DNA from: Desulfobacterium sp.
Lineage (GTDB): Bacteria > Desulfobacterota > Desulfobacteria > Desulfobacterales > Desulfobacteraceae
DNA: 64,000 nt
NCBI GenBank assembly: GCA_030145245.1
Contig: JAQYWC010000069.1
Span: forward strand, 62,001-126,000
Direction of reading: 5' to 3'
The first letter of the stretch is position 1. Each line of letters begins with the position of its first letter. The notes beneath the pieces are model-generated. The model saw only the letters and a program-made list of their open reading frames with translations. It searched no databases and was not told where the DNA came from. A program made the position numbers and the translations under genes. Below are positions 1-64,000 of this stretch, one piece after another.

Positions 1-1
1 T

Positions 2-319
2 CACAATCCCGTTCAAATCGGCAACCTGGTGACCTTAAAGGCGAACATCAACCATGTGGGGAAGACCTCCATGGAGGTCGGTGTCCGGGTGGAAACGGAA
101 GATATCCTCTCCGGCAAGTTGACCCATACGGCATCTGCCTATCTGACCTTTGTTGCCCTTGGAGACGATTTCAAGCCGGTTGACGTGCCATGCCTTGACC
201 TGAAAACAGCCAGCGAGCAAAGACGGAACAGGGAAGCCCAGAAGCGCCGGGAATCAAGGCTGGCAGAAAAAAGAAGCGAGAAAATATGTCAAGAGAATAT
301 CGGGAGCTGCTCCGATTAA
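2..319 (+). CDS. Acyl-CoA thioesterase (hot-dog fold), 5' end cut off by the window edge
   Basis: The reading frame is already open at the left edge (HNPVQIGNLVTLKANINHVG), so the true start lies outside. The visible part resembles the second half of YciA-type acyl-CoA thioesterases: a G-x-x-V-x-L-x-A segment, then G-K-T-S-M-E-V-x-V-x-V-x-T-E and an ATEALFTYVAV-like strand (here TASAYLTFVAL). These hydrolyse acyl-CoA to free acid and CoA in the cytoplasm. After the fold there is an unusually basic tail (RRNREAQKRRESRLAEKRSEK). The gene ends 53 bp before the MscS-like gene. Family assignment is good; substrate is unknown. Confidence 0.7.
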   Translation, partial: HNPVQIGNLVTLKANINHVGKTSMEVGVRVETEDILSGKLTHTASAYLTFVALGDDFKPVDVPCLDLKTASEQRRNREAQKRRESRLAEKRSEKICQENIGSCSD

Positions 320-372
320 ATCCATGGGATGGAACCTTTGATGACACAAAACTATTGGAGAAATAAAATCAT

Positions 373-2070
373 ATGTACAAGAGAATTATACTTGTTCTGA
401 GTATCGTCTGTTTGATCTGTTCCGGGGGGGACCTTGCTGCGAAAACCAGTGATACAACAAATCCGGCACAAGGGGAGGCGGTCTCTGAAACGGCAGATGC
501 CGTACCTGACAGGGATGGGTCGTCCATTAAAATGCTCCAATCCATCATTGGGCTGAAAAAAAACCTGAATGAGAGAATCACCGAGAAAAAGTCGCAGCTT
601 AAAAAAAGCACGTCAGAAACGGAAAAGGTAAATCTGACAGCTGAGCTGACAAAGTTGGATAAAATGCTGGCAAGTGCCAATGTCGATTTTGAGCGAATCG
701 CAACCGGTGTGGATGTGGGCTTGTTTGCAGAAAAAAAAGCAGAGCAGTTTAACTGGAAAAATGAGTTGATCTCCCTTGTTGAACCCGGGATCAAGGAACT
801 CAAACGGATGACGGTCAAGGCCCGCCAGAAGACAAAACTCAAGGATGAGTTGTCTTATTACGAGAAGCGGGTACCCGTTGCCCGGGAGGCCAATGAACAT
901 ATCCGTGAGCTGCTCGCAAAAACCGATGATAAAGACCTGAAAAAAAATATCAAAAAGCTGCTGCCCGAGTGGAACAGTGTGGAAAGCCAGATCCGGAACA
1001 AGCTTGAAATCACCGAAATGCAGCTGGAGGAGATGGAGGCAGATGAGCTGTCATTGATTGACTCCACCCAGGACTCCATTAAAAACTTTTTCAGGACCCG
1101 GGGATTTTTTCTCTTTATTGCCCTGGCCTCCTGTGTGGGACTGGTGCTGTTGCTAAGGCTCTTATACCAGCTGACCATGAAGCTGCTTCCGGGATATTCT
1201 GACCAATACAGGCCTTTTCACATCAGGGCCATTGATCTGGTTTTCCGGGTGATGACCCTGGTTCTGACCCTGTTTGTCCTGATCCTGGTGTTTTACATAT
1301 TTGAGGACTGGGTACTGCTCTCCCTGACCATTATTTTCCTCATCGGCGTGGGGTGGGCTGCCAAGAATACCCTGCCGATATTCTGGCACCAGAGCCGTCT
1401 CATGCTCAATATCGGCGCTGTCAGAGAGGGGGAGCGGATCGTCTATAAAGGGGTCCCCTGGCTTGTTAAAAACATCAATGTGTTCTCCAAGCTTGAAAAC
1501 CCGTATCTTGGGGTGACCCTGAGGGTGCCCATTGAAGAATTAATGGAGCAGGTCTCCCGGCCCTTTCATCATAAAGAGCCATGGTTTCCCTGCAAGAGAA
1601 ATGACTGGGTGATCCTGGCGGACGGCACCCGTGGGTGTGTGACAAGCCTCTCCCATGAAATGGTGGAGTTGGTGATGCGCGGTGGTGGAAGGAAAGTCTA
1701 CCCGACCGCGGATTTCCTTGCCCAGACCCCGTTGAATCTTTCCGTGAATTTCAGGGTGAAAATTCCATTCGGCATCTCCTATGATCTCCAGGCCATATCC
1801 ACCAATACGGTTCTTGTCACGCTGGATAGCTATCTCCGGATCCAGCTTGCGGAAGAGGGGTATGAAGAATCCATGTTGAATCTCAGGGTTGAATTTGCCG
1901 AGGCTGGCGGGTCTTCCCTTGATCTTGTGGTGATTGCCGATTTCAATGGGGAACTGGCCCCCTTGTATAACCGGTTGTCCAGGGCCATCCAGAGGTGGTG
2001 TGTGGATGCCTGCACTGAAAACAACTGGGACATTCCATTTCCCCAGCTGACGGTGCATAAAGCCTCCTGA
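373..2070 (+). CDS. MscS-like mechanosensitive channel family membrane protein with periplasmic coiled coil
   Basis: This 565-residue protein starts with a signal sequence (residues 1-25), followed by about 200 charged residues rich in K, E and L with coiled-coil character. Three to four membrane segments follow at roughly 240-262, 285-310 and 315-335, then a soluble beta-rich domain. The motifs G-x-G-W-A-A-K-N and DGTRGCVTSLSHEMVELV, with K-V-Y-P-T-A-D-F close by, resemble the MscS beta domain with its characteristic PT(A/S) segment. A role as a small-conductance osmotic release channel of the inner membrane is inferred. The long extracytoplasmic coiled coil is a feature of MscK/MscM-like large members, though this one is shorter. 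The C-terminus keeps a soluble alpha/beta segment. Confidence 0.7.
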   Translation: MYKRIILVLSIVCLICSGGDLAAKTSDTTNPAQGEAVSETADAVPDRDGSSIKMLQSIIGLKKNLNERITEKKSQLKKSTSETEKVNLTAELTKLDKMLASANVDFERIATGVDVGLFAEKKAEQFNWKNELISLVEPGIKELKRMTVKARQKTKLKDELSYYEKRVPVAREANEHIRELLAKTDDKDLKKNIKKLLPEWNSVESQIRNKLEITEMQLEEMEADELSLIDSTQDSIKNFFRTRGFFLFIALASCVGLVLLLRLLYQLTMKLLPGYSDQYRPFHIRAIDLVFRVMTLVLTLFVLILVFYIFEDWVLLSLTIIFLIGVGWAAKNTLPIFWHQSRLMLNIGAVREGERIVYKGVPWLVKNINVFSKLENPYLGVTLRVPIEELMEQVSRPFHHKEPWFPCKRNDWVILADGTRGCVTSLSHEMVELVMRGGGRKVYPTADFLAQTPLNLSVNFRVKIPFGISYDLQAISTNTVLVTLDSYLRIQLAEEGYEESMLNLRVEFAEAGGSSLDLVVIADFNGELAPLYNRLSRAIQRWCVDACTENNWDIPFPQLTVHKAS

Positions 2071-2168
2071 TCGGTTTTGGATTTCTCCGGCTGGCCCTGT
2101 TGACATTCCATATCTGATGCTAACGATAAAGGAAAATGCCCAGGGCGTGTAACCCCAGGAGAACCTCA

Positions 2169-3365
2169 ATGGATAAAACAAAAGGATGCGGGCAGGATGG
2201 GCACCTTTCCCACCAGGGCCTGAAATTGTCCACCTCGGGTGTCAATATCATGGCCTCCATGGAGGGGCGGGACCCGTCCTGTTCAAGCCTGGTCAAGGAT
2301 GCCCTGGCGGATCATGAAAAGCCAGGGTTTAAGCTGTGTTCATATGTGGAAAGGTTCAGCGAAACCCATGCAGGGCCCATCCCCATCATCAAATCCGGGC
2401 TTGGAAAGGATGACCTTTTTTCAACCTTTCATGTCCGGTGGGGCATCCATCGCCTTAATTATACGGTGGCTCCTGGGCTCTATGGTATTGGGAATCCGGG
2501 CAGGACCTCTGAGGTGCTTGTCACTGCAAATTTCAAATTGACCTTTGATCACTTGAGGAAGGCGCTTCCCCACACCAGTGCATGGATTCTGGTGCTTGAT
2601 ACAAAAGGGATCAATGTCTGGTGTGCGGCAGGAAAGGGGACCTTTTCAACCCGGGAGCTTGTGAAAAGAATTGAGGACTGCTCCCTTGAAAAGATTGTGG
2701 ATCATAAACGGGTCATTGTTCCCCAGCTTGGCGCGACGGGTGTATCAGCTGTGGATGTTAAAAAACAGTCCGGATTCAGGGTCGTATACGGCCCGATCCG
2801 GGCCAGAGATATCCCGGCCTTTTTTAAAAACAACCGAAGGGCTGACCAAAAGATGCGGCAGGTCTCCTTTACTCTCTATGAGCGGTTTATCCTGACCCCG
2901 GTGGAGATTAAAAATGCGCTTAAGCCGGCCTGTATTACATCCCTTGTCCTGTTCGTCGTTTCAGGCTTGGGGCCGGGCGGGTTTTCTTTCTCCGGGGCCT
3001 GGGAGAGGGGCCTGCTCTCTGTTTTGGCCCTTGCTACAGGCATATTCTCAGGTGGATTTGTCACACCGGTATTGCTGCCCTATATTCCATTCAGAGAATT
3101 TGCCGCCAAAGGGATCATTACCGGAAGTGTCTTTGCCATACTCCTGATGGTTGCGGTTTCACCGGCCATCAACGGGATGGCCGGGTCTGGGGCTCTTTTT
3201 CTGTTCAGCCTGGTCATCAGCTCCTATCTTGCCATGAATTTTACAGGAACGACCCCATTTACGTCCCCATCCGGGGTTGAAAAAGAGATGAAGCGGTTTA
3301 TCCCTGTGCAGGTGGCAGCCCTGGCGGTGTCCACCGGTCTTTGGATCTGTTCCGCATTTAAATGA
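2169..3365 (+). CDS. hgcA: HgcA, corrinoid protein of mercury methylation
   Basis: HgcA transfers a methyl group from its corrinoid cofactor to Hg(II), with HgcB supplying electrons. The diagnostic cap-helix motif NVWCAAGKGTF is present, with the cobalt-ligating Cys at residue 152 from the chosen start. Flanking family signatures are RWGIHRLNYTVAPGLYGIG, VPQLGATGVSA, FRVVYGPIRA and NFTGTTPFTSPSGVEKEM. Five membrane helices fill the C-terminal third, as in characterised HgcA. I chose the ATG at 2169 because AGGAGA lies 7 nt upstream; an upstream ATG at 2136 lacks a good site. From this start the protein is 398 residues, with about 60 residues more in front of the cap helix than in the well-studied Desulfovibrio protein, so an internal start (Met28) is possible. 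hgcB follows after 19 bp. Confidence 0.96.
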   Translation: MDKTKGCGQDGHLSHQGLKLSTSGVNIMASMEGRDPSCSSLVKDALADHEKPGFKLCSYVERFSETHAGPIPIIKSGLGKDDLFSTFHVRWGIHRLNYTVAPGLYGIGNPGRTSEVLVTANFKLTFDHLRKALPHTSAWILVLDTKGINVWCAAGKGTFSTRELVKRIEDCSLEKIVDHKRVIVPQLGATGVSAVDVKKQSGFRVVYGPIRARDIPAFFKNNRRADQKMRQVSFTLYERFILTPVEIKNALKPACITSLVLFVVSGLGPGGFSFSGAWERGLLSVLALATGIFSGGFVTPVLLPYIPFREFAAKGIITGSVFAILLMVAVSPAINGMAGSGALFLFSLVISSYLAMNFTGTTPFTSPSGVEKEMKRFIPVQVAALAVSTGLWICSAFK

Positions 3366-3384
3366 GACTCTGAAGGGGGTACCC

Positions 3385-3672
3385 ATGAAAGAGTTGCGAT
3401 ATCTGGATAACGTAGCAACCCTGGTACTTGACGAAGAAAAATGTATCGGTTGCAGCCTCTGCACTGAAGTTTGTCCCCACGCTGTTTTTGAAATGAAGCA
3501 GAACAGGGCCTCGATTGTTGATCTGAATGCATGCATGGAGTGCGGGGCCTGTGTGAACAACTGTCCTTCCGGTGCAATATCCGTCAGTCCGGGGGTGGGC
3601 TGAGCCATCTATATTATCCAGGTCTGGATAAAAGGAAAAGAGAACGCCTCCTGTGGCGATGGCTGCTGCTGA
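3385..3672 (+). CDS. hgcB: HgcB ferredoxin, predicted selenoprotein (TGA at codon 73 read as Sec)
   Basis: HgcB is the 2x[4Fe-4S] ferredoxin that reduces HgcA. Cysteines 20, 23, 26, 30 and 50, 53, 56, 60 form the two clusters. Codon 73 (3601-3603) is TGA, directly after the conserved PGVG. The same frame then runs AIYIIQVWIKGKENASCGDG and ends Cys94-Cys95 followed by TGA at 3670-3672. In the family the length is 95 residues, Cys73 follows the GVG motif, and the C-terminus is a vicinal Cys pair; all three are met only if the TGA is read through. A SECIS-like hairpin sits 3' of the TGA. The ribosome site AAGGGGG lies 7 nt before the ATG. If no Sec insertion occurs, the product is a 72-residue truncated ferredoxin lacking the proposed Hg-binding cysteines. 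A point mutation TGC/TGT to TGA is the alternative. Confidence 0.85.
3614..3631 (+). promoter_or_regulatory. Predicted bacterial SECIS hairpin in hgcB mRNA
   Basis: Perfect 6-bp stem TTATCC/GGATAA with apical loop AGGTCT. An A-U pair can shorten the loop to GGTC. The AGGTCT begins 17 nt after the TGA; in E. coli fdhF the same AGGTCT is the SelB-recognised loop, at nearly the same distance. A G in the first two loop positions is the bacterial SECIS hallmark. selB, selA and tRNA-Sec are not in this window. Confidence 0.8.
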
Positions 3673-4015
3673 CACTGCCGAAATGCCTGAATCCGTGTAC
3701 GTCCTTCAGGGTAGGGGGGAGGCAGTAAACCTGTTGTTTTTCCAGGTTAATTGCCCTATACTGAATTCATCTCAGAGCATGAATCGCCGGACTTCCCACG
3801 TTCCACTTTTTGCTGTGGTTTATTCATACATTAACCTTATAGACGTAAAAATATGTGTGAGTGTCATGAAAAAATCTTTTCAAAAGGGGTATATGAAAGT
3901 TCCCATACAACGCCTCCTTAAAGGCTCTTCAGAGCTTGAAAGGGGGCTTGGCTCAACAGGTGTTCGCTTGTGAAGCGAATAAACTGGCACGGAGATGAAC
4001 AAAGGGAGATGGGAA
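3673..4015. other. Intergenic region, no gene seen
   Basis: 343 bp between hgcB and the CNBD protein. The only open frames read through hgcB's tail or have no ribosome site. A short inverted repeat TTCGCTT-gtg-AAGCGAA lies at about 3963-3979, shortly before the next gene. No clear terminator after hgcB was found. Confidence 0.5.
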
Positions 4016-4480
4016 ATGATTGCAAAAGAGATAGACCTTTTTAAGGGAATAGATTTTGCCGTGATGGAGCAGATAACAGAGAGCTGCATTGGAGAGTCTT
4101 TTGAACCGGGAACCACATTGTTCAAAAGGGGGGAGAATGCAGAGGCGCTCTATATCATAGAAGAGGGGACCCTCAAGCTGGAGGTTGAGGATGGAAGTTC
4201 CCTGACCTTTAGTCTGACAGATCCCGGAACCTTATTCGGCTGGTCCAGTCTGGCAGAGTCAGGCAAATACACGGCTTCCGGAATCAGCGTTACGGATTTA
4301 AAGGTTGTTAAGATCAAAAAGAGACAACTGGAGAAGATTTTCAAGCAGCATCCGGATGTCGGGCTTAAAATCATGCGGAGGATGGTGGATGTGTTTTCAA
4401 GCAGGCTTTCAAATGCATACCAGGCCTATTTGGATCTTCTCTCTTTCCAGGATTCACAGCCGGTTCCTTCCTATGGTTAA
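4016..4480 (+). CDS. Stand-alone cyclic-nucleotide-binding-domain protein (Crp/Fnr sensor domain without HTH)
   Basis: The 154 residues consist of one cNMP-binding beta-roll: FEPGTTLFKRGENAEALYII, then the LFGWSSL turn that forms the phosphate-binding cassette, then a C-terminal helix (LEKIFKQHPDVGLKIMRRMV) like the dimerisation helix of Crp proteins. There is no helix-turn-helix domain afterwards, so it is unlikely to bind DNA itself. I chose the second ATG (4016) because GGGAG stands 7-8 nt before it; the upstream ATG at 3995 has its GGAG immediately adjacent. It is followed by a hairpin, so probably a single-gene unit. Ligand is unknown; the canonical R in the phosphate cassette is not obvious, so cAMP binding is doubtful. 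Confidence 0.75.
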   Translation: MIAKEIDLFKGIDFAVMEQITESCIGESFEPGTTLFKRGENAEALYIIEEGTLKLEVEDGSSLTFSLTDPGTLFGWSSLAESGKYTASGISVTDLKVVKIKKRQLEKIFKQHPDVGLKIMRRMVDVFSSRLSNAYQAYLDLLSFQDSQPVPSYG

Positions 4481-4521
4481 ACCATCCGGATTTTCTCCGT
4501 ATTGCAATATGAAAAAGTAAA

Positions 4522-4546
4522 GTGTCCGGGAGGGGGAACCGGACAC
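4522..4546 (+). terminator. Hairpin after the CNBD gene, possible terminator
   Basis: GTGTCCGG/CCGGACAC stem with a purine-rich loop, located 42 bp after the stop codon. No clean T run follows (AAAAATCATTTTAT), so efficiency is uncertain. Confidence 0.45.
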
Positions 4547-4680
4547 AAAAATCATTTTATTACCCACCCGGTGCCGTCGGTAGCACAAGGTCTGTTAGAT
4601 TCTTTCGGCTTTTCAAAGAACGCTTCAATAACGTTTCATATTACTCACATTAATGCTGTAATAAGTAAAAGGAGAAGAGT

Positions 4681-5370
4681 ATGAAAAAGTATGGTGCTGA
4701 ATTTATCGGGACATTCTGGCTGGTACTTGGCGGATGCGGCAGTGCCGTGCTGTCCGCAGCTTTTCCTAATGTCGGCATTGGCTTGCTTGGCGTTTCCCTT
4801 GCTTTTGGACTGACAGTACTGACAATGGCCTTCGCCATTGGACACATATCCGGCTGCCACCTTAATCCGGCAGTTTCTGTGGGGCTTTGGGCAGGCGGCC
4901 GGTTTCCGGCAAACCAACTTCTGCCGTACATCGTGGCCCAGGTTCTGGGCGCCATTTTTGCCGGTGGCGTTCTCTTCCTCATTGCCAGCGGACAGGCCGG
5001 CTTTGACCTGTCCGCAGGTTTCGCATCAAATGGTTACGGTGTCCATTCCCCTGGTGGATATTCCCTGTTTGCCGCCCTGGTCTGTGAGATTGTCATGACC
5101 ATGATGTTTCTTCTGGTCATTCTTGGTGCCACCGACCCGCGTGCACCCCAGGGGTTTGCTCCCATCGCCATCGGCCTCTGTCTCACCTTGATCCATTTGA
5201 TCAGCATTCCTGTGACCAATACCTCCGTAAACCCCGCGCGCAGCACGGGGGTAGCTGTTTTCGCAGGGGATTGGGCGATTGTCCAGCTCTGGCTTTTCTG
5301 GGTGGCACCGATTGTCGGCGGCCTGCTTGGTGCGGCCATTTACCGTTTCATTGGCAGTAGCAAAAAATAA
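4681..5370 (+). CDS. aqpZ: Aquaporin Z-type water channel
   Basis: A 229-residue MIP-family protein with six membrane helices and both NPA half-helices: HLNPAVSVG (about residue 60) and VNPARSTG (about residue 182). The selectivity residues around the second motif (NPARS) and the short loops match water-specific AqpZ rather than glycerol facilitators. Start is at the ATG with AAAAGGAGAAGAGT directly upstream. It is convergent with pepF, only 37 bp apart. Role: rapid water flux across the inner membrane during osmotic change. Confidence 0.92.
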
Positions 5371-5407
5371 ACTCGTGATGCCGGAAAAGCTGAAACAGAA
5401 GAGTCAT

Positions 5408-7216
5408 TTACTCATCGGAGTTCCGGGTGATGGATTCCAGTTGAGCCACCAGATCGGTGAACAGGGACAGGGCATCGTCAATGGGGTCAGTCTCGCCCAT
5501 GTCCACACCGGCCAGTGCCAGGGATTCCAGGGGGTACTTGGAGCCTCCGGACTTGAGGAAGTTCAGATAGTCCTTCCGCTCGCTGTCGCCGCCGTTCAGT
5601 ACACGCCGGGACAGGGCGATGGCAGCGGACAGGCCTGTGGCATATTTGTAGACGTAGAATGCCCTGTAAAAGTGGGGGATCCGCAGTCCTTCCAGGTCGC
5701 TGACCTCTTCCAGTGCCATCTCCGGTCCAAAATAGTCGGTCAGCAGGCCCCGGTAGATTGCCCGGAAGTCGTCCAGGGACAGGGATTCGCCTGCCTCTGC
5801 CCGGCGGTGTGTCTCTGTTTCGAATTCGGCGAACATGGTCTGACGCATGACCGTTGCCAGGATGTCGTCGATCTGCTTGCCTATCAGATAGGCCTGAACG
5901 GTCTTATCCGTGTTTTTTTTCATCATGTGATGAAACAGCAGCTGTTCGTTAAAGGTCGAGGCCACTTCGGCTTCAAAGATTGTGTAGTTGTAGTGGGAAA
6001 ACGGGTTGCTCTTGACGCTGTACCAGGAGTGCATGGAATGGCCGCCTTCGTGGGCCAGGGTGAACACGTCCCTCAGCACATCCTCTTTGTAGTTCATCAG
6101 GATGTAGGGCTCTCCGTTATAAGAGCCTGCGGAAAAGGCCCCGGACCGCTTTCCCTTGTTTTCATACCTGTCCACCCAGGTGCCGAGGAGTCCTTGTTGC
6201 AGGTAAGCACCATATTCTCTTCCCAGGGGCTTCAGGGCTTCGATGATCTCATGGACGGCTTCTTCATAGGTGTGGCTGATGGTCACGTCTGAAACCAGGG
6301 GAGCATATACGTCGTAGTGGCGCAGCTCCCCAAGGCCCATGATTTTTTTTCGCAAGGCATAGTAGCTGTGCAGGGCCGGCAGGTGGTGCCGGACCCGTGT
6401 TACCAGATTGTCATAGACTTTTTCCGGGACCTTGTCCGGAAAAAGCGCCTTGGCCCGGGCCGATGGATAGTTTTTTATCTTTGCCAGGTAGACGTCCCGG
6501 CGAATGCTTCCTTCATAAAGGGATGCCAGGGTGTTTTTGTGTCCGTCAAAGACACCGTAAAACTGCTGGTAGGCGTTTTTTCGCAAATTCCGGTCCGGAG
6601 AGAGGAGAAACTGGCTGAAGCTGGATTGACTAAGGGGTTTGGGGCCATCCGGGGTGTCAATGGTGCCGAAATCCATATCCACGTCGGTCAGGGCTGAAAA
6701 GGTCTTTGATACGGCCGCAGCCGATTCTGCCTGGAGTGCCAGGAGTTTTTCCTCGGCTTGGGTGAGGATATGGGGCTTGAACCTCAGCAGTTTTTCAAGA
6801 GATATCCTATGGGTTGAAAGCAAAGGATCGGCCAGAAAATCGGCCATGGTTTTTTCATCGATGGCCTGGATTTCGGTTTTCTGGTAGCTGGCCTCTCCCT
6901 GGGCCTTTGTGGCCAGGTTCATGTACCGGCTGCTTCGCTTCTGGTTGTCTGAATCGCCTGCATCTTCGCTCAGCCGCAGCAGGGCGTAGTAGTGGAGACG
7001 TTCATCCAGTTGGTCCAGCCGGTCCATAAAATCCAGGCAGGCCTTCAGGTCCCGGGCGGATCGCCCCAGGGTGCCCTGGAATTGACTGATCCGGGAAATT
7101 TGGGTCTCATATTCTGTAAAAGCCTGTTCCCAGGCATCTGCACTGGCAAAGAGCTGACCCAGGTTCCATTGATCTGATTTTGGGACCTGGTTTCGGGATT
7201 TTACGGTCTCTGACAT
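5408..7216 (-). CDS. pepF: Oligoendopeptidase F (M3 zinc metallopeptidase)
   Basis: 602 residues, the usual PepF length. The zinc site HEGGH (in FTLAHEGGHSMHSW) is intact, with the third ligand Glu expected in FEAEVASTFNEQLL downstream. The start ATG has TCAGGAGGATAAA upstream. PepF cleaves peptides of about 7-20 residues in the cytoplasm and contributes to peptide turnover. Conserved family stretches SAGSYNGEPYILMNYK and FYVYKYATGLSAA are also present. No partner genes nearby. Confidence 0.94.
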   Translation of the reverse strand: MSETVKSRNQVPKSDQWNLGQLFASADAWEQAFTEYETQISRISQFQGTLGRSARDLKACLDFMDRLDQLDERLHYYALLRLSEDAGDSDNQKRSSRYMNLATKAQGEASYQKTEIQAIDEKTMADFLADPLLSTHRISLEKLLRFKPHILTQAEEKLLALQAESAAAVSKTFSALTDVDMDFGTIDTPDGPKPLSQSSFSQFLLSPDRNLRKNAYQQFYGVFDGHKNTLASLYEGSIRRDVYLAKIKNYPSARAKALFPDKVPEKVYDNLVTRVRHHLPALHSYYALRKKIMGLGELRHYDVYAPLVSDVTISHTYEEAVHEIIEALKPLGREYGAYLQQGLLGTWVDRYENKGKRSGAFSAGSYNGEPYILMNYKEDVLRDVFTLAHEGGHSMHSWYSVKSNPFSHYNYTIFEAEVASTFNEQLLFHHMMKKNTDKTVQAYLIGKQIDDILATVMRQTMFAEFETETHRRAEAGESLSLDDFRAIYRGLLTDYFGPEMALEEVSDLEGLRIPHFYRAFYVYKYATGLSAAIALSRRVLNGGDSERKDYLNFLKSGGSKYPLESLALAGVDMGETDPIDDALSLFTDLVAQLESITRNSDE

Positions 7217-7574
7217 TTTATCCTCCTGATTCTTCGGGACGACGTGTCCTGAAGTGATTGATCTCTATATCCATGGTATCTGTATTTTGCCATCGATACC
7301 AAGGTGTCCCTTTGAGTAAATGGGGCTGGTGCCTTGCCAAGACATACCATAATCCCCGGTTTTCATGCCACGTATTTCTAAGTGTCTTTATTAATTGAAA
7401 ATAAAAATACATTTAGTGCTTGACTTCTTGTCGGCATGCGTATAGAGTGTTCGAAATTGTGCTGATATGTGTGCAGCACTTAGGTTTCATTTCAAAGGTG
7501 TATATTCCCCGAAAGTGGTATTACCCTCAACGTTAGAAACTGGTATTATTTTTTTATTACAGGAGATTGCCAAC
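7217..7574. other. Divergent intergenic region with cold-shock gene leader
   Basis: 358 bp between pepF and the csp gene. A TTGACT near 7420 followed by TATAGA with a short 15-bp spacer could be the csp promoter, which would give a leader of over 100 nt, common for cold-shock mRNAs. An open frame starting at 7467 reads into csp but lacks a ribosome site and has no family-like sequence. Confidence 0.4.
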
Positions 7575-7775
7575 ATGGCTAATGGTATCGTAAAATGGTT
7601 TAACGACTCAAAAGGTTTTGGATTTATTGAACAAGAAGGCGGAAATGATGTATTTGTACATCACACCGGCATCAATGCAACAGGTTTTAAATCTTTGAAC
7701 GAAGGGGACCGCGTTTCCTTTGATATCGAAGACGGCCAGAAGGGTCCTGCTGCAACAAATGTGACAGTGCTCTAG
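7575..7775 (+). CDS. CspA-family cold-shock protein (copy 1)
   Basis: 66 residues with both nucleic-acid-binding motifs: RNP1 (KGFGFIEQ) and RNP2 (VFVHHTGI). It is a single OB-fold RNA/DNA chaperone in the cytoplasm. The start is fixed by AGGAG 9 nt before the ATG and by the universal M-x-x-G-x-V-K-W-F-N beginning. A strong terminator follows. A close paralogue lies at 27823. Confidence 0.95.
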
Positions 7776-7826
7776 TTAACCGTTTTATTTAGTCTAAAGA
7801 GTCATTTTGGTGACTGTGAAGATATG

Positions 7827-7867
7827 GCCCCTGGACAGGTAACTGTTCAGGGGCTTTTCTTTTTTTG
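7827..7867 (+). terminator. Rho-independent terminator of csp copy 1
   Basis: GCCCCTGGACAG pairs with the complementary GTTCAGGGGC arm around a 4-nt loop, followed by TTTTCTTTTTTT. Confidence 0.9.
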
Positions 7868-7930
7868 AGAAGACGTTCTTTGCTCCTGTTGTTCCTGATG
7901 GGCTATTGGAGAGGGAGCACTGCAAACAAA

Positions 7931-7967
7931 AAAAGCCATTAAGATGTTTTTCATCTTAATGGCTTTT
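7931..7967 (-). terminator. Bidirectional terminator after tRNA-Leu
   Basis: A 16-bp perfect inverted repeat, AAAAGCCATTAAGATG with its complement, around a TTTTT loop. It lies 7 bp from the 3' end of the tRNA gene and can work on both strands because of its A/T flanks. Confidence 0.85.
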
Positions 7968-7974
7968 ATATTAA

Positions 7975-8059
7975 TGGTGCCGAAGGGGAGATTTGAACTC
8001 CCACGGGTCGCCCCACACGCCCCTCAAGCGTGCGTGTCTACCAATTCCACCACTTCGGC
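7975..8059 (-). tRNA. tRNA-Leu(GAG)
   Basis: Read on the minus strand: acceptor GCCGAAG pairs with CTTCGGC; anticodon stem CACGC/GCGTG holds loop TTGAGGG, giving anticodon GAG; a long variable arm typical of Leu tRNAs; T-loop TTCAAAT; discriminator A; CCA encoded at 7975-7977. Confidence 0.95.
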
Positions 8060-8316
8060 ATTTTAACTTGTTTGTCGATCACCGGTTTGTTCTTGAACAA
8101 TCCGTGCATTCGATTCGAGGGTTTATAGCCCTAAAAGAGTTCCATGTCAACAACAAAATGAAATTTTCAAAAATGATTTTTGTATTGGGGCTTGACACAA
8201 GAAGTTGATACCGATACTCCAGTTAAGTAGCTTACCCTTGTATCTGTTGCTGAACAAAACGCAACAGGCAAATCGTTAGGAAACAACCAAAGAGATCAGA
8301 CAAAAAAGGAGTGTTC

Positions 8317-8946
8317 ATGAAGCGATTCATTTTTCTTCCATTTGCAGTTGTTGCTCTTCTGTGTGTTTTTTCGGGTCAGGTCCTGGCTGGAGAATCGCCA
8401 TTTTCCCTTCGTCTTGCCGGGCAGGTGGTTCCATTTGTCTCCGGCAGTGCCGGCAGTGGTGACGATGTTCCGGATTATAACGATGCCTTTGAAACAGGTT
8501 TTTCAATCGCCCTGGAAGGCGCCTACAGAGTCTGCTCCGGGTTCAGCCTCCTCGGCGGCATAGGGTATGAGCACCATTCAGGGGAAACAGATCAGGATAT
8601 TTCATTTGACAGTCTTGATATTGTTCCTGTTTATCTTGGCTGCAAGTATCATATTCGCCCCAGGAAAACAGGGTGGAATCCATACCTGAGGGCAGATATC
8701 GGTTTTGCAAAGCTCAGTTCCGTAGATATCTCATACCTTGGCTCATCCATCGAATACTGGGACAGTTCCTGGGAGTTTATGGCTGACGCCGGCATGGGCA
8801 TTGAATACCTCTTCAACAATTTGGGGGTCTTTTTCGAAATACGGGCCCGTTACCTTGACTCTCCCTCATCCTCCCTGGCCGTCTACTCCGATGCTGATTC
8901 ATCCTGGAGCATTCCCGTGGTTCTTGGCGTGTCATTTGGTTTCTAA
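8317..8946 (+). CDS. Outer-membrane beta-barrel protein, OmpX/Opa-like
   Basis: 209 residues. A signal peptide (MKRFIFLPFAVVALLCVFSGQVLAG) is followed by alternating hydrophobic/polar strands with aromatic girdle residues, ending in the typical C-terminal GVSFGF strand with terminal Phe. That pattern fits an eight-stranded porin-like barrel inserted by the Bam machinery. I used the ATG at 8317, which has AGGAG 5-6 nt upstream; the GTG at 8311 overlaps that site. It is followed after 22 bp by the penicillin-acylase gene with its own strong ribosome site, so the two may be co-transcribed. No specific function can be assigned. Confidence 0.7.
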   Translation: MKRFIFLPFAVVALLCVFSGQVLAGESPFSLRLAGQVVPFVSGSAGSGDDVPDYNDAFETGFSIALEGAYRVCSGFSLLGGIGYEHHSGETDQDISFDSLDIVPVYLGCKYHIRPRKTGWNPYLRADIGFAKLSSVDISYLGSSIEYWDSSWEFMADAGMGIEYLFNNLGVFFEIRARYLDSPSSSLAVYSDADSSWSIPVVLGVSFGF

Positions 8947-8968
8947 ACCCTTATACAAGGAGATTACC

Positions 8969-11449
8969 ATGATTCATGCTATTAAACGGCTTCGCACCTC
9001 CCTGTTTGTTCTTGTATTGTCCTTTACTCTATTATTTTTGGCTGTGGATTTGGCCGGCGCATTTAATTGGGCGGCCGGTATTAAAAACATTTTTAACCCC
9101 ATCACTACCACCCGGGATGATAAAGGGGTCTGGTATATCAACGGCGATGATGCAGCTCCCATGTACGATGTTTTTGAGGCTGCCGGGTATGCCGTTGCCA
9201 CGGACAGGCTGTGGCAGGCTGAAAAATACAGACGCATGGGGCGGGGGACCCTGTCAGAGATATTCGGTCCGGATTTTATAGACAATGATATCCAGGTCCG
9301 TACAACCGGGTATTCTCTGCAGGAGTACCAGGACGGATTCGCAGCCCTTGACCAGGAATCCAAAGATGTCATCAACGGTTATGTGGCAGGCTTTAATCGC
9401 AGGATTGCCGAGGTTAAAAAAGACCGGACCCTTCTTCCCTTTGAGTTCAAAGCCATGGGGGCACAGCTGGGAATCGACTATTACCCGGCGGACTGGAGTT
9501 ATGTGGATGTATTGGCCTGGGCAACAAACATGCTGCGATTCTTCGACGGTGAGGCAACCAGCCGGGGGCAGATAGATAACCTGGCACTCTATCAGAAATT
9601 AGGGGCGCAATTTCCGGATGACTTTCAAATGATGTTCAAGGATCTCAGGTGGAATGAAGATCCGGATGCGGTTACCTATATTGCGGATGGAGCACTGGCC
9701 GCATCATCGCTAAAGGGAGCAAAAAGCCGGATGGCGTCCCCAAAAGCGGCGCCGCGGTTCCCCTCATATATGGACAAGATCCTTGCTGGAAATGTCTATG
9801 ACTATACCGCCATCTCAACCAAAATGAGGCAGAAACAGAAAGAGATCATCGCAAACCTGAAAAAAATAAACGCCTATGTGAAAATGGGAAGCTACGCCTG
9901 GGTTGTCTCAGGAGATAAAACAGCATCCGGAAATCCAATCCTCTACTCCGGTCCCCAGATGGACCACGCCTTTGACTTTTCCGTTCCCTCCATCGTGACC
10001 GAGGGATCACTCAAGGCTGGGGGATTGAATATTTCGGGCATGACAATTCCAGGAATGCCGGCCATCGTCATTGGGCGCACCCCCCACCACGCCTGGTCCA
10101 TGCAGGTCGGCCATGCCCATACCCTGGACTATTTTATTGATGATCCGTCCACCATGTTTCTCCACAGAACCGAGGTGATCAAGGTGGCCGGCCAGGAAGA
10201 TGTGGCTCTGCCCGTATACCGGACCCTCAACGGACCCGTGATAAACAGTGAGCCGGTTATTTCATGGAAATATTCCCACTGGGGGAAAGAGTTTCAGATT
10301 ATCAGGGCCTACCTTGATATCGCAAGGGCTACAAACATGGATCAATTTGGAGATGCCATCTCCAGGGTGACCCTGTCCCAGCACTATTGCTATGCAGACC
10401 GTGACGGCAATATCGCCTACTGGATGTCAGGCTATGACCCGGTTCGGTCCCCCGGGGCGAATCCATTGTTTCCCCAGGCCATACAATGGCCGGAACCCTT
10501 GAGCTATAAGCCGATCTCCACGGGCCGTAATGCCCCAAGGGGGTTCTACAGCGGCTGGAACAGCCGGTCCAGCCAGGCCTATGCAAATTCGGCAAATAAC
10601 CCTTCCTACTATTTCGGGCCTTTTCACAGGGCCCATGTGCTTGAAAATTATCTTGCCACCCATGATAACCTCACCTTTGAAGATGTGCGGGATCTGGCGC
10701 TCTATATCGCCACCACCGATTCAATAAGAACCCCGTTTCTCTCCTCTGACAACGACACCTATGGGGATGGGGGAAACCCCTGGCTTTTTGTTAAAAACGA
10801 CTTTACAGCTGCGGTCCAGGCGGCTCCCACCCTTAACCGCACCGCGGCCCTGTCGATCCTGGACAATTGGGACGGCCATTTTGTTGAGGGCGGCAGTGCC
10901 CGGTGGGCCGGTGGAACAGACCGCTCCGATGCATGGATTTTGATGAACCAGTGGATTTGTAACGTGTTGGCCATGACCTTTGAGGATGAGCTGGGTTCAG
11001 GCGAGAGTAACATTGTTTTGTTCAATGTGCTTCTCCACGGACTTCCCGGCTATGCCACCAGTATAACAAATCTCTACAGCTGGTTTGAAAATAAAGTAGA
11101 CGGCACCGCTCCCCAGACAGCAGGCGATATCATTGTTGCTGCCCTGGATAAAGCCCTGGTGGATCTGGGGGACAGGCCATGGGGGGAGTCAAAACGGGGG
11201 GAGATCACCTATAAGCATGAGATGCTCGGAGCCGTTCACTCGATTCCGACCTCCTCCAGGTCAACCTATGCCCACTGCGTTGAAATGGGGGCTTCGGGTC
11301 CGGTTCGCATCGAGAGCATGCTTCCCCTTGGCGAATCCGGTACAATCCTCATGGATGCAACCGGAAATCCGGTGTTTGATCCCCATTTTTTCAGTATGTC
11401 GCCGGTTTACGATGGATTTCAACACAGGGCGTTTCCTTTGAGTGATTGA
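8969..11449 (+). CDS. Penicillin-acylase-family (Ntn hydrolase) exported amidase
   Basis: 826 residues. An N-terminal membrane/signal segment is followed by the alpha part, a spacer, and the Ntn nucleophile at Ser308 in MGSYAWVVSGDKTASG, corresponding to the GS(N/Y)xW motif where the precursor autocleaves between Gly and Ser. QMDHAFDFSVPS and the Asn/Arg-rich beta chain segments fit peptidase family S45. Such enzymes act in the periplasm on acyl amides (penicillin acylases, PvdQ-like acyl-homoserine-lactone acylases); substrate here is unknown. The start at 8969 has AAGGAGATTACC in front. A strong terminator follows. Confidence 0.85.
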   Translation: MIHAIKRLRTSLFVLVLSFTLLFLAVDLAGAFNWAAGIKNIFNPITTTRDDKGVWYINGDDAAPMYDVFEAAGYAVATDRLWQAEKYRRMGRGTLSEIFGPDFIDNDIQVRTTGYSLQEYQDGFAALDQESKDVINGYVAGFNRRIAEVKKDRTLLPFEFKAMGAQLGIDYYPADWSYVDVLAWATNMLRFFDGEATSRGQIDNLALYQKLGAQFPDDFQMMFKDLRWNEDPDAVTYIADGALAASSLKGAKSRMASPKAAPRFPSYMDKILAGNVYDYTAISTKMRQKQKEIIANLKKINAYVKMGSYAWVVSGDKTASGNPILYSGPQMDHAFDFSVPSIVTEGSLKAGGLNISGMTIPGMPAIVIGRTPHHAWSMQVGHAHTLDYFIDDPSTMFLHRTEVIKVAGQEDVALPVYRTLNGPVINSEPVISWKYSHWGKEFQIIRAYLDIARATNMDQFGDAISRVTLSQHYCYADRDGNIAYWMSGYDPVRSPGANPLFPQAIQWPEPLSYKPISTGRNAPRGFYSGWNSRSSQAYANSANNPSYYFGPFHRAHVLENYLATHDNLTFEDVRDLALYIATTDSIRTPFLSSDNDTYGDGGNPWLFVKNDFTAAVQAAPTLNRTAALSILDNWDGHFVEGGSARWAGGTDRSDAWILMNQWICNVLAMTFEDELGSGESNIVLFNVLLHGLPGYATSITNLYSWFENKVDGTAPQTAGDIIVAALDKALVDLGDRPWGESKRGEITYKHEMLGAVHSIPTSSRSTYAHCVEMGASGPVRIESMLPLGESGTILMDATGNPVFDPHFFSMSPVYDGFQHRAFPLSD

Positions 11450-11462
11450 AAACCGTAGCAAA

Positions 11463-11506
11463 AAAAACACCCCCAAGTCCGGAACCCGGGCTTTGGGGGT
11501 GTTTTT
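11463..11506 (+). terminator. Bidirectional terminator between convergent genes
   Basis: AAAAACACCCCCAAG pairs with the CTTTGGGGGTGTTTTT arm around a GC-rich loop, with T run on both strands. It separates the acylase gene from the minus-strand periplasmic protein gene. Confidence 0.88.
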
Positions 11507-11518
11507 GAATCTGCCGGT

Positions 11519-12358
11519 TTAGTTTTCTTTGCCAAACTGTTTCATCATATCCATCATCTGCTGCATGTCAGGCATATTTTCTCCGGGATTATTTTCCATA
11601 TCCTCCTGGATCGCCTTGTTCCGCTGCTGCTGATCTGCCCGGGGGCTCGCGGTGGTATTGCCCAAAAGGTGCTGGATGGTGGCCTGGGCCATCTCTTTTG
11701 CCATTGCGTCGGCCTGGGTGTTGTGGTGGACCTGGATCCCTGGTGGCACCTGGAAATGGGTTGCAGCGGGTTGTCCTTTTTGAATGTCGGTTGCCGTGGA
11801 CGTAATTTTCATCCCCATTATGTCTGCCTCGGACTTCAGCACGACTGAGGTGCCGGTAAAACAATAGGTCTTCGCCCCCATGACAGACACCACATCACAG
11901 GTATACCCGAGAACCTTGGCCCCTTTTATCTGAATGGAGCCGTTCATCCCCTCGATCATCTGGCTGCCCTGCTCTTCGGTATTTCTGAGTATCTTTTTTT
12001 TATCTTTTTTTGAAAGCTTGTTGAACTCGGCTACCATATATTTAGTGGGGTTCGCGGATTTTTCGCAGGTTTGGTCCGCAAGATCCACATTGTATATCCA
12101 TTCCGGTGTGGTGATTTCGATCTCTTCGGTGGTTTGTTTCATGCCAAAGAGGTTCATGGATACGGTCTGGTGTCGTGCCGTGGTGCGGCCGTAATCTTTG
12201 ATATAAAGGGTCTCGGTGCCGTTTTGACTTCCCGTGATTTTGTATAGGATGGTGCCTTTTTTAAACGGCAGCCGGGTCTCCCACGGGCTGTCCTTTGCCG
12301 TGGCAATCCCCGCTGTCATACAAAAGATAAAGGCTGTGATAAATGCAAGTTGTTTCAT
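11519..12358 (-). CDS. Exported protein of unknown function
   Basis: 279 residues with a clear signal peptide (MKQLAFITAFIFCMTAGIATA). The mature part is beta-rich (GTILYKITGSQNGTETLYIK) and ends in a Met/Gln/Asp-rich tail (NMPDMQQMMDMMKQFG). The layout is reminiscent of periplasmic LolA-fold or DUF4412 proteins, but I do not recognise it firmly. Two Cys (in GYTCDVV and KTYCFTG) could form a disulfide. The start has AGGAGGA upstream of the ATG. The YkgJ-like gene follows upstream on the same strand, 31 bp away, so the two may share a transcript. Confidence 0.6.
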   Translation of the reverse strand: MKQLAFITAFIFCMTAGIATAKDSPWETRLPFKKGTILYKITGSQNGTETLYIKDYGRTTARHQTVSMNLFGMKQTTEEIEITTPEWIYNVDLADQTCEKSANPTKYMVAEFNKLSKKDKKKILRNTEEQGSQMIEGMNGSIQIKGAKVLGYTCDVVSVMGAKTYCFTGTSVVLKSEADIMGMKITSTATDIQKGQPAATHFQVPPGIQVHHNTQADAMAKEMAQATIQHLLGNTTASPRADQQQRNKAIQEDMENNPGENMPDMQQMMDMMKQFGKEN

Positions 12359-12389
12359 TTTGTCCTCCTGATTAAAAATTTATTTTTTG

Positions 12390-13100
12390 TTAAAATGTTC
12401 CCCTGCATCCGGTCATGAGGGCATGCTTGCGGGTAAAGGGATACTGTGTGCATATTTCGGGTTTGACATCCTGGATCATGCAGGTCCAGCGGTTCTCTCC
12501 GGGGATCTCCTTGAGCCAGGGGCAGACATTTGACAGGTGGCTGGTGCCGGGTTCCACCCAGATCTTGTACCCGGTGGTTTTGCCGTTGGTTTCAAGGGCC
12601 CTTACCCGCGAAAGGATGTGGGTAAGGCCAAGGCGCTGCCATCTGTTGTAGTCCTGTTCTGTGCAGTCGTCATGGAAGGTCAGGTTCCGGCAGCAATCGC
12701 CGCACTGGCTGCAGTGGAAGCTGCCCATGTCGGATTCGACCCAGATGCCTTGTTTGGTGTCGCAGGGATTGGGACCCGGACAGGCCCGTACCTGGAAGGT
12801 CCGGGTGCAGATCTCGGCCAGGATCGGCAGGGGGTAGGTGTTGGTTTGCAGGGTACGGCACAAATGGTTGCCCAGCTCATTGTCGCGGATCTGTTTCAGA
12901 TTGTTTTTCCGGCCCCTCTTGATCCAGACACCGGCATGTTTTCCCTGATCCAGGACAATGGCCCTGCTGCCCAGGATGAGGGGGGAGAGGTCGCGGAACA
13001 GCCGGGGCTGGGGGCCGTACTGCTGGAAGTCGATCTCCACAGCTGTTTTGGCCTCCTGCTCGGTCAGGAAAGTTTTTCCGTTCTCATTCACCATGGGCAC
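12390..13100 (-). CDS. YkgJ-family cysteine-cluster protein
   Basis: 236 residues. The central CSQCGDCCRN is the CxxCxxCC metal-binding signature of the YkgJ/UPF0153 family, and further Cys (VCPWL, TCMIQ, PEICTQYPF, TGCRG) match the second half of the family's Fe/Zn ligand set. The N-terminal ~120 residues are a less common extension. Function in the family is not established beyond metal binding. The first and third codons are both Met; the start is uncertain by two residues. Confidence 0.75.
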   Translation of the reverse strand: MPMVNENGKTFLTEQEAKTAVEIDFQQYGPQPRLFRDLSPLILGSRAIVLDQGKHAGVWIKRGRKNNLKQIRDNELGNHLCRTLQTNTYPLPILAEICTRTFQVRACPGPNPCDTKQGIWVESDMGSFHCSQCGDCCRNLTFHDDCTEQDYNRWQRLGLTHILSRVRALETNGKTTGYKIWVEPGTSHLSNVCPWLKEIPGENRWTCMIQDVKPEICTQYPFTRKHALMTGCRGTF

Positions 13101-13207
13101 CCCTTTCTAATCGTCATTAAGAACAGGTACTACCGGGTCTGCGATAGAAAGGAGACTTACATAAAAAACGGTTTTTATCAACAGCGAAAAAGCGCGATTT
13201 CCTGTTG

Positions 13208-14137
13208 TTACCCTTTGCTGGCGGAACTTTCCTTTGCAGGGGAGAAGAACGAATGACGGGCGATGTCGGTTATGGCAACCACCGCAGGGTGCTTCAGTAT
13301 CCGCTCCACCGAGATGGCGTAGAAACGCTCCTTGATGGTGTCGCATCGGCCAATGATCTCCACCTGGTACTGGGTTCTGATCTCGGATTCGATGATGGTC
13401 GGTGCCACGAACACTCCGTCCCCAGCCTGTCCGAACACTTTTAAAAGCGCGTTGTCCTCAAATTCCGCAACCACCACCGGCTGGATGGAGAGGGTTTCAA
13501 ACCACTGGTCCAGGGCACACCTGAGCATGGTCATGGCCATGGGCATGAGCATGGGGGCGTTGTCCAGGGAGGCGGGAAAGTTTTTTGTCAAATCCTTTGC
13601 AAGCCCTTCCACGGCAAAGAAGGTGATCCCGCATTCCCCCAGGAAATGGTTGTAGGCCTTGATGCTGAGCCCGGACCGAATGGGGGCGTCGGCCAGGACC
13701 AGGTCCAGGTTGTGCAGGGCAAGCTCTGCCAGAAGGTCCTCCTCCTTTCCCTCGTGGCAGGTAAGGCGCACTTTTTTGTCCAGGGAAAGGGCGGGTTCCA
13801 GGAGTTTCCTGGCCATGAGTTTGGGAAGCAGGTCAACGATGCCCACCTTGAGGGAGAGGGGGCCGATCACCGGGCGGTTGTGGATCTGGTCCATCAATTC
13901 CCGGCCCAGGGGAAAGATCTTATCGGCATATTGGTACACCAGCTGTCCCAGGTCCGTGGCCTCCAGGGATCGTCCCTGGCGGTTGAACAGTTTTCCCCCA
14001 AGGGACTCCTCAAGCTTGCCCAGCTGTGCGCTCACCGTTGACTGGGCAAGGCTCAGCTTATTGCAGGCCGCGGTAATGCTTCCCTCCCGCATTACGGTCC
14101 AGAAATAGAAAAGATGATGATAATTGAGCCATTCCAT
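13208..14137 (-). CDS. nhaR: LysR-type regulator NhaR
   Basis: 309 residues beginning MEWLNYHHLFYFWTVMREGSI, the NhaR form of the LysR winged helix, with ACNKLSLAQSTVSAQLGKLE as recognition helix and linker. The C-terminal part is a periplasmic-binding-like effector domain. It is divergent from an NhaD-type Na+/H+ antiporter gene 270 bp away, which strongly suggests sodium/pH-responsive activation of that gene, as for E. coli NhaR-nhaA. Confidence 0.88.
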   Translation of the reverse strand: MEWLNYHHLFYFWTVMREGSITAACNKLSLAQSTVSAQLGKLEESLGGKLFNRQGRSLEATDLGQLVYQYADKIFPLGRELMDQIHNRPVIGPLSLKVGIVDLLPKLMARKLLEPALSLDKKVRLTCHEGKEEDLLAELALHNLDLVLADAPIRSGLSIKAYNHFLGECGITFFAVEGLAKDLTKNFPASLDNAPMLMPMAMTMLRCALDQWFETLSIQPVVVAEFEDNALLKVFGQAGDGVFVAPTIIESEIRTQYQVEIIGRCDTIKERFYAISVERILKHPAVVAITDIARHSFFSPAKESSASKG

Positions 14138-14407
14138 GGTTTATCTTCGCTTTTTTCGAATGGTTGTTACTATATTATCTATTTGACCGAAATATCTCAT
14201 AATATTATTATCCGCCTCCATCTGTTCGTTAACGAGCAGGTTAACCTGGGGGACCTTACCATAAAAACGGATAGGGGGTCCATGGTTTTGATGGGTGTGG
14301 CGCCCCCATGAATAATGGGGACGTTTTGCCGGCCGGGGATGATGGTGCAACCGGGGGATACGGCTTAGAGAATATCATCAAAGAAAAAAAGGACTAATAA
14401 CAGGACC
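14138..14407. other. nhaR-nhaD divergent control region
   Basis: 270 bp. The nhaR-proximal half is AT-rich (AATATCTCATAATATTATTAT) and the nhaD-proximal half is G-rich. A GTTAAC-gagcag-GTTAAC direct repeat is at about 14228-14245. It should hold the NhaR binding site and both promoters, but I cannot place them with confidence. Confidence 0.4.
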
Positions 14408-15856
14408 ATGAACACATTTAAAAAAATATCGACCCTGGCAGGGCTTTTGTCTCTGCTCTTACTTCTGCCGGCTGCCGCAATTGCCAGCGGAGGGGCCACC
14501 TCCGCTGTCGTCGACTTCACCTCCACCCTTTACGGGTATCTTGGCGTAATTATTTTTGTCGGGGCCTATTCCCTGGTTCCCCTTGAGAACAACATTCACC
14601 TGAGAAAAAGCAAGCCTGTTCTGTTTGCCGCAGGGGCGATCTGGATCCTGGTTTCCCTTGCCTATGCAGGGGTAGGAGATGTTCACACGGCCCATGATGC
14701 CATCAAACATAGCCTTTTGGAGTATGCGGAATTGTTTTTATTTCTGCTGGCCGCCATGACCTATATCAACGCCATGGAGGAGAGAAACGTGTTCCAGCGC
14801 CTCCGGTCCTTTCTGGTCTCCCGGGGATTTTCCCTCAGGAAGATCTTCTGGATCACGGGTGTCCTTGCCTTTGTCATCTCTCCTGTGGCAGACAACCTCA
14901 CCACCGCCCTTCTCATGGGTGCCGTGGCCATGGCCGTGGGCGGGAAAAATAAAGCCTTCATCGCCATTGCCTGCATCAACATCGTTGTTGCCGCCAATGC
15001 CGGGGGTGCGTTTTCCCCCTTTGGCGATATCACCACCCTCATGGTGTGGCAGAAGGGCAAGGTCGCCTTTACCGAGTTTTTTGTAATCTTTATCCCCTCG
15101 TTGGTGAACTGGCTGGTTCCGGCAGTGATCATGAGCCTGTTCGTGGACAAAGATGTGCCTGAGGCCCTGGACGAAGAGGTCACCATGAAGTACGGTGCCC
15201 GGGTCATCATGGGGCTCTTCCTTGCCACCATCGTGACAGCCGTCAGTTTTCACAATTTTCTTAATCTTCCCCCGGCTGCCGGCATGATGTTCGGTCTCAG
15301 TTATCTGGGACTTTACGCCTACCACATCAAGCGCCATGAGAACCGGTCACTAAAGTATGATTCCATCCTGGGGGTCAGGGACCGGGACTGCAACGGCAAT
15401 GGAGGGGAGTTCTCACCCTTTGATATCATGAAAAAGATCTCACGGGCGGAGTGGGATACGCTTCTGTTCTTCTACGGTGTTATCCTCTGTGTCGGTGGGC
15501 TTGCCCAGTTCGGCTACCTGGCATCCGTTTCCAAATTCATGTACACCGATCTTGGTGCGACCTGGGCCAACGCCCTGGTTGGGGTGCTGTCGGCCATCGT
15601 GGATAACATCCCGGTGATGTATGCCGTCCTGACCATGGATCCGACCATGTCCCATGGCCAGTGGCTTCTTGTGACCCTCACCGCAGGCACCGGCGGCAGC
15701 ATGCTGGCCGTCGGGTCGGCCGCAGGTGTCGCGCTCATGGGAACCGCCCGGGGAACCTACACCTTTGGGGCCCACCTCAAGTGGACACCGGTGATCGCAC
15801 TGGGGTACGTGGCGAGTATCATCTGCCATCTCATGCTTAACAGCGCTTTGATGTAA
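14408..15856 (+). CDS. nhaD: NhaD-type Na+/H+ antiporter
   Basis: 482 residues with an N-terminal signal-like helix (AAAIASGG) and about 12 further membrane segments. Family signatures of the ion transporter superfamily are VADNLTTALLMGAVAMAVGG, NIVVAANAGGAFSPFGDITT and DNIPVMYAVLTM. NhaD exports Na+/Li+ in exchange for protons, typical of marine and haloalkaliphilic bacteria. The start was kept at the ATG at 14408 although the upstream ribosome site is weak. The divergent NhaR-type regulator supports the assignment. Confidence 0.93.
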   Translation: MNTFKKISTLAGLLSLLLLLPAAAIASGGATSAVVDFTSTLYGYLGVIIFVGAYSLVPLENNIHLRKSKPVLFAAGAIWILVSLAYAGVGDVHTAHDAIKHSLLEYAELFLFLLAAMTYINAMEERNVFQRLRSFLVSRGFSLRKIFWITGVLAFVISPVADNLTTALLMGAVAMAVGGKNKAFIAIACINIVVAANAGGAFSPFGDITTLMVWQKGKVAFTEFFVIFIPSLVNWLVPAVIMSLFVDKDVPEALDEEVTMKYGARVIMGLFLATIVTAVSFHNFLNLPPAAGMMFGLSYLGLYAYHIKRHENRSLKYDSILGVRDRDCNGNGGEFSPFDIMKKISRAEWDTLLFFYGVILCVGGLAQFGYLASVSKFMYTDLGATWANALVGVLSAIVDNIPVMYAVLTMDPTMSHGQWLLVTLTAGTGGSMLAVGSAAGVALMGTARGTYTFGAHLKWTPVIALGYVASIICHLMLNSALM

Positions 15857-15870
15857 GCGCATCGACGATA

Positions 15871-15897
15871 TTCCCGGGGAGAATGCCTCCCCGGGGA
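15871..15897 (+). terminator. Hairpin after nhaD
   Basis: CCCGGGGA/TCCCCGGG stem, 7-nt loop, 14 bp after the stop. No T run follows, so termination is only possible. Confidence 0.45.
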
Positions 15898-15940
15898 TAA
15901 CTTCCCTTCCCACGGCCATGGCCGTCTCCCCCTATGTGCG

Positions 15941-15965
15941 GATAACTATAGGAATTACAGTTATC
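15941..15965. repeat. Inverted repeat GATAACT/AGTTATC upstream of the HD-GYP gene
   Basis: Two perfect 7-bp arms 11 bp apart. The half-site ATAACTAT recurs at about 16015-16022, close to a TTGACA at about 15999. Could be an operator; no known regulator is implied. Confidence 0.35.
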
Positions 15966-16075
15966 GCATTCCTTTAAAAGAATGGTAAGGTTTTTCCCTT
16001 GACACGGCGATAGAATAACTATAAAAGTACCTGAATTTAAAGACGATCCGGTTTATACGATCCAGGTAGGTTATT

Positions 16076-17455
16076 TTGATAGTTTTTAAGACGACAACGT
16101 TCAAGTTAAGCGCGCTCTTTTGTAGTATCACCGCTGTGCTTTCCGTGCTGGCCAGTGTTGCCTTCGGCAATCATCACAAAATGACGCTGATCAACCAGGC
16201 CCGGGAGAATGCAGCCACCCATGCCAGAAATCTTTCGGTTAATGCCGCAGCTCCCCTTCTGGCCAGGGACCAGATGCAGCTGAGCGTTCTGCTCTCCACC
16301 GAACTCAACAATCCCCTGGTGCTTTCCGCAGCCATACTGGACCACGAGGGCAAGGCCATTATTCATTCGGATATCACTAATATCGGTGCACTGCTTCTGC
16401 CAGGGGGAAAGGGCAGGGGAACCCAGCATCTTTACCAGGATTATGAGCTTACCGAGGTGGATCCCATTGTCATCGATGCCAAGACCATCGGCTATAGCAT
16501 GTTGACCTTTACCCTCTCACCGGTGTTTGATCGCATCAACACGGTTAAGTTCGGGCTGGTGGCCGCTGTCCTGGGGTTAACCAGCCTTGGTTGTGTGATA
16601 ACCGTTCGTATCGTAAGGCGGTTGCTGGGGCCCCTTGAAGATCTTGCCCGGGCCGCGGTCCGGGTGGGGCAGGGGGATCTCACCGTCAGGGTTGAAGAGG
16701 AGGGCGGTGAGGAGATTCGGCGTCTTGGCGGGGTGTTCAATCAGATGCTCCGGGGACTTGAGCTGGCCAACCGGCAGATTCAGGATGGATACCTTCAGTC
16801 TGTGATGGCCTTTACCGGGGCTGTTGAGGCAAAGGACCCCTATACCCGGGGCCATTGTGACCGGGTGGCCTATTATGCTGAAAAGATCGCCCGGGAGATG
16901 GGCATGGAGGAGGATCGCGTCAACCTGTTGATGCTGGCCGGCCAGCTCCATGATCTTGGCAAGATCGGAGTGGACGATGAGGTGCTCTGCAAGGCGGGGC
17001 GACTCACCGACGAGGAGTTTGCCCACATCGCCCGCCATCCCGTGATCGCCTGGCAGATTCTGGAGCCTGCAACTTTTCTCGCCGAGGTGCGGGAGATCAT
17101 CGTCGCCCACCATGAGCGTTTTGACGGCACGGGGTATCCCAAGGGCCTTTCCGGAGAGGCGTTAAGCGTTGAGGCAAGGATTCTGGCCGTGGCCGACAGC
17201 TACGATGCCATGACCTCCAACCGTCCCTATCGGCGACATCTCAGCGAGGATCGCGCCCTTTCAATTATTCAGGAGGAGAAGGGGCGGCAGTTTGATCCGG
17301 AAATCGTGGATTTTTTCCTGGCGGCCCAAAAAGGTTTCGAAAGCCGTGAAGCCCTGGACAATCGGCTTCAGATCACCAGCCGGGGCAGGGTGTGGGTCTA
17401 TGATGGGGAACCGCCTTCCCGGGAGACTGCTCCCTGCGTGGTTGGGGTCGCCTGA
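16076..17455 (+). CDS. HAMP-HD-GYP cyclic-di-GMP phosphodiesterase, membrane anchored
   Basis: 459 residues. Membrane helix at ~9-28, periplasmic sensor to ~165, second helix at ~168-190, HAMP (LLGPLEDLARAAVRVGQGDL), then an HD-GYP domain. The metal and catalytic motifs are intact: HDLGKIGV, HHERFDGTGYPKG, DSYDAMTSNRPYR. It should degrade c-di-GMP in response to an extracytoplasmic signal. Start is a TTG with AGGTAGG 6 nt upstream. Its stop overlaps the ATG of the TPR lipoprotein (TGATG), so they are translationally coupled. Confidence 0.88.
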   Translation: MIVFKTTTFKLSALFCSITAVLSVLASVAFGNHHKMTLINQARENAATHARNLSVNAAAPLLARDQMQLSVLLSTELNNPLVLSAAILDHEGKAIIHSDITNIGALLLPGGKGRGTQHLYQDYELTEVDPIVIDAKTIGYSMLTFTLSPVFDRINTVKFGLVAAVLGLTSLGCVITVRIVRRLLGPLEDLARAAVRVGQGDLTVRVEEEGGEEIRRLGGVFNQMLRGLELANRQIQDGYLQSVMAFTGAVEAKDPYTRGHCDRVAYYAEKIAREMGMEEDRVNLLMLAGQLHDLGKIGVDDEVLCKAGRLTDEEFAHIARHPVIAWQILEPATFLAEVREIIVAHHERFDGTGYPKGLSGEALSVEARILAVADSYDAMTSNRPYRRHLSEDRALSIIQEEKGRQFDPEIVDFFLAAQKGFESREALDNRLQITSRGRVWVYDGEPPSRETAPCVVGVA

Positions 17456-18198
17456 TGGTGCGCTTTGCTTTGTTGCTCTTGATGCTGGTGACGGCGGGCG
17501 GTTGTGCCTGGAACCGGGGTCCGGTTATTCTGCAACCCCGGGACGAGAGGCCTGTTCCCGATATCGCCGGGTCCCTCTACCGGCAGAAACGCTATCCCGA
17601 GGCGTTGACCGCCCTGCTTGCTGCAGACCCTAAACTCCTTGAAGAGCTGGAGACCAGGCGGCTGCTCTGGCGCATCAATGACCGTCTTGTGACTGTTCAG
17701 TGGTATTTTCAAAAGGCGATCATCGCCCTGGTGAAAGGGGACAAGGAGGCGGCCCGGCTGGAAATTGACAAGGCGCTGGACCTCTACCCGGGTCATGCTC
17801 CCTCCCTCAAGCTTCGCAGGGCCCTTGATGCCATCACTATTGAAAAGCCCATTCCAGAGGTTATTTCAAAAACGTCTCCTCCATCGCCGGAAGCCCTCAT
17901 CCGGGCGGATTACTTTTTCGCCCTTGGTCGCTCTTATTTTAATAGGGGGGAGCTGGAACTTGCAAAGAGTTTCTGGAGAGAGGGGCTTGGAATCGTTCCT
18001 TCCCATGGCGAAATCAAAGAACAGCTGGTCAGGCTTCTTGTTAACCAGGGGCTCCGTCTTTTTGGCCAGGGAGATATAGAGGCTTCCATTGGGATGTGGG
18101 AGGAGGCGCTTACTCTTGCCCCGGACGATTCTGAGATCAGGGGGTATCTGGACAAGGCCAGGAAGGCGACCGAGACGTTGCGCTCAATCGATTCCTGA
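17455..18198 (+). CDS. TPR-repeat lipoprotein
   Basis: 247 residues. A signal peptide ends in a lipobox (VTAGGC), so the mature protein is lipid-anchored at Cys. It contains three to four tetratricopeptide-like helical pairs (for example DYFFALGRSYFNRGELELAK and GLRLFGQGDIEASIGMWEEA). It is coupled to the HD-GYP gene by an ATGA-type overlap, which suggests it helps sensing or assembles a complex with that membrane protein. No named family recognised. Confidence 0.75.
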   Translation: MVRFALLLLMLVTAGGCAWNRGPVILQPRDERPVPDIAGSLYRQKRYPEALTALLAADPKLLEELETRRLLWRINDRLVTVQWYFQKAIIALVKGDKEAARLEIDKALDLYPGHAPSLKLRRALDAITIEKPIPEVISKTSPPSPEALIRADYFFALGRSYFNRGELELAKSFWREGLGIVPSHGEIKEQLVRLLVNQGLRLFGQGDIEASIGMWEEALTLAPDDSEIRGYLDKARKATETLRSIDS

Positions 18199-18296
18199 CC
18201 CTGGGGTTTTTTTACTGTGTAATTGTAATGCCGGGATACAGGAGACTTTTTATCCGGGGGAGGCAGGGGAGATCCTGCCTCCATAGCGGTTGCTCT

Positions 18297-19817
18297 TTAC
18301 ATGGTATAGAGATCGCTTGATGCAAACACCGGATCTGTGGTGAGGTTTACCCCGAGTCGCCTGATGCCCTCTTCATCCCCTGGGGTGGGCATGTGGGTCA
18401 TGTGCATCTCGCAGCCCCTGAACTCCTTGAGCCCCTCCATGGCAAGATGGACGGCGTGGTTACTTGTGGCGCTGATGGCAAGGGCGATGAGGGTCTCCTG
18501 GAGATCAAGGCTCATGCTCTTTTCGCCGAGGATGTCTGTCTTCATGCTGGTGACCGAATCGCAGATGGATTGGGGCATGAGCTGGATCTTATTGGGAATG
18601 CCGGCCAGATGCTTGAGGGCCCGGATGATGGCGCTGGAGGCCACATGCATGCGGGGCGAGTTGCTGCCCGTGATGATGGTGCCGTCCCTGAGCTGGATGG
18701 CTGCACCGAAAAACACGCCTTCGCTTCCCAGGCGGGGATCGGTCTTGGCCTCGTCGGCACAACGCCTGGCAGGCGCCACAACCGGACGGTCTTCGGCGCA
18801 GAGGTTGAACTCCTTCATCAAAAGCTCCGCCCGCTGCAGGGTCTCCTTGTCAGCAAGTCCCAGGGTGTATTCGCATCGATACCTTAGGTAGCGACGGATC
18901 AGCTCCTGCTTTGATGCCTTTTGGGCGCCTTCATCGTCCACAATGGCGAACCCCACCCGGTTGACCCCCATGTCCGTGGGGGAGCGGTAGCAGGAGTCGT
19001 CTCCAGTGATTCTCTCGAGGATGCGTTTCAGGACTGGGAAAACATCCACGTCCCGGTTGTAGTTGACTGATTTGGTGTCGTAGGCCTCCAGGTGAAACGG
19101 GTCGATCATATTTACATCGGCAAGGTCGGCCGTGGCCGCCTCATAGGCGGCGTTGACCGGGTGTTTCAGGGGGAGATTCCACACGGGAAAGGTCTCGAAC
19201 TTGGCATATCCCGCCTGGATGTCGTGGCGGTGGTCGTGGTAGAGCTGGGAAAGACAGGTGGCCATCTTCCCGCTGCCCGGTCCGGGACCCGTTACGATTA
19301 CCAGGGGACTCTCGGTTTCGATGTAGTCGTTGACACCGTACCCCTCCTCGCTGACGATGAGATCCACATCCGTGGGATACCCCTTGGTGTAGTAGTGGGT
19401 GTAGACGTTGATGTCCCGCATCTTGAGCTTGTTTCGGAATATCACGGCAGCCGGCTGGTTTTCGAACCGTGTGATGATGACGCCCCTCACCTTCACCTCC
19501 CAGCGCTTGAGGTCGTCGATGATCTTCAGGATGTCTGTCTCATAGGTGATGCCGAAATCGGCCCGGATCTTTTTGCGTTCAATATCCCCTGCATAGATGC
19601 AGATCAACACCTCTGCCTGGTCCTTGAGCTCCTGGAGTAACCGGATCTTGATGTTGGGGTCATACCCGGGCAGCACCCTTGCAGCATGGTAGTCAAACAG
19701 GAGCTTGCCTCCGAATTCCAGGTAGAGCTTATCGCCGGATTGTTTGATGCGCTTTCTGATTTCTGCGGCCTGCTCTTTCAGGTATTGTTCATTATCGAAG
19801 ATTTTTTGTTCTGACAT
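18297..19817 (-). CDS. DUF1846-family protein
   Basis: 506 residues, the normal length for this family, beginning MSEQKIFDNEQYLKEQAAEI. It has the hallmark SPLVIVTGPGPGSGKMATCLSQLYHD near residue 175, a P-loop-like glycine-rich stretch. Family members are conserved in anaerobes and Firmicutes and have solved structures, but no established reaction. Start has AGGGGAGCC upstream. It is alone on the minus strand between the TPR gene and glgP. Confidence 0.85.
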   Translation of the reverse strand: MSEQKIFDNEQYLKEQAAEIRKRIKQSGDKLYLEFGGKLLFDYHAARVLPGYDPNIKIRLLQELKDQAEVLICIYAGDIERKKIRADFGITYETDILKIIDDLKRWEVKVRGVIITRFENQPAAVIFRNKLKMRDINVYTHYYTKGYPTDVDLIVSEEGYGVNDYIETESPLVIVTGPGPGSGKMATCLSQLYHDHRHDIQAGYAKFETFPVWNLPLKHPVNAAYEAATADLADVNMIDPFHLEAYDTKSVNYNRDVDVFPVLKRILERITGDDSCYRSPTDMGVNRVGFAIVDDEGAQKASKQELIRRYLRYRCEYTLGLADKETLQRAELLMKEFNLCAEDRPVVAPARRCADEAKTDPRLGSEGVFFGAAIQLRDGTIITGSNSPRMHVASSAIIRALKHLAGIPNKIQLMPQSICDSVTSMKTDILGEKSMSLDLQETLIALAISATSNHAVHLAMEGLKEFRGCEMHMTHMPTPGDEEGIRRLGVNLTTDPVFASSDLYTM

Positions 19818-19955
19818 AGGGCTCCCCTGCTTGAAAAAGGTGTCTTTACCTTAATTGTAATCATTTATCGAATAACGTTTGGCAATGTCCTTGGTGCGAC
19901 ATCACAAGCCAGGAAGTATATCACAATTTGGCCTCCATGACAAAAAAATGTTTTC

Positions 19956-19973
19956 ATCCCCCCATGGGGGGAT
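19956..19973. promoter_or_regulatory. 18-bp perfect palindrome, candidate operator for glgP
   Basis: ATCCCCCC/GGGGGGAT with no spacer, 6 bp upstream of the -35 element of the glgP promoter. Position suits an activator or a repressor site. Confidence 0.5.
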
Positions 19974-19979
19974 CCAGCG

Positions 19980-20008
19980 TTGACTTCCCAGGGGTTGTTC
20001 GATATTAT
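19980..20008 (+). promoter_or_regulatory. Sigma-70 type promoter for glgP
   Basis: TTGACT, 17-bp spacer, TATTAT. The predicted start point is about 50 nt before the glgP ATG. Confidence 0.7.
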
Positions 20009-20064
20009 TGTGGATAATCCAGCGCCAATATCCAATCTTTTTTCGTGATTTCAGGAGGATGAAA

Positions 20065-22554
20065 ATGGCTCCTCGTTCCAGATCCTTGAATCCAACCGAT
20101 CAGGAGAGGGGGGCTCTGCGTGGTAGCCTTGAACAGGATATCTCCCGTCACATCCTCTCCACCCTGGGCGACGATCCTGCCCGCCAGAGCATTTATTCCA
20201 GTTTTACAGGGCTTGCCTACAGCGTCCGGGAACGGCTCATTGACCAGTGGATCAAGACCCAGCAGGCCTGCTCCGACAGTCTGTGCAAGCGGGTCTACTA
20301 CCTCTCCCTGGAGTTTCTGCCGGGCCGGTTTCTGAGAAATTACCTCATCAGCCTCGGCATGGAGGAGGAGGCCGACACGACCCTTGCCGCCATGGGGTTT
20401 GACCTGGATAACATTGAGGAGGAGGAGTGGGATGCAGGTCTTGGAAACGGAGGGCTTGGGCGCCTTGCCTCCTGCTATATGGATTCCATGGCACGGCTGA
20501 GGCTGCCGGGGTACGGCTACGGCATCCGTTACGATTACGGCATCTTTCACCAGATCCTTGACAACGGGTATCAGCGGGAACAGAGCGATAACTGGATGCG
20601 CCGGGGCAATCCCTGGGATATCAAGCGCCGGGACCGGCTTTACAAGGTGCAGTTTTTCGGCCGTTCCACGAGTTACACCGATGTGGTGGGGGCCACCCGG
20701 TACCGGTGGGAAGGGGATGAGAGCGTCATGGCCATGGCCTGCGATATTCTGGTGCCGGGTTACAGGGACGGGTTTGTTACCAACATGCGGCTCTGGATCG
20801 CAAAATCCAGCCGGGAGTTTGACCTGGAGTTTTTCAACCGGGGCGATTACATAGGTGCCGTTGAAAACAAGGTGGTGAGCGAGACCATCTCCAAGGTGCT
20901 CTATCCCTCCGACGAATTGGAAAAGGGGAGGATGCTTCGCCTTCGTCAGCAATACTTTTTTGTCTCGGCCACCCTCCAGGATATTTTCCAGCGTTACAAA
21001 AAACAGAATCAGCAATTTGACCGGTTTCCCGATTTTGTGGCCATTCAGCTCAACGATACCCACCCGGCCATTGCCGTGCCTGAACTCATGCGCCTTCTCA
21101 TGGACGAGGAGTCCCTCTCCTGGGACAGGGCGTGGGAAATATGTGTCAAAACATTTGCCTACACCAATCACACGGTGCTGCCCGAAGCCCTTGAAACCTG
21201 GCCCGTTGAGATGGTGGGGCGGCTTTTGCCCCGTCACCTTGAGATTATCTTTGAGATCAACCGCTGTTTCCTTGAGCAGGTGAAGCAGCGGTATCCGGAT
21301 GAACCGGAGCTGGTTGCCAGGATGTCCATTGTTGAGGAGGGGAGTCCCAAAAGGCTTCGCATGGCCCATCTGGCCATCGTGGGCAGCCACTCGGTGAACG
21401 GCGTGGCAGAACTTCACTCCTCTATTATCAAGCAGGGCATGTTTAGCGATTTTGACAGGTTTTTCCCAGGAAGGCTCACCAATGTCACCAACGGCATCAC
21501 CCCCCGCCGCTGGCTCTACCAGGCCAACCCCCTGTTGTCAGAGCTGATCACTTCGGTGATCGGGGATGGCTGGATCCGCGATCTTGCCCAGCTCAGGCAG
21601 CTTATTCCCTTTGCAAAGGACCCGGAGTTTTGTGCCCAATGGATGGGGGTGAAACTTGACAATAAAAAGCGCCTGGCCCGGTATATCCTTCGCAAGACCG
21701 GGCTTGGGGTCAATCCCCGGTCCCTGTTTGACGTCCATGTTAAAAGGATGCACGAGTACAAGCGTCAGCTCCTTAATCTCCTCCATGTGGTCACGCTTTA
21801 TAACCGCATCAAAGCCGGGGAGGAAGTGTACGGAGGAGGCAGGACCGTTATTTTCGCGGGCAAGGCCGCACCTGCCTACGAACAGGCCAAGCTCATTATT
21901 AAGCTGATCAACTCGGTGGGGGAGCATGTGAACCGGGATGCGGAGATTGAGGGACGGCTGAAGGTCGTGTTTTTGCCAAATTACTGCATCTCCCAGGCCG
22001 AAAAGGTGATTCCGGCCGCCGATCTTTCCGAACAGATCTCCACGGCCGGCATGGAGGCCTCCGGAACCGGTAACATGAAGTTTGCCCTGAACGGTGCCCT
22101 GACCCTGGGAACCCTGGACGGGGCCAATGTCGAAATCATGGAGGAGGTGGGGGCGGAGAACATCTTTATCTTCGGTCTCAAGGCGGAGGAGGTGGCAGCA
22201 AGCCGGCAGGCTGCGTATGATCCAAGGGCGATCTGTCAATCCGATTCTGCCCTGAGGCAGGTATTGACCATGATCGACTCCGGCTATTTTTCGCCGGAGG
22301 AGCCGGGCCTGTTCGCTCCTGTTATCAACGACCTTCTCCACCATGGAGACTACTACAGGGTTCTTGCGGACTATCGGTCCTATGTGGATGCCCAGGGGGC
22401 GGTGGCAAGTGCCTATGCCAGTCCGGATCGCTGGGCGCGAAGCTCCATCATGAACACGGCGTGTATGGGTAAATTTTCAAGCGACCGGGCCGTCATGGAG
22501 TATGCGGAGAGGATCTGGGGGATCACCCCCCTGCCCGGGACAGGGGCAGGTTAA
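20065..22554 (+). CDS. glgP: Glycogen/maltodextrin phosphorylase
   Basis: 829 residues. It releases glucose-1-phosphate from alpha-1,4-glucans with pyridoxal phosphate. The PLP-lysine region EASGTGNMKFALNGALTLGT is intact, as are LGNGGLGRLASCYMDS, AIQLNDTHPAIAVPELMR and VTNGITPRRWL. AGGAGG lies 6 nt before the chosen ATG at 20065; an ATG at 20059 is too close. The following gene, an EAL-HDOD protein, is 66 bp away. Confidence 0.96.
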   Translation: MAPRSRSLNPTDQERGALRGSLEQDISRHILSTLGDDPARQSIYSSFTGLAYSVRERLIDQWIKTQQACSDSLCKRVYYLSLEFLPGRFLRNYLISLGMEEEADTTLAAMGFDLDNIEEEEWDAGLGNGGLGRLASCYMDSMARLRLPGYGYGIRYDYGIFHQILDNGYQREQSDNWMRRGNPWDIKRRDRLYKVQFFGRSTSYTDVVGATRYRWEGDESVMAMACDILVPGYRDGFVTNMRLWIAKSSREFDLEFFNRGDYIGAVENKVVSETISKVLYPSDELEKGRMLRLRQQYFFVSATLQDIFQRYKKQNQQFDRFPDFVAIQLNDTHPAIAVPELMRLLMDEESLSWDRAWEICVKTFAYTNHTVLPEALETWPVEMVGRLLPRHLEIIFEINRCFLEQVKQRYPDEPELVARMSIVEEGSPKRLRMAHLAIVGSHSVNGVAELHSSIIKQGMFSDFDRFFPGRLTNVTNGITPRRWLYQANPLLSELITSVIGDGWIRDLAQLRQLIPFAKDPEFCAQWMGVKLDNKKRLARYILRKTGLGVNPRSLFDVHVKRMHEYKRQLLNLLHVVTLYNRIKAGEEVYGGGRTVIFAGKAAPAYEQAKLIIKLINSVGEHVNRDAEIEGRLKVVFLPNYCISQAEKVIPAADLSEQISTAGMEASGTGNMKFALNGALTLGTLDGANVEIMEEVGAENIFIFGLKAEEVAASRQAAYDPRAICQSDSALRQVLTMIDSGYFSPEEPGLFAPVINDLLHHGDYYRVLADYRSYVDAQGAVASAYASPDRWARSSIMNTACMGKFSSDRAVMEYAERIWGITPLPGTGAG

Positions 22555-22620
22555 CATTCCTGACATATTGGATCGCTCCCCTTCCAGGGGGACTTTATTT
22601 CAGCAAAGGGTGGAACGAAG

Positions 22621-23862
22621 ATGAACAACGACAACAATTCAACTCCGCTGGCAATTGCAAGGCAGCCGATTTTTGATCGCTCCCAGCGGCTGTGGGGGTA
22701 TGAGCTGATCCCCGTTGTAGGGGAGCAGGAGCTTAACGGGGATGCTTCAGACCGGGCTTCAGTGGCTGTCGATATAGCGGCCAGCACCTATATCGGCCTC
22801 CAGGAGGTGCTTGACCGGGGTAAAAAGGTCGTTGTCCGTTTTTCCGGGAAGAGCATTCTGGAGGATCTTCCCTACGCCCTTCCCCAGGGACGGGCTGTGC
22901 TCAGGATGTTGGGCGTTTCCGTACTTGAGCCGGAATTTAAAAAAACGCTGGAGCGCCTGAAGGCAGACGGCTACCTGATCGTTGTTGAGGTGGGAGGCAA
23001 GGCTGTTGATAAAACCTTGCTCGCCATGGCAGATTATCTCCGGGTTTCCATTGACGATCTCAATCGTCACGAACTGGTCGCACTGTTAAAGGGATTGGAA
23101 CCCTATGATTGCGGGCTCCTCGCCGCAAGGGTGAAGGACCAGCAGATGCTTGGGATCTGCCGGGAGATCGGGTTTGAACTGTTCCAGGGGGCGTTTTTCA
23201 AGCAGCCGGAAACCATTCGTGTCAAAAAAATATCTTCCAGCGAAGCGGCACGGTTGCAGATCCTCCGTATGATCGAACAGGAAGATCCGGATTTCGAAGA
23301 GCTGGCCCAGGTGATTGGTTCGGATGTCTCCATCGGGTTTCGCCTGTTCTCGTTTATCAATTCTGCTGCCTTTGGATTTCGCCACAAGGTCAACTCCATC
23401 CGGGAGGCGATAACCATGCTGGGGTGGCAGAAGATCAAGCACTGGCTTCGCATTGTCGTGCTGACCGATGTTGCCCGGAACAGGAACGCCTCGGAACTTG
23501 TGCTGTTGTCGGCCCAGCGGGGCAAATTCCTGGAGCAGGTCGCCATGGAGCACGATTTCTGGGGCTATAATCCGGAGAGTCTCCTGCTGCTGGGGATGTT
23601 CTCCCTGCTCGACGCCATGCTCAATCAGCCCATGACAGAGATCGTGAGCTTTCTTCCCCTGGATGAAAAACTCAAGTCCACCCTCTGCAGGGAGCCAAAC
23701 AGCGAATACATCTCCTTTCTCACCCTGGCGGAGCAGTTTGAGGAGGGGCACTGGGAGGATGCCAACGCCATGGTGCAGCAGCTTGGCCTGGACAGGGACA
23801 AGGTGAGGGCCGGGTTTGAGCAGGCAGTGAAGTGGGCCAATGGGATGGCTGCACTTACTTGA
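22621..23862 (+). CDS. EAL-HDOD (YuxH-type) signalling protein
   Basis: 413 residues. The N-terminal half is EAL-like (ARQPIFDRSQRLWGYELI; KKVVVRFSGKSIL) but degenerate: catalytic EAL and the metal Asp/Glu set are not visible, so c-di-GMP hydrolysis is unlikely. The C-terminal half is an HDOD domain (IGSDVSIGFRLFSFINSAAFG; ITMLGWQKIKHWLRIVVL). This architecture is common in signalling output modules of deltaproteobacteria. The histidine kinase starts 29 bp after it and may be in the same unit. Confidence 0.82.
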   Translation: MNNDNNSTPLAIARQPIFDRSQRLWGYELIPVVGEQELNGDASDRASVAVDIAASTYIGLQEVLDRGKKVVVRFSGKSILEDLPYALPQGRAVLRMLGVSVLEPEFKKTLERLKADGYLIVVEVGGKAVDKTLLAMADYLRVSIDDLNRHELVALLKGLEPYDCGLLAARVKDQQMLGICREIGFELFQGAFFKQPETIRVKKISSSEAARLQILRMIEQEDPDFEELAQVIGSDVSIGFRLFSFINSAAFGFRHKVNSIREAITMLGWQKIKHWLRIVVLTDVARNRNASELVLLSAQRGKFLEQVAMEHDFWGYNPESLLLLGMFSLLDAMLNQPMTEIVSFLPLDEKLKSTLCREPNSEYISFLTLAEQFEEGHWEDANAMVQQLGLDRDKVRAGFEQAVKWANGMAALT

Positions 23863-23891
23863 CCTTATTTGATTGATATATGGAGTCTATC

Positions 23892-26105
23892 ATGGACAGC
23901 AAGGTGAGGGAGAACATAGCAAAGCCGTTGAAAATCAGCTTTATTCTCTTGATTGTCCTGTTTGTTTCCTTTGGTGTTATGTCCCTGCATGGCATTCGTT
24001 CCCTGTCGCGATTGACCCGCACCATTTACGATCATCCCCTGGTTGTTTCCAACGTTTCGCTGCTGGCCACTGTTTCAATCACAAAGATGCACCGCAGCAT
24101 GAAGGATGCAGTTCTTGCCAACAGCCTTGCCGAGGTCCGGTCATGGATGGAGACTGTCAACAGCGAGGAGAGGCAGGTCTATATCTATCTTGACGTGGTT
24201 AAAGAGAATATCCTGGGCAGGGAGGGGCGGCAACTTGAACGGGAGGCAAGGGCACTGGTTGATGGGTGGAAGCCTGTCAGGGCGGAGGTGCTCCGCCTGG
24301 TGCACAGCAGCCAGGCAAGCCTGGCCGCAGAAATCACCGTTGGAAGGGGGGCGCTCCATGTGGCCGATCTGGAGGCCAAGATGCTGGATTTGACAAATTA
24401 TGCCCGGGTCAAGGCAACCCAATTCATGGAGAATGCGGAAACAGTTCGGAACCGGGTTTCCATAACCTCGGTTATCTGCCTTGTGGTTGGGGTGATCGCC
24501 TCTTTGTTGGTGGTTTCCGCTGCTCTCAGGAGAACCTTCGAAACTGAACAAGAACTCAGGGCGTCTAAGCAGCTGTTGAGTAATGCCATTGATCTTGCTC
24601 CCATCGGCCTGATTCTGGTGGCGCCTGACGGGCGGTTTGTCCGGGTTAACCAGGCCTTTTGTTCCATGGTCGGATATTTGGAAGAGGAACTCCTTCAGCT
24701 GAGATTCCAGGAGGTGACCCATCCCGATGACCATTCCTGGGATAAAGCCATTGTCGAGCAACTTATGGGGGACAATGAAAATCCGGAAAGGATGGATAGG
24801 CGCTACGTGGCCAAGGATGGCCGCATTGTCCATGTGAGCCTGACCACTGCGCTCTTACGGGACGATCTGGGCATTCCCCTCTACTTTTTCGCCCAGATCC
24901 AGGATGTAACGGAACGAAAACAGGAGGAGAAGCAGTTACGCCAGGTCCAGAAGATGGAGGCCATCGGCACCCTGGCCGGGGGGATTGCCCACGATTTTAA
25001 TAACATCCTTGGAATCATCCTCGGTAATTATGAGTTGGCCGCAGAGGATGTACCCCAGGACCATCCCGCTCGTTTAAACCTTGAAGAGATCATGAAAGCA
25101 AGCGTTCGGGCAAAGGAGGTGGTGGGGCAGCTATTGAGTTTTTCCCGGGATGAAGAGGTGGAACAAAAGCCCGTGGCCCTCGACTCCGTTGTAAAAGATT
25201 CCCTGGTCCTGTTGAGGGCCTTTGTTCCAGGCTCCATCGAGATTCAACAAACCCTGTTGACCGATTCCGGCACCATTCTGGCTGATGCTTCCCAGGTTCA
25301 CCAGATTCTGATCAATCTGTGCATGAATGCCGTGCATGCAATGGAAGGCGGGGGGGGGGTCCTGAATATCGTCGTCTCCACGGTCAATATCGCTGACGAG
25401 TCCGGGTTTCGGGGGCACAAACTTGGGCCGGGTAGCTATGTTAAGCTCAGTGTCAAGGATTCGGGCCATGGCATCGATTCCGACATACAAGGGAATGTGT
25501 TTGATCCCTATTTTACCACCCGATCCGCGGGGAAGGGGTCGGGGATGGGGCTCTCTGTGGTGCATGGCATTGTCAGGAACCATGGCGGAGCAATCTCCAT
25601 CAAGAATAATCCCCAGGGCGGTACCGTTGTCGAGGTCCTTTTTCCCCAGTTGGCAGGTGGTGTGGCAACAGATGGAAAGGAGGGCGAATCTGCCCGGAGG
25701 GGTGAAACCGTTCTTGTGGTGGACGATGAAGAGTCTCTGTTGATAATGGTTAAGCAGATGCTCGAACGGCTTGGATATTCTGTGAGAGCCACCACCTCTC
25801 CCAGGAAGGCCCTGGAAGAGTTCCGCCGGGATCCAAACCTGTTTGACCTGGTGATCACCGACATGACCATGCCCGGGATGTCGGGTCCCCGGCTCTCAAC
25901 TGAGATCAGCAGTATCGTGCCCGATATCCCCATTATCATCTGCACAGGGGACTGTGCCAGGGTAGACTTCGAAAGCGTTTGTGACCCGGGAGGGGTTGAT
26001 TACTTTGAAAAACCCTTTGACAAGCATCGGCTGGCCATTGCGGTCAGGGATGCCATCAATAAGAGGAGCCACTCCTTAGATACCCGGCCTCCGCAATCAG
26101 TTTGA
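23892..26105 (+). CDS. Hybrid sensor histidine kinase (4HB sensor-PAS-HisKA-HATPase-REC)
   Basis: 737 residues. Membrane helix ~15-37, periplasmic helical bundle to ~190, second helix ~197-217, PAS domain ([20 protein letters not shown]), H-box with phospho-accepting His in [12 protein letters not shown], ATPase N-box ([14 protein letters not shown]), G-boxes ([22 protein letters not shown]), then a receiver domain with Asp in [14 protein letters not shown] preferred the ATG at 23892 (GGAG 7 nt upstream). No separate response regulator is adjacent, so signal output must go through another partner. Confidence 0.88.
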
Positions 26106-26155
26106 TCGGAAGGCGGAGATCATGCCCGGATGGGGCTCCCCTTGTTTAACTATTG

Positions 26156-27364
26156 TTAACGATGGCTCTGGGAGTAGCGTGGCCGGCTGCTGGGCCTTTT
26201 TTTCCGGAAGGTGTCCGGTTGGGTCGGAACTGTTCGCTCCTGGTCAAAGCCGTCCATTCTTTTCACCGGGATTTTCTGGTTGAGCAGTCGCTGGATGTCC
26301 CTGAGCTGTTTCTGCTCCTCCTGGCATACCAGGGAGATGGCTATTCCCTGGGCACCGGCCCGGCCGGTCCGTCCGATTCTGTGGACATAGTCTTCGGGCA
26401 CGTTGGGCAGGTCAAAGTTGACCACATGGGGAAGCATGTCAATGTCAAGCCCCCTTGCTGCAATGTCGGTTGCCACAAGGGCCCTTATGTTTCCGCTCTT
26501 GAAATCGGCAAGGGCCCGGGTTCGCGCGGTCTGGCTCTTGTTGCCGTGGATGGCGGCAGCCTTTATTCCGTCCTTGATCAGCTGTTTTGTCAGTCTGTTT
26601 GCCCCGTGTTTTGTGCGGGTGAACACAAGCAGCATGTCCCACTCCCCGTTTCTGACCAGGGTAGAGAGTAGTTCGCGTTTCCGCGTCCGTGCTACCGGAT
26701 AGACTGCCTGGTCAACGCCGTCGGCAGCCTTGTTCGAAGTCGAGACCTCGATGAGTACGGGCTCGTTGAGCAGTTTGTCCGCAAGGCGTTTGATGTCGGA
26801 CGAATAGGTGGCTGAAAAGAGCATGTTTTGACGACGCTTTGGCAGCAGCTTCAGCACCTTCCGGATGTCGTGGATGAATCCCATGTCCAGCATGCGGTCT
26901 GCCTCATCCAGGACAAGGATCTCCAGCTGGGAGAGGTCCAGGGTCTTGCGGCCCGCATGGTCCAGGAGCCGTCCCGGTGTTGCAACCAGGATGTCCACGC
27001 CCCGTCTGAGCTTATCGATTTGGGGGTTGATTCCAACACCGCCGAAAATCACGGTTGAACGCAGGGAAAGGGATCTGCCCAGGCTCTCGAAGGTCTCCTG
27101 GATCTGGGCGGCAAGTTCCCTGGTCGGCGTTAGCACCAGGCATCGTGGCTTGCATGCTTTGCCCTTGGTGTTGCCAAGAAGTTGAAGAATGGGCAGTGCA
27201 AAGGCTGCAGTTTTACCGGTGCCGGTCTGGGCTCCGGCAAGCACGTCTTTTTTCTGAAGTACGACCGGGATGGCCTCGGCTTGGACAGGGGTTGGGTGTT
27301 TGTAACCCTCTGCCTCAACGGCGCGTAACAGTTCGGTCTTAAGACCAAAATTTTCAAATAACAT
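26156..27364 (-). CDS. rhlE: RhlE-type DEAD-box RNA helicase
   Basis: About 402 residues from MLFENFGL. Motifs: Q-motif [20 protein letters not shown], Ia [36 protein letters not shown]. It ends in a basic, Arg/Ser-rich tail typical of RhlE. It unwinds short RNA duplexes, for example in ribosome assembly and cold adaptation. The first in-frame codon (27394) is upstream, but the family begins MxFxxLGL, so I use 27364; neither start has a clear ribosome site. Confidence 0.9.
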
Positions 27365-27822
27365 ATCTATATATATAATCCTGAATCCGCCCACCCACTA
27401 TTATGGGCCAGTCTAGGCAAAGTAAATTTTATTGCATGAATGGGGGCTGGAATAACACAACCGCTATACAGCAGACACCGACCGGAAGGTGCGAAACTAA
27501 CAAAGGATGAAGAAGGTATCACATCCCTGAGGGAAACAACAGGGAAAAAAATATAAGGCCGGATATTTTTTGGTTGCCTTGCATGTGAACAGGTGTTTTT
27601 GGCGTCAATACAGGGGGTTGGGTTCTGGGGGTAGACGCAAAAAAATTGCTTTTTTGGGTTTAAAAAAGTTTGCATTATTCATTTTAAAATTGTACATTTA
27701 TAAAAGGCATCGTGGAGGATGCATCGGTTTCGTTCTAAAGGGGGAGATTATTCTATTTGTCACTGTGGCAAAAACCTTAAGTATGGAACTATTAACACAT
27801 ATATTGCAAGGAGATTGTCTCA
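27365..27822. other. Intergenic region with cold-shock gene leader
   Basis: 458 bp between rhlE and the second csp gene. Nothing gene-like is seen apart from unsupported open frames. It must hold the divergent promoters. The helicase and cold-shock genes are functionally related, so shared cold control is possible. Confidence 0.4.
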
Positions 27823-28023
27823 ATGGCTGAAGGAATTGTTAAGTGGTTTAATGACACAAAAGGTTTTGGATTTATCGAGCAGGAAAATGGTCCCGACGTA
27901 TTCGTCCACCATTCAGGTATTAACTCAAATGGTTTCCGGTCTTTGAACGAAGGAGATCGGGTAACCTTTGATATCGAAGAGGGTCAAAAAGGTCCTGCTG
28001 CGGTTAATGTAACTGCGCAGTAG
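27823..28023 (+). CDS. CspA-family cold-shock protein (copy 2)
   Basis: 66 residues, near-identical to the copy at 7575 (for example [17 protein letters not shown] and VFVHHSGI). Start has AAGGAG 9 nt upstream. A terminator follows. Divergent from the RhlE helicase gene; both families act on cold-stabilised RNA structure. Confidence 0.95.
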
Positions 28024-28031
28024 TTATCTTC

Positions 28032-28062
28032 GGCACTCCGCCTACTCCCTGGACGGAGTGCC
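28032..28062 (+). terminator. Rho-independent terminator of csp copy 2
   Basis: GGCACTCCG/CGGAGTGCC stem, 13-nt loop, followed by a T-rich tail (TTCCTTCCTT). Confidence 0.8.
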
Positions 28063-28088
28063 TTCCTTCCTTATCTCTTTCCTTAATT

Positions 28089-28397
28089 TCACTTCTGATG
28101 ACGGTTCGGTTTTTTAAATCCTGAAACGATCCAAAAAATGGCCCATCCTGCTGCAACCGGAGCGATTCCGACTGAGATAAAGCCGATGAGGTTGTGTTGC
28201 CACGGCTTTAACAGAAGGGCTGCTGCCAGTGGAATCATGACGGATAGGGTGATGCCGATGCGTATCCTGCCGGAAAGATAAAATCCTTTTTTCTTGGTCT
28301 GTGTCCTTCTCTTTCCACCGGGGATGATCCTTGGGACAAAGACTATGGCAACGATGATCAGCAGCAGTGTGAGTATTTCCTGTATTCCGGCCAACAA
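28089..28397 (-). CDS. Small membrane protein of unknown function
   Basis: 102 residues with three predicted membrane helices (~5-22, ~47-64, ~71-93) and a basic loop (GGKRRTQTKKKG) that should face the cytoplasm. AAGGAGTTGCTT precedes the start. It lies 50 bp after the acyl-CoA ligase gene on the same strand. No family recognised. Confidence 0.55.
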   Translation of the reverse strand: MLAGIQEILTLLLIIVAIVFVPRIIPGGKRRTQTKKKGFYLSGRIRIGITLSVMIPLAAALLLKPWQHNLIGFISVGIAPVAAGWAIFWIVSGFKKPNRHQK

Positions 28398-28447
28398 GCA
28401 ACTCCTTTATTTCTTAGTGCATTAAAATGGTCGCCCCGATCCGGTCT

Positions 28448-29938
28448 TCAGGTGGAATGGAGCGCTTTAACCCGGGTTCTGTCGATCTTGCCCTGGGTGT
28501 CTTTGGGCAGGGTTTCGACAAAGGCGACATGGCCGGGTTTTTTGTATCTGGCAATCCTGGCGCCTACAAATTCGATCAGGCCGGGTTGTGTTAACGGCGA
28601 ATCTTTTCTCTTCACGCAGACAGCCTTTACGCCCTCTCCGAACTTTGGATCCGGGACGCCGATAACGCAGCACTCCTTGATGTCCGGATGTTCCTGTATC
28701 ACGGCTTCGACCTCGGCCGGGTACACGTTCTCGCCTCCGGGCTTGATCAGCTCTTTTTCGGGTTTTCGCCCTTCAAACCAGAGGTGTCCGTCCCCGTCGA
28801 TCCTGCCCAGGTCTCCTGTATGGTGCCATCCGTTTCTGATGCTTGACCGGTCAAGGTTTCCCTTGTCCCAGAAGCCCTGAAAAACCAGAGGGCCCCTGAC
28901 ACCGATCTCTCCGATCGTATCAACAGGACACTCCATATCATTTTTATCGAGAATTGCAACCTTTGAAATCGCTCCCTCCCTTCCTGCCGATCCCGGACGC
29001 TCCGCGCTGTCAGACAGGGTGGCAAAGCCCGATGTTTCGCTCTGGCCATAGAGGGCCCAGAAGCTGCTGCCGGTTTTTTGGGAAAAGGCGAGCATGGTTT
29101 CCGGGGTGTCGATTCCCGTGACTATCCTGAGGGATGACAGGTCTGCCGGGTTTGTCTCCAGGGTCTCCAACAGGGTGGACAGGATGGGCGGAAAGCTTGC
29201 CATGAGGGTGACTTTTTCTTTCTCTGTCAGGCTAAGGGCCTGGGCTGGGTTGAATTTTTCCATCACCACGTTGCCGCCTCCCATCTGCATCACGGAAAAG
29301 GCAAGGTTGATACCGGTGATGTGAAACAAGGGCAGCATGTTTAAATAAACGTCGTTTGGGGTGAGGGCCATGGCGATCGCTGTCTGGAGGTTGCTTGAGA
29401 GGATGTTGTTTTGGGAAAGGGTCGCTCCCCTGGGGGTTCCTGCTACGGCCGCGGTGTAGATGAGGCAGAAGGGGGCGTCATTGCCTTGGGGTGGGAGGGG
29501 CTTGGCCTGTTCTGTTAAAAGTGCCTCAAATGGGATGGCGCCGGCAGGTTTTTCCCTGTCAAAGCAGACCTGTTTTCCGGCAAAGTCACACCGGTTGGCC
29601 TGGGTATTGTCCACAACGAGGAGTCTGGGGGACGAGTCCCTGAGGATGTAGTTGATTTCGCTGTCTGACAGGCGCCAGTTGATGGGGACGACGATTGCGC
29701 CCAGGGCTGCTGCTGCTCCATATAGGGTCAGGTAGTCGTTTCGGTTCATGGATAGAATCGCGATTCTGTCGTTTTTTGCGATGCCGAGGTCGGAAAGTCC
29801 GTGTGCGAGGGCATTGACCCGGTCAAGCAGGGTTTTGAAAGACAGGGTGCCGTGGCAGTCTGTTGCTGCTGTTTTGCCTGGAAACAGGCGGGCGTTTCTT
29901 TCAAAGATGTCATGGATGCCAAAGATATGATGTGACAT
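28448..29938 (-). CDS. AMP-forming acyl-CoA synthetase (ANL superfamily)
   Basis: 496 residues from MSHHIFGIHDIFERNARLFP. ANL motifs: a divergent P-loop (LIYTAAVAGTPRGATLSQ; the usual TSGTTG-P is changed to AAVAGTP), LYGQSETSG, WHHTGDLGRIDGDG, and the C-terminal catalytic Lys region in KDTQGKIDRTRV. It should activate a carboxylate with ATP and CoA; substrate not predictable. A longer in-frame start at 30028 exists, but the residues in front look non-coding and AAGGAA precedes the ATG at 29938. The altered P-loop may lower adenylation. Confidence 0.82.
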   Translation of the reverse strand: MSHHIFGIHDIFERNARLFPGKTAATDCHGTLSFKTLLDRVNALAHGLSDLGIAKNDRIAILSMNRNDYLTLYGAAAALGAIVVPINWRLSDSEINYILRDSSPRLLVVDNTQANRCDFAGKQVCFDREKPAGAIPFEALLTEQAKPLPPQGNDAPFCLIYTAAVAGTPRGATLSQNNILSSNLQTAIAMALTPNDVYLNMLPLFHITGINLAFSVMQMGGGNVVMEKFNPAQALSLTEKEKVTLMASFPPILSTLLETLETNPADLSSLRIVTGIDTPETMLAFSQKTGSSFWALYGQSETSGFATLSDSAERPGSAGREGAISKVAILDKNDMECPVDTIGEIGVRGPLVFQGFWDKGNLDRSSIRNGWHHTGDLGRIDGDGHLWFEGRKPEKELIKPGGENVYPAEVEAVIQEHPDIKECCVIGVPDPKFGEGVKAVCVKRKDSPLTQPGLIEFVGARIARYKKPGHVAFVETLPKDTQGKIDRTRVKALHST

Positions 29939-30115
29939 AATCATATTCCTTATGAATTGATAAAGGGTGATAGATTTGTGTCTGGTATTATCGTTTTTCG
30001 CATATGAGCAGAGCCTGTTATTTTTCATTAGGTATACAGGTGTCGATTCAATCGCGAATTATTTATAAGGGAATCTGTAACAGGTGTGTGATTTTAATTC
30101 AAGGAGGGTTTTGTC

Positions 30116-30190
30116 TGGAGCGGGAAACGGGATTTGAACCCGCGACTTCGACCTTGGCAAGGTCGCACTCTACCACTGAGTTATTCCCGC
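30116..30190 (-). tRNA. tRNA-Gly(GCC)
   Basis: Minus strand: acceptor GCGGGAA/TTCCCGC, D-arm CTCAGTGGTAGAG, anticodon stem CGACC/GGTCG with loop TTGCCAA (anticodon GCC), T-arm GCGGGTTCAAATCCCGT, discriminator T, encoded CCA at 30116-30118. Confidence 0.95.
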
Positions 30191-30366
30191 TCAATCAAAC
30201 AACTCGGCCTTTTTACCCAGATACGGATTCAATGTCAAGGGAAAAATTATTTTTTATAAAAAAACTTTGAACTTTTTCTGAAAAAGGTTTTGAAACCCTG
30301 CTGTTTTTGTGGTTGAGTGTATCTATGCCCATAATCCATAACCCATGAAAGATGAAATCATAAATT

Positions 30367-31374
30367 ATGAACCATACAAAAAACGAAAAGGTGCTTGTGA
30401 CCGGAGGCGGCGGCTTCCTTGGCAAGGCCATTGTAAAGCAGCTGAAGGAGGGTGGCGATCGGGTCACAAGTTTTTCTAGGAGCTTCTATGATGACCTGGA
30501 CCGGTTGGGGGTGGAGCAGATCCAGGGTGACCTTGCAGATCCTGGGGCGGTTAACCAGGCCTTACAGGGTGTTGACACCGTATTCCATGTGGCTGCAAAA
30601 CCCGGGATATGGGGGGCGTTTGACGGATATTTCAAGGCAAACGTAACCGGAACCCGGAATGTGATCAACGCCTGCAGGACCAATCGGGTGGCAAGGCTTG
30701 TTTATACAAGTTCCCCCAGTGTGGTGTTTGACGGAAACCACATGGAGGGAACCGACGAGTCCGCCCCCTATCCGGAACGATTCCATGCCCCCTATCCCGA
30801 GACCAAGGCCATGGCTGAAAAGCTCGTGATAGAGGCTGCTGCCAAGGGTGTACAATCCATCATCCTGAGGCCCCACCTCATCTGGGGGCCGGAGGACAAC
30901 CACCTTGTTCCCGGGATCATCAAGCGGGCAGGGCGGCTCAAACGGGTCGGTGACGGAACCAATCTGGTGGACACCATCTACGTGGACAATGCGGCCCACG
31001 CCCACCTCCTTGCCCGAAACGCCCTGAAACGGAATCCAACCCTCACCGGAAATGTCTATTTCATCAGCCAGGACGACCCTGTTCCCCTGTGGGAGATGGT
31101 GGACAGTTTTCTTTCTGCGGCCGGCCTGCCCCCGGTCAAGGGACAGGTATCCGCCTCTACGGCCTTTCTTGCCGGTCGCTGTTTTGAGTCCGTTTACCGG
31201 TTCTTTGGCATTCAAAAGGAACCCCCCATGACAAGTTTTGCCGCAAAGGAGCTTGCCACCTCCCACTGGTTTGACATTTCAAGGGCGAAACAGGATCTTG
31301 GCTACGCTCCCCTGGTTTCGACCCGGGAGGGCTTAAGGCGCCTCAAACAGTGGCTTAATTTGAGTGTACAATAA
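30367..31374 (+). CDS. NAD(P)-dependent epimerase / 3-beta-hydroxysteroid dehydrogenase-like
   Basis: 335 residues, extended short-chain dehydrogenase: Rossmann motif VTGGGGFLGKAIV at residues 11-23 and active-site Y-P-E-T-K (AAPYPERFHAPYPETKA). LRPHLIWGPEDNHLVPGII is typical of the 3-beta-HSD/NSDHL branch. It probably oxidises or reduces a sterol-like or sugar-nucleotide hydroxyl; substrate unclear. Its stop overlaps the start of the YihY gene (TAATG). Confidence 0.85.
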   Translation: MNHTKNEKVLVTGGGGFLGKAIVKQLKEGGDRVTSFSRSFYDDLDRLGVEQIQGDLADPGAVNQALQGVDTVFHVAAKPGIWGAFDGYFKANVTGTRNVINACRTNRVARLVYTSSPSVVFDGNHMEGTDESAPYPERFHAPYPETKAMAEKLVIEAAAKGVQSIILRPHLIWGPEDNHLVPGIIKRAGRLKRVGDGTNLVDTIYVDNAAHAHLLARNALKRNPTLTGNVYFISQDDPVPLWEMVDSFLSAAGLPPVKGQVSASTAFLAGRCFESVYRFFGIQKEPPMTSFAAKELATSHWFDISRAKQDLGYAPLVSTREGLRRLKQWLNLSVQ

Positions 31375-32723
31375 TGAACCGGCTTTCGGTCAGGGCAAAG
31401 GAGAGCCTGGACAGGGGAGGCTTGTCCGCCCTTGTTGCCCTGGTATCGGATCCGGTGCGGTTCAGGACGGTACTCAAGGGCTGGAGAAAAAAGGCCTGGA
31501 ACAGCGTTTTAGTTGCCGTCAAGGGGTTTAAAGAGGACAACTGCATGCTCAGGGCGTCGGCCCTCACCTTTTACACCCTGCTCTCCATCGTTCCGGTGAT
31601 GGCCATGGCCTTTGGCATTGCCAAGGGGTTCGGGTTTGAGAAGGTGCTTGAGAAAGAGCTTTTGACGAGGCTTGCGGGCCAGGAAGAGGCGGCCCTGAAG
31701 ATCATCGATTTTTCCGGCAAGATACTGGCAGAGACAAGGGGTGGGGTGATGGCGGCGGTGGGGGTCATCTTGCTGGCCTGGGCCGTGATCAAGCTGCTGG
31801 GACACATGGAAGAGGCGTTCAACGCCATCTGGTGGGTCAAGGAGAGCCGCACCCTGATCAGGAAGTTCAGCGATTACCTTGCTTTGCTCTTTACCGCCCC
31901 TTTGCTGCTTGTCTTTTCGGGAAGTTTTACCGTGTTTGTCTCCACCGGTTTGACCCGGTTTTTTGAAGCGGTTGGGGCGCCGGTCTTTTTCGAAGCCCTG
32001 CTCTCGCTTTGTTTGAAGGTCCTTCCTTTTTGCACCATCTGGCTGCTCTTCTTTTTTCTCTATGTCTTTATCCCCAATAAAAAGGTGGAGATCAAGGCGG
32101 CCCTTGTGGGAGCCATCATGGCCGGAACCGTCTATCAGCTGGGCCAGGTGATTTACATCAGCTTCCAGGTGGGGGTGTCGCACTACAACGCCATCTATGG
32201 AAGTTTTGCAGCCCTTCCCCTGTTTCTCCTCTGGCTCCAGGCAAGCTGGATTCTCCTTCTTGTGGGGGCAGAGATCGCCTTTGCCTGGGAGAGCCGCAGG
32301 TTCATCATGGACCCAAAGGATGGTGAGTATGAAGAGATAAGCTTCCGGACCCGTAAGGTCCTGTCCCTCAGGATAGCCCTTGGCTGCGTTCAGCGGTTTG
32401 CTAAGGCGGAGCCTCCCCTCTCGGACAACGACATCTCAACATCCCTGGAGATCCCGTTGCGGGTGGTGCGGATGCTTTTGACGGAACTTGTGGAATGCAA
32501 TATCCTCTCCGAGGTGACGACCCCGGCAGGGCCACGCTTTCAGCCGGCCAGGGATATCGATTCCCTGACCGTGATGACCGTGGTTAAAGCCCTGGAAGAG
32601 CGGGGGGGCGGTAAGGTGGCTGTTCCCGGAACCATGGAGTTTGAGGCGCTCTCTGATGCCGTGGACGCCTTTACACTGGTGGCCGCAAGATCCCATGCAG
32701 AGCGCCGGCTCAAGGATATTTAA
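31374..32723 (+). CDS. YihY/BrkB-family inner-membrane protein
   Basis: 449 residues. An early basic segment, then six membrane helices in the YihY pattern: ALTFYTLLSIVPVMAMAFGI, WAVIKLLGHMEEAFNAIW, YNAIYGSFAALPLFLLWL. Once called ribonuclease BN, the family is now regarded as a membrane transporter or scaffold of uncertain function. The C-terminal 130 residues form a winged-helix-like soluble tail (LSDNDISTSLEIPLRVVRMLL). Translationally coupled to the dehydrogenase upstream. Its end overlaps the convergent HDOD gene by 4 bp. Confidence 0.85.
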   Translation: MNRLSVRAKESLDRGGLSALVALVSDPVRFRTVLKGWRKKAWNSVLVAVKGFKEDNCMLRASALTFYTLLSIVPVMAMAFGIAKGFGFEKVLEKELLTRLAGQEEAALKIIDFSGKILAETRGGVMAAVGVILLAWAVIKLLGHMEEAFNAIWWVKESRTLIRKFSDYLALLFTAPLLLVFSGSFTVFVSTGLTRFFEAVGAPVFFEALLSLCLKVLPFCTIWLLFFFLYVFIPNKKVEIKAALVGAIMAGTVYQLGQVIYISFQVGVSHYNAIYGSFAALPLFLLWLQASWILLLVGAEIAFAWESRRFIMDPKDGEYEEISFRTRKVLSLRIALGCVQRFAKAEPPLSDNDISTSLEIPLRVVRMLLTELVECNILSEVTTPAGPRFQPARDIDSLTVMTVVKALEERGGGKVAVPGTMEFEALSDAVDAFTLVAARSHAERRLKDI

Positions 32724-33607
32724 AAGTCAGTGGTGATCTCGAAAAATTCTTTGATCTGATCCTCTTTTTTTCGCAGCATCTCGACGATCAACCGCAGGGC
32801 GGCCTGGTTGAGGCCCGTCTTCTGGGCGGCGCTGATCACTGCCACGGGCACGGGGTTGCCGCTGTGGCCGATGTGGGCCTTGTGGCAGAGATAGTCGGCC
32901 ATGTTGACGATCAGGGCCTGGTGACGGAACTCCACCGGGCAGGCATCAGGGTTGTGATGAAACCGGCAGGGGTAGAGGATGCTGTCGGGAAACCGCCATC
33001 GCTTCATGAGAAGGCCCGACAGGACCGCATGGTTCATTTTAAAGGTGGCGGGTTCGGTTTTGTACAAGGTTTTTCGCTCCTCCATGGCCGACTCCCTTAC
33101 CTTTTTGTACTCATCCCTGAAGTAGATGGAGAAGATTACCTTTCCCATGTCGTGGAGGAGGCCCGGGATGAAGATCTTTTTTGCAATGGCCGGGTTGGTC
33201 CGGGTGGCGATCTCCTTTGCCGCCGTGGCACACCCGATGGAGTGGATCCACAATGCCTTCATATCCAGGGGCAGGCCTGATGATTTGTCTGCAAAAGCGG
33301 ACAGGACATTCATGCCAAGGGTGATGCCGATCACCTCGTCAAAGCCGATCACCGTGATGGCTCGCTTGATGGTGTCCACCCTTGTTCGCTGGCCGTAGTA
33401 GACCGAATTGGCAAGCCTCAGCAGCTTGTTGGTGATGCCCTGGTCATTGGTTATAACCTTGGCCAGGTCTTCGGTGGACGTCTTGACATCAGACGCTGCC
33501 GAGAGAATGGCGTTCACAATAACGGGCAGGGTGGGCAGCTCGGTATCGTGGCGCTTGACCAGCGTGATGATTCTTTGCTTCACATCGGTTTTGTCTTTAG
33601 TTTCCAT
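32720..33607 (-). CDS. HDOD-domain protein
   Basis: 295 residues. An HDOD output domain, LPTLPVIVNAILSAASD at the start, NDQGITNKLLRLANSVYYG and GLLHDMGKVIFSIYF. HDOD proteins are regulatory relatives of HD phosphohydrolases; here the HD pair (LLHDMGK) is retained, so residual hydrolase activity is conceivable. The upstream nitroreductase gene overlaps its start by 11 bp. Confidence 0.85.
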   Translation of the reverse strand: METKDKTDVKQRIITLVKRHDTELPTLPVIVNAILSAASDVKTSTEDLAKVITNDQGITNKLLRLANSVYYGQRTRVDTIKRAITVIGFDEVIGITLGMNVLSAFADKSSGLPLDMKALWIHSIGCATAAKEIATRTNPAIAKKIFIPGLLHDMGKVIFSIYFRDEYKKVRESAMEERKTLYKTEPATFKMNHAVLSGLLMKRWRFPDSILYPCRFHHNPDACPVEFRHQALIVNMADYLCHKAHIGHSGNPVPVAVISAAQKTGLNQAALRLIVEMLRKKEDQIKEFFEITTDF

Positions 33608-34124
33608 AGCTGTTTATGTGAACTTTTTCAGTTTCAAGTGTGTGGGCCGGGTGGGGCGCTTTTGTTTCATTGGGATAGCCGATGGCGATCACGGATTCCA
33701 CCCTGAGGGTATCGGGAATCGACAGGATTTTCCGGACATAGGTCTCCGCGCTCATGGTCTCGTTGTGTTCCCTGCGCCGTATCTGTATCCAGCAGCTTCC
33801 CAGGCCAAGGGCCTGGGCCGCAAGCTGGATGAGGATGGAGGCGATGGCGCTGTCCTCCACCCAGACGTCGCATTTTGCAGGGTCCGCAACCACTACGATC
33901 CCCAGGGGTGACTGCTTGAGAAAGGCGCTGCCGTGGGGCTTGGCAGTTGATAGCTGTTCTAAGATTTCGGGTTGGTCAACCACGACAAATCGCCAGGGAT
34001 TGAATCCCCGGGAGGAGGGGGATCTCAGTGCAGTTTCAATGAGTTTATCAACCTTTGCGCGTTCAACGGGAACAGGCTTGAATTTTCGTATGCTTCGTCG
34101 TTTTTCGATCAAATCAAAGAACAT
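33597..34124 (-). CDS. Nitroreductase-family FMN oxidoreductase
   Basis: 175 residues from MFFDLIEKRRSIRKFKP. The RRSIRKF and SPSSRGFNPWRFVVV segments bind FMN in nitroreductase-fold enzymes, and LAAQALGLGSCWIQI is the typical dimer segment. Start chosen at 34124 (AAAGGAAAACCA upstream). It likely reduces nitro or quinone substrates with NAD(P)H. It overlaps the HDOD gene and follows fxsA by 17 bp, so all three may form one operon. Confidence 0.87.
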   Translation of the reverse strand: MFFDLIEKRRSIRKFKPVPVERAKVDKLIETALRSPSSRGFNPWRFVVVDQPEILEQLSTAKPHGSAFLKQSPLGIVVVADPAKCDVWVEDSAIASILIQLAAQALGLGSCWIQIRRREHNETMSAETYVRKILSIPDTLRVESVIAIGYPNETKAPHPAHTLETEKVHINSYGN

Positions 34125-34141
34125 TGGTTTTCCTTTAACGG

Positions 34142-34537
34142 TCAATGGAAACGGGTGATGTTGATGCTGCCCCTGGCATTCATTTCGTTCAGTTTCTGAC
34201 GCAAGAATCGCTTAAAGGCGTTGCGGGTCACGGGCCAGAGGAGCAACAGTCCCGAAAGGTCTGTCAGCAGTCCCGGTGTGATGAGAACTACGCCTGCAAC
34301 AAAGATGATCACGGCGTCCAGGAGCTCTTCGGCAGGCATGGAGCCCTGCTGAAGGCTTGCCCTTACCTTGAACATGGTGTTCATTCCCTCTATTCTTGCC
34401 AGCCACGCTCCGAAAAAGCCGGTGGCAATGACCAGAAGGATGGTGTTGAAGCTACCCAGGGCGGCTCCCACCTTGATAAGCAGGTAGAGCTCCACAACAG
34501 GGATAAGTGTAAAGCAGAGAAACAGTTTTAACAGCAT
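34142..34537 (-). CDS. fxsA: FxsA-family cytoplasmic membrane protein
   Basis: 131 residues with the FxsA pattern: LFLCFTLIPVVELYLLIKVG, FFGAWLARIEG and VLITPGLLTDLSGLLLLWP. In E. coli FxsA relieves F-plasmid PifA exclusion of phage T7; chromosomal function elsewhere is unclear. Ends 17 bp before the nitroreductase start. Start has AAGGAGACCATTGCA upstream. Confidence 0.88.
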   Translation of the reverse strand: MLLKLFLCFTLIPVVELYLLIKVGAALGSFNTILLVIATGFFGAWLARIEGMNTMFKVRASLQQGSMPAEELLDAVIIFVAGVVLITPGLLTDLSGLLLLWPVTRNAFKRFLRQKLNEMNARGSINITRFH

Positions 34538-34786
34538 TGCAATGGTCTCCTTAAAATAGTGTTTGTTCCTTTTGACAAGGTTATAATGAAAAGACCATTG
34601 TCAAGAAATTATCCCTGTTCTATTTTACTCTTTCGGCAGCTCCCTGGAAAAGGTTTAGGCTGTAGCGGGTTTCTTCTTCCCGATGTTGTTGTTTTATAAG
34701 GGCGGTGTTATTTCCGTGGAGAGCAGAATCGCATGAAATGAGTAAAAAATCAATGTATTGCTTCGCTGTGGCGGAGGCGGGGAGGG

Positions 34787-34815
34787 GGTGCAGCAGGAGT
34801 TGCTCCTGCCGCACC
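34787..34815 (-). terminator. Hairpin downstream of the CoA-disulfide-reductase-like gene
   Basis: GGTGC-GCAGGAG with complementary CTCCTGC-GCACC, only 15 bp beyond the stop codon on the minus strand. No T tract on that strand. Confidence 0.45.
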
Positions 34816-34829
34816 AAATGAAAAGGAGG

Positions 34830-36536
34830 CTATACCAGGGGGGGATGGATGGCAATGACCATGCCGTAACCGCCCTGGACGTTTCGTGTCCTGGTGATGC
34901 CGTGGCTTGCAAGGACGATCTGGGCCTCGTAGGATCTGGGGCCGGATCCGCAGATCAGGCAGAGTTCCTCGTCCTTTGGAAGCTCGTCGAGCTTCTGTCT
35001 CAGCTCATCCTGGGGGATGCTGATCCAGCGGTCGCCGTATTTTTCGACAAAGGGATCGGCCTGGATACTGCTCCGGACGTCAAGCACCCGGATCTCTTTG
35101 TTTTCAAACCGTTCAAGGAACTCCATGGCATCCATGGGGTTGTGGGTACCGTTCAAGACGTTGTCCAGGGCGTTTCCCGCGTTGTTGATGATATCCATGG
35201 CCGAAGCGTATGGCGGTGAGTACCCGGCTTCCAGGGTGCAGATATCGGAGACATCGGCTTTGTACTGGAACAGGGGAGCCACTGCATCCACCCTGGCCTT
35301 GACCGCATCTCCCTGGGGACCGGCAGCTTCCACGCCAAGCACCCGCCGGGTTCTTCTGTCGGCGATGAGCTCCATGAACATGAACTCCGAATCCGGGTAG
35401 AAATGGGCCCGGTCTGACTGGGCAACGGTTGCATAGACCGGATCGAATCCAGCTGCCTTTGCCTGGTCAAAGGTGAGGCCTGCCGTGGCAAATCCCAGCT
35501 CAAACATCTTGATGCAGAAGGTTCCCACCGTGCCCTTGAACTGCTCGCAGGAACCATTGATGTTGGAGGCTATGATGCGTCCCTGGCGGTTGGCAAGGCT
35601 TCCCAGGGGCATGAGAATGGTCTGGCCGTTGACAAGATTCATCACCTCTACGCAGTCGCCGCCGGCATAGATGTCGGGATCGGTGGTGCGCATGCAATTG
35701 TCCACAAGGATGCCTCCGGCTTTTCCAACGGCAAGGCCTGCCTCTCTTGCCAGCTCCGAGTTGGGGCGTACGCCCGTGGCAAGGATCACCAGCTGACAGG
35801 GAAGGGTGCCTGCGGTCGTCTCCACCGATTCGACCCCGGTCTCTTCCGTGCCGTTGATCTTGAGAACCTTTTCCCCGATAAGGAGCTTGACACCGTTGTC
35901 CTGGAGATGCTTTTCGGCAATCCGTGCGATGTTTCTGCCAAGGGCCTGGGGCAGGACCCGGTCGGCCATCTCAACAATGGTGGTCTCAACTGCCCAGAGA
36001 TCGGTGAGGGCCTCTGCCATCTCGATGCCGATGGCGCCGGCGCCGATGACAACGGCATTTTCCACCTCTCCCTTTGAGATCATATCCTTGATCGCCTTGG
36101 CCTGGTGAAGGTTGGATACCGTATGGACCCTGGGAAGGTTGGCGCCTGGGAACGGCGGGCGTACGGGGGTGGCACCGGTGGCGATGACAAGCTTGTCATA
36201 CTCAAGCTCCTCCTCCCTGTCGTCCTTCAGGTGGCGGATGGTGAGGCGCTTCTCCCTGCGGTTGATGGCAACTGCCTCGGCCTGGGTGACCACATCCACT
36301 CCCTTGACCTTTTTAAAGAAGGTCTCGTCCCTCACTGCATGGGCAATGGTGGAATAGAGCCCCTCGAGATCGGCAATATCGCCGCCCACATAGTAGGGAA
36401 TGCCGCAGCCGCCGTAGGAGATGAGGCTGTCTCGGTCAATGAGGGTTATGGTGGCATCCGGGTCGATGCGTCTCAGCCTGCAGGCAACCTTGGGGCCAAG
36501 GGCCACGGCTCCGATGATGATTATACGTTTGGACAT
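34830..36536 (-). CDS. NADH-dependent CoA-disulfide/polysulfide reductase-like flavoprotein with rhodanese domain
   Basis: 568 residues. N-terminal FAD/NAD oxidoreductase: RIIIIGAVALGPKVACR, active-site Cys44 in SYGGCGIPYYVGG (single-cysteine CoA-disulfide reductase type), second Rossmann site VIGAGAIGIEMAEAL, FAD site YAGGDCVE. The C-terminal ~100 residues are a rhodanese domain with Cys529 in ICGSGPRS. This fusion is known from NADH-dependent persulfide/polysulfide reductases (Npsr/CoADR-RHD), which reduce polysulfide or CoA persulfide. The TusA-like gene lies upstream on the same strand, supporting sulfur transfer. Confidence 0.88.
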   Translation of the reverse strand: MSKRIIIIGAVALGPKVACRLRRIDPDATITLIDRDSLISYGGCGIPYYVGGDIADLEGLYSTIAHAVRDETFFKKVKGVDVVTQAEAVAINRREKRLTIRHLKDDREEELEYDKLVIATGATPVRPPFPGANLPRVHTVSNLHQAKAIKDMISKGEVENAVVIGAGAIGIEMAEALTDLWAVETTIVEMADRVLPQALGRNIARIAEKHLQDNGVKLLIGEKVLKINGTEETGVESVETTAGTLPCQLVILATGVRPNSELAREAGLAVGKAGGILVDNCMRTTDPDIYAGGDCVEVMNLVNGQTILMPLGSLANRQGRIIASNINGSCEQFKGTVGTFCIKMFELGFATAGLTFDQAKAAGFDPVYATVAQSDRAHFYPDSEFMFMELIADRRTRRVLGVEAAGPQGDAVKARVDAVAPLFQYKADVSDICTLEAGYSPPYASAMDIINNAGNALDNVLNGTHNPMDAMEFLERFENKEIRVLDVRSSIQADPFVEKYGDRWISIPQDELRQKLDELPKDEELCLICGSGPRSYEAQIVLASHGITRTRNVQGGYGMVIAIHPPLV

Positions 36537-36639
36537 TGTTTCTCCTTTTTCGCTGGTTTAACACTCAACGCTTGTCAACTGTAACTGGGATAATATAACT
36601 ACTTATTTTTGCATGTAAACAACTATTTCCATGGGCTGA

Positions 36640-36969
36640 TCACGGCAGCTTTTTCAGTTGGATGGTAAACCAGGACCCTTTCTCCCTGATCTCCTCCATC
36701 TTGACCTCCTCCCATGAATCCCTGGGAAGGATCTTCTTGATCTGGGATGAGGTCTCGGGATTGCTCCACAACACCTCAAGTACTTCCCCCGTTTGCATCT
36801 GCCTGAAGGTGTTGCTCACCTTCAGCAGGGTGAACGGTGAGATCCCCCCCCGAAGGTCCAGCACGTGGCCGGGGGAGATCCGCTTCTCTTTTTTTTCTTC
36901 AGCCGGTTGGTTCACAATTTTTGTTCCTGCCGTTCCGCCTTTTGTCTTTCCGCCATTATCGCTCTTCAT
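36640..36969 (-). CDS. TusA/SirA-like protein lacking the catalytic cysteine
   Basis: 109 residues. After a ~35-residue Lys/Gly-rich leader, VLDLRGGISPFTLLKVSNTF and MQTGEVLEVL match the TusA fold (consensus D-x-R-G-x-x-C-P-x-P). The sulfur-carrying Cys aligns with Ser and the second Pro with Thr, so normal persulfide carriage is impossible. It precedes the CoA-disulfide-reductase-like gene by 103 bp on the same strand, suggesting a shared transcript and a regulatory or scaffold role. Confidence 0.75.
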   Translation of the reverse strand: MKSDNGGKTKGGTAGTKIVNQPAEEKKEKRISPGHVLDLRGGISPFTLLKVSNTFRQMQTGEVLEVLWSNPETSSQIKKILPRDSWEEVKMEEIREKGSWFTIQLKKLP

Positions 36970-37194
36970 GTCGGGTTGGTTTCCTTACTTCATGTCGCTT
37001 AACAGGACATTAGCAATATGGGTGCCAGGATGGCTAAAACAAGGCTTGAACGGAAAAAAAACGATTCATCCCCTGAATTACAACCCGGGCACTCCAGGGG
37101 GACGGTGTTTTTATCTGGCCTTGGGTTGATCAACCGCCGGTGCTGTGTTAAGAAAGTGAACAACAATGTTAAAAACGTGAACATTAGGTGTACA

Positions 37195-38577
37195 ATGTCT
37201 GAACATGAACTGAACCGGTACTGGAAAACCGTGGTGGAGACCCTGCAGGACGGCATCATGATCGTCGATACCGCCGGAACCATCGTCTTTGTCAACACCG
37301 CCTTTGAGCGGATCACCGGCTATTCCCTGGACGAGATCATGGGAAAACCCTGCACTATTCTCAATTGTAGCATATGCGATGTTTCCCGCCAGTGTGACGA
37401 CTGCAACTGGTGTGTCCTGTTCCGGGAGGGCAGGATGAACAACAAACAGTGCATGATCATCAGGAAGGACGGCACCTCCCTTCCTATCATCAAGAACGCC
37501 TCGACCCTTGTGGGGGAGGAGAACCGGGTCATGGGGGCTGTTGAGACCCTCACCGACATCTCCGCCATCGTGAAAAAGGATGCCCAGATCGAGGGCTTCA
37601 GAAGGGAGCTCGAGTCCATGGAGAGCTTCCAGGGAATCATCGGCACCTCCTCGGCCATGCAGCAGGTGTTTGATCTCATTGCCAATGCGGCCCTGTCCGA
37701 TGCGCCGGTCATTATTTACGGGGAGAGCGGCACGGGCAAGGAGATGGTGGCCCGGGCCATCCACGAGAGCAGTGAACGTAAAAAAGAGCCCTATGTCAAG
37801 GTCAACTGCTCGGCCCTGAACGAGTCCATCCTGGAGAGTGAGTTGTTCGGCCATGTCAAGGGCGCCTTTACCGGCGCCTACCAGAACCGGGAGGGAAAGT
37901 TCGAGGCCGCAGGCCAGGGGGACATCTTCCTGGATGAGATCGGCGACCTTTCGCTGTCAACCCAGGTGAAGCTCCTCCGGGTCCTTGAGGAGAAGGTGGT
38001 GGAACGGGTGGGGGAGAACCGGTCCATCGACATCCGTGCCAGGATCATCACCGCCACCAACAGGGACCTTCGTGCCCTGGTCGGCCAGGGCAGGTTCAGG
38101 GAGGATTTCTATTACAGGATCAACGTGATCCCCATCTGGATACCTCCCCTCCGGGAGAGGGTCGGGGATATTCCGTTGCTTGCCGAGGTTTTTTTCCGGC
38201 GAATCCGGCTCAAGAGCGGGAAAGATTTCATCCATGGCATTTCAAGCCGGGCCTTTGAACTTTTGACCCATTATCCCTGGCCCGGAAACGTGCGGGAGCT
38301 CAAGAGCGCCTTTGAGTTCGCCTTTGTCACCTGCAGGGATTCCATGATCAAACCCGAGCATCTTCCAAAGACCATCACCACCCATGAGAACCTTCACACC
38401 AGCCAGCCCGCGTCCGAGCCTTCCATGGTCGGCGATCTTGATGCCATCAAGCGGTCGAGGCTTGTGGAGGCGTTGAAACAGGCCCAGGGCAACAGGACCC
38501 GGGCGGCAAAGATCCTGGGAATCTCCAGAACAAGCGTCTGGAACCAGATCAAGCGCTACAAGATTGAGTTCCCCTGA
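37195..38577 (+). CDS. Sigma-54-dependent activator with cysteine-rich PAS sensor
   Basis: 460 residues. PAS domain (LQDGIMIVDTAGTIVFVNTA) carrying Cys53, 58, 61, 67, 70, 73 and 86, then the AAA+ domain: Walker A GESGTGKE, GAFTGA loop for sigma-54 contact, Walker B GDIFLDEIGDL, R-finger region. Fis-type HTH at the end (NRTRAAKILGISRTSVWNQI). Start set at 37195 (AGG 8 nt upstream). Divergent from the TusA-like/CoA-disulfide-reductase pair, the likely targets. The Cys cluster could hold a metal or an Fe-S cluster and sense redox or sulfur species. Confidence 0.87.
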   Translation: MSEHELNRYWKTVVETLQDGIMIVDTAGTIVFVNTAFERITGYSLDEIMGKPCTILNCSICDVSRQCDDCNWCVLFREGRMNNKQCMIIRKDGTSLPIIKNASTLVGEENRVMGAVETLTDISAIVKKDAQIEGFRRELESMESFQGIIGTSSAMQQVFDLIANAALSDAPVIIYGESGTGKEMVARAIHESSERKKEPYVKVNCSALNESILESELFGHVKGAFTGAYQNREGKFEAAGQGDIFLDEIGDLSLSTQVKLLRVLEEKVVERVGENRSIDIRARIITATNRDLRALVGQGRFREDFYYRINVIPIWIPPLRERVGDIPLLAEVFFRRIRLKSGKDFIHGISSRAFELLTHYPWPGNVRELKSAFEFAFVTCRDSMIKPEHLPKTITTHENLHTSQPASEPSMVGDLDAIKRSRLVEALKQAQGNRTRAAKILGISRTSVWNQIKRYKIEFP

Positions 38578-38705
38578 CCCACCCGGAGACAATGGGTATA
38601 GATGTCTGCATTCGAATTGATACTAAACAACCTATTATAATAGGGAATGGGATCTATTCATATGCGATGAGCTATAACACCTTACAGCTTTAAAAGGAGG
38701 CTTCA

Positions 38706-39815
38706 ATGGTACGAAAAAGTGTCACCATGGTTTGTCTGTTGGTTGTTCTGGCTGTTGTCTATCTTCTGGTCTGGCCTGTTCCCATTGACCCTGTGGCGTG
38801 GAAGGCACCCCATGATCCGGGGTATACCGGGGTGTTTTCGTTAAACAGGGCCCTGACTGCCATGGAGACCTTTTCTTTGGGAGGCCATCATGGTCCCGAG
38901 GATGTTGCCGTGGATGCGGAGGGCCGCATCTATGTGCCGACCCATGAGGGTGACATCCTCCGCCTCTCTCCGGACGGCTCCCGTCCCGGGGTGTGGGCAA
39001 CCACGGGCGGCCGTCCCCTGGGGATCGATTTTGACAACAGGGGGAACCTTGTGGTGGCCGATGCCTTTCTGGGGCTGTTGTCCGTGGATCCCACGGGAAG
39101 GGTGACAACCCTTGCCACGATTGCCGACGCAGATCCGATTCTCTATGCCGATGATGTGGATGTGGCTTTGGACGGAAAGATTTACTTTTCGGACGCCTCC
39201 ACAAAATTCGGTGCACGGGAGAGCGGGGGAACCTTTGAGGCGTGTGTTCTCGACCTGATTGAGCATGGCGGCCATGGAAGGCTTCTGGTCTTTGATCCCC
39301 AAACCCAAAAGGCCACCACCCTGGTCCGGGGGCTCAACTTTGCCAACGGGGTTGCCGTCAGCCACGACCAGGCCTATGTGCTTGTCAATGAGTTCGGCAG
39401 CTACCGGGTGATCCGGTACTGGCTCAAGGGACCTAACCAGGGACAAAGCGAGCCGTTTCTTCAAGGGTTGCCCGGGTTACCGGACAACATCTCCACAGGC
39501 CTTGACGGCCGTTTCTGGATCGCCATGGTCTCCCCGAGAAATCCTGTTCTGGATCGGCTGGCCCCATTTCCGTTCCTGCGAAAAGTTGTCCTGCGCGTTC
39601 CAAAGTGCCTGCAGCCCAAACCGGTTGCCCACGGTCATGTCATTGCCGTCAACACCCAGGGCGAGGTGGTTGAAAATCTCCAGGATCCTGACGGTACATT
39701 TCCCATGACCACCGGCGCTGTCGAGACCGGGGATTGTCTTTACATCGGCAGCCTTGTGGCCCCGGCCCTGGGGCGCATGGATAAAGGCAAGATATCGTTC
39801 ACGATCCGGGAATAA
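38706..39815 (+). CDS. SMP-30/strictosidine-synthase-like beta-propeller, membrane anchored
   Basis: 369 residues. N-terminal membrane anchor (VCLLVVLAVVYLLVWPVPI) then a six-bladed propeller with GPEDVAVDAEGRIYVPTHEG, RPLGIDFDNRGNLVVADAFL and PDNISTGLDGRFWIA. It matches the strictosidine-synthase/adipocyte plasma-membrane-associated protein branch; such proteins are usually lactonase/esterase-like with a Ca2+ site. Substrate is unknown. AAAGGAGG lies ahead of the ATG. Confidence 0.83.
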   Translation: MVRKSVTMVCLLVVLAVVYLLVWPVPIDPVAWKAPHDPGYTGVFSLNRALTAMETFSLGGHHGPEDVAVDAEGRIYVPTHEGDILRLSPDGSRPGVWATTGGRPLGIDFDNRGNLVVADAFLGLLSVDPTGRVTTLATIADADPILYADDVDVALDGKIYFSDASTKFGARESGGTFEACVLDLIEHGGHGRLLVFDPQTQKATTLVRGLNFANGVAVSHDQAYVLVNEFGSYRVIRYWLKGPNQGQSEPFLQGLPGLPDNISTGLDGRFWIAMVSPRNPVLDRLAPFPFLRKVVLRVPKCLQPKPVAHGHVIAVNTQGEVVENLQDPDGTFPMTTGAVETGDCLYIGSLVAPALGRMDKGKISFTIRE

Positions 39816-39875
39816 GAGTGACCGGCCAAAGGGGACGGGGCTGGCCCGTCTCCTTCGGCGAAGGGGTATAATCCT

Positions 39876-40220
39876 TCATGGGGTGTATTTTATCTTTGCG
39901 AACACTTCGGGGGTTGGCTTGGGCAGCCCTGCGATCTTCCATGCAACAATGGGATCCGGGAACTGCTTATAGTTGCAACCCTTTGCCTGATGGACGTTTT
40001 TGCACACCGCCCTGAGTATGGGGAATGCATTGAACTTTTTCCAGTATCCCCGCATGAATCTCAGGATTTCCAGTCTCTCCTCGCTCAGGGGACACTCTGT
40101 TGAAATTTTTTCCTTGTCCGCCATGGCGCAGGCGACCTCTTCGGTCCAGGATTCAAAATCTTTGAGATAACCCTCGTCATCCAGATCAAGGGTCAGGTTT
40201 TTATAATCGTATTTTTCCAT
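39876..40220 (-). CDS. DsrC/TusE-family protein without the conserved cysteines
   Basis: 114 residues, MEKYDYKNLTLDLDDEGYLK onward. The helical core matches DsrC (LRFMRGYWKKFNAFPILRAV), and the C-terminal arm reads FPDPIVAWKIAGLPKPTPEV. True DsrC has Cys in (A)CKIAGLPKPTGCV; here these are Trp and Pro, and the protein runs past the usual end. So it cannot carry the trisulfide of dissimilatory sulfite reduction and resembles the regulatory, cysteine-less relatives. Start at 40220 has GGGGAGATCAACC upstream. Confidence 0.85.
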   Translation of the reverse strand: MEKYDYKNLTLDLDDEGYLKDFESWTEEVACAMADKEKISTECPLSEERLEILRFMRGYWKKFNAFPILRAVCKNVHQAKGCNYKQFPDPIVAWKIAGLPKPTPEVFAKIKYTP

Positions 40221-40567
40221 GGTTGATCTCCCCAAAAAAAGAGAATTGATTAATTCGGCCAGGGGCGTGTCATTGCGGCATACCGGTCAAACCTGTGGCG
40301 ATTATGGTGGTGGGTCAGATATTTGCCAGACACTGTTCTAATGAGAATATTTCAAACCGTCTCGACATGTCAAGGGAATAAGGTGCAGCAGATCCATTGC
40401 CTTATTTTTTCAGCCTGTTTCATAGCTTTCCCCATTGGTTTCCCGGCGCCATTCTAAGTCGTTTTTTTCATTGCCATGGGAAGGGCAAGGGGGTATATCT
40501 ATTGAAATAGTCGTTTCGCGACGATGCGACATCATAGGAAATCACAGAACAACCCGGAGGCATGCCA
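40221..40567. other. Divergent intergenic region
   Basis: 347 bp. No gene, repeat or clear promoter seen. Confidence 0.4.
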
Positions 40568-40978
40568 ATGTTAGATGTGACCATCACCCTGGTTCAAATG
40601 GCGTTTGTGGCGACGATTTTAACCGTGGCCCTGGAGCAGATCTTTGACACCCGTCTCTACCAGCGATTTCTGGGAAAGGGGATCGACGGCAATGAAAGCG
40701 TCTTCTTTAAAGCGTTTGAGCTTCGCCCCTGGATCTCCACGGCCGCCGGCATCTTTGTCGCCATCACCTTTGAACTGCAGGCCATAACCATTGGCCTGGG
40801 GCAGGGGTACCTCGGCAGTGTGAACCATACCGGAGGGGTGGTGGATGATGTGAAGATCGTTGACATGGTGCTCACCGGCCTTGTGATCGGAGGCGGCACC
40901 AAGAGCGTCAAAAAGGTGGCCAATATGTTTGCCCAGGCCCGCCATGCGATTGAACAGCCGGAAAAAAAGATGTCATGA
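40568..40978 (+). CDS. Small integral membrane protein of unknown function
   Basis: 136 residues. An N-terminal membrane helix (VTITLVQMAFVATILTVALE) and a second one around residues 58-78, followed by a Gly-rich helix VLTGLVIGGGTKSVKKVANM reminiscent of small phage-holin-type or channel proteins. GGAGG lies 7 nt before the ATG at 40568; the ATG at 40562 overlaps that site. No family name recognised. Confidence 0.55.
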   Translation: MLDVTITLVQMAFVATILTVALEQIFDTRLYQRFLGKGIDGNESVFFKAFELRPWISTAAGIFVAITFELQAITIGLGQGYLGSVNHTGGVVDDVKIVDMVLTGLVIGGGTKSVKKVANMFAQARHAIEQPEKKMS

Positions 40979-41100
40979 CGCCATAATAGAGTAAAAATGT
41001 CAGCGCAACCGCCATCTTCCCTTCCGGGAGTTCTGTTCTATATTTAGGGTATGCTCTTTTTAGGGAGTCCATTTCAACAGCACGACCCGGGAGGTGTACC

Positions 41101-41643
41101 ATGAAATCCCATGTAAAATTGATTTTTACCTTGATGGTGTTACCGTTTCTTTACTCATGCTCGGTTATCTCAACAGAGGTGAAAACCGCGGCCGGACCGG
41201 ATGTCGATTTTGGTCACATGATGGAATTTACCGACGGTTACCTGGGCCAGACGGTGATCCTGGGCGGGTATATCATCGATACTGAAAACAGGGAAACGAT
41301 CACCCTGCTCACCGTTCTTCATTCTCCCCTGGATATGACCGACTCCCCGGTGGCAAAGGATAAATCCCAGGGTCGGTTTATTGTTGTCGCCGAAGGGTTC
41401 CTTGATCCTGCCCTCTATGCAAAGGATCGAAGGGTCACCGTGGCCGGGGGGGTGGAACGTCCTGAATTTCGGATGGTCGGCACCAAGAAGGTCAAGTACC
41501 TGAAACTCAGGAGTCGGGAGATCTATCTCCATACCGAAAGGGTGCCGGGGTATTACGACCACGGCTATTATGACCACGATTTTTTCATTCATCCCTACCA
41601 CCGCCATTCCCTCTATTACCGGTGGCACTATTACGGACATTAG
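41101..41643 (+). CDS. slp: Slp-family outer-membrane lipoprotein
   Basis: 180 residues. Signal peptide with lipobox at Cys20 (LPFLYSC), then the Slp fold: QTVILGGYIIDTENRE, EGFLDPALYAKDRRVTVAGG. The C-terminus is His/Tyr-rich (GYYDHGYYDHDFFIHPYHRH). Slp proteins are starvation-inducible outer-membrane lipoproteins. AGGAGGTGTACC lies right before the ATG. A short relative of its 3' end is found 20 kb away at 61270. polB follows 12 bp later. Confidence 0.87.
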   Translation: MKSHVKLIFTLMVLPFLYSCSVISTEVKTAAGPDVDFGHMMEFTDGYLGQTVILGGYIIDTENRETITLLTVLHSPLDMTDSPVAKDKSQGRFIVVAEGFLDPALYAKDRRVTVAGGVERPEFRMVGTKKVKYLKLRSREIYLHTERVPGYYDHGYYDHDFFIHPYHRHSLYYRWHYYGH

Positions 41644-41655
41644 CCCTGACACCCC

Positions 41656-44169
41656 ATGCCAGTGCCGGGCAGGGCCGATACCGACTGTTTTATTTTGTCT
41701 TTTCACCCGGTTCCTGTTACTGGTATGTACATGGGCATCTATAAGGGATACATACTTACACGGGAACGGATAGAGCCCGGCCATACCCACCGGCTTCGGT
41801 ATTCCGGACTCAGCGATCATGGTCCCTTTGAGATCATTATTACCAATGATCTTCCCCTTTTTTTTATCCCCAGGGATGCAAAACTCCCCGGACGATTCTT
41901 TCATTGTGAACGGCGAAAGGTCAATCTGACAGCCTTTGACGGTCGTCCGGTGGATGGGTTATATTTTAAAACCCAGCATCTTTTGTACAAGGCCCGAAAA
42001 TATTATGAAGAGCAGGGTATTCAAACCTTTGAAGCTGATATCCGTCCGGAAGAACGGTATTTGATGGAACGGTTCATCCATGGGGGGATTGAATTTGAAG
42101 GCGCTTGTCACTCCAGGGACGGGGTGCTTCAATTTGTAAATCCGCAAATCCGTAAAGGTGATTATCCTCCTTTGTTTTCAGTGCTGTCCCTGGACATCGA
42201 AACAGGACAGGAAGGGCAGCTATACTCTATTGCCTGTGATTTTAAAGGCCCCACAGGGCATAAGGAACCGGTTCAGCATCCAAAGCATATTAATGGTGTT
42301 GTCCTGATGCTGGATGAAAATGCACAACAACCCGCCGGCCCCCTGGGGGCCTGCATGGACGCTGGCGCATTCGGAGAGAGGAAAGAGATCGAGGATGTGC
42401 TTCCCGGGCACTCTTTTGAACTTTTACCGGAAGGGGGGCATTTATACAGGATGCCCAATGAAAAAGCTCTGCTCAAAGGGTTTCTGAACGTCATGGATGT
42501 TTTAGATCCCGATATAATCATTGGCTGGCATGTGATTGGCTTTGACCTTCTTTTCCTTGGGAGAAAATACAGGGATTGGAGGGTACCGTTTTCAATCGGG
42601 CGGGACCATGGGCCTCCAAGGATACAGGAGGCACGGAAAGGTCTTTTCAGGGCGGATATGTGCGGCAGGATCGTCATTGACGGGCCGCCGGCCCTGAGGG
42701 CGGCATTTTACTCTTTTGATAATTTCCGGCTTGAAACCGTGGCTTCGGCATTATTGGGAGTTGGTAAGGACATTGGTGAGGAAAAAGATAAAGTCGCGGA
42801 AATTGAACGCCGGTTCCGGGAGGATAAAAGGGGGCTGGCCCGCTACAATCTTCTGGATTGTAGACTGGTATCGGATATTTTCGAAAAAACCGGTTTGATT
42901 GACCTGGTCCATAAGCGGGCAACCATCAGCGGGCTGTCCATGGACCGGGTCGGCATGTCGGTTGCTGCGTTCGATTATTTTATGCTGCCCCAGATCCACA
43001 GAAAAGGATTTGTGGCCCCCAATGTCAGGGATGTTGTCAGCAGGGGGCATGCCCAGGGCGGATGGGTTTTTACCAAAGAGCCGGGGTTTTATGAACACGT
43101 GGTGGTGTTGGATTTTAAAAGCCTTTATCCATCGATTATCCGTACTTTTAAAATCGATCCCCTGTCAAGGCTCAGGGCTGACCGGGACCCCCTCAATACG
43201 CCCATGGGAATTTCCTTTTCCCGGTCAGCCCATGTTTTACCCGGATATATCAAAACATTGATGGATAAACGGGAACAGGCCAAACAGGACAGTGATCCCC
43301 ATCTTTCCCAGGCCATAAAAATTTTAATGAACAGCTTCTACGGAGTGATGGGAACCGCCGGGTGCCGTTTCTATCACAAGGATCTTCCCTCAGCAATCAC
43401 CGGCACGGGCCAGTGGATATTGAAAACCACCCGGAATTATCTCGAACAGGATGGGTACGAGGTCATTTACGGGGATACGGACTCGGTATTTGTTTGTTTG
43501 AAAGAAACGGATTTAGCCGATTGTGACGGGGCATCAGAAAAACTTGTCTCACAGACAAATGGGTTTATAACCCAAAAGATATTGGATGAATTCGGCCTGG
43601 AATCCCAGCTGGAAATTGAATATGAAAAGCATTTCCTCCGGTTTTTTCTTCCTGCCATCCGTGGGGGAGGGAGTGCTGCCAAGAAACGGTACGCCGGGAT
43701 GATAACAAAAGATGGAAAAAAGGAGCTTGTCCTCACCGGTCTTGAGTTTGTTCGTTCCGACTGGACCCGGTTTGCCAGGAATTTCCAGTACCAGTTATTT
43801 CAGCGGATTTTCCGTGACCAAGAGGTGGTGGAGTGGACCAGAAAAAAGGTTTCAGATCTTAAGGCCCATGCCTATGATAATGACCTGGTTTACCAAAAAC
43901 GCCTGACCAAACCTCCCCATGAATATACCAAATTGCTCCCTCCCCATGTGAAGGCCGTCCTTTTGCTGGGAAAAGAGGGAGCAAATCGAAAAGAGAGCCG
44001 GTATGTCATGACCCTGAGGGGGCCGGTACCGGTTGAGCAGCCCCACACGGATCTCGATTACCACCACTATATCGAAAAGCAGCTAAAACCCATTTTTGAC
44101 GCTGTCATGGTCTTTTTTGACCTGTCTTTCAATGACATCATCGGTGGCCGTCAATTGAGCTTGTTTTAA
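41656..44169 (+). CDS. polB: DNA polymerase II (family B)
   Basis: 837 residues. Exonuclease motif I SLDIETGQ (residues ~177), then family-B polymerase motifs: SLYPSII (A), KILMNSFYGVMG (B), YGDTDSVFV (C), and a Lys-rich AKKRYAGM. E. coli Pol II is 783 residues. The first ~20 residues before MYMGIYKGYILTRE may not be translated; no good ribosome site distinguishes 41656 from an internal Met. It acts in repair and lesion bypass. Terminator on the 3' side. Confidence 0.92.
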   Translation: MPVPGRADTDCFILSFHPVPVTGMYMGIYKGYILTRERIEPGHTHRLRYSGLSDHGPFEIIITNDLPLFFIPRDAKLPGRFFHCERRKVNLTAFDGRPVDGLYFKTQHLLYKARKYYEEQGIQTFEADIRPEERYLMERFIHGGIEFEGACHSRDGVLQFVNPQIRKGDYPPLFSVLSLDIETGQEGQLYSIACDFKGPTGHKEPVQHPKHINGVVLMLDENAQQPAGPLGACMDAGAFGERKEIEDVLPGHSFELLPEGGHLYRMPNEKALLKGFLNVMDVLDPDIIIGWHVIGFDLLFLGRKYRDWRVPFSIGRDHGPPRIQEARKGLFRADMCGRIVIDGPPALRAAFYSFDNFRLETVASALLGVGKDIGEEKDKVAEIERRFREDKRGLARYNLLDCRLVSDIFEKTGLIDLVHKRATISGLSMDRVGMSVAAFDYFMLPQIHRKGFVAPNVRDVVSRGHAQGGWVFTKEPGFYEHVVVLDFKSLYPSIIRTFKIDPLSRLRADRDPLNTPMGISFSRSAHVLPGYIKTLMDKREQAKQDSDPHLSQAIKILMNSFYGVMGTAGCRFYHKDLPSAITGTGQWILKTTRNYLEQDGYEVIYGDTDSVFVCLKETDLADCDGASEKLVSQTNGFITQKILDEFGLESQLEIEYEKHFLRFFLPAIRGGGSAAKKRYAGMITKDGKKELVLTGLEFVRSDWTRFARNFQYQLFQRIFRDQEVVEWTRKKVSDLKAHAYDNDLVYQKRLTKPPHEYTKLLPPHVKAVLLLGKEGANRKESRYVMTLRGPVPVEQPHTDLDYHHYIEKQLKPIFDAVMVFFDLSFNDIIGGRQLSLF

Positions 44170-44238
44170 TATTACCACCCGGGTCAGGCGAAACCGGCCC
44201 GGACCATTTCATCCGGGGGCGTTGGTTTGTAAAAACAA

Positions 44239-44280
44239 AAAAAGGTGTTCTGATTTACTAAAAAATCAGAACACCTTTTT
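44239..44280. terminator. Strong bidirectional terminator between polB and cutD
   Basis: Perfect 18-bp inverted repeat AAAAAGGTGTTCTGATTT and complement around a 6-nt loop; the arms themselves supply a T run on each strand. It ends polB on the plus strand and the cut operon on the minus strand. Confidence 0.92.
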
Positions 44281-44325
44281 GTTCTCAAACCGAATTATGA
44301 CTAAAAAACGATCCCTAGGTTTCTG

Positions 44326-45258
44326 TTAATGTCTGATAACGGAAACCGGAAAGTCATATTTCTTAATGCTGTTTTCAATTCTGTCCAGATCGTCATTGCT
44401 CAAACTCGGATCACCTTCGATGGGATAATTCCAGCCCAACTGGTTGTACTTGTTTACTCCCAGTTTATGATAGGGCAAAAGATCAATCCCTTTGAAGTTC
44501 TTGTAATCCTTGAAAGGCATCAGGAACTCGATGAGCGCCTGAATCTCTTCCTCGCTGTCATTTGCATTCTTTAACAGGGGCATTCTGATCTTCACATTAT
44601 ATCTTTCCTGAAGAAGTCTTGTCAGATTGCTCAGGATCGATTCATTGCGAACCCCAGTCAGTTCAAAATGACGGTCGGAATCCATATGCTTCATGTCCCA
44701 CAGGAACAGATCACAGTATTTTGCAACCTTCATCAATGATTCGGGTTTTGCATATCCACAGGTCTCTATTGCTGTATTGATTCCCCTTTGTTTGCAAGCC
44801 ATCAGCAAATTCGCCGCGGCTTCCGGCTGCATGAGAACCTCACCGCCGCCAATGGTCAGGCCACCGCCGGAGACATCGTAGAAGTGCTGATCCTCTTCGA
44901 TCACCTCCATGAGTTCGGAGATGGTTTTCGTTTCACCAACAACGGACAGTGCGGATGCAGGGCAGGCTTTTTCACATTCCCGGCAGCCGATGCATTTACT
45001 ACCCTTTACAAATTCATGGGTCTGGGTTTCCGGTGAAATCCTGTGGACGCCGGTGGGGCAAACTGAAACACATTCACCGCAGTTGACACACAGGCTTTCT
45101 TTGAACAGCACCTGGTGCTTTTTTTTCTGACTTTCGGGGTTTGAGCACCACTTGCAACGTAACGGGCACCCCTTGAAGAACACCAAGGTTCTTACGCCCG
45201 GGCCATCATACATGTTGTATTTTTGTATGTTGAAAACCATTGCTTTTCTTTCAATCAT
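44326..45258 (-). CDS. cutD: CutD, glycyl-radical enzyme activase for choline TMA-lyase
   Basis: 310 residues from MIERKAMVFNIQKYNMYDGPG. Radical-SAM motif C31-x3-C35-x2-C38 in GCPLRCKWCS, plus two ferredoxin-type sites CVNCGECVSVCP and CIGCRECEKACP, the architecture of GRE activases. It generates the glycyl radical on CutC using SAM and reductant. The start at 45258 has AGGAG 6 nt upstream; upstream in-frame TTG/ATG codons (45288, 45279) fit worse. It follows cutC by 42 bp and ends before the terminator. Confidence 0.95.
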   Translation of the reverse strand: MIERKAMVFNIQKYNMYDGPGVRTLVFFKGCPLRCKWCSNPESQKKKHQVLFKESLCVNCGECVSVCPTGVHRISPETQTHEFVKGSKCIGCRECEKACPASALSVVGETKTISELMEVIEEDQHFYDVSGGGLTIGGGEVLMQPEAAANLLMACKQRGINTAIETCGYAKPESLMKVAKYCDLFLWDMKHMDSDRHFELTGVRNESILSNLTRLLQERYNVKIRMPLLKNANDSEEEIQALIEFLMPFKDYKNFKGIDLLPYHKLGVNKYNQLGWNYPIEGDPSLSNDDLDRIENSIKKYDFPVSVIRH

Positions 45259-45300
45259 GGCGACTCCTGTGCTGCTCATAGTGCTCAAACTCCTACTTAT

Positions 45301-47841
45301 TTATATTTCAGTCAGCATGGTTCTGCTGATGATCTCATTCTGAACATCCTCGCACAACTCGACAAAGAATGCGCTGTAACCCGCTACACGGACAACGAGG
45401 CTACGATAGTTCTCAGGGTGTTTCTGAGCGTCAAGCAGGGTCTCGTTATCAAGGTAGTTGAACTGCATCTCACCGTTACCAAGGATACAAGCGGTCCGGA
45501 TCAGGGTGATGATGCCGGCTTCACCTTCAGGCGTGTCCAGGAGACCGGACATCAGCTTGAAGTTATGAACCATACCGATGTTCATGTTATCATTGGACAT
45601 CTTGGAGATGGACTTGATGATGGCTGTCGGTCCCTTGTAGTCGGCGCCCTGTGTGGGGCTGATACCGTCTGAAAGGGGCATCCATGCGTCACGGCCGTTG
45701 GCAGATGCTCCGAGAAGCATACCAAAGGGAGTGTTGTTGGAGATGGACAGGGTGCCATGGCTCAGTACGGAGTAGAGCGTTTTGTACTTACGGTGCTCAG
45801 CCTCTGTAAAGTTAACCAGATCGGCTGCGATCAGGTCGGCATAGTCATCATCGTTGCCGTACTTGGGTGCAGCAAGGCAGTCGGCCTTGATCTGATCATA
45901 GCCCTTGAACTCAGCCTTGAGGGCCTCGTTCATCTGTGCCAGCGTGTATTTTTTGTCTTCATACACAAGCTTTTTAATGGCAGCCATGGAGTCGGTGTAA
46001 GTTGCCAGGCCACTCCAGATTACGCCGGGGCCGAAGTTGTACATGGCACCACCGGCGGAAACATCTTTACCGGATTCTATGCAGCCTTCGTACATCATGG
46101 ACATAAGGGGCTTGGGTGCCAGCTCTTTGTGAATCCGCTGGGAAATAACCGTACCGATGCTTGACCATTTTGTGACGTATTTGATCTGCTCTTTAACGGC
46201 AGCTTCAAACTTCTCATAGGTATCAAACGAGCTGATTTCGCCCAGGCTCGGGCAAACCTGCTTCTGGTACCAGAGGGGAACACCCTGATTGAGAACCAGC
46301 TCAATGCAGATGGGCCACTGGGTATAAGCGGTGGAGGTCCACTGGTACAGACGACCTGACTTCTGGGGCTCAACACAACCCATAAGGCAGTAGTCACGGG
46401 AGTCTTCGATGGAGCATCCCTTGGCCAGCATCATTTTGATATGGGCATCATCAAAGTGAATGGCGGGGAAACCCATACCGGAGCGAACAACATCAACAAT
46501 CTTCTTCAGATATTTCTGTGAAGATTTAGTGTGAACACGTGTTGCCAGGGAAGGCTGGTAAATCTTCACGTGCCTTACTGCATCCATGAGCAGGTAAGTC
46601 AGCTCGTTGACTGCATCACGTCCGTCACGGGTTACACCACCGACGCACATGTTGACAAAGGGCTGGTAGCCAGCGAAATATTTAGCCCCTTCCTCACTGG
46701 TGATCCACATCATCTCTGACATCTTAACCAGCATACAACCCGCAAGGTCAAAGGCTTCGTACTCGGTCATGCGGCCAGCGTGGATATCAGCCTTAAAATA
46801 GGGGTACATGTACTGGTCAACACGACCGATGGACATACCTGTCTGGTTCTCTTCAACCACCAGGAGAGACTCAATGGTCCATACAGCCTGGATGGCTTCC
46901 CAGAAGGTTTCGGGCTTGTGGGCGGGAACCCTTGCGTTGACTGCAGAGATTTTCTCAAGCTCTGCCTTACGCTGGGGATCTGTCTCTTTTGCGGCCAGCT
47001 GGCACGCATACTCAGACAGCCGCTTGGCATAGATCATGACACCTTCAGTGGTATCGATGAGGGATTTATAGTAATAAATCTTATCGATGTCCTCAGGGTT
47101 TTCATAATCCAGCTCTGCCAGATGGTCTTTTGCTTCCTGCTGAATATCAAGCATACCCTTTTTCATGAGGATGACATCATATCCAGGGTTGGAGTCGCCG
47201 CCGCCGTTTACTGCGTGATAAGAGCAATCGGTCACATAGGACTCGCCGGAAAGCTCCCACAGACCCGCTTCGCGGTACTGCTGCTCGCAATACTCATCAA
47301 CGGATTTGCCTTCCCAGAAGGGAAACAGCTCTTCCTTCATGATCTTCTTATCTTCGTCGGAAATGTAGAAGGGATCCTGGGCACGGGTGCCGATGGTGTC
47401 AAGCTCGTCCAGCATCCAGCGCCATGCAAGATCAGGCGAGCAGGAGCCGCCGCGGGGGGCACCGGTGGGTGAACCGACGATGAGCTCATTGTCCTGGATG
47501 ACCAGGGGAGCTGTCTCACAGCAGTATTTGAAACATTTTCCGCGCAGTACAGCCTTGGGCAGACCAGGGTTTTCCTTGGCAATCTTGGTGATGGCCCGGG
47601 CACGGTGGGTTGTAATGCTGGGCTTATGCTTAAGGAAAGTTTCCTTGAGTTTTAAATGACGCTCGGTTGGCCCATCAGGAATTGCAGTTCCATTTGATGA
47701 CGCAACGGTATTGCCGGCAGCCGGCATTTTTGTCATGCCCTCGGTAACACCCTCAAACATTTTCCTCAAAGACTCGCGGTCTCCTTCGGGCATGTTTTTG
47801 ATTGTTTCTGCAAGTTTATTTGAAAAATCTTGAATATCCAA
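45301..47841 (-). CDS. cutC: CutC, choline trimethylamine-lyase (type I)
   Basis: 846 residues, the exact length of characterised Desulfovibrio CutC. It cleaves choline to trimethylamine and acetaldehyde with a glycyl radical. All catalytic residues fall at the published numbers: Tyr208, Asp216 (GGGDSN), Phe395, Cys489 and Glu491 (MGCVEP), and radical Gly821 ([10 protein letters not shown]). The N-terminal helix ([13 protein letters not shown]) may be an encapsulation peptide. The start is a TTG with GGGAGG 8-9 nt upstream, and the residue numbering supports it. It lies 5 bp after the cysteine-less ALDH gene. Confidence 0.98.
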
Positions 47842-47846
47842 ACTTA

Positions 47847-49379
47847 TTACCTCCCTTTCACTGATCCGTGATCAATGATATCTGCAGAGCTATCCACCTC
47901 TTCAAGAACCTTTTTTACAATACGGTGTAATATCTGCATGTTGTCTAAATTAAGATCTTCCTTCTGAATTGAATTTTCCAGGGAAGGCTTCTTGTTTTTC
48001 GAAATTTCGTTGTCAATTGCATCCACTTCCCTTACGCCATATCCAACTTTCCGGGTGTAAACCAGGTTCAGCGGAGATACATTGTCAGAGGTGATGCCGT
48101 ATCCGGCTGATCCGCTGCCCAAAGTCATGGAAGGAAACAGATTCGTTGTTGCGCCCATGCCGCCATATGTAGCAGGTGTATTTACAAGCAGTCTGCCTAC
48201 GGGCTTTTTCAGTGCAAATTGGCGAATAACGTCTTCATCTTTTGAGTGTATGACAAGCGTATGCCCGTTTCTTTCACTGAGCAGCAACTCGATACACTTT
48301 TCACAGGCATGCATCCAGTCGTCTTCAACATAGTACGTCAAGACGGGACAAAGTTTTTCCTTTGAATAAGGATCTGTCTTGGAAACATATTTTCGCTCGG
48401 CGATCAATACGGTTACATTCTCCGGTACGGAAAACCCTGCCCTTTGGGCCAGGGTTTCAGCGGATAGTCCAATCATGTTTGAGTTGGACGTTCCGTCAGG
48501 AAAGAAAAAGAGTGAGGCAAGTTTATGCGACTCCTCTTCCGTCATGAAATATGCACCGTTGTTCTGCAACTCACGCTTCACTTCATCTGCAATACAACCG
48601 TCAACAACAACCGATTGTTCTGCTGAGGCGACGATTCCATTATCAAAGGTTTTACTGATGATAATGTCTTTTACCGCCTGCTGAATATCAGCTGTCCGTT
48701 CAATAAATGCGGGACCGTTTCCAGTTCCGCCATAGATGACGGGTTTTCCCGACTCATAGGCGGCCTGAAGCATTCCCGGAACGCCTGTATTCATAATCAG
48801 GGCGGTTGACCGATGCTTCATCAGCTCAATTGTTCCGCCGGGTGCCACCGTATGTAAATACGTAATGATGCCCTCGGGCAGGCCATTTGCCTCGGCTGCC
48901 GCGATCATGATATTGAGTACTTTGCTGATTGCTTTTCGGGCTCTCGGGTGTGGTGAGAAAATGATGGCATTTCCCGATTTGATTGCAATCAGTGTATTAT
49001 ATATGGTTGTTGAAACCGGACTGGTTGCGGGGCATAATGCGACGATCACACCCATGGGCACGCCAATATCCATCATTCCATTATGCCGGTCATCATCGAT
49101 AACACCGACACAACGCATGCCTCTCAAGCGTCTGCGTGCATACCCACAGACAAATTTATTCTTAACGCATTTGTCCTGCCATTTGCCGTAATCCGTTTCT
49201 TCATTGGACATAACGGCAAGTGACTGTGTATGGTTCTCAACGGTTTCCGCCACACACTCGACAATCGCATCTAACTGTTCCTGGGAAAAAGTGGCTAGCT
49301 TTTTCTGTGCTTCAAAAGCATTTTCCGCAAGAATTCGAGCTTCCTGGATGGAGAGTAAATCATTATCAATAATACTCAT
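47847..49379 (-). CDS. Acetaldehyde-dehydrogenase-like protein without the catalytic cysteine
   Basis: 510 residues, homologous to EutE/CutF. The active-site stretch reads [14 protein letters not shown]: the nucleophile Cys of DNGTICASEQ is Ala251 here. The NAD/CoA-binding glycine segment is also altered ([12 protein letters not shown]). It therefore should not form acetyl-CoA by the normal mechanism. The C-terminal amphipathic helix ([18 protein letters not shown]) looks like an encapsulation peptide, so it still enters the shell. In the operon directly before cutC. A structural, cofactor-handling or CutC-assisting role is inferred. Confidence 0.85.
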
Positions 49380-49464
49380 TTATCTCTCTCCCCCTCTCTT
49401 TTGCAAATCTTTTATATTTATCGTCGCCATCTCGATACCCCACCCGTCAAACTATCGGGGGGAC

Positions 49465-49770
49465 TTAAGCCGGCAACAACTTCTCAAGGGCATAACGCCC
49501 GGTGATCTTCGCTAAATCCGGATGGGGAGATGGGATGACGATGGAGCTGTGCACCTGGGCGCCCATGGCCTCAACTGCAGCCACACCTGACTCTACCGCT
49601 GCCTGGCATGCGGCAACATCACCCTCAACCAATACTGAAATGTATCCTGAAGCGGTATTCTCATAACCGATCAGTTTAACATCCGACGTCTTCATCATGG
49701 CGTCGGCAGCCTCTAATACAAACACGATACCAAATGTTTCTATTACACCTAATGTTTTTCCGCGGGTCAT
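49465..49770 (-). CDS. BMC-H shell protein
   Basis: 101 residues, one BMC domain (TLGVIETFGIVFVLEAADAMMKT; ISVLVEGDVAACQAAVESGV). It should form a shell hexamer. ATG at 49770 is preferred over 49776 because AAGGA lies 7 nt ahead. The pore segment differs from the PduA-type copies, giving another pore chemistry. Second gene of the cutC transcription unit. Confidence 0.93.
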   Translation of the reverse strand: MTRGKTLGVIETFGIVFVLEAADAMMKTSDVKLIGYENTASGYISVLVEGDVAACQAAVESGVAAVEAMGAQVHSSIVIPSPHPDLAKITGRYALEKLLPA

Positions 49771-49791
49771 TTGCATTTCCTTTTTTTTGGC

Positions 49792-50091
49792 TTACTCGAA
49801 ATCGACATCATGAACAGAAACAATGTCACCAACGCCTTTGATGGGACGTGGCATAACATTCTGTGCTGTCAGTTCACCTATTTCCGATGCAGCTCTGGCA
49901 CCTGCTTCCACTGCAGCCTGAACAGCACCCACATCTCCCTTAATCATAATTGTAACAAGAGTGGAGCCAATGTTCTCGTATGATATCAACTCAACATCTG
50001 CCGCTTTCAGCATTGTGTCTGCGGCATAAAGTGCAGGAACCATTCCTAATGTTTCAATGAGGCCTAATGCCTCTTCACCATGATAACGCAT
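49792..50091 (-). CDS. BMC-H shell protein, first gene of the cutC unit
   Basis: 99 residues: EALGLIETLGMVPALYAADT, then IKGDVGAVQAAVEAGARAA. A BMC-H hexamer subunit with an extended C-terminal tail (PIKGVGDIVSVHDVDFE). AAGGAG precedes the ATG. The MerR-type promoter is 47-78 bp upstream. Confidence 0.93.
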   Translation of the reverse strand: MRYHGEEALGLIETLGMVPALYAADTMLKAADVELISYENIGSTLVTIMIKGDVGAVQAAVEAGARAASEIGELTAQNVMPRPIKGVGDIVSVHDVDFE

Positions 50092-50137
50092 TAAAATTTC
50101 TCCTTGCTATTCTTTAAGTTCAACCCTTTGCCGTGGG

Positions 50138-50169
50138 AGCATAACCCTTTCCCTTAGGGGGAAAGTCAA
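50138..50169 (-). promoter_or_regulatory. MerR-type promoter/operator for the BMC-ALDH-cutC-cutD unit
   Basis: Minus strand: -35 TTGACT, 20-bp spacer, -10 TATGCT. The spacer contains an imperfect dyad TTTCCC-n5-GGGAAA, related to the perfect dyads at 51904 and 59836. The over-long spacer with an internal dyad is characteristic of MerR-family control. Confidence 0.8.
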
Positions 50170-50338
50170 TATGTTTTTTTAACCCATGGCGTTGTTGGTT
50201 TGGATATTTCAAAAAAAACGACCATGATTGATTTAAACGGTTGATTTTATAATTGTTATGGCGAAATATCCGGGGCGTGAAATGTTTGAGAGAACAGACG
50301 ATCCGGGGACCATCTGGTATGGAGGTGTCTTCTTGTTT

Positions 50339-50380
50339 AAAAAAAGGCTCCACCCCGGTAACCGGGGCAGAGCCTTTTTT
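50339..50380 (-). terminator. Rho-independent terminator after the 88-residue gene
   Basis: AAAAAAAGGCTC stem with complement, inner CCCCGGT/ACCGGGG, T run on the minus strand. It ends the transporter unit, which makes the cutC unit independent. Confidence 0.9.
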
Positions 50381-50400
50381 AAACTTTAAAATCGGTTACA

Positions 50401-50667
50401 TCAGTCTTTGATGTAGTGATTTATAGTTGCCGCACCTTCTTCGTGGGCATGATAGTAAACTCTCAGTTCATTATTGGAGTCCATATCAAACCGTGTTTCT
50501 TCAAGAAGGCCATTGGCCTCAGCGGTCATCAGAGCTGAAATCACACCAGGCTTGCTGAAAGCTTTGAAGTGGCTGTATTCACCTTCTAACGCTGCCATAA
50601 CATCGTCGGCACAAGCTTCTTTAACTGTTGTAACGAATTTCAGTATTGCATAGTTAAGTGGTTTCAT
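50401..50667 (-). CDS. Small winged-helix-like protein of unknown function
   Basis: 88 residues. CADDVMAALEGEY, SKPGVISALMTAEANGLLEE, then a beta wing (FDMDSNNELRVYYH) is the layout of a winged helix. It starts 2 bp after the transporter stop, with AAGGAG ahead, so the two are co-transcribed. It could bind DNA or a ligand/shell partner; no family recognised. Confidence 0.6.
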   Translation of the reverse strand: MKPLNYAILKFVTTVKEACADDVMAALEGEYSHFKAFSKPGVISALMTAEANGLLEETRFDMDSNNELRVYYHAHEEGAATINHYIKD

Positions 50668-50668
50668 A

Positions 50669-51757
50669 TTACATCTGCTCCTTTTTTTTCAACAGGTCCA
50701 GTGGATTCAACGCAATTATAAAGATACCAATTACCATTACTACCGCTGCAACCCAGGCAATGGGCGCGATTGTCCAGCCTTCAATGCCAAAGATGACACC
50801 GAGTACAATCCAGCAGACAAAGGGTCCCCAGAAGGAGAAGGTACCGTTGCAGGACATACCAAGGGCAGCACCGCTCATGCTGGTGCCTTTGTACCAGAAC
50901 ATGAATGTCAGATATGCACTGAGGCCGGCTATGATAAAGTAGATCATAGCGTCACTGTCCGTAAACGACTGAACCACAAGTCCGAATGTGTCAACGTCGC
51001 CGGCAATCATGCCGAAGAGGGGAACCAGAATGATCAGGTTTGCAAGGCCGGATGTTACCTGGCGAATTGTAATACCAACTTCCGAGTCGATCATGGATGT
51101 GCCGTAACCGCATACACAACCTTCAAAACCCCAACCTATCGCAGCAAGAAAACCAAAAAAGATGCCCACTGCCATTCCGTCCGGAGCATCACCACCAAGG
51201 GTGGGGTATGCAATCATGAAGCTGGCAAGGAAGCAGATGGAGATACCAAGCATCATACGGGCGTTCAATTCCTGCTTGAACCAGAACCGGGCCAGGATGG
51301 CACCGATAGCAGGACAAAGGGCACTAATAGGAACAACAATGGAACCTGCCTTCATAAGTCCAACAACATAAGCTGTACTTGCAAGGGGGCCACCGATAAG
51401 CGCACCAATAACCATCATAAGGCCTGGTTTTGTTTTAAGGCATCTGAAAAAGTCCCCAAGCCGTCCTCTTACCGTGGCGAATCCCAATGCCCAGACGGCA
51501 CTGCATGAATCGGTCGTGGCGGCTCCAAGGGCACCTAACAGAAAAGTTATTGTAAACGCAGACAAGCCAGTTGTGTTTGCGCCATACCAGTCTGCCCAGA
51601 CTCCTTTTGACATTCCCAAGGTCATAAATGCGGTATAAAACCCATACAAAAGACCTGAGAGCAAGGCGATGATAATACCTTTTTTCTTAAAGTCAGCAGC
51701 TAATTTCATTTTCGCATTAGCTGCGGTCAAGTTTGCCGAACCTGATACTTCACTCAT
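50669..51757 (-). CDS. DMT-superfamily (EamA-like) transporter of the cut locus
   Basis: About 362 residues with ten membrane helices in two EamA-like repeats (GALIGGPLASTAYVVGLMKAG and FWYKGTSMSGAALGMSCNGT). It lies in its own unit under a MerR-type promoter of the same class as the shell and CutC units, so it likely moves choline, trimethylamine or another pathway metabolite. Direction and substrate are unknown. The ATG at 51757 is chosen; a GTG at 51766 stands too close to the AAGGAA. Confidence 0.75.
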   Translation of the reverse strand: MSEVSGSANLTAANAKMKLAADFKKKGIIIALLSGLLYGFYTAFMTLGMSKGVWADWYGANTTGLSAFTITFLLGALGAATTDSCSAVWALGFATVRGRLGDFFRCLKTKPGLMMVIGALIGGPLASTAYVVGLMKAGSIVVPISALCPAIGAILARFWFKQELNARMMLGISICFLASFMIAYPTLGGDAPDGMAVGIFFGFLAAIGWGFEGCVCGYGTSMIDSEVGITIRQVTSGLANLIILVPLFGMIAGDVDTFGLVVQSFTDSDAMIYFIIAGLSAYLTFMFWYKGTSMSGAALGMSCNGTFSFWGPFVCWIVLGVIFGIEGWTIAPIAWVAAVVMVIGIFIIALNPLDLLKKKEQM

Positions 51758-51893
51758 AAAAAGCACGTTCCTTTTTTAAACTAACGTTTTTTGAATCCCG
51801 TTAAGCCCCATTAATCAAATAATTTTGATTAACCCCGTTAAATAAAAAAAAACCTGGTGATATATAATAAATACAGGCTTTTATTTTTTGGCG

Positions 51894-51924
51894 ATCATAA
51901 CTTTTCCCCTAAGGGGAATGTCAA
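51894..51924 (-). promoter_or_regulatory. MerR-type promoter/operator for the transporter unit
   Basis: Minus strand: -35 TTGACA (51919-51924), 19-bp spacer, -10 TATGAT (51894-51899). The spacer contains TTCCCCTAAGGGGAA (plus-strand 51904-51918), a 7-bp-arm perfect dyad around one base, identical to that at 59836-59850. Confidence 0.88.
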
Positions 51925-52055
51925 GGCTAAATTCGTTCAAACCATAAAAAACATTCAATATATTTTCGGAGAACCCTTTTTTTATGGTGTTTTTCGCTGG
52001 GAACAGCGGATGGGGATTTTTCGCGGAAGGAGTGACGGTGGCGGGCAGGGAAGCA

Positions 52056-52091
52056 GGGAAGGTGCTTTTCTTGTTTAAAAAGCACCTTCCC
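52056..52091 (-). terminator. Hairpin after the BMC-T gene
   Basis: 14-bp perfect stem GGGAAGGTGCTTTT and complement, 8-nt loop. It sits 6 bp from the last codon of the 52.1-59.7 kb unit. No T run after the stem. Confidence 0.6.
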
Positions 52092-52096
52092 GCAGG

Positions 52097-52651
52097 TTAA
52101 ATATATTCCTGGAACAGCTCCTTTGAAGCGGACGGAATAATAACTTTGTTGACCAGCATGCCGGTTTCCTTGATCTGCTCAACTGCGGCATCAACGGCCG
52201 CATTAACGGCACTTGTGTCGCCATTGACCAGGAAATACCCCTTGCCGCCCACGGCCATGGAGACATGGACCCGGAACAGGGTCACGTCGGCCGCCTTTAC
52301 CGCGGCGTCTGCCGCCTCGATAATGGGGGTGGCTGAAAAGGTCTCAACGATTCCCAGGGCCCGGTTGAAATTCTTGGGCAGCTCAACACTGCCGGACAGG
52401 GCGGGAAACACCTGGCGGTCGATGTTGGGAATGTTCAGGGATTCGATCAGATGGCCTGCTGCCTCTTTTTTGGCTGCGTCCAGGGAAGCCCCCACGGCCG
52501 AGACAGATCCGCCCACGATGACAAGGAACTTGCCCGGACAGATGGTCCTTGCAATGAGCACCTCAACATCGGCTGCCTTGAGCATGGCATCCTCTGCGAG
52601 ATAGCCTGCGGCAATACTTGATAATTCTACGATTCCTATGGCGTTTGACAT
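52097..52651 (-). CDS. BMC-T tandem shell protein, PduT-like (Fe-S)
   Basis: 184 residues with two BMC domains (AIGIVELSSIAAGYLAEDAMLKAADVEV and ALGIVETFSATPIIEAADAAVKAADV), forming trimers. Cys38 in RTICPGK is the residue that in PduT holds a [4Fe-4S] cluster at the trimer pore, suited to electron transfer with PduS. ATG chosen at 52651, overlapping the pduS stop (TGATG), gives exactly the PduT numbering. Last gene of this unit, followed by a hairpin. Confidence 0.92.
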   Translation of the reverse strand: MSNAIGIVELSSIAAGYLAEDAMLKAADVEVLIARTICPGKFLVIVGGSVSAVGASLDAAKKEAAGHLIESLNIPNIDRQVFPALSGSVELPKNFNRALGIVETFSATPIIEAADAAVKAADVTLFRVHVSMAVGGKGYFLVNGDTSAVNAAVDAAVEQIKETGMLVNKVIIPSASKELFQEYI

Positions 52652-54003
52652 CACTTGGCCTCCAGCTTATTCTGCTCCACACAGCATTCTTGCTCTACAC
52701 AGCAGAGCTGTATGAAGGTGTCTGTTACGCGTTCAACCCTGCCGTTGACAGGGGAGTGAATCTCAGCGCCCAGGTTTTTCCCGGGGGTGGCGATCTTCTG
52801 CCCAACGTTCACAAGATCCCCCTCTTTGACAAGGGGAGTTGCCGGCGCACCGATGTGCTGGTGCAGAAGGATCTTAAGGGTTGTTGGCTTGCGGTCAAAC
52901 TCAACCAGGGGACCCTCGTCCGGGTAGCGGTTGAGATCGAGCCTCGCCTTGAGCCGCTTTGAAGGGGTCCGGCGATAGTCTGCCATGGGATGGGCCCGGT
53001 TCAGCGGCTCCCCTTCATGGGAGAGCTTTTTGAGCATGGCCTTGCGCTTGGTGTTGATGGTGACGGTTGAGGGATAGAGCCCTTCGGGACAAGACACAAA
53101 GCTGCAGAGGTTGCACTCGCAGCAGGAGAGGGCGTGGGTTCCGGGCTCGGTTGTCCCACCCGTCTGATCAACAAACACCAGGGACCGCATGGCCTTGTGG
53201 GGCTGGACCGGATGTCCCAGAAGGTAGCGGGGACAGAGTTCCGTGCACATGGTGCACTGGTCGCAGGCCGACTTGCCGATCTTGTTGACCGCTGGTTCTG
53301 AGGCCATCACCTTGTAGCGCTGTACCAGGTGATGGTCCGGGGGAAGAAGGATCAAAGCGGCAGTGGTCTTTGTGACAACCCCGTCAAGGTCGTCGACCAG
53401 CTTGCCCATCATGGGGCCACCCACCAAAAGCACGTAATCGTCAATCAGGGGTTCGGCAAAGTCGATCAGTTCCCGGAAGGATATCCCAAGGGGAACCTCC
53501 ACCGTAACCCGGTTCTTTACCTCGCCTGCAAAGTTGAGGAACTTGGTGGTCACGGGTTTTTCGGCACCGATATTGTAGATGGTCTCAACATTGTTGACGA
53601 TGACACCCTTGGTGATGGGAAGCTTTCCAGCCTCGATGACCCGTCCCGTGGTTTCATAGATCAGGGTGATCTCGTCCCCGGCCGGATAAAAATCCCGGAT
53701 GGGGACCACCTTGATGGTGTCCGTGGCTTTAGTGTTGAGCATCTCTATCAGGGTGTGGTGTTTCTCCTTGATGCCGATGATGCCGGTCTTGGCACCCGTG
53801 GCAGCAATCAAGGCGTTCAGTCCCCTGAAAAAGGTGTCGGTCCTCTGTTTGAGGATCTCCTTGTCCTTGTGGAGCATCGGTTCGCACTCGGCAGCGTTGA
53901 CAATGACGATCTCCGCCTGGCTGCCAAGTTTGACATGGGTGGGAAACCCGGCACCGCCGGCCCCCACGATCCCATGCTCTTTTATTTGAGTGACGCTATC
54001 CAT
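52651..54003 (-). CDS. pduS: PduS/RnfC-like microcompartment electron-transfer protein
   Basis: 450 residues. N-terminal glycine-rich GIVGAGGAGFPTHVKL (flavin/NADH-binding, as in RnfC/NuoF) and NAAECEPMLHKDKEIL, then two ferredoxin sites CDQCTMCTELCP and CCECNLCSFVSCPEG. In the Pdu system PduS is a flavoprotein with Fe-S clusters that oxidises NADH and, with the PduT pore cluster, can pass electrons out of the shell. Overlaps the BMC-T gene by one base. Confidence 0.92.
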   Translation of the reverse strand: MDSVTQIKEHGIVGAGGAGFPTHVKLGSQAEIVIVNAAECEPMLHKDKEILKQRTDTFFRGLNALIAATGAKTGIIGIKEKHHTLIEMLNTKATDTIKVVPIRDFYPAGDEITLIYETTGRVIEAGKLPITKGVIVNNVETIYNIGAEKPVTTKFLNFAGEVKNRVTVEVPLGISFRELIDFAEPLIDDYVLLVGGPMMGKLVDDLDGVVTKTTAALILLPPDHHLVQRYKVMASEPAVNKIGKSACDQCTMCTELCPRYLLGHPVQPHKAMRSLVFVDQTGGTTEPGTHALSCCECNLCSFVSCPEGLYPSTVTINTKRKAMLKKLSHEGEPLNRAHPMADYRRTPSKRLKARLDLNRYPDEGPLVEFDRKPTTLKILLHQHIGAPATPLVKEGDLVNVGQKIATPGKNLGAEIHSPVNGRVERVTDTFIQLCCVEQECCVEQNKLEAK

Positions 54004-54035
54004 GAAATTCGATCTTCCCTTTGCTTATTTTTTGC

Positions 54036-54485
54036 TTATAGTTCTTCCCAGTTGGCCGGGTAGGTGACGTACATGAACCGTGCTGTCTCAGGTACGCTGA
54101 ACTGGATGGCAGTGTCTTTGGGAATAAAGATAATGTCGCCCTTGTTGCCGACGACCTTACGTCCGTCGATGATGATCTCAAGGGTACCGTCGATGATGTA
54201 GTCCACCTCGTCGTACTTGAGTGTCCAGTCAAAGCAGGTCTCTTTCATCTCCATGATGCCGCAACCGAGACGGGGGCTCTCTCCAAGGGTAACAACATCC
54301 TTGAGATAAACCTGATCACCTTCCTTGCCTGTGTCGAACTTCTCAGGGGTGACTGTGGCAGCCTTGACCGAGAGGACTCCGCTCTTCTCATCTACGTGCT
54401 TTGTAAAACCTTCGGGTGCTTTGCCAAGGTTCTCGGCAATTACCTTCCGGACCAGATCTTCAAGGAGCTTTTCATCAAGTTTCAT
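54036..54485 (-). CDS. eutQ: EutQ-like cupin, probable acetate kinase of the compartment
   Basis: 149 residues. An N-terminal helix (LLEDLVRKVIAENLGK) that looks like an encapsulation peptide, then a cupin: GIMEMKETCFDWTLKYDEVDY, DGTLEIIIDGRKVV, GDIIFIPKD. EutQ of Salmonella was reported to have acetate kinase activity, which would close the acetaldehyde-acetyl-CoA-acetyl phosphate-acetate branch and yield ATP inside the shell. AAGGAG ahead of the ATG. Confidence 0.9.
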   Translation of the reverse strand: MKLDEKLLEDLVRKVIAENLGKAPEGFTKHVDEKSGVLSVKAATVTPEKFDTGKEGDQVYLKDVVTLGESPRLGCGIMEMKETCFDWTLKYDEVDYIIDGTLEIIIDGRKVVGNKGDIIFIPKDTAIQFSVPETARFMYVTYPANWEEL

Positions 54486-54507
54486 TTTTAGATCTCCTTA
54501 AAGGAAT

Positions 54508-54792
54508 TTACAGGGCAGCGCCAACTGTTGTGGGAAGAATGCCCTCTACGTCCATGTGGGGGCGGGGGATTACGTGGATGCTGACGAGCTCGCCAACCCG
54601 CTCTGCTGCTGCGGCACCAGCGTCGGTTGCAGCTTTTACAGCGCCTACATCACCCCGGACCATGACAGTGACAAGGCCGCTTCCAACCTTCTCTTTTCCG
54701 ATCAGGGTTACGTTTGCAGCCTTAACCATGGCGTCAGCGGCTTCAATTGCGCCGACAAGGCCTTTTGTCTCGATCATTCCCAATGCGTTCAT
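54508..54792 (-). CDS. BMC-H shell protein (PduA/EutM-like)
   Basis: 94 residues, [40 protein letters not shown], ending GAAL. It is a close paralogue of the gene at 57281. It should be the major facet hexamer. AAGGAGTAACAGAT precedes the ATG. Confidence 0.95.
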
Positions 54793-54819
54793 ATCTGTTA
54801 CTCCTTATTGCTGTGTTAT

Positions 54820-55161
54820 TTAATCTTCTTCTAATTTGGTTAAAACGATCCGGCTTATTTCCTGAATTGCTTCGGGATCACTTTCCAGGAGCGCGAGAAA
54901 GGTTTCCATCAGGGAATCGATGGACTCCTCCTGCTTCTCCTGGGGTGATTCAGGCTCTTGGGTCTCGCCGGGGCAGGAAACAGGGGCTGTCTCCTCGGTT
55001 TCAGCCACAGGCCGAGGTCCGTATACGATGGCCACTCCCCTGTCGCGTAATGTATCCTTGGCTCCGGAGGTCAGGATCATGGTTTTGTCCATATAGAGGG
55101 TTTTCTCGCCCTCCTTGATGAACTCATCAACCCTGGAACTTCCGATCAGTGTTTTTTTCAT
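54820..55161 (-). CDS. Microcompartment-linked protein of unknown function with an EutT-type N-terminal module
   Basis: 113 residues. The first ~45 residues (LYMDKTMILTSGAKDTLRDRGVAIVYGP) resemble the N-terminal module of EutT-like proteins (compare EEGQILTPSAQQFLNEKSVAVI in the gene at 56519). A Pro/Glu-rich linker leads to an amphipathic helix (DPEAIQEISRIVLTKLEED), a likely encapsulation peptide. No catalytic domain remains, so it may be an adaptor. AGGAGATGAT before the ATG. Confidence 0.6.
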   Translation of the reverse strand: MKKTLIGSSRVDEFIKEGEKTLYMDKTMILTSGAKDTLRDRGVAIVYGPRPVAETEETAPVSCPGETQEPESPQEKQEESIDSLMETFLALLESDPEAIQEISRIVLTKLEED

Positions 55162-55268
55162 ATCATCTCCTCATAACAGTTCGAGTATCTGCCAGGCCAG
55201 GCGGTTTCTCCATTGATTGTCAGGCTTTCCGGTGTCCGGAGATTGTCCACAATCATCGGACAGCCTCT

Positions 55269-55862
55269 TTACTCCCGGGTAATCTCAATATCGTGATTCC
55301 TGGCAAAATCAGCCCCAAGGGGCGTTACTACTGCTTTTGCACCGGCCTTGATCTGCTTTGCACCCTTGGCAAGGGCTTCGGCAACATCCTTTTCCGTAAT
55401 CAGGCGTTTCCGTGACACAAGGGTATCCTCGGTCTCGGTCTCAAACCGCTTGATTCCAAACCCGGAAAGGGTCTTTTCATGTGACACGTACAGGTCGTAG
55501 AGGGCGTGGGGGGCTGTTTTTTCATACCCCAGGTATTGAAAATCCAGTACTTCTACGGTCTGTCCAGCGAGCAAAAGCGCCAGCACGCTCTCCATGACAC
55601 TGTCCGATGCCCTGCCAATGGCAAGGTCGGCCATGGCATTGCAGGTGAGTGTCGGCAGGATCAAGCGGTCCGCACCCTCAAGGGAGCTTCCGTCGTCAAG
55701 ACAGACGAGCTCAGCCCCCTGGGGCAAAAGTCCGGAAAGACCCGCAATGTCGGCGTCCTTGCGAAGGGCAAGAACGCCGATCCGGGTCTTTGGCTCAGGA
55801 GCGCTGAGCTCCTTGAGGACCTTTTGGATGATCTGCTCTACCAGTGTCGGATCAAGCCCCAC
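55269..55862 (-). CDS. Microcompartment-associated flavoprotein-like protein, function unknown
   Basis: 197 residues when started at the GTG at 55862, which has AGGAGGAG 4 nt ahead and overlaps the pduL stop; upstream ATG-started versions read the pduL sequence and are not expected. N-terminal helix DPTLVEQIIQKVLKELSA looks like an encapsulation peptide. The body has an alpha/beta pattern (RIGVLALRKDADIAG; LILPTLTCNAMADLAIGRAS). It resembles hypothetical proteins found in ethanolamine/propanediol loci; I cannot name the reaction. Confidence 0.65.
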   Translation of the reverse strand: MGLDPTLVEQIIQKVLKELSAPEPKTRIGVLALRKDADIAGLSGLLPQGAELVCLDDGSSLEGADRLILPTLTCNAMADLAIGRASDSVMESVLALLLAGQTVEVLDFQYLGYEKTAPHALYDLYVSHEKTLSGFGIKRFETETEDTLVSRKRLITEKDVAEALAKGAKQIKAGAKAVVTPLGADFARNHDIEITRE

Positions 55863-56505
55863 AGAACTCCTCCTGGGGCTGCTTGACAATGGTGCACTCG
55901 GAGGCCGGGGTCCAGCCGCTGCCGTTGCCCTCATCAAAGTCGATGTGCATGGCAAGGTTGAAATCGCTTGATACCCGGATCAGGACATCCCTGAACACGA
56001 CAGGGCGGGTTCCGGTCATGTTTACACAGACCAGATCCTTGTCCTTGAGGTTAAGGCGCTCGGCATCCGCAGGAGACATGTGAATATGGCGGCCTGCCAC
56101 GATCACGCCCTGCTCAAGCCCAACGATTCCAGTGCTTGACGCAAGAACGATTCCCGGGGTGCCTTGGATGTCACCGGACTGGCGGATGGGGACCTTAAGT
56201 CCCAGGGCCCTGGAATCGGAGATGGAAAGCTCCACCTGGGATTCGCTTCTGGCAGGTCCGAGAACGGCCACGTTGTCGATCACTCCCTTGGGGCCAATAA
56301 GCCGGACCCGCTGGTCACACAGGTACTGACCGGGCTGGGAGAGCTCCCGCTTGTAAGTCAGAGGTCCGCCGAACAGGGCAAGGCTGTCCTCTTCGGAAAG
56401 GTGGACATGCTTGGCTGAAAGCTCAACCGGGATGGTGCTTTTGACCTCTTCCCCAAGCTTTTTCTTCAACTCACCCATTATCAATTCAACTAATTTTTCA
56501 TCCAT
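55852..56505 (-). CDS. pduL: PduL-type phosphate acyltransferase
   Basis: 217 residues with an N-terminal encapsulation-like helix (KLVELIMGELKKKLGEEV), then the two duplicated barrels: SAKHVHLSEEDS and AGRHIHMSPADA carry the zinc-binding His residues. It converts acetyl-CoA and phosphate to acetyl phosphate and regenerates CoA within the shell. Start ATG at 56505; a GTG at 56508 is also possible. Its last codons overlap the GTG of the following gene. Confidence 0.95.
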   Translation of the reverse strand: MDEKLVELIMGELKKKLGEEVKSTIPVELSAKHVHLSEEDSLALFGGPLTYKRELSQPGQYLCDQRVRLIGPKGVIDNVAVLGPARSESQVELSISDSRALGLKVPIRQSGDIQGTPGIVLASSTGIVGLEQGVIVAGRHIHMSPADAERLNLKDKDLVCVNMTGTRPVVFRDVLIRVSSDFNLAMHIDFDEGNGSGWTPASECTIVKQPQEEFCGA

Positions 56506-56518
56506 CACTTGGGTCCTG

Positions 56519-57274
56519 TCATTTATAAATTCCGGCCTTATCCTTGAGCATCATGATGTAAATCACGCTGCTCATGCGGTTGAGGGCCTGGATCATATCT
56601 TGTTTTTCAACGTTATTCATGAAAGCGGCCACGGCCGCAATCTCGATTTCCCGCACACTGCTCCTCAGGGTATTCAGTCCCAGGAGGGAGGGGCCCATAT
56701 CCACTGAAGGCATGATGTGCTCTATTTTGAAGTAGCGTTTCGGATGGTGGGACCGCTCCCGGAGTTCAGGATCGGTAAGCCCCAGTATCATGGTTTCCGG
56801 CAGGGGCTGTTCCATCACGTCGCACTTCATGATCTCCCGCGCCCAGGAGAGAAGCTCCTCCAGATCTTTGCTGAGGGACCTCTTTTTCAGCTCAATGCTT
56901 CTGAGCTGTTCCATGAGAATCGCGGATTGGAAGCTGTCAAGCTTTCCCCGGAACACAATCCTGGGATCGTTCTTCATCACCAGGGCGTTGCCGCGAAGCT
57001 GGGTCATGTGCTCGGGTTTTGTCTCAAACATGCCGCCGTCCACGGCTGAAACGTATTTGGGCTTTGGCTGGGGAGAAGGAACCGGCTCAACCGGTGCTGG
57101 CACCGATTCCCGTGACTCCTTTTCCCCTTTTCCATTTTTTATGACGGCAACGGACTTCTCGTTTAAGAACTGTTGAGCGGAGGGGGTCAGGATCTGACCC
57201 TCCTCCACATTGAAAGTCTTAAAGGCCTTTTTTCTGAAACGCTGTCTCAGTAAGGATTCCGTTATGACCTTCAT
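56519..57274 (-). CDS. EutT-like protein lacking the cysteine motif
   Basis: 251 residues. The N-terminal module (ITESLLRQRFRKKAFKTF... ILTPSAQQFL) and body (KNDPRIVFRGKLDS; GLNTLRSSVREIEIAAVAAF; DMIQALNRMSSVIYIMM) clearly match EutT, the ATP:cob(I)alamin adenosyltransferase of the ethanolamine compartment. The HX11CCX2C metal site of EutT is absent: the protein has one Cys in total. The pathway here uses a glycyl radical and no B12, so adenosylation is not needed. It is probably a repurposed lumen protein. A structural role is inferred. Confidence 0.85.
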   Translation of the reverse strand: MKVITESLLRQRFRKKAFKTFNVEEGQILTPSAQQFLNEKSVAVIKNGKGEKESRESVPAPVEPVPSPQPKPKYVSAVDGGMFETKPEHMTQLRGNALVMKNDPRIVFRGKLDSFQSAILMEQLRSIELKKRSLSKDLEELLSWAREIMKCDVMEQPLPETMILGLTDPELRERSHHPKRYFKIEHIMPSVDMGPSLLGLNTLRSSVREIEIAAVAAFMNNVEKQDMIQALNRMSSVIYIMMLKDKAGIYK

Positions 57275-57280
57275 GGATTA

Positions 57281-57565
57281 TTATCCCTCAAGCTTGGGGA
57301 GAATCATCTCAACGTCGCCATGGGGTCTTGGGATCACATGGATGCTTACAAGCTCGCCTACGCGCTCTGCAGCAGCAGCACCGGCGTCTGTGGCAGCCTT
57401 AACCGCGCCAACATCGCCCCGTACCATTACGGTAACAAGGCCTGCGCCGATCTGAGTCTTTCCGATGAGCTGTACGTTTGCTGCCTTGACCATTGCATCA
57501 GCAGCCTCAACAGCGCCGATAAGTCCCTTAGTCTCGATCATTCCCAATGCATTCATTGTTGCCAT
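57281..57565 (-). CDS. BMC-H shell protein (PduA/EutM-like), paralogue of the copy at 54508
   Basis: 94 residues: [40 protein letters not shown]. The sequence is near-identical to the 54508 gene in the BMC core and differs mainly at the ends. AAGGAGATACAACC precedes the ATG. Confidence 0.95.
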
Positions 57566-57584
57566 GGTTGTATCTCCTTATGTT

Positions 57585-59042
57585 TTAGTTTAACTCTTTG
57601 AATTGTTTAAGGATCATCTCTGTGATGAGCTTTATGTCCGCAGTTCCTGCAGCTGCCGCTGCCGGAGCCGCTGTAGCTGCCTGGGGTGCCTCCATGGACA
57701 TCGCAGTGGTTTCATAGGCCACCCTGCGGATGCTGTAGAGGTTATCCGGGGTTACATTGTCGGAAGTGGCGCTGCCGCCCACCGGTCCGCATCCAAGGGT
57801 AAAGGAGGGGAACAGGTTGGTGGAGAGGCCCACTGCGCCATGGGTGGATGGGGTGTTGACCAGGAGCCGGGAAACCGGCTTTTTCATGGCAAACTCACGG
57901 ACGATGGCATCGTCGTTGGAGTGGATCGCCATGGAGTGACCCAGGCCGCCGTTCTTGAGAAGCTTGTCGCAGGTCTCGCAGGCATCCTGCCAGGTTTCAA
58001 CCCGGTAGAAACCGAGAAGGGCTGTAAGCTTCTCCTTGGAGAAGTGGTACTTGGGTCCGATGCCCTCTTCCTCGCAAATCAGCACCTTGGTGTTGGCTGG
58101 GATGGAAATTCCGGCAATTGAGGCGATGTAGGCTGCGTCCCGGCCGACGACGGCGGGGTTCATGCTTCCGCCGGCGCGTTCCATGACAGATCTTACCTTG
58201 AGGAGGTCGTCTCCAACGAGGAAGTGACCGCCCTTGGCAATGAGGCACTCTTTGACCTTGTCGGCAATGACGTTCTCGGTAACGATGGCCTGCTCTGAGG
58301 CGCAAATTGTACCATTGTCAAAGGTCTTGCTGAGAAGGATCTTGTCTACGGCGGACTCGATGTCGGCGCTTCGCTCGATAAAGGCGGGAACATTACCGGC
58401 ACCAACCCCAAGGGCAGGTGTTCCGGAGCTGTAAGCCGCTTTAACCATGCCGGGACCACCAGTGGCAAGGATCAGGTCAGCCTGCTTCATCAGCTCGTTG
58501 GTGCCGCCGATGGAGGGGATGCTCATCACGTTGATCAGGTCCTCGGGAGCACCCTTTGCCTTGAGGGCCTCACGCATGATGTCAACAGCCGCCTTGATGC
58601 ACTTGGTGGCACTGGGATGGGGAGTGAAGACAACGGCATTACCCGCCTTGATGGAGATCATTGACTTGTAAATGGCTGTGGAGGTCGGATTCGTTGAAGG
58701 AATGATTCCGGCAATGACTCCGGCAGGTGTTGCGATCTCGATGATCTTCCTGTCCTTGTCTTCGCTGATGATACCAATGGTCTTCATTGGTTTGATGCAG
58801 CTGTAGAGCTTCTCGGATGCAAGGAGGTTCTTGGCCTTCTTGTCTGCCGTCTTGCCGTAGCCGGTCTCTTCATGGGCAAGCTTTCCAAGGCATTCAGCCT
58901 CTTTGGCGGCAGCAACTGAGATGGCAAGTACCAGGTCGTCAACTTGTTCCTGATTCATCTCTGCAAGGATGGCCTGGGCGGTTCTGGCAGCCCGGACAAG
59001 GGATCTTGCCTCTTGTATGGATAGTAGGTCTTTATCAACCAT
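57585..59042 (-). CDS. cutF: CoA-acylating acetaldehyde dehydrogenase, CutF/EutE-like
   Basis: 485 residues. Catalytic Cys247 in FDNGTICASEQ; NAD/CoA segment VGAGNVPAFIERSAD. It oxidises acetaldehyde from CutC to acetyl-CoA with NAD+. The C-terminal helix after a Pro/Ala linker (ITEMILKQFKELN) is an encapsulation peptide. AGGAGAACTAACAGAA before the ATG. Its intact active site contrasts with the paralogue at 47847. Confidence 0.95.
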   Translation of the reverse strand: MVDKDLLSIQEARSLVRAARTAQAILAEMNQEQVDDLVLAISVAAAKEAECLGKLAHEETGYGKTADKKAKNLLASEKLYSCIKPMKTIGIISEDKDRKIIEIATPAGVIAGIIPSTNPTSTAIYKSMISIKAGNAVVFTPHPSATKCIKAAVDIMREALKAKGAPEDLINVMSIPSIGGTNELMKQADLILATGGPGMVKAAYSSGTPALGVGAGNVPAFIERSADIESAVDKILLSKTFDNGTICASEQAIVTENVIADKVKECLIAKGGHFLVGDDLLKVRSVMERAGGSMNPAVVGRDAAYIASIAGISIPANTKVLICEEEGIGPKYHFSKEKLTALLGFYRVETWQDACETCDKLLKNGGLGHSMAIHSNDDAIVREFAMKKPVSRLLVNTPSTHGAVGLSTNLFPSFTLGCGPVGGSATSDNVTPDNLYSIRRVAYETTAMSMEAPQAATAAPAAAAAGTADIKLITEMILKQFKELN

Positions 59043-59047
59043 TTCTG

Positions 59048-59725
59048 TTAGTTCTCCTCATTTCTATGGTATTCAACAATTGCTTCAATCAACTCTTTTT
59101 TCCTGGCGTACTTGATCTTCTTCTGCGCCAGGGGCAGTCCGGGAAGCTTCCGGGCAAATTGTCTCAATTTAACAACGCTCATGCTTTTGAGCGCAGCCAG
59201 GTCCACCGTTTTTTTAACGGCAGCCTTTTTTTCAGGGACCTCACTGATAACCGTTTCAGCCTCAGTTTCAGGGGTCTTGCCGATAACCGTTTCAGCCTTA
59301 GTTTCAGCGTCAAGGGGTTTGCCGGGAACCGTTTCAAGCTCAACTTCAGGGGCTTTGCCGGTTACCTCTTGAGTCCCGGTTGCAGGGGGTTCAGGTAAAA
59401 CCGGTTCAGCCTTCGGTGGCACGGGTGCAGGGTCTGTTGCTTTCGGGTCGGGATCGGGTCCGAGCACGGTTTCAAGGCCCTCAGCGGTTCTTCCGATCAC
59501 GGTGGTGGAGAGCACCGTTCCAAGCCTTGTGGCAGCAGCCTTGCCTGCGTCAACCGCAGATGAAACAGCGCTGATGTCTCCGACGATCACGATGGTGATA
59601 AGGCCGGCCCCTATCATCTCCAATCCCTTCAACTCAACATCCGCGGATTTGACGGCGGCATCGGCCCCCTCGATGGCAGGAACCAGGCCGAGGGTTTCCA
59701 CTAATCCCAGGGCTTTATTTTCCAT
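59048..59725 (-). CDS. BMC-H protein with long C-terminal extension (Rho-N/SAP-like), head of the main unit
   Basis: 225 residues. Residues 1-88 are a BMC-H domain (ALGLVETLGLVPAIEGADAA). Then a ~90-residue linker rich in Pro, Glu, Thr and Val with imperfect repeats, and a C-terminal ~40 residues (MSVVKLRQFARKLPGL, then KYARKKELIEAIVEYH) matching the helix-extended-loop-helix of Rho-N/SAP domains, known to bind nucleic acid or serve as protein contact. Compare EutK, a BMC-H with a nucleic-acid-binding-like tail. First gene after the MerR-type promoter. Confidence 0.88.
   Translation of the reverse strand: MENKALGLVETLGLVPAIEGADAAVKSADVELKGLEMIGAGLITIVIVGDISAVSSAVDAGKAAATRLGTVLSTTVIGRTAEGLETVLGPDPDPKATDPAPVPPKAEPVLPEPPATGTQEVTGKAPEVELETVPGKPLDAETKAETVIGKTPETEAETVISEVPEKKAAVKKTVDLAALKSMSVVKLRQFARKLPGLPLAQKKIKYARKKELIEAIVEYHRNEEN
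59243..59370 (-). repeat. Imperfect tandem repeats in the linker of the BMC-H extension
   Basis: Three copies of a ~39-45 bp unit, translated roughly (E)AETVIGKTPET on the minus strand. The repeated plus-strand word AACCGTTTCA(G/A)CCT(C/T)AGTTTCAG shows nucleotide-level relatedness, so expansion or contraction is likely. Confidence 0.7.
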
Positions 59726-59825
59726 CCTAATCCTCTCTTTAGCTAACTGTTTTAAAATCCATATTAAGCCCCATTAAGCAAAAAAACTGTTGATGCATAA
59801 TGGCCACAGACTTACGTTTTGGGGG

Positions 59826-59856
59826 AGCATATCTTTTCCCCTAAGGGGAATGTCAA
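59826..59856 (-). promoter_or_regulatory. MerR-type promoter/operator for the main BMC unit
   Basis: Minus strand: -35 TTGACA (59851-59856), 19-bp spacer, -10 TATGCT (59826-59831). The spacer holds TTCCCCTAAGGGGAA (59836-59850), a perfect 7-bp-arm dyad around one base, the same sequence as at 51904. The predicted start point is ~95 nt before the BMC-H ATG. Confidence 0.9.
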
Positions 59857-60328
59857 CGTAAAATTTTTTCATAAACAGAGGCCGTGTATTTTGTTTGTCA
59901 AAGACGATTATTCAAGGTTTCTTGCAGGTTGGGCGATAGTAACCGGTGAATCAGTGCCTTGGGAAGGCCGTGCAGCGCTATGGACCTTCCGAAGGTGTCA
60001 GGTCCGACCGTGTTCAGTGTTTCATTCCCGGAGAGGCCTGGCCCGGTTTGAATTATTGCCGGAGGAGTTCAGGGGGAACTATTCCCTGCCAAAGAGGGGT
60101 CTGTTACGGGAAGGTTTAGGCCATAAATACCGGTTGCCAGGGGGGCTGGAACGACATATGGCAACCCGGGGGGGGTGCAAATTGGTCTGAAAAGCCTAAA
60201 AAGTTGACTGAACAGGCTTGCATGTCGTACCATGCTTTTGAATTACAGTGACACCGATTATAAGTAAGGACAGAGTTAACGCCAGAAAATTTGACGCCTG
60301 ATACATTACCAAGCTAAGAGGCCAGTTT
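59857..60328. other. Intergenic region between promoter and merR-type gene
   Basis: 472 bp. No gene recognised. G-rich around 60150-60180, AT-rich near the regulator. The regulator promoter is likely here but not placed. Confidence 0.4.
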
Positions 60329-61165
60329 ATGAAGTATAAAGACAGATATTCCATAGGAGACGTTAGTAGGCTTTGCAATATATCAAAGAAGGCACTTCGG
60401 TATTATGACAAAATTGGTCTTATAAAGTCTGAAAGAGACTGCATCAATAATTATAGATATTATTCCAACGAATCATTATTGGCTGTGCCGGTAATAAAAT
60501 ACTATAAGCAGATGGGCTTTAAGCTTGATGAAATGCGGGAGTTCATTGAGGGTAATGTTTATAAGGCGATCAAAGGATCCTTTCAATCAAAGATTGACGA
60601 GCTAAAAAAAACACAGGAAGAGATACGCAGAAAGTATGTTTCCGTTAAGGACTGGTATGATTTAATCGTAGAAGCAGAGATGGTCATCGATAATAATATT
60701 GAGGAAGTAGCCGTTAAATATGTTGATTCTTCAGAGTATCTCTTTCTCGAACAATCCTTTGATAATGATATTAAGGAATCCATTATCAATATTGAATTCA
60801 CAAATTTTGTAGAGAAGATAAGCAATGAGATAACGGGTCCTGTAGTGATAAAGTTTTCCTCCTTTAAAGACCGGATGCAGAACGAAAGTCAAAAGGTGAG
60901 GATTATGCAGAAAACATTAAAGGACTGTAAAGAAAATGAAAAAATGATGTTTGGTGGACAGATGATGATCTCCTGCTATCACATCGGTGCCCATGAAACA
61001 ATTAATGAAACCTACGAAAAAATATGCCATTGGGCTAACAAGCACAGGTATAATATCGGTGAAGAATCATACGAAAGGTATGTTACGGATTACTGGACTA
61101 CCCGAAATAGTGCACAATTTGTAACAGAGATAATGATGACTGTTTTAAGAAACAACAATTTATAG
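60329..61165 (+). CDS. MerR-family regulator with GyrI-like effector domain, probable activator of the cut regulon
   Basis: 278 residues. N-terminal MerR winged helix (YSIGDVSRLCNISKKALRYY, then KIGLIKSERD, YRYYSNESL), a coiled dimer helix (~90-120), and a C-terminal effector domain (GGQMMISCYHIGAHETINETYEKI, then YERYVTDYW) like BmrR/GyrI. It is divergent from the shell unit; its class matches the spacer dyads at 50148, 51904 and 59836. It is much richer in AT than its neighbours. It should sense choline, trimethylamine or a related cation, but this is inferred. Confidence 0.88.
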   Translation: MKYKDRYSIGDVSRLCNISKKALRYYDKIGLIKSERDCINNYRYYSNESLLAVPVIKYYKQMGFKLDEMREFIEGNVYKAIKGSFQSKIDELKKTQEEIRRKYVSVKDWYDLIVEAEMVIDNNIEEVAVKYVDSSEYLFLEQSFDNDIKESIINIEFTNFVEKISNEITGPVVIKFSSFKDRMQNESQKVRIMQKTLKDCKENEKMMFGGQMMISCYHIGAHETINETYEKICHWANKHRYNIGEESYERYVTDYWTTRNSAQFVTEIMMTVLRNNNL

Positions 61166-61229
61166 CGGCCTCCAACGTCAGACCCCGGAAACCAGATTAT
61201 GAAAGACAGGAAGTTGCTTTTTATCAAGA

Positions 61230-61272
61230 AAACCCGGTAAGGGCACAGCAAGTCGTGTTCCCTGCCGGGTTT
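61230..61272 (+). terminator. Hairpin after the MerR-type gene
   Basis: AAACCCGG...GGG with CCC...CCGGGTTT, 65 bp after the stop. Followed by a short T stretch only. It overlaps the slp-like fragment. Confidence 0.55.
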
Positions 61273-61338
61273 CTCCAGCCCTACCACCGTCCCTCGCTCT
61301 ATTATCGCTGGAACTACAGGCCCTTACATACGAAATGA
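61270..61338 (+). pseudogene. Fragment resembling the 3' end of slp
   Basis: In frame it encodes FLQPYHRPSLYYRWNYRPLHTK and a stop. The full Slp at 41101 ends HPYHRHSLYYRWHYYGH; 11 of 13 residues in PYHRxSLYYRWxY agree and the codons are similar. No start, signal peptide or upstream Slp domain remains. It is read as a remnant of a second slp copy beyond the cut cluster. Confidence 0.55.
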
Positions 61339-61347
61339 GACCACCCG

Positions 61348-61983
61348 TTATTGCTTTTTTCCCAGGATGGTGTGGAAGCCGGTGGTGTCCACAAAGCTTT
61401 CCATGGTGAGGCCGGCATTGGCAAAGAGTGTTTCCATCTCGCTTCTGTCGGGCAGGCGGTCGTTTGACACCGCGCTCTCGGTCTTGTGGTGGTTTGTAAG
61501 CTCACTGGAGGACATGAGGTGGGCAATCACCAGGAGGCCGCCGGGCTTGAGCACCCTCACCAGGCTTTCAAGGGCCCGGGCCTTGTCCGGAAAGTGGGGA
61601 AAGCAGGCAAAGCAGATCACCCGGTCGCAATGGTTCTCCCCCAGGGGAATGTTGGTCACCTGGGAGCAGATAAAGCTGATGTTGTCTCCCTTATGGAGCG
61701 CCTGGTTTACCCTGATCATCTCCTCGGCATAGTCCAGTTCATAAAGGTGGCCTTCGGGTGAGAGCCGCTTCATGAGATAGGGGGCAAGCACCCCGCTGCC
61801 GCATCCTGCGTCCAGGACCCTGTGGTTGGGTGCAAGGTCAAGGGATTGGATGATACGCTCTATCTTTTCTGAATAGCGGTCGTAGTTCCCGGTTTCGGGA
61901 TCCTTGTACAATTTGTCCAGCCAGGTTTCTGCCCGTTCGTTGAAAAAGCGTTTTCTTTCAATGTCCTGTTGTGTCATCTCCAT
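61348..61983 (-). CDS. Class I SAM methyltransferase (UbiE-like)
   Basis: 211 residues. Motif I LDAGCGSGVLAPYL, acidic loop YELDYAEEMI, and motif GLLVIAHLMSS. It transfers a methyl group from SAM to an unknown substrate. It follows the substrate-binding-protein gene by 54 bp on the same strand, and another methyltransferase lies upstream of that, so a three-gene unit is likely. AGGAGTAAACC before the ATG. Confidence 0.82.
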   Translation of the reverse strand: MEMTQQDIERKRFFNERAETWLDKLYKDPETGNYDRYSEKIERIIQSLDLAPNHRVLDAGCGSGVLAPYLMKRLSPEGHLYELDYAEEMIRVNQALHKGDNISFICSQVTNIPLGENHCDRVICFACFPHFPDKARALESLVRVLKPGGLLVIAHLMSSSELTNHHKTESAVSNDRLPDRSEMETLFANAGLTMESFVDTTGFHTILGKKQ

Positions 61984-62037
61984 GGTTTACTCCTTTAGCT
62001 CCTTAACTCTAATTTACGTGTTATTTTGGCAAGAAGA

Positions 62038-63258
62038 TCAGATTCCTTTTGGGGTCTGGGTTGTCCTGGTTAAGGTCCAATCCATCCATTGGCAGGCCCT
62101 GAGTTCTTTTGCTGTGTTCTGGTCAACTCCGTAGAGGTTTTGGTAAAATGTCAGGAGCCATTCGCTAAGGTCTATATCCTGGAATCGTTCGGGATAGGCT
62201 GCTTTGGCCATGACCATGATATCGATGGGGTATTCCAGCCGTTTTTCGCAGTTGCAGGGGGTCCAGGGCAGGGCCGACACCGCCCTGTTCCGGACGGCAG
62301 TCATCTCTTTGAGGTCCTGGTAGTAGGGTGCTTCGTACAGTTCCCTGGGGGGATGGTAGCCCCAGCTGGTGACCAGGATGATCACATCCGGGTCAAGGGC
62401 CAGGAGCTGCCCGGTGTTGAGGATGCCCCAGGCACCACTGCCCTTGTAGGCGTTGTTGGCATTGACATACTTTTGGAGCAGATGGGTCTGGATGGTGTCC
62501 TGGCCCCTGGCATTGCCCGCTCCTCCCTGGCTTCTCGCCTTTGGGGAGAGGCCCAGGAGCAGGATCTCCTTTTTGTCCGCTTCCGGGATATCACAGGTTC
62601 TCTCCCGGACAAAGGCGATGCTTTGTTCCAGAAAGGTGGCAAGTTCGTCTGCCGCCTTTGATTGCTGGAACACCCTGCCGATGATCCTGATCTCCTCTCC
62701 CATGGTGCCAAGGTCCGGCCGGTCAAAGGTGTTGGGGCCGTGGAGAACCACCAGTGGAATGCCCAGGGATTCGATCAAACGGATTCCCTTTTTGATCACG
62801 TCCTCCCCTCCCATGAGGGAGCAGGAGCCGGTTCTGACGATCACCACATCGGGATCAAGGCTTGCAAGCCGTTCATAGTTGATGCCCGTGCCGGACCGGG
62901 TGATCAAGGGAAGATCCATGAGCCCCGGGTTGAGATAGGTGACGGTATTGATGCCGTCGTGGTAGGCATAGGTATCGGTGCCAAGGGTGGGGTAGGTGTA
63001 GGACCAGATCTTTGGAATGCACCCTGATCCTAAGCCCACGATCTTATCAGCCACCTTGAGTCTTGCCATCACTCCTTCGATCATGCCGTCGCTGATGGTG
63101 ACCACCCGGTTGATGGTCTTGGGAACCCTGACGTCCACCCCCCGCTGGTCCCTGACCGTGATGAACCCCTGTGCCCGGCAGAGAAGGGGAAGGGCGAGAA
63201 CCAGGACAAGGGCAAGTCCCAGGGCCGATCCCGGAAGGGGTCGCCTAATTGAGGGCAT
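62038..63258 (-). CDS. ABC-type metal-chelate (siderophore/cobalamin type) periplasmic binding protein
   Basis: 406 residues with a signal peptide (LALVLVLALPLLCRAQG). The mature protein matches PF01497: ITVRDQRGVDVRVPKTINRVVTI at the start and LASLDPDVVIVRTGSCS, LALDPDVIILVTSWG later. It would capture a metal chelate such as an iron-siderophore or cobamide in the periplasm. Permease and ATPase genes are not in view. Its start overlaps the end of the upstream methyltransferase by 14 bp. The fold is longer than usual for the family. Confidence 0.85.
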   Translation of the reverse strand: MPSIRRPLPGSALGLALVLVLALPLLCRAQGFITVRDQRGVDVRVPKTINRVVTISDGMIEGVMARLKVADKIVGLGSGCIPKIWSYTYPTLGTDTYAYHDGINTVTYLNPGLMDLPLITRSGTGINYERLASLDPDVVIVRTGSCSLMGGEDVIKKGIRLIESLGIPLVVLHGPNTFDRPDLGTMGEEIRIIGRVFQQSKAADELATFLEQSIAFVRERTCDIPEADKKEILLLGLSPKARSQGGAGNARGQDTIQTHLLQKYVNANNAYKGSGAWGILNTGQLLALDPDVIILVTSWGYHPPRELYEAPYYQDLKEMTAVRNRAVSALPWTPCNCEKRLEYPIDIMVMAKAAYPERFQDIDLSEWLLTFYQNLYGVDQNTAKELRACQWMDWTLTRTTQTPKGI

Positions 63259-64000
63259 GGCTTTCCTCCCCTGTTTTCCACCAGAACTTCATGGTGGTGT
63301 GGTCAAAACCGTGGACATAGCCGCCGTTCCCTTTTACCAGATGGGTACTCAAGTACTCTTCAAGCACGGGCCGATGGTCATCCTGGATGCGTTCAAACCG
63401 CCGGCAGTAGAACTCCAGGGCTTCGGATTGACTTGTAAAGGTTTCATGGAAATGCTCGTTGGTCACCTCGATGTTGGGGTAAATGCCCATCTGGTAGAGG
63501 ACCTGGAACAGGATGTCGCTTTTGGGGCCGCCGTGGTACTCCTGGTCAAAGAGCCTGGGCCACACCGCCTTGGGCATCGCTTCCCAGCCCGGGATGCCAG
63601 CATGCCAGTAGATGTAGACATATTTCCGGCTCACTTGGACCATTTTTTCCACGGCCTCCCTGATGTCGGTCATGCCCAGGCTCATGGAGGCGATGACAAG
63701 GTCGTACCTGTGGTTGAGTTCCGGGGTGATCTCCACATCCTCCCAGGGCTTTTCGATACATCGGATGTTTTGGATGTTCTTCTCCTGGATCAGCTCCTGC
63801 ATCACCCGGTTCATCCCCGGGGAGGGCTCCACCGTGGTGACCGAGCGAACCTGTTTGGCCATGGGAACGGCAAGGATGCCGGGGCCTGATCCGATGTCGA
63901 TCACCCGCATATGGGGTTCGAGGGGAAGGTCTTTAAGGGTGTTGTTAATTCGGTTCTGGTGCTTTCCAACCCCCTCTTTGAGGTAGATCTTTGCCGATTT
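63245..64000 (-). CDS. Class I SAM methyltransferase, 5' end cut off by the window edge
   Basis: The frame is open to base 64000 (KSAKIYLKEGVGKHQNRINN leads into LEPHMRVIDIGSGPG), so the true start is outside; an ATG at 63910 falls inside the SAM-binding motif and cannot be the start. Motif I VIDIGSGPGILAV and later VEPSPGM mark SAM binding. It is translationally coupled to the binding protein (14-bp overlap), suggesting that methylation and metal-chelate uptake work together. Confidence 0.82.
   Translation of the reverse strand, partial: KSAKIYLKEGVGKHQNRINNTLKDLPLEPHMRVIDIGSGPGILAVPMAKQVRSVTTVEPSPGMNRVMQELIQEKNIQNIRCIEKPWEDVEITPELNHRYDLVIASMSLGMTDIREAVEKMVQVSRKYVYIYWHAGIPGWEAMPKAVWPRLFDQEYHGGPKSDILFQVLYQMGIYPNIEVTNEHFHETFTSQSEALEFYCRRFERIQDDHRPVLEEYLSTHLVKGNGGYVHGFDHTTMKFWWKTGEESHALN

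Follow-up and report, generated by a model that had tools for sequence, protein, structure and literature searches.

One of the closest described counterparts of the protein analyzed here is HgcB of Desulfovibrio desulfuricans ND132, which in the accessible parts of PMC7305189 has two Fe-S motifs, a reactive residue at position 73, and the terminal cysteines Cys94 and Cys95. Cys73 marks the start of a helical extension and is proposed there to take methylmercury from the tail cysteines, and the model organism loses methylation when it is replaced by Ala. Selenocysteine (Sec) forms are also on record. In its accessible parts, a 2026 review (PMC13188914) tabulates HgcB with the motif GVGU (NF040864, example WP_250697400.1), credited to Haft and Gwadz 2023, together with HgcA with the motif CU, credited to the same authors and a second reference; the accessible text of PMC11588087 likewise says that selenoproteins may be among the homologs of hgcA and hgcB. 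Sec-containing HgcB is thus already known and not new, and the sequence-only reading, which took it as not known, was mistaken on this point. In the accessible literature combining HgcB with selenocysteine, selenoprotein, selenium, or UGA, we found no report of selenium measured in HgcB.

The gene described here lies in a 64,000-nucleotide stretch of a Desulfobacterium sp. contig, the whole of which we call the window. Its product shares with the ND132 protein both Fe-S motifs, the reactive position 73, and the terminal cysteine pair; the difference is at position 73 itself, where ND132 has Cys and the window's protein is predicted to have Sec. From the GVGU form, as far as the accessible parts of the review describe it, it shows no difference that we can name: Both belong to the same family, with Sec right after GVG.

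Codon 73 of hgcB and the read-through product

The hgcB gene, for a dicluster ferredoxin, occupies positions 3385..3672 of the forward strand, with an ATG start codon at 3385 and a terminal TGA at 3670-3672. Its codon 73 (3601..3603, forward strand) is a TGA, very probably encoding Sec, directly 3′ of the codons for PGVG; translation past it gives AIYIIQVWIKGKENASCGDGCC and ends with the vicinal pair Cys94-Cys95 (3664..3669, forward strand). The predicted product has 95 residues with Sec at 73, and its translation contains two CxxCxxCxxxCP motifs, the reactive residue 73 (Sec for Cys), and the C-terminal cysteines. With C put for the TGA, it scores 123.9 bits against NCBIfam NF040864 (cut-off 99 bits), matching model positions 1-93 of 93. 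Translation and this full-length match confirm the initial description of the gene, which had a TGA at codon 73 after PGVG, 95 residues, and a Cys-Cys end. In a search of the genome (6.4 Mb, 83 contigs, 99.6% complete) that reads through stops, the same gene scores 119.4 bits, with one TGA inside, and is the only one of 68 matches above the cut-off.

Upstream, and separated from hgcB by 19 bases, is hgcA (2169..3365, forward strand), encoding the corrinoid protein of mercury methylation (NF040863, 425.8 bits; cut-off 275 bits). The open reading frame was called from 2136, and we read the ATG at 2169 as the start, since it has the better ribosome-binding site. The corrinoid-ligand motif of this HgcA, NVWCAAGK, has an ordinary Cys. 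Among 80 HgcA loci, some from the same genome, the motif was found in 75, each time with Cys rather than Sec; it was not found in the other five. Downstream of hgcB are genes for a cyclic-nucleotide-binding-domain protein (3995-4480) and a MIP-family channel (4681-5370).

Aligning HgcB homologs with TGA allowed in column 73, as the sequence-only reading had recommended, yielded 84 rows with TGA, which reduce to 59 genes distinct over 210 bases (the window's among them), and 119 further distinct genes with TGC or TGT; because all of these genes are mutually related, the counts are not independent. The Cys-Cys end is present in 54 of the 59. The in-frame TGA at codon 73 is more than chance, since its column otherwise holds a conserved Cys, no further stop intervenes before the Cys-Cys end, and 59 genes share it. 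One mark of a bacterial selenoprotein is a TGA that stands in frame where homologs have Cys, with homology continuing through it, and hgcB has it.

A conserved hairpin and the selenocysteine machinery

Ten bases past the TGA is a SECIS-like hairpin of 7 bp (TTATCCA-GGTC-TGGATAA; 3614..3631, forward strand) with the loop GGUC; counted from the TGA, the first loop G is base 18. All 59 distinct TGA-73 genes have this hairpin in perfect form, and all 119 Cys-73 genes lack it. Its loop in the Sec genes is GGTC (47), GGTT (six), GGGC (two), GGTG (two), GGTA (one), or AGTT (one). The hairpin of Escherichia coli fdhF shares the window's loop (AGGUCU in fdhF) at almost the same distance, its GGTC starting at base 19 after the TGA; it belongs to a different gene and has a different stem, with a contiguous apical stem of 4 bp compared with 7 in hgcB.

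Because the stem is invariant, it offers no covariation, and the argument for the hairpin rests on frozen synonymous sites. The Ile codons 77, 78, and 82 are ATT, ATC, and ATA in 59 out of 59 Sec genes, whereas among Cys genes with Ile at these positions ATT is used in 19 out of 79, ATC in 66 out of 105, and ATA in eight out of 45. Among the 39 conserved columns that allow synonymous alternatives, these three codons show the least synonymous variation. Part of the stem does follow from the protein sequence: The inner five pairs occur at the same place in 17 of the 119 Cys genes, none of them with a GGT loop. One of the 14 Cys genes compared first (L083) has an unrelated hairpin of nine pairs further on.

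For ten TGAs in the window, the frame is open before and after the codon and a hairpin of at least 5 bp with a GGT loop lies at the right distance; the hgcB TGA has the longest stem of these (7 bp vs. 5 or 6). Three of 504 control TGA ends have a stem of at least 7 bp with a GGT loop at an hgcB-like distance; the controls are the TGA ends of open reading frames of at least 150 codons on either strand, some of which are not real genes. Stem length alone is an unspecific measure, because E. coli fdhF reaches just 4 bp by it, as do 18 of the 504 controls. The folding energy of the hairpin is ordinary (z = −0.84, with 39 of 200 shuffles as stable; z = −0.99 for a longer stretch), and we dropped folding energy as evidence by itself. 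An Rfam search with the hairpin gave no match up to E = 5.

The genome encodes the complete set of factors that the initial reading had listed for checking: tRNA-Sec (75.7 bits; cut-off 47), selA (601 bits), selB (363 bits, on the same contig as the window), and selD (373 bits). The selD gene (L094, G000:C33:156-1079) has an in-frame TGA of its own followed by a GGT-loop hairpin and is itself likely a selenoprotein gene. In the near-relative set, selB is above the cut-off in 23 of 25 TGA-73 genomes and in 10 of the 11 Cys-form genomes of the order; it is therefore permissive rather than distinctive. The two TGA-73 genomes in which selB was not found above the cut-off are G400, which is 78% complete, and G418, which is in 1270 contigs and in which tRNA-Sec was not found either.

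The proposal that Sec replaces Cys73 is supported by a column in which Cys and TGA alternate, by the conserved hairpin of SECIS type, by the genes of the Sec machinery, and by recurrence within and beyond the family. On these comparative grounds the UGA at codon 73 is very probably read as Sec, and we are confident that the window's hgcB encodes a selenoprotein, a full-length HgcB with Sec at 73. SelB would bind the hairpin just downstream from the UGA and bring Sec-tRNA to codon 73. HgcB would then be made full length, with a selenol at the site of the essential Cys73 thiol and the usual Cys94-Cys95 tail.

Selenium binds mercury very tightly, and general chemistry indicates that a selenol at position 73 would hold mercury more tightly than a thiol. 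With the published HgcAB model as a guide, the selenol probably assumes the acceptor or transfer role of Cys73 while binding mercury more tightly, and it could, as the sequence-only reading suggested, alter the chemistry of methylation. Because HgcB is required for methylmercury formation and selenium binds mercury so tightly, the natural occurrence of both Cys and Sec at this essential residue makes its role testable. Selenium supply might influence methylation in these sulfate reducers. In addition, gene finders ignorant of Sec would truncate hgcB of this group at codon 73.

Distribution and descent of TGA-73 genes

Among 58 near relatives, 36 have hgcB: TGA-73 is present in 24 out of 24 genomes of the window's family and, among the 12 genomes outside that family but within the order, in G442 only, with Cys in the remaining 11. 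In a sample of 389 genomes of the order, 165 have an hgcB match, 48 of them in the window's family and 117 in other families. All 46 hgcB genes counted for the window's family (the 48 matched less G739 and G742) have TGA-73, compared with at least eight of the 117 genomes from other families, which contribute nine genes (G442, G474, G504, G515, G555, G564, G610, and, twice, G654). The last of these assemblies, with 8% contamination, has two different TGA-73 hgcB genes (L215 and L216).

Across a sample of 395 genomes of the phylum, 116 have an hgcB match, and TGA-73 is found solely in the window's genome, as judged from the search's stop counts and a reading of the rows with TGA; the match in one genome (G247) ends before position 73. 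In five other genomes of this sample, a TGA lies within or beyond the hgcB tail. Among named genomes, the best 80 of 547 HgcA loci gave 66 hgcB genes, 18 with TGA and 48 with Cys; the other 14 loci gave no hgcB by the search pattern, and the 18 TGA genomes partly overlap the other samples. TGA-73 hgcB is present in two culture-collection strains, Desulfospira joergensenii DSM 10085 and Desulfocicer vacuolatum DSM 3385, which makes the prediction directly testable. No relatives were found encoded on viral contigs, where one stretch matched a pattern.

In an HgcA tree of 87 rows chosen from 149 (38 of them Sec), the Sec rows form one side of a branch with SH-aLRT support of 100. Sec genes of other families are placed inside this clade, an indication of transfer or of contaminated bins. 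One genome of another family, G564, was missed in this tree by the motif; it has a Sec-type hgcB end beside an HgcA that groups with the Cys forms (L249, G564:C6). A second HgcA tree with G564 added has 67 rows, after omission of the more distant rows and exclusion by name of six from the order. It places G564 among the Cys forms, so that two changes are required, even when just the well-supported branches are used; an AU test of this data set does not reject a single Sec clade (P = 0.277).

In the G564 hgcB, identity to Sec genes reaches 94% over the 48 bases past the TGA but no more than 70% to any of them over the 156 bases in front of it. Perhaps local recombination brought TGA and hairpin together into this gene, although Sec genes are alike past the TGA anyway (84% mutual identity on average) and the AU test does not reject one Sec clade.

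Other readings of codon 73 and TGA codons in the HgcB tail

The simplest other reading takes the TGA as a true stop, which would leave an HgcB of 72 residues without Cys73 and the tail. This is what the standard code prescribes, and the 72-residue frame appears in the mechanical list of open reading frames. However, the residues past the TGA are conserved, with a Cys-Cys end in 54 of 59 genes, the synonymous sites within the hairpin are frozen, and the residue that would be lost is essential in the model organism according to the accessible parts of PMC7305189; we consider a true stop very unlikely. An error of sequencing or assembly at codon 73 might be suspected, as there is one record for the window's gene and many of its relatives come from metagenome assemblies, but the identical TGA in 59 distinct genes, including those of the two culture-collection strains, makes such an error exceedingly improbable. 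Reading of TGA as an amino acid throughout the genome would likewise account for a TGA in frame, and has a negligible chance of being correct: Both hgcA and hgcB of the window end at TGA, and the Sec machinery is present.

UGA recoding generally competes with termination. Both products could accordingly be made, part of the UGA events terminating and part inserting Sec, with selenium supply tuning the amount of full-length HgcB and methylation; the 72-residue form would retain both Fe-S motifs. We regard such a dual output as rather unlikely, though it adds to the selenoprotein explanation and is compatible with it. Sec at position 73 of a full-length HgcB is the reading that we adopt.

We also observed TGA codons in the tail of HgcB. 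In G418 (L076/L098, G418:C158:7122-7397), an hgcB with TGA-73 has a second TGA in its tail (ASCUDSGCC), where its relatives have Gly. In G039 (L081, G039:C86), a TGA takes the place of the third Cys in the CCC tail of two relatives from the same genus. Both TGAs lack a suitably placed GG-loop hairpin, and we do not claim them as Sec codons.

The third case is in G265 (L096/L084, G265:C363:1537-1818), where an HgcB with Cys73 has an in-frame TGA in its tail (PPDU); by eye, a relative of the same genus, G059, has a tail Cys opposite it (PPQC). The other two members of its family with hgcB (G123 and G151) do not have this TGA, and the G265 assembly is in 650 contigs with 6% contamination. A tail Sec site is not among the entries in the accessible parts of PMC13188914, and Sec in the HgcB tail is possibly a new variant, seen in this one other genome. 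Tentatively, and on comparison of sequences, HgcB may have taken up Sec at two mercury-handling sites, position 73 in the window's group and the flexible tail in G265, from another lineage of the phylum, though we hold this to be less probable than not. If it did, both ends of the mercury relay would favor selenols. Both G265 and G059 have tRNA-Sec, and the G265 tail TGA is followed by a hairpin of 6 bp with the loop GGTCC starting at base 19 past the TGA; 6 bp with a GGT loop is reached by four of the 504 controls, three tail TGAs having been examined.
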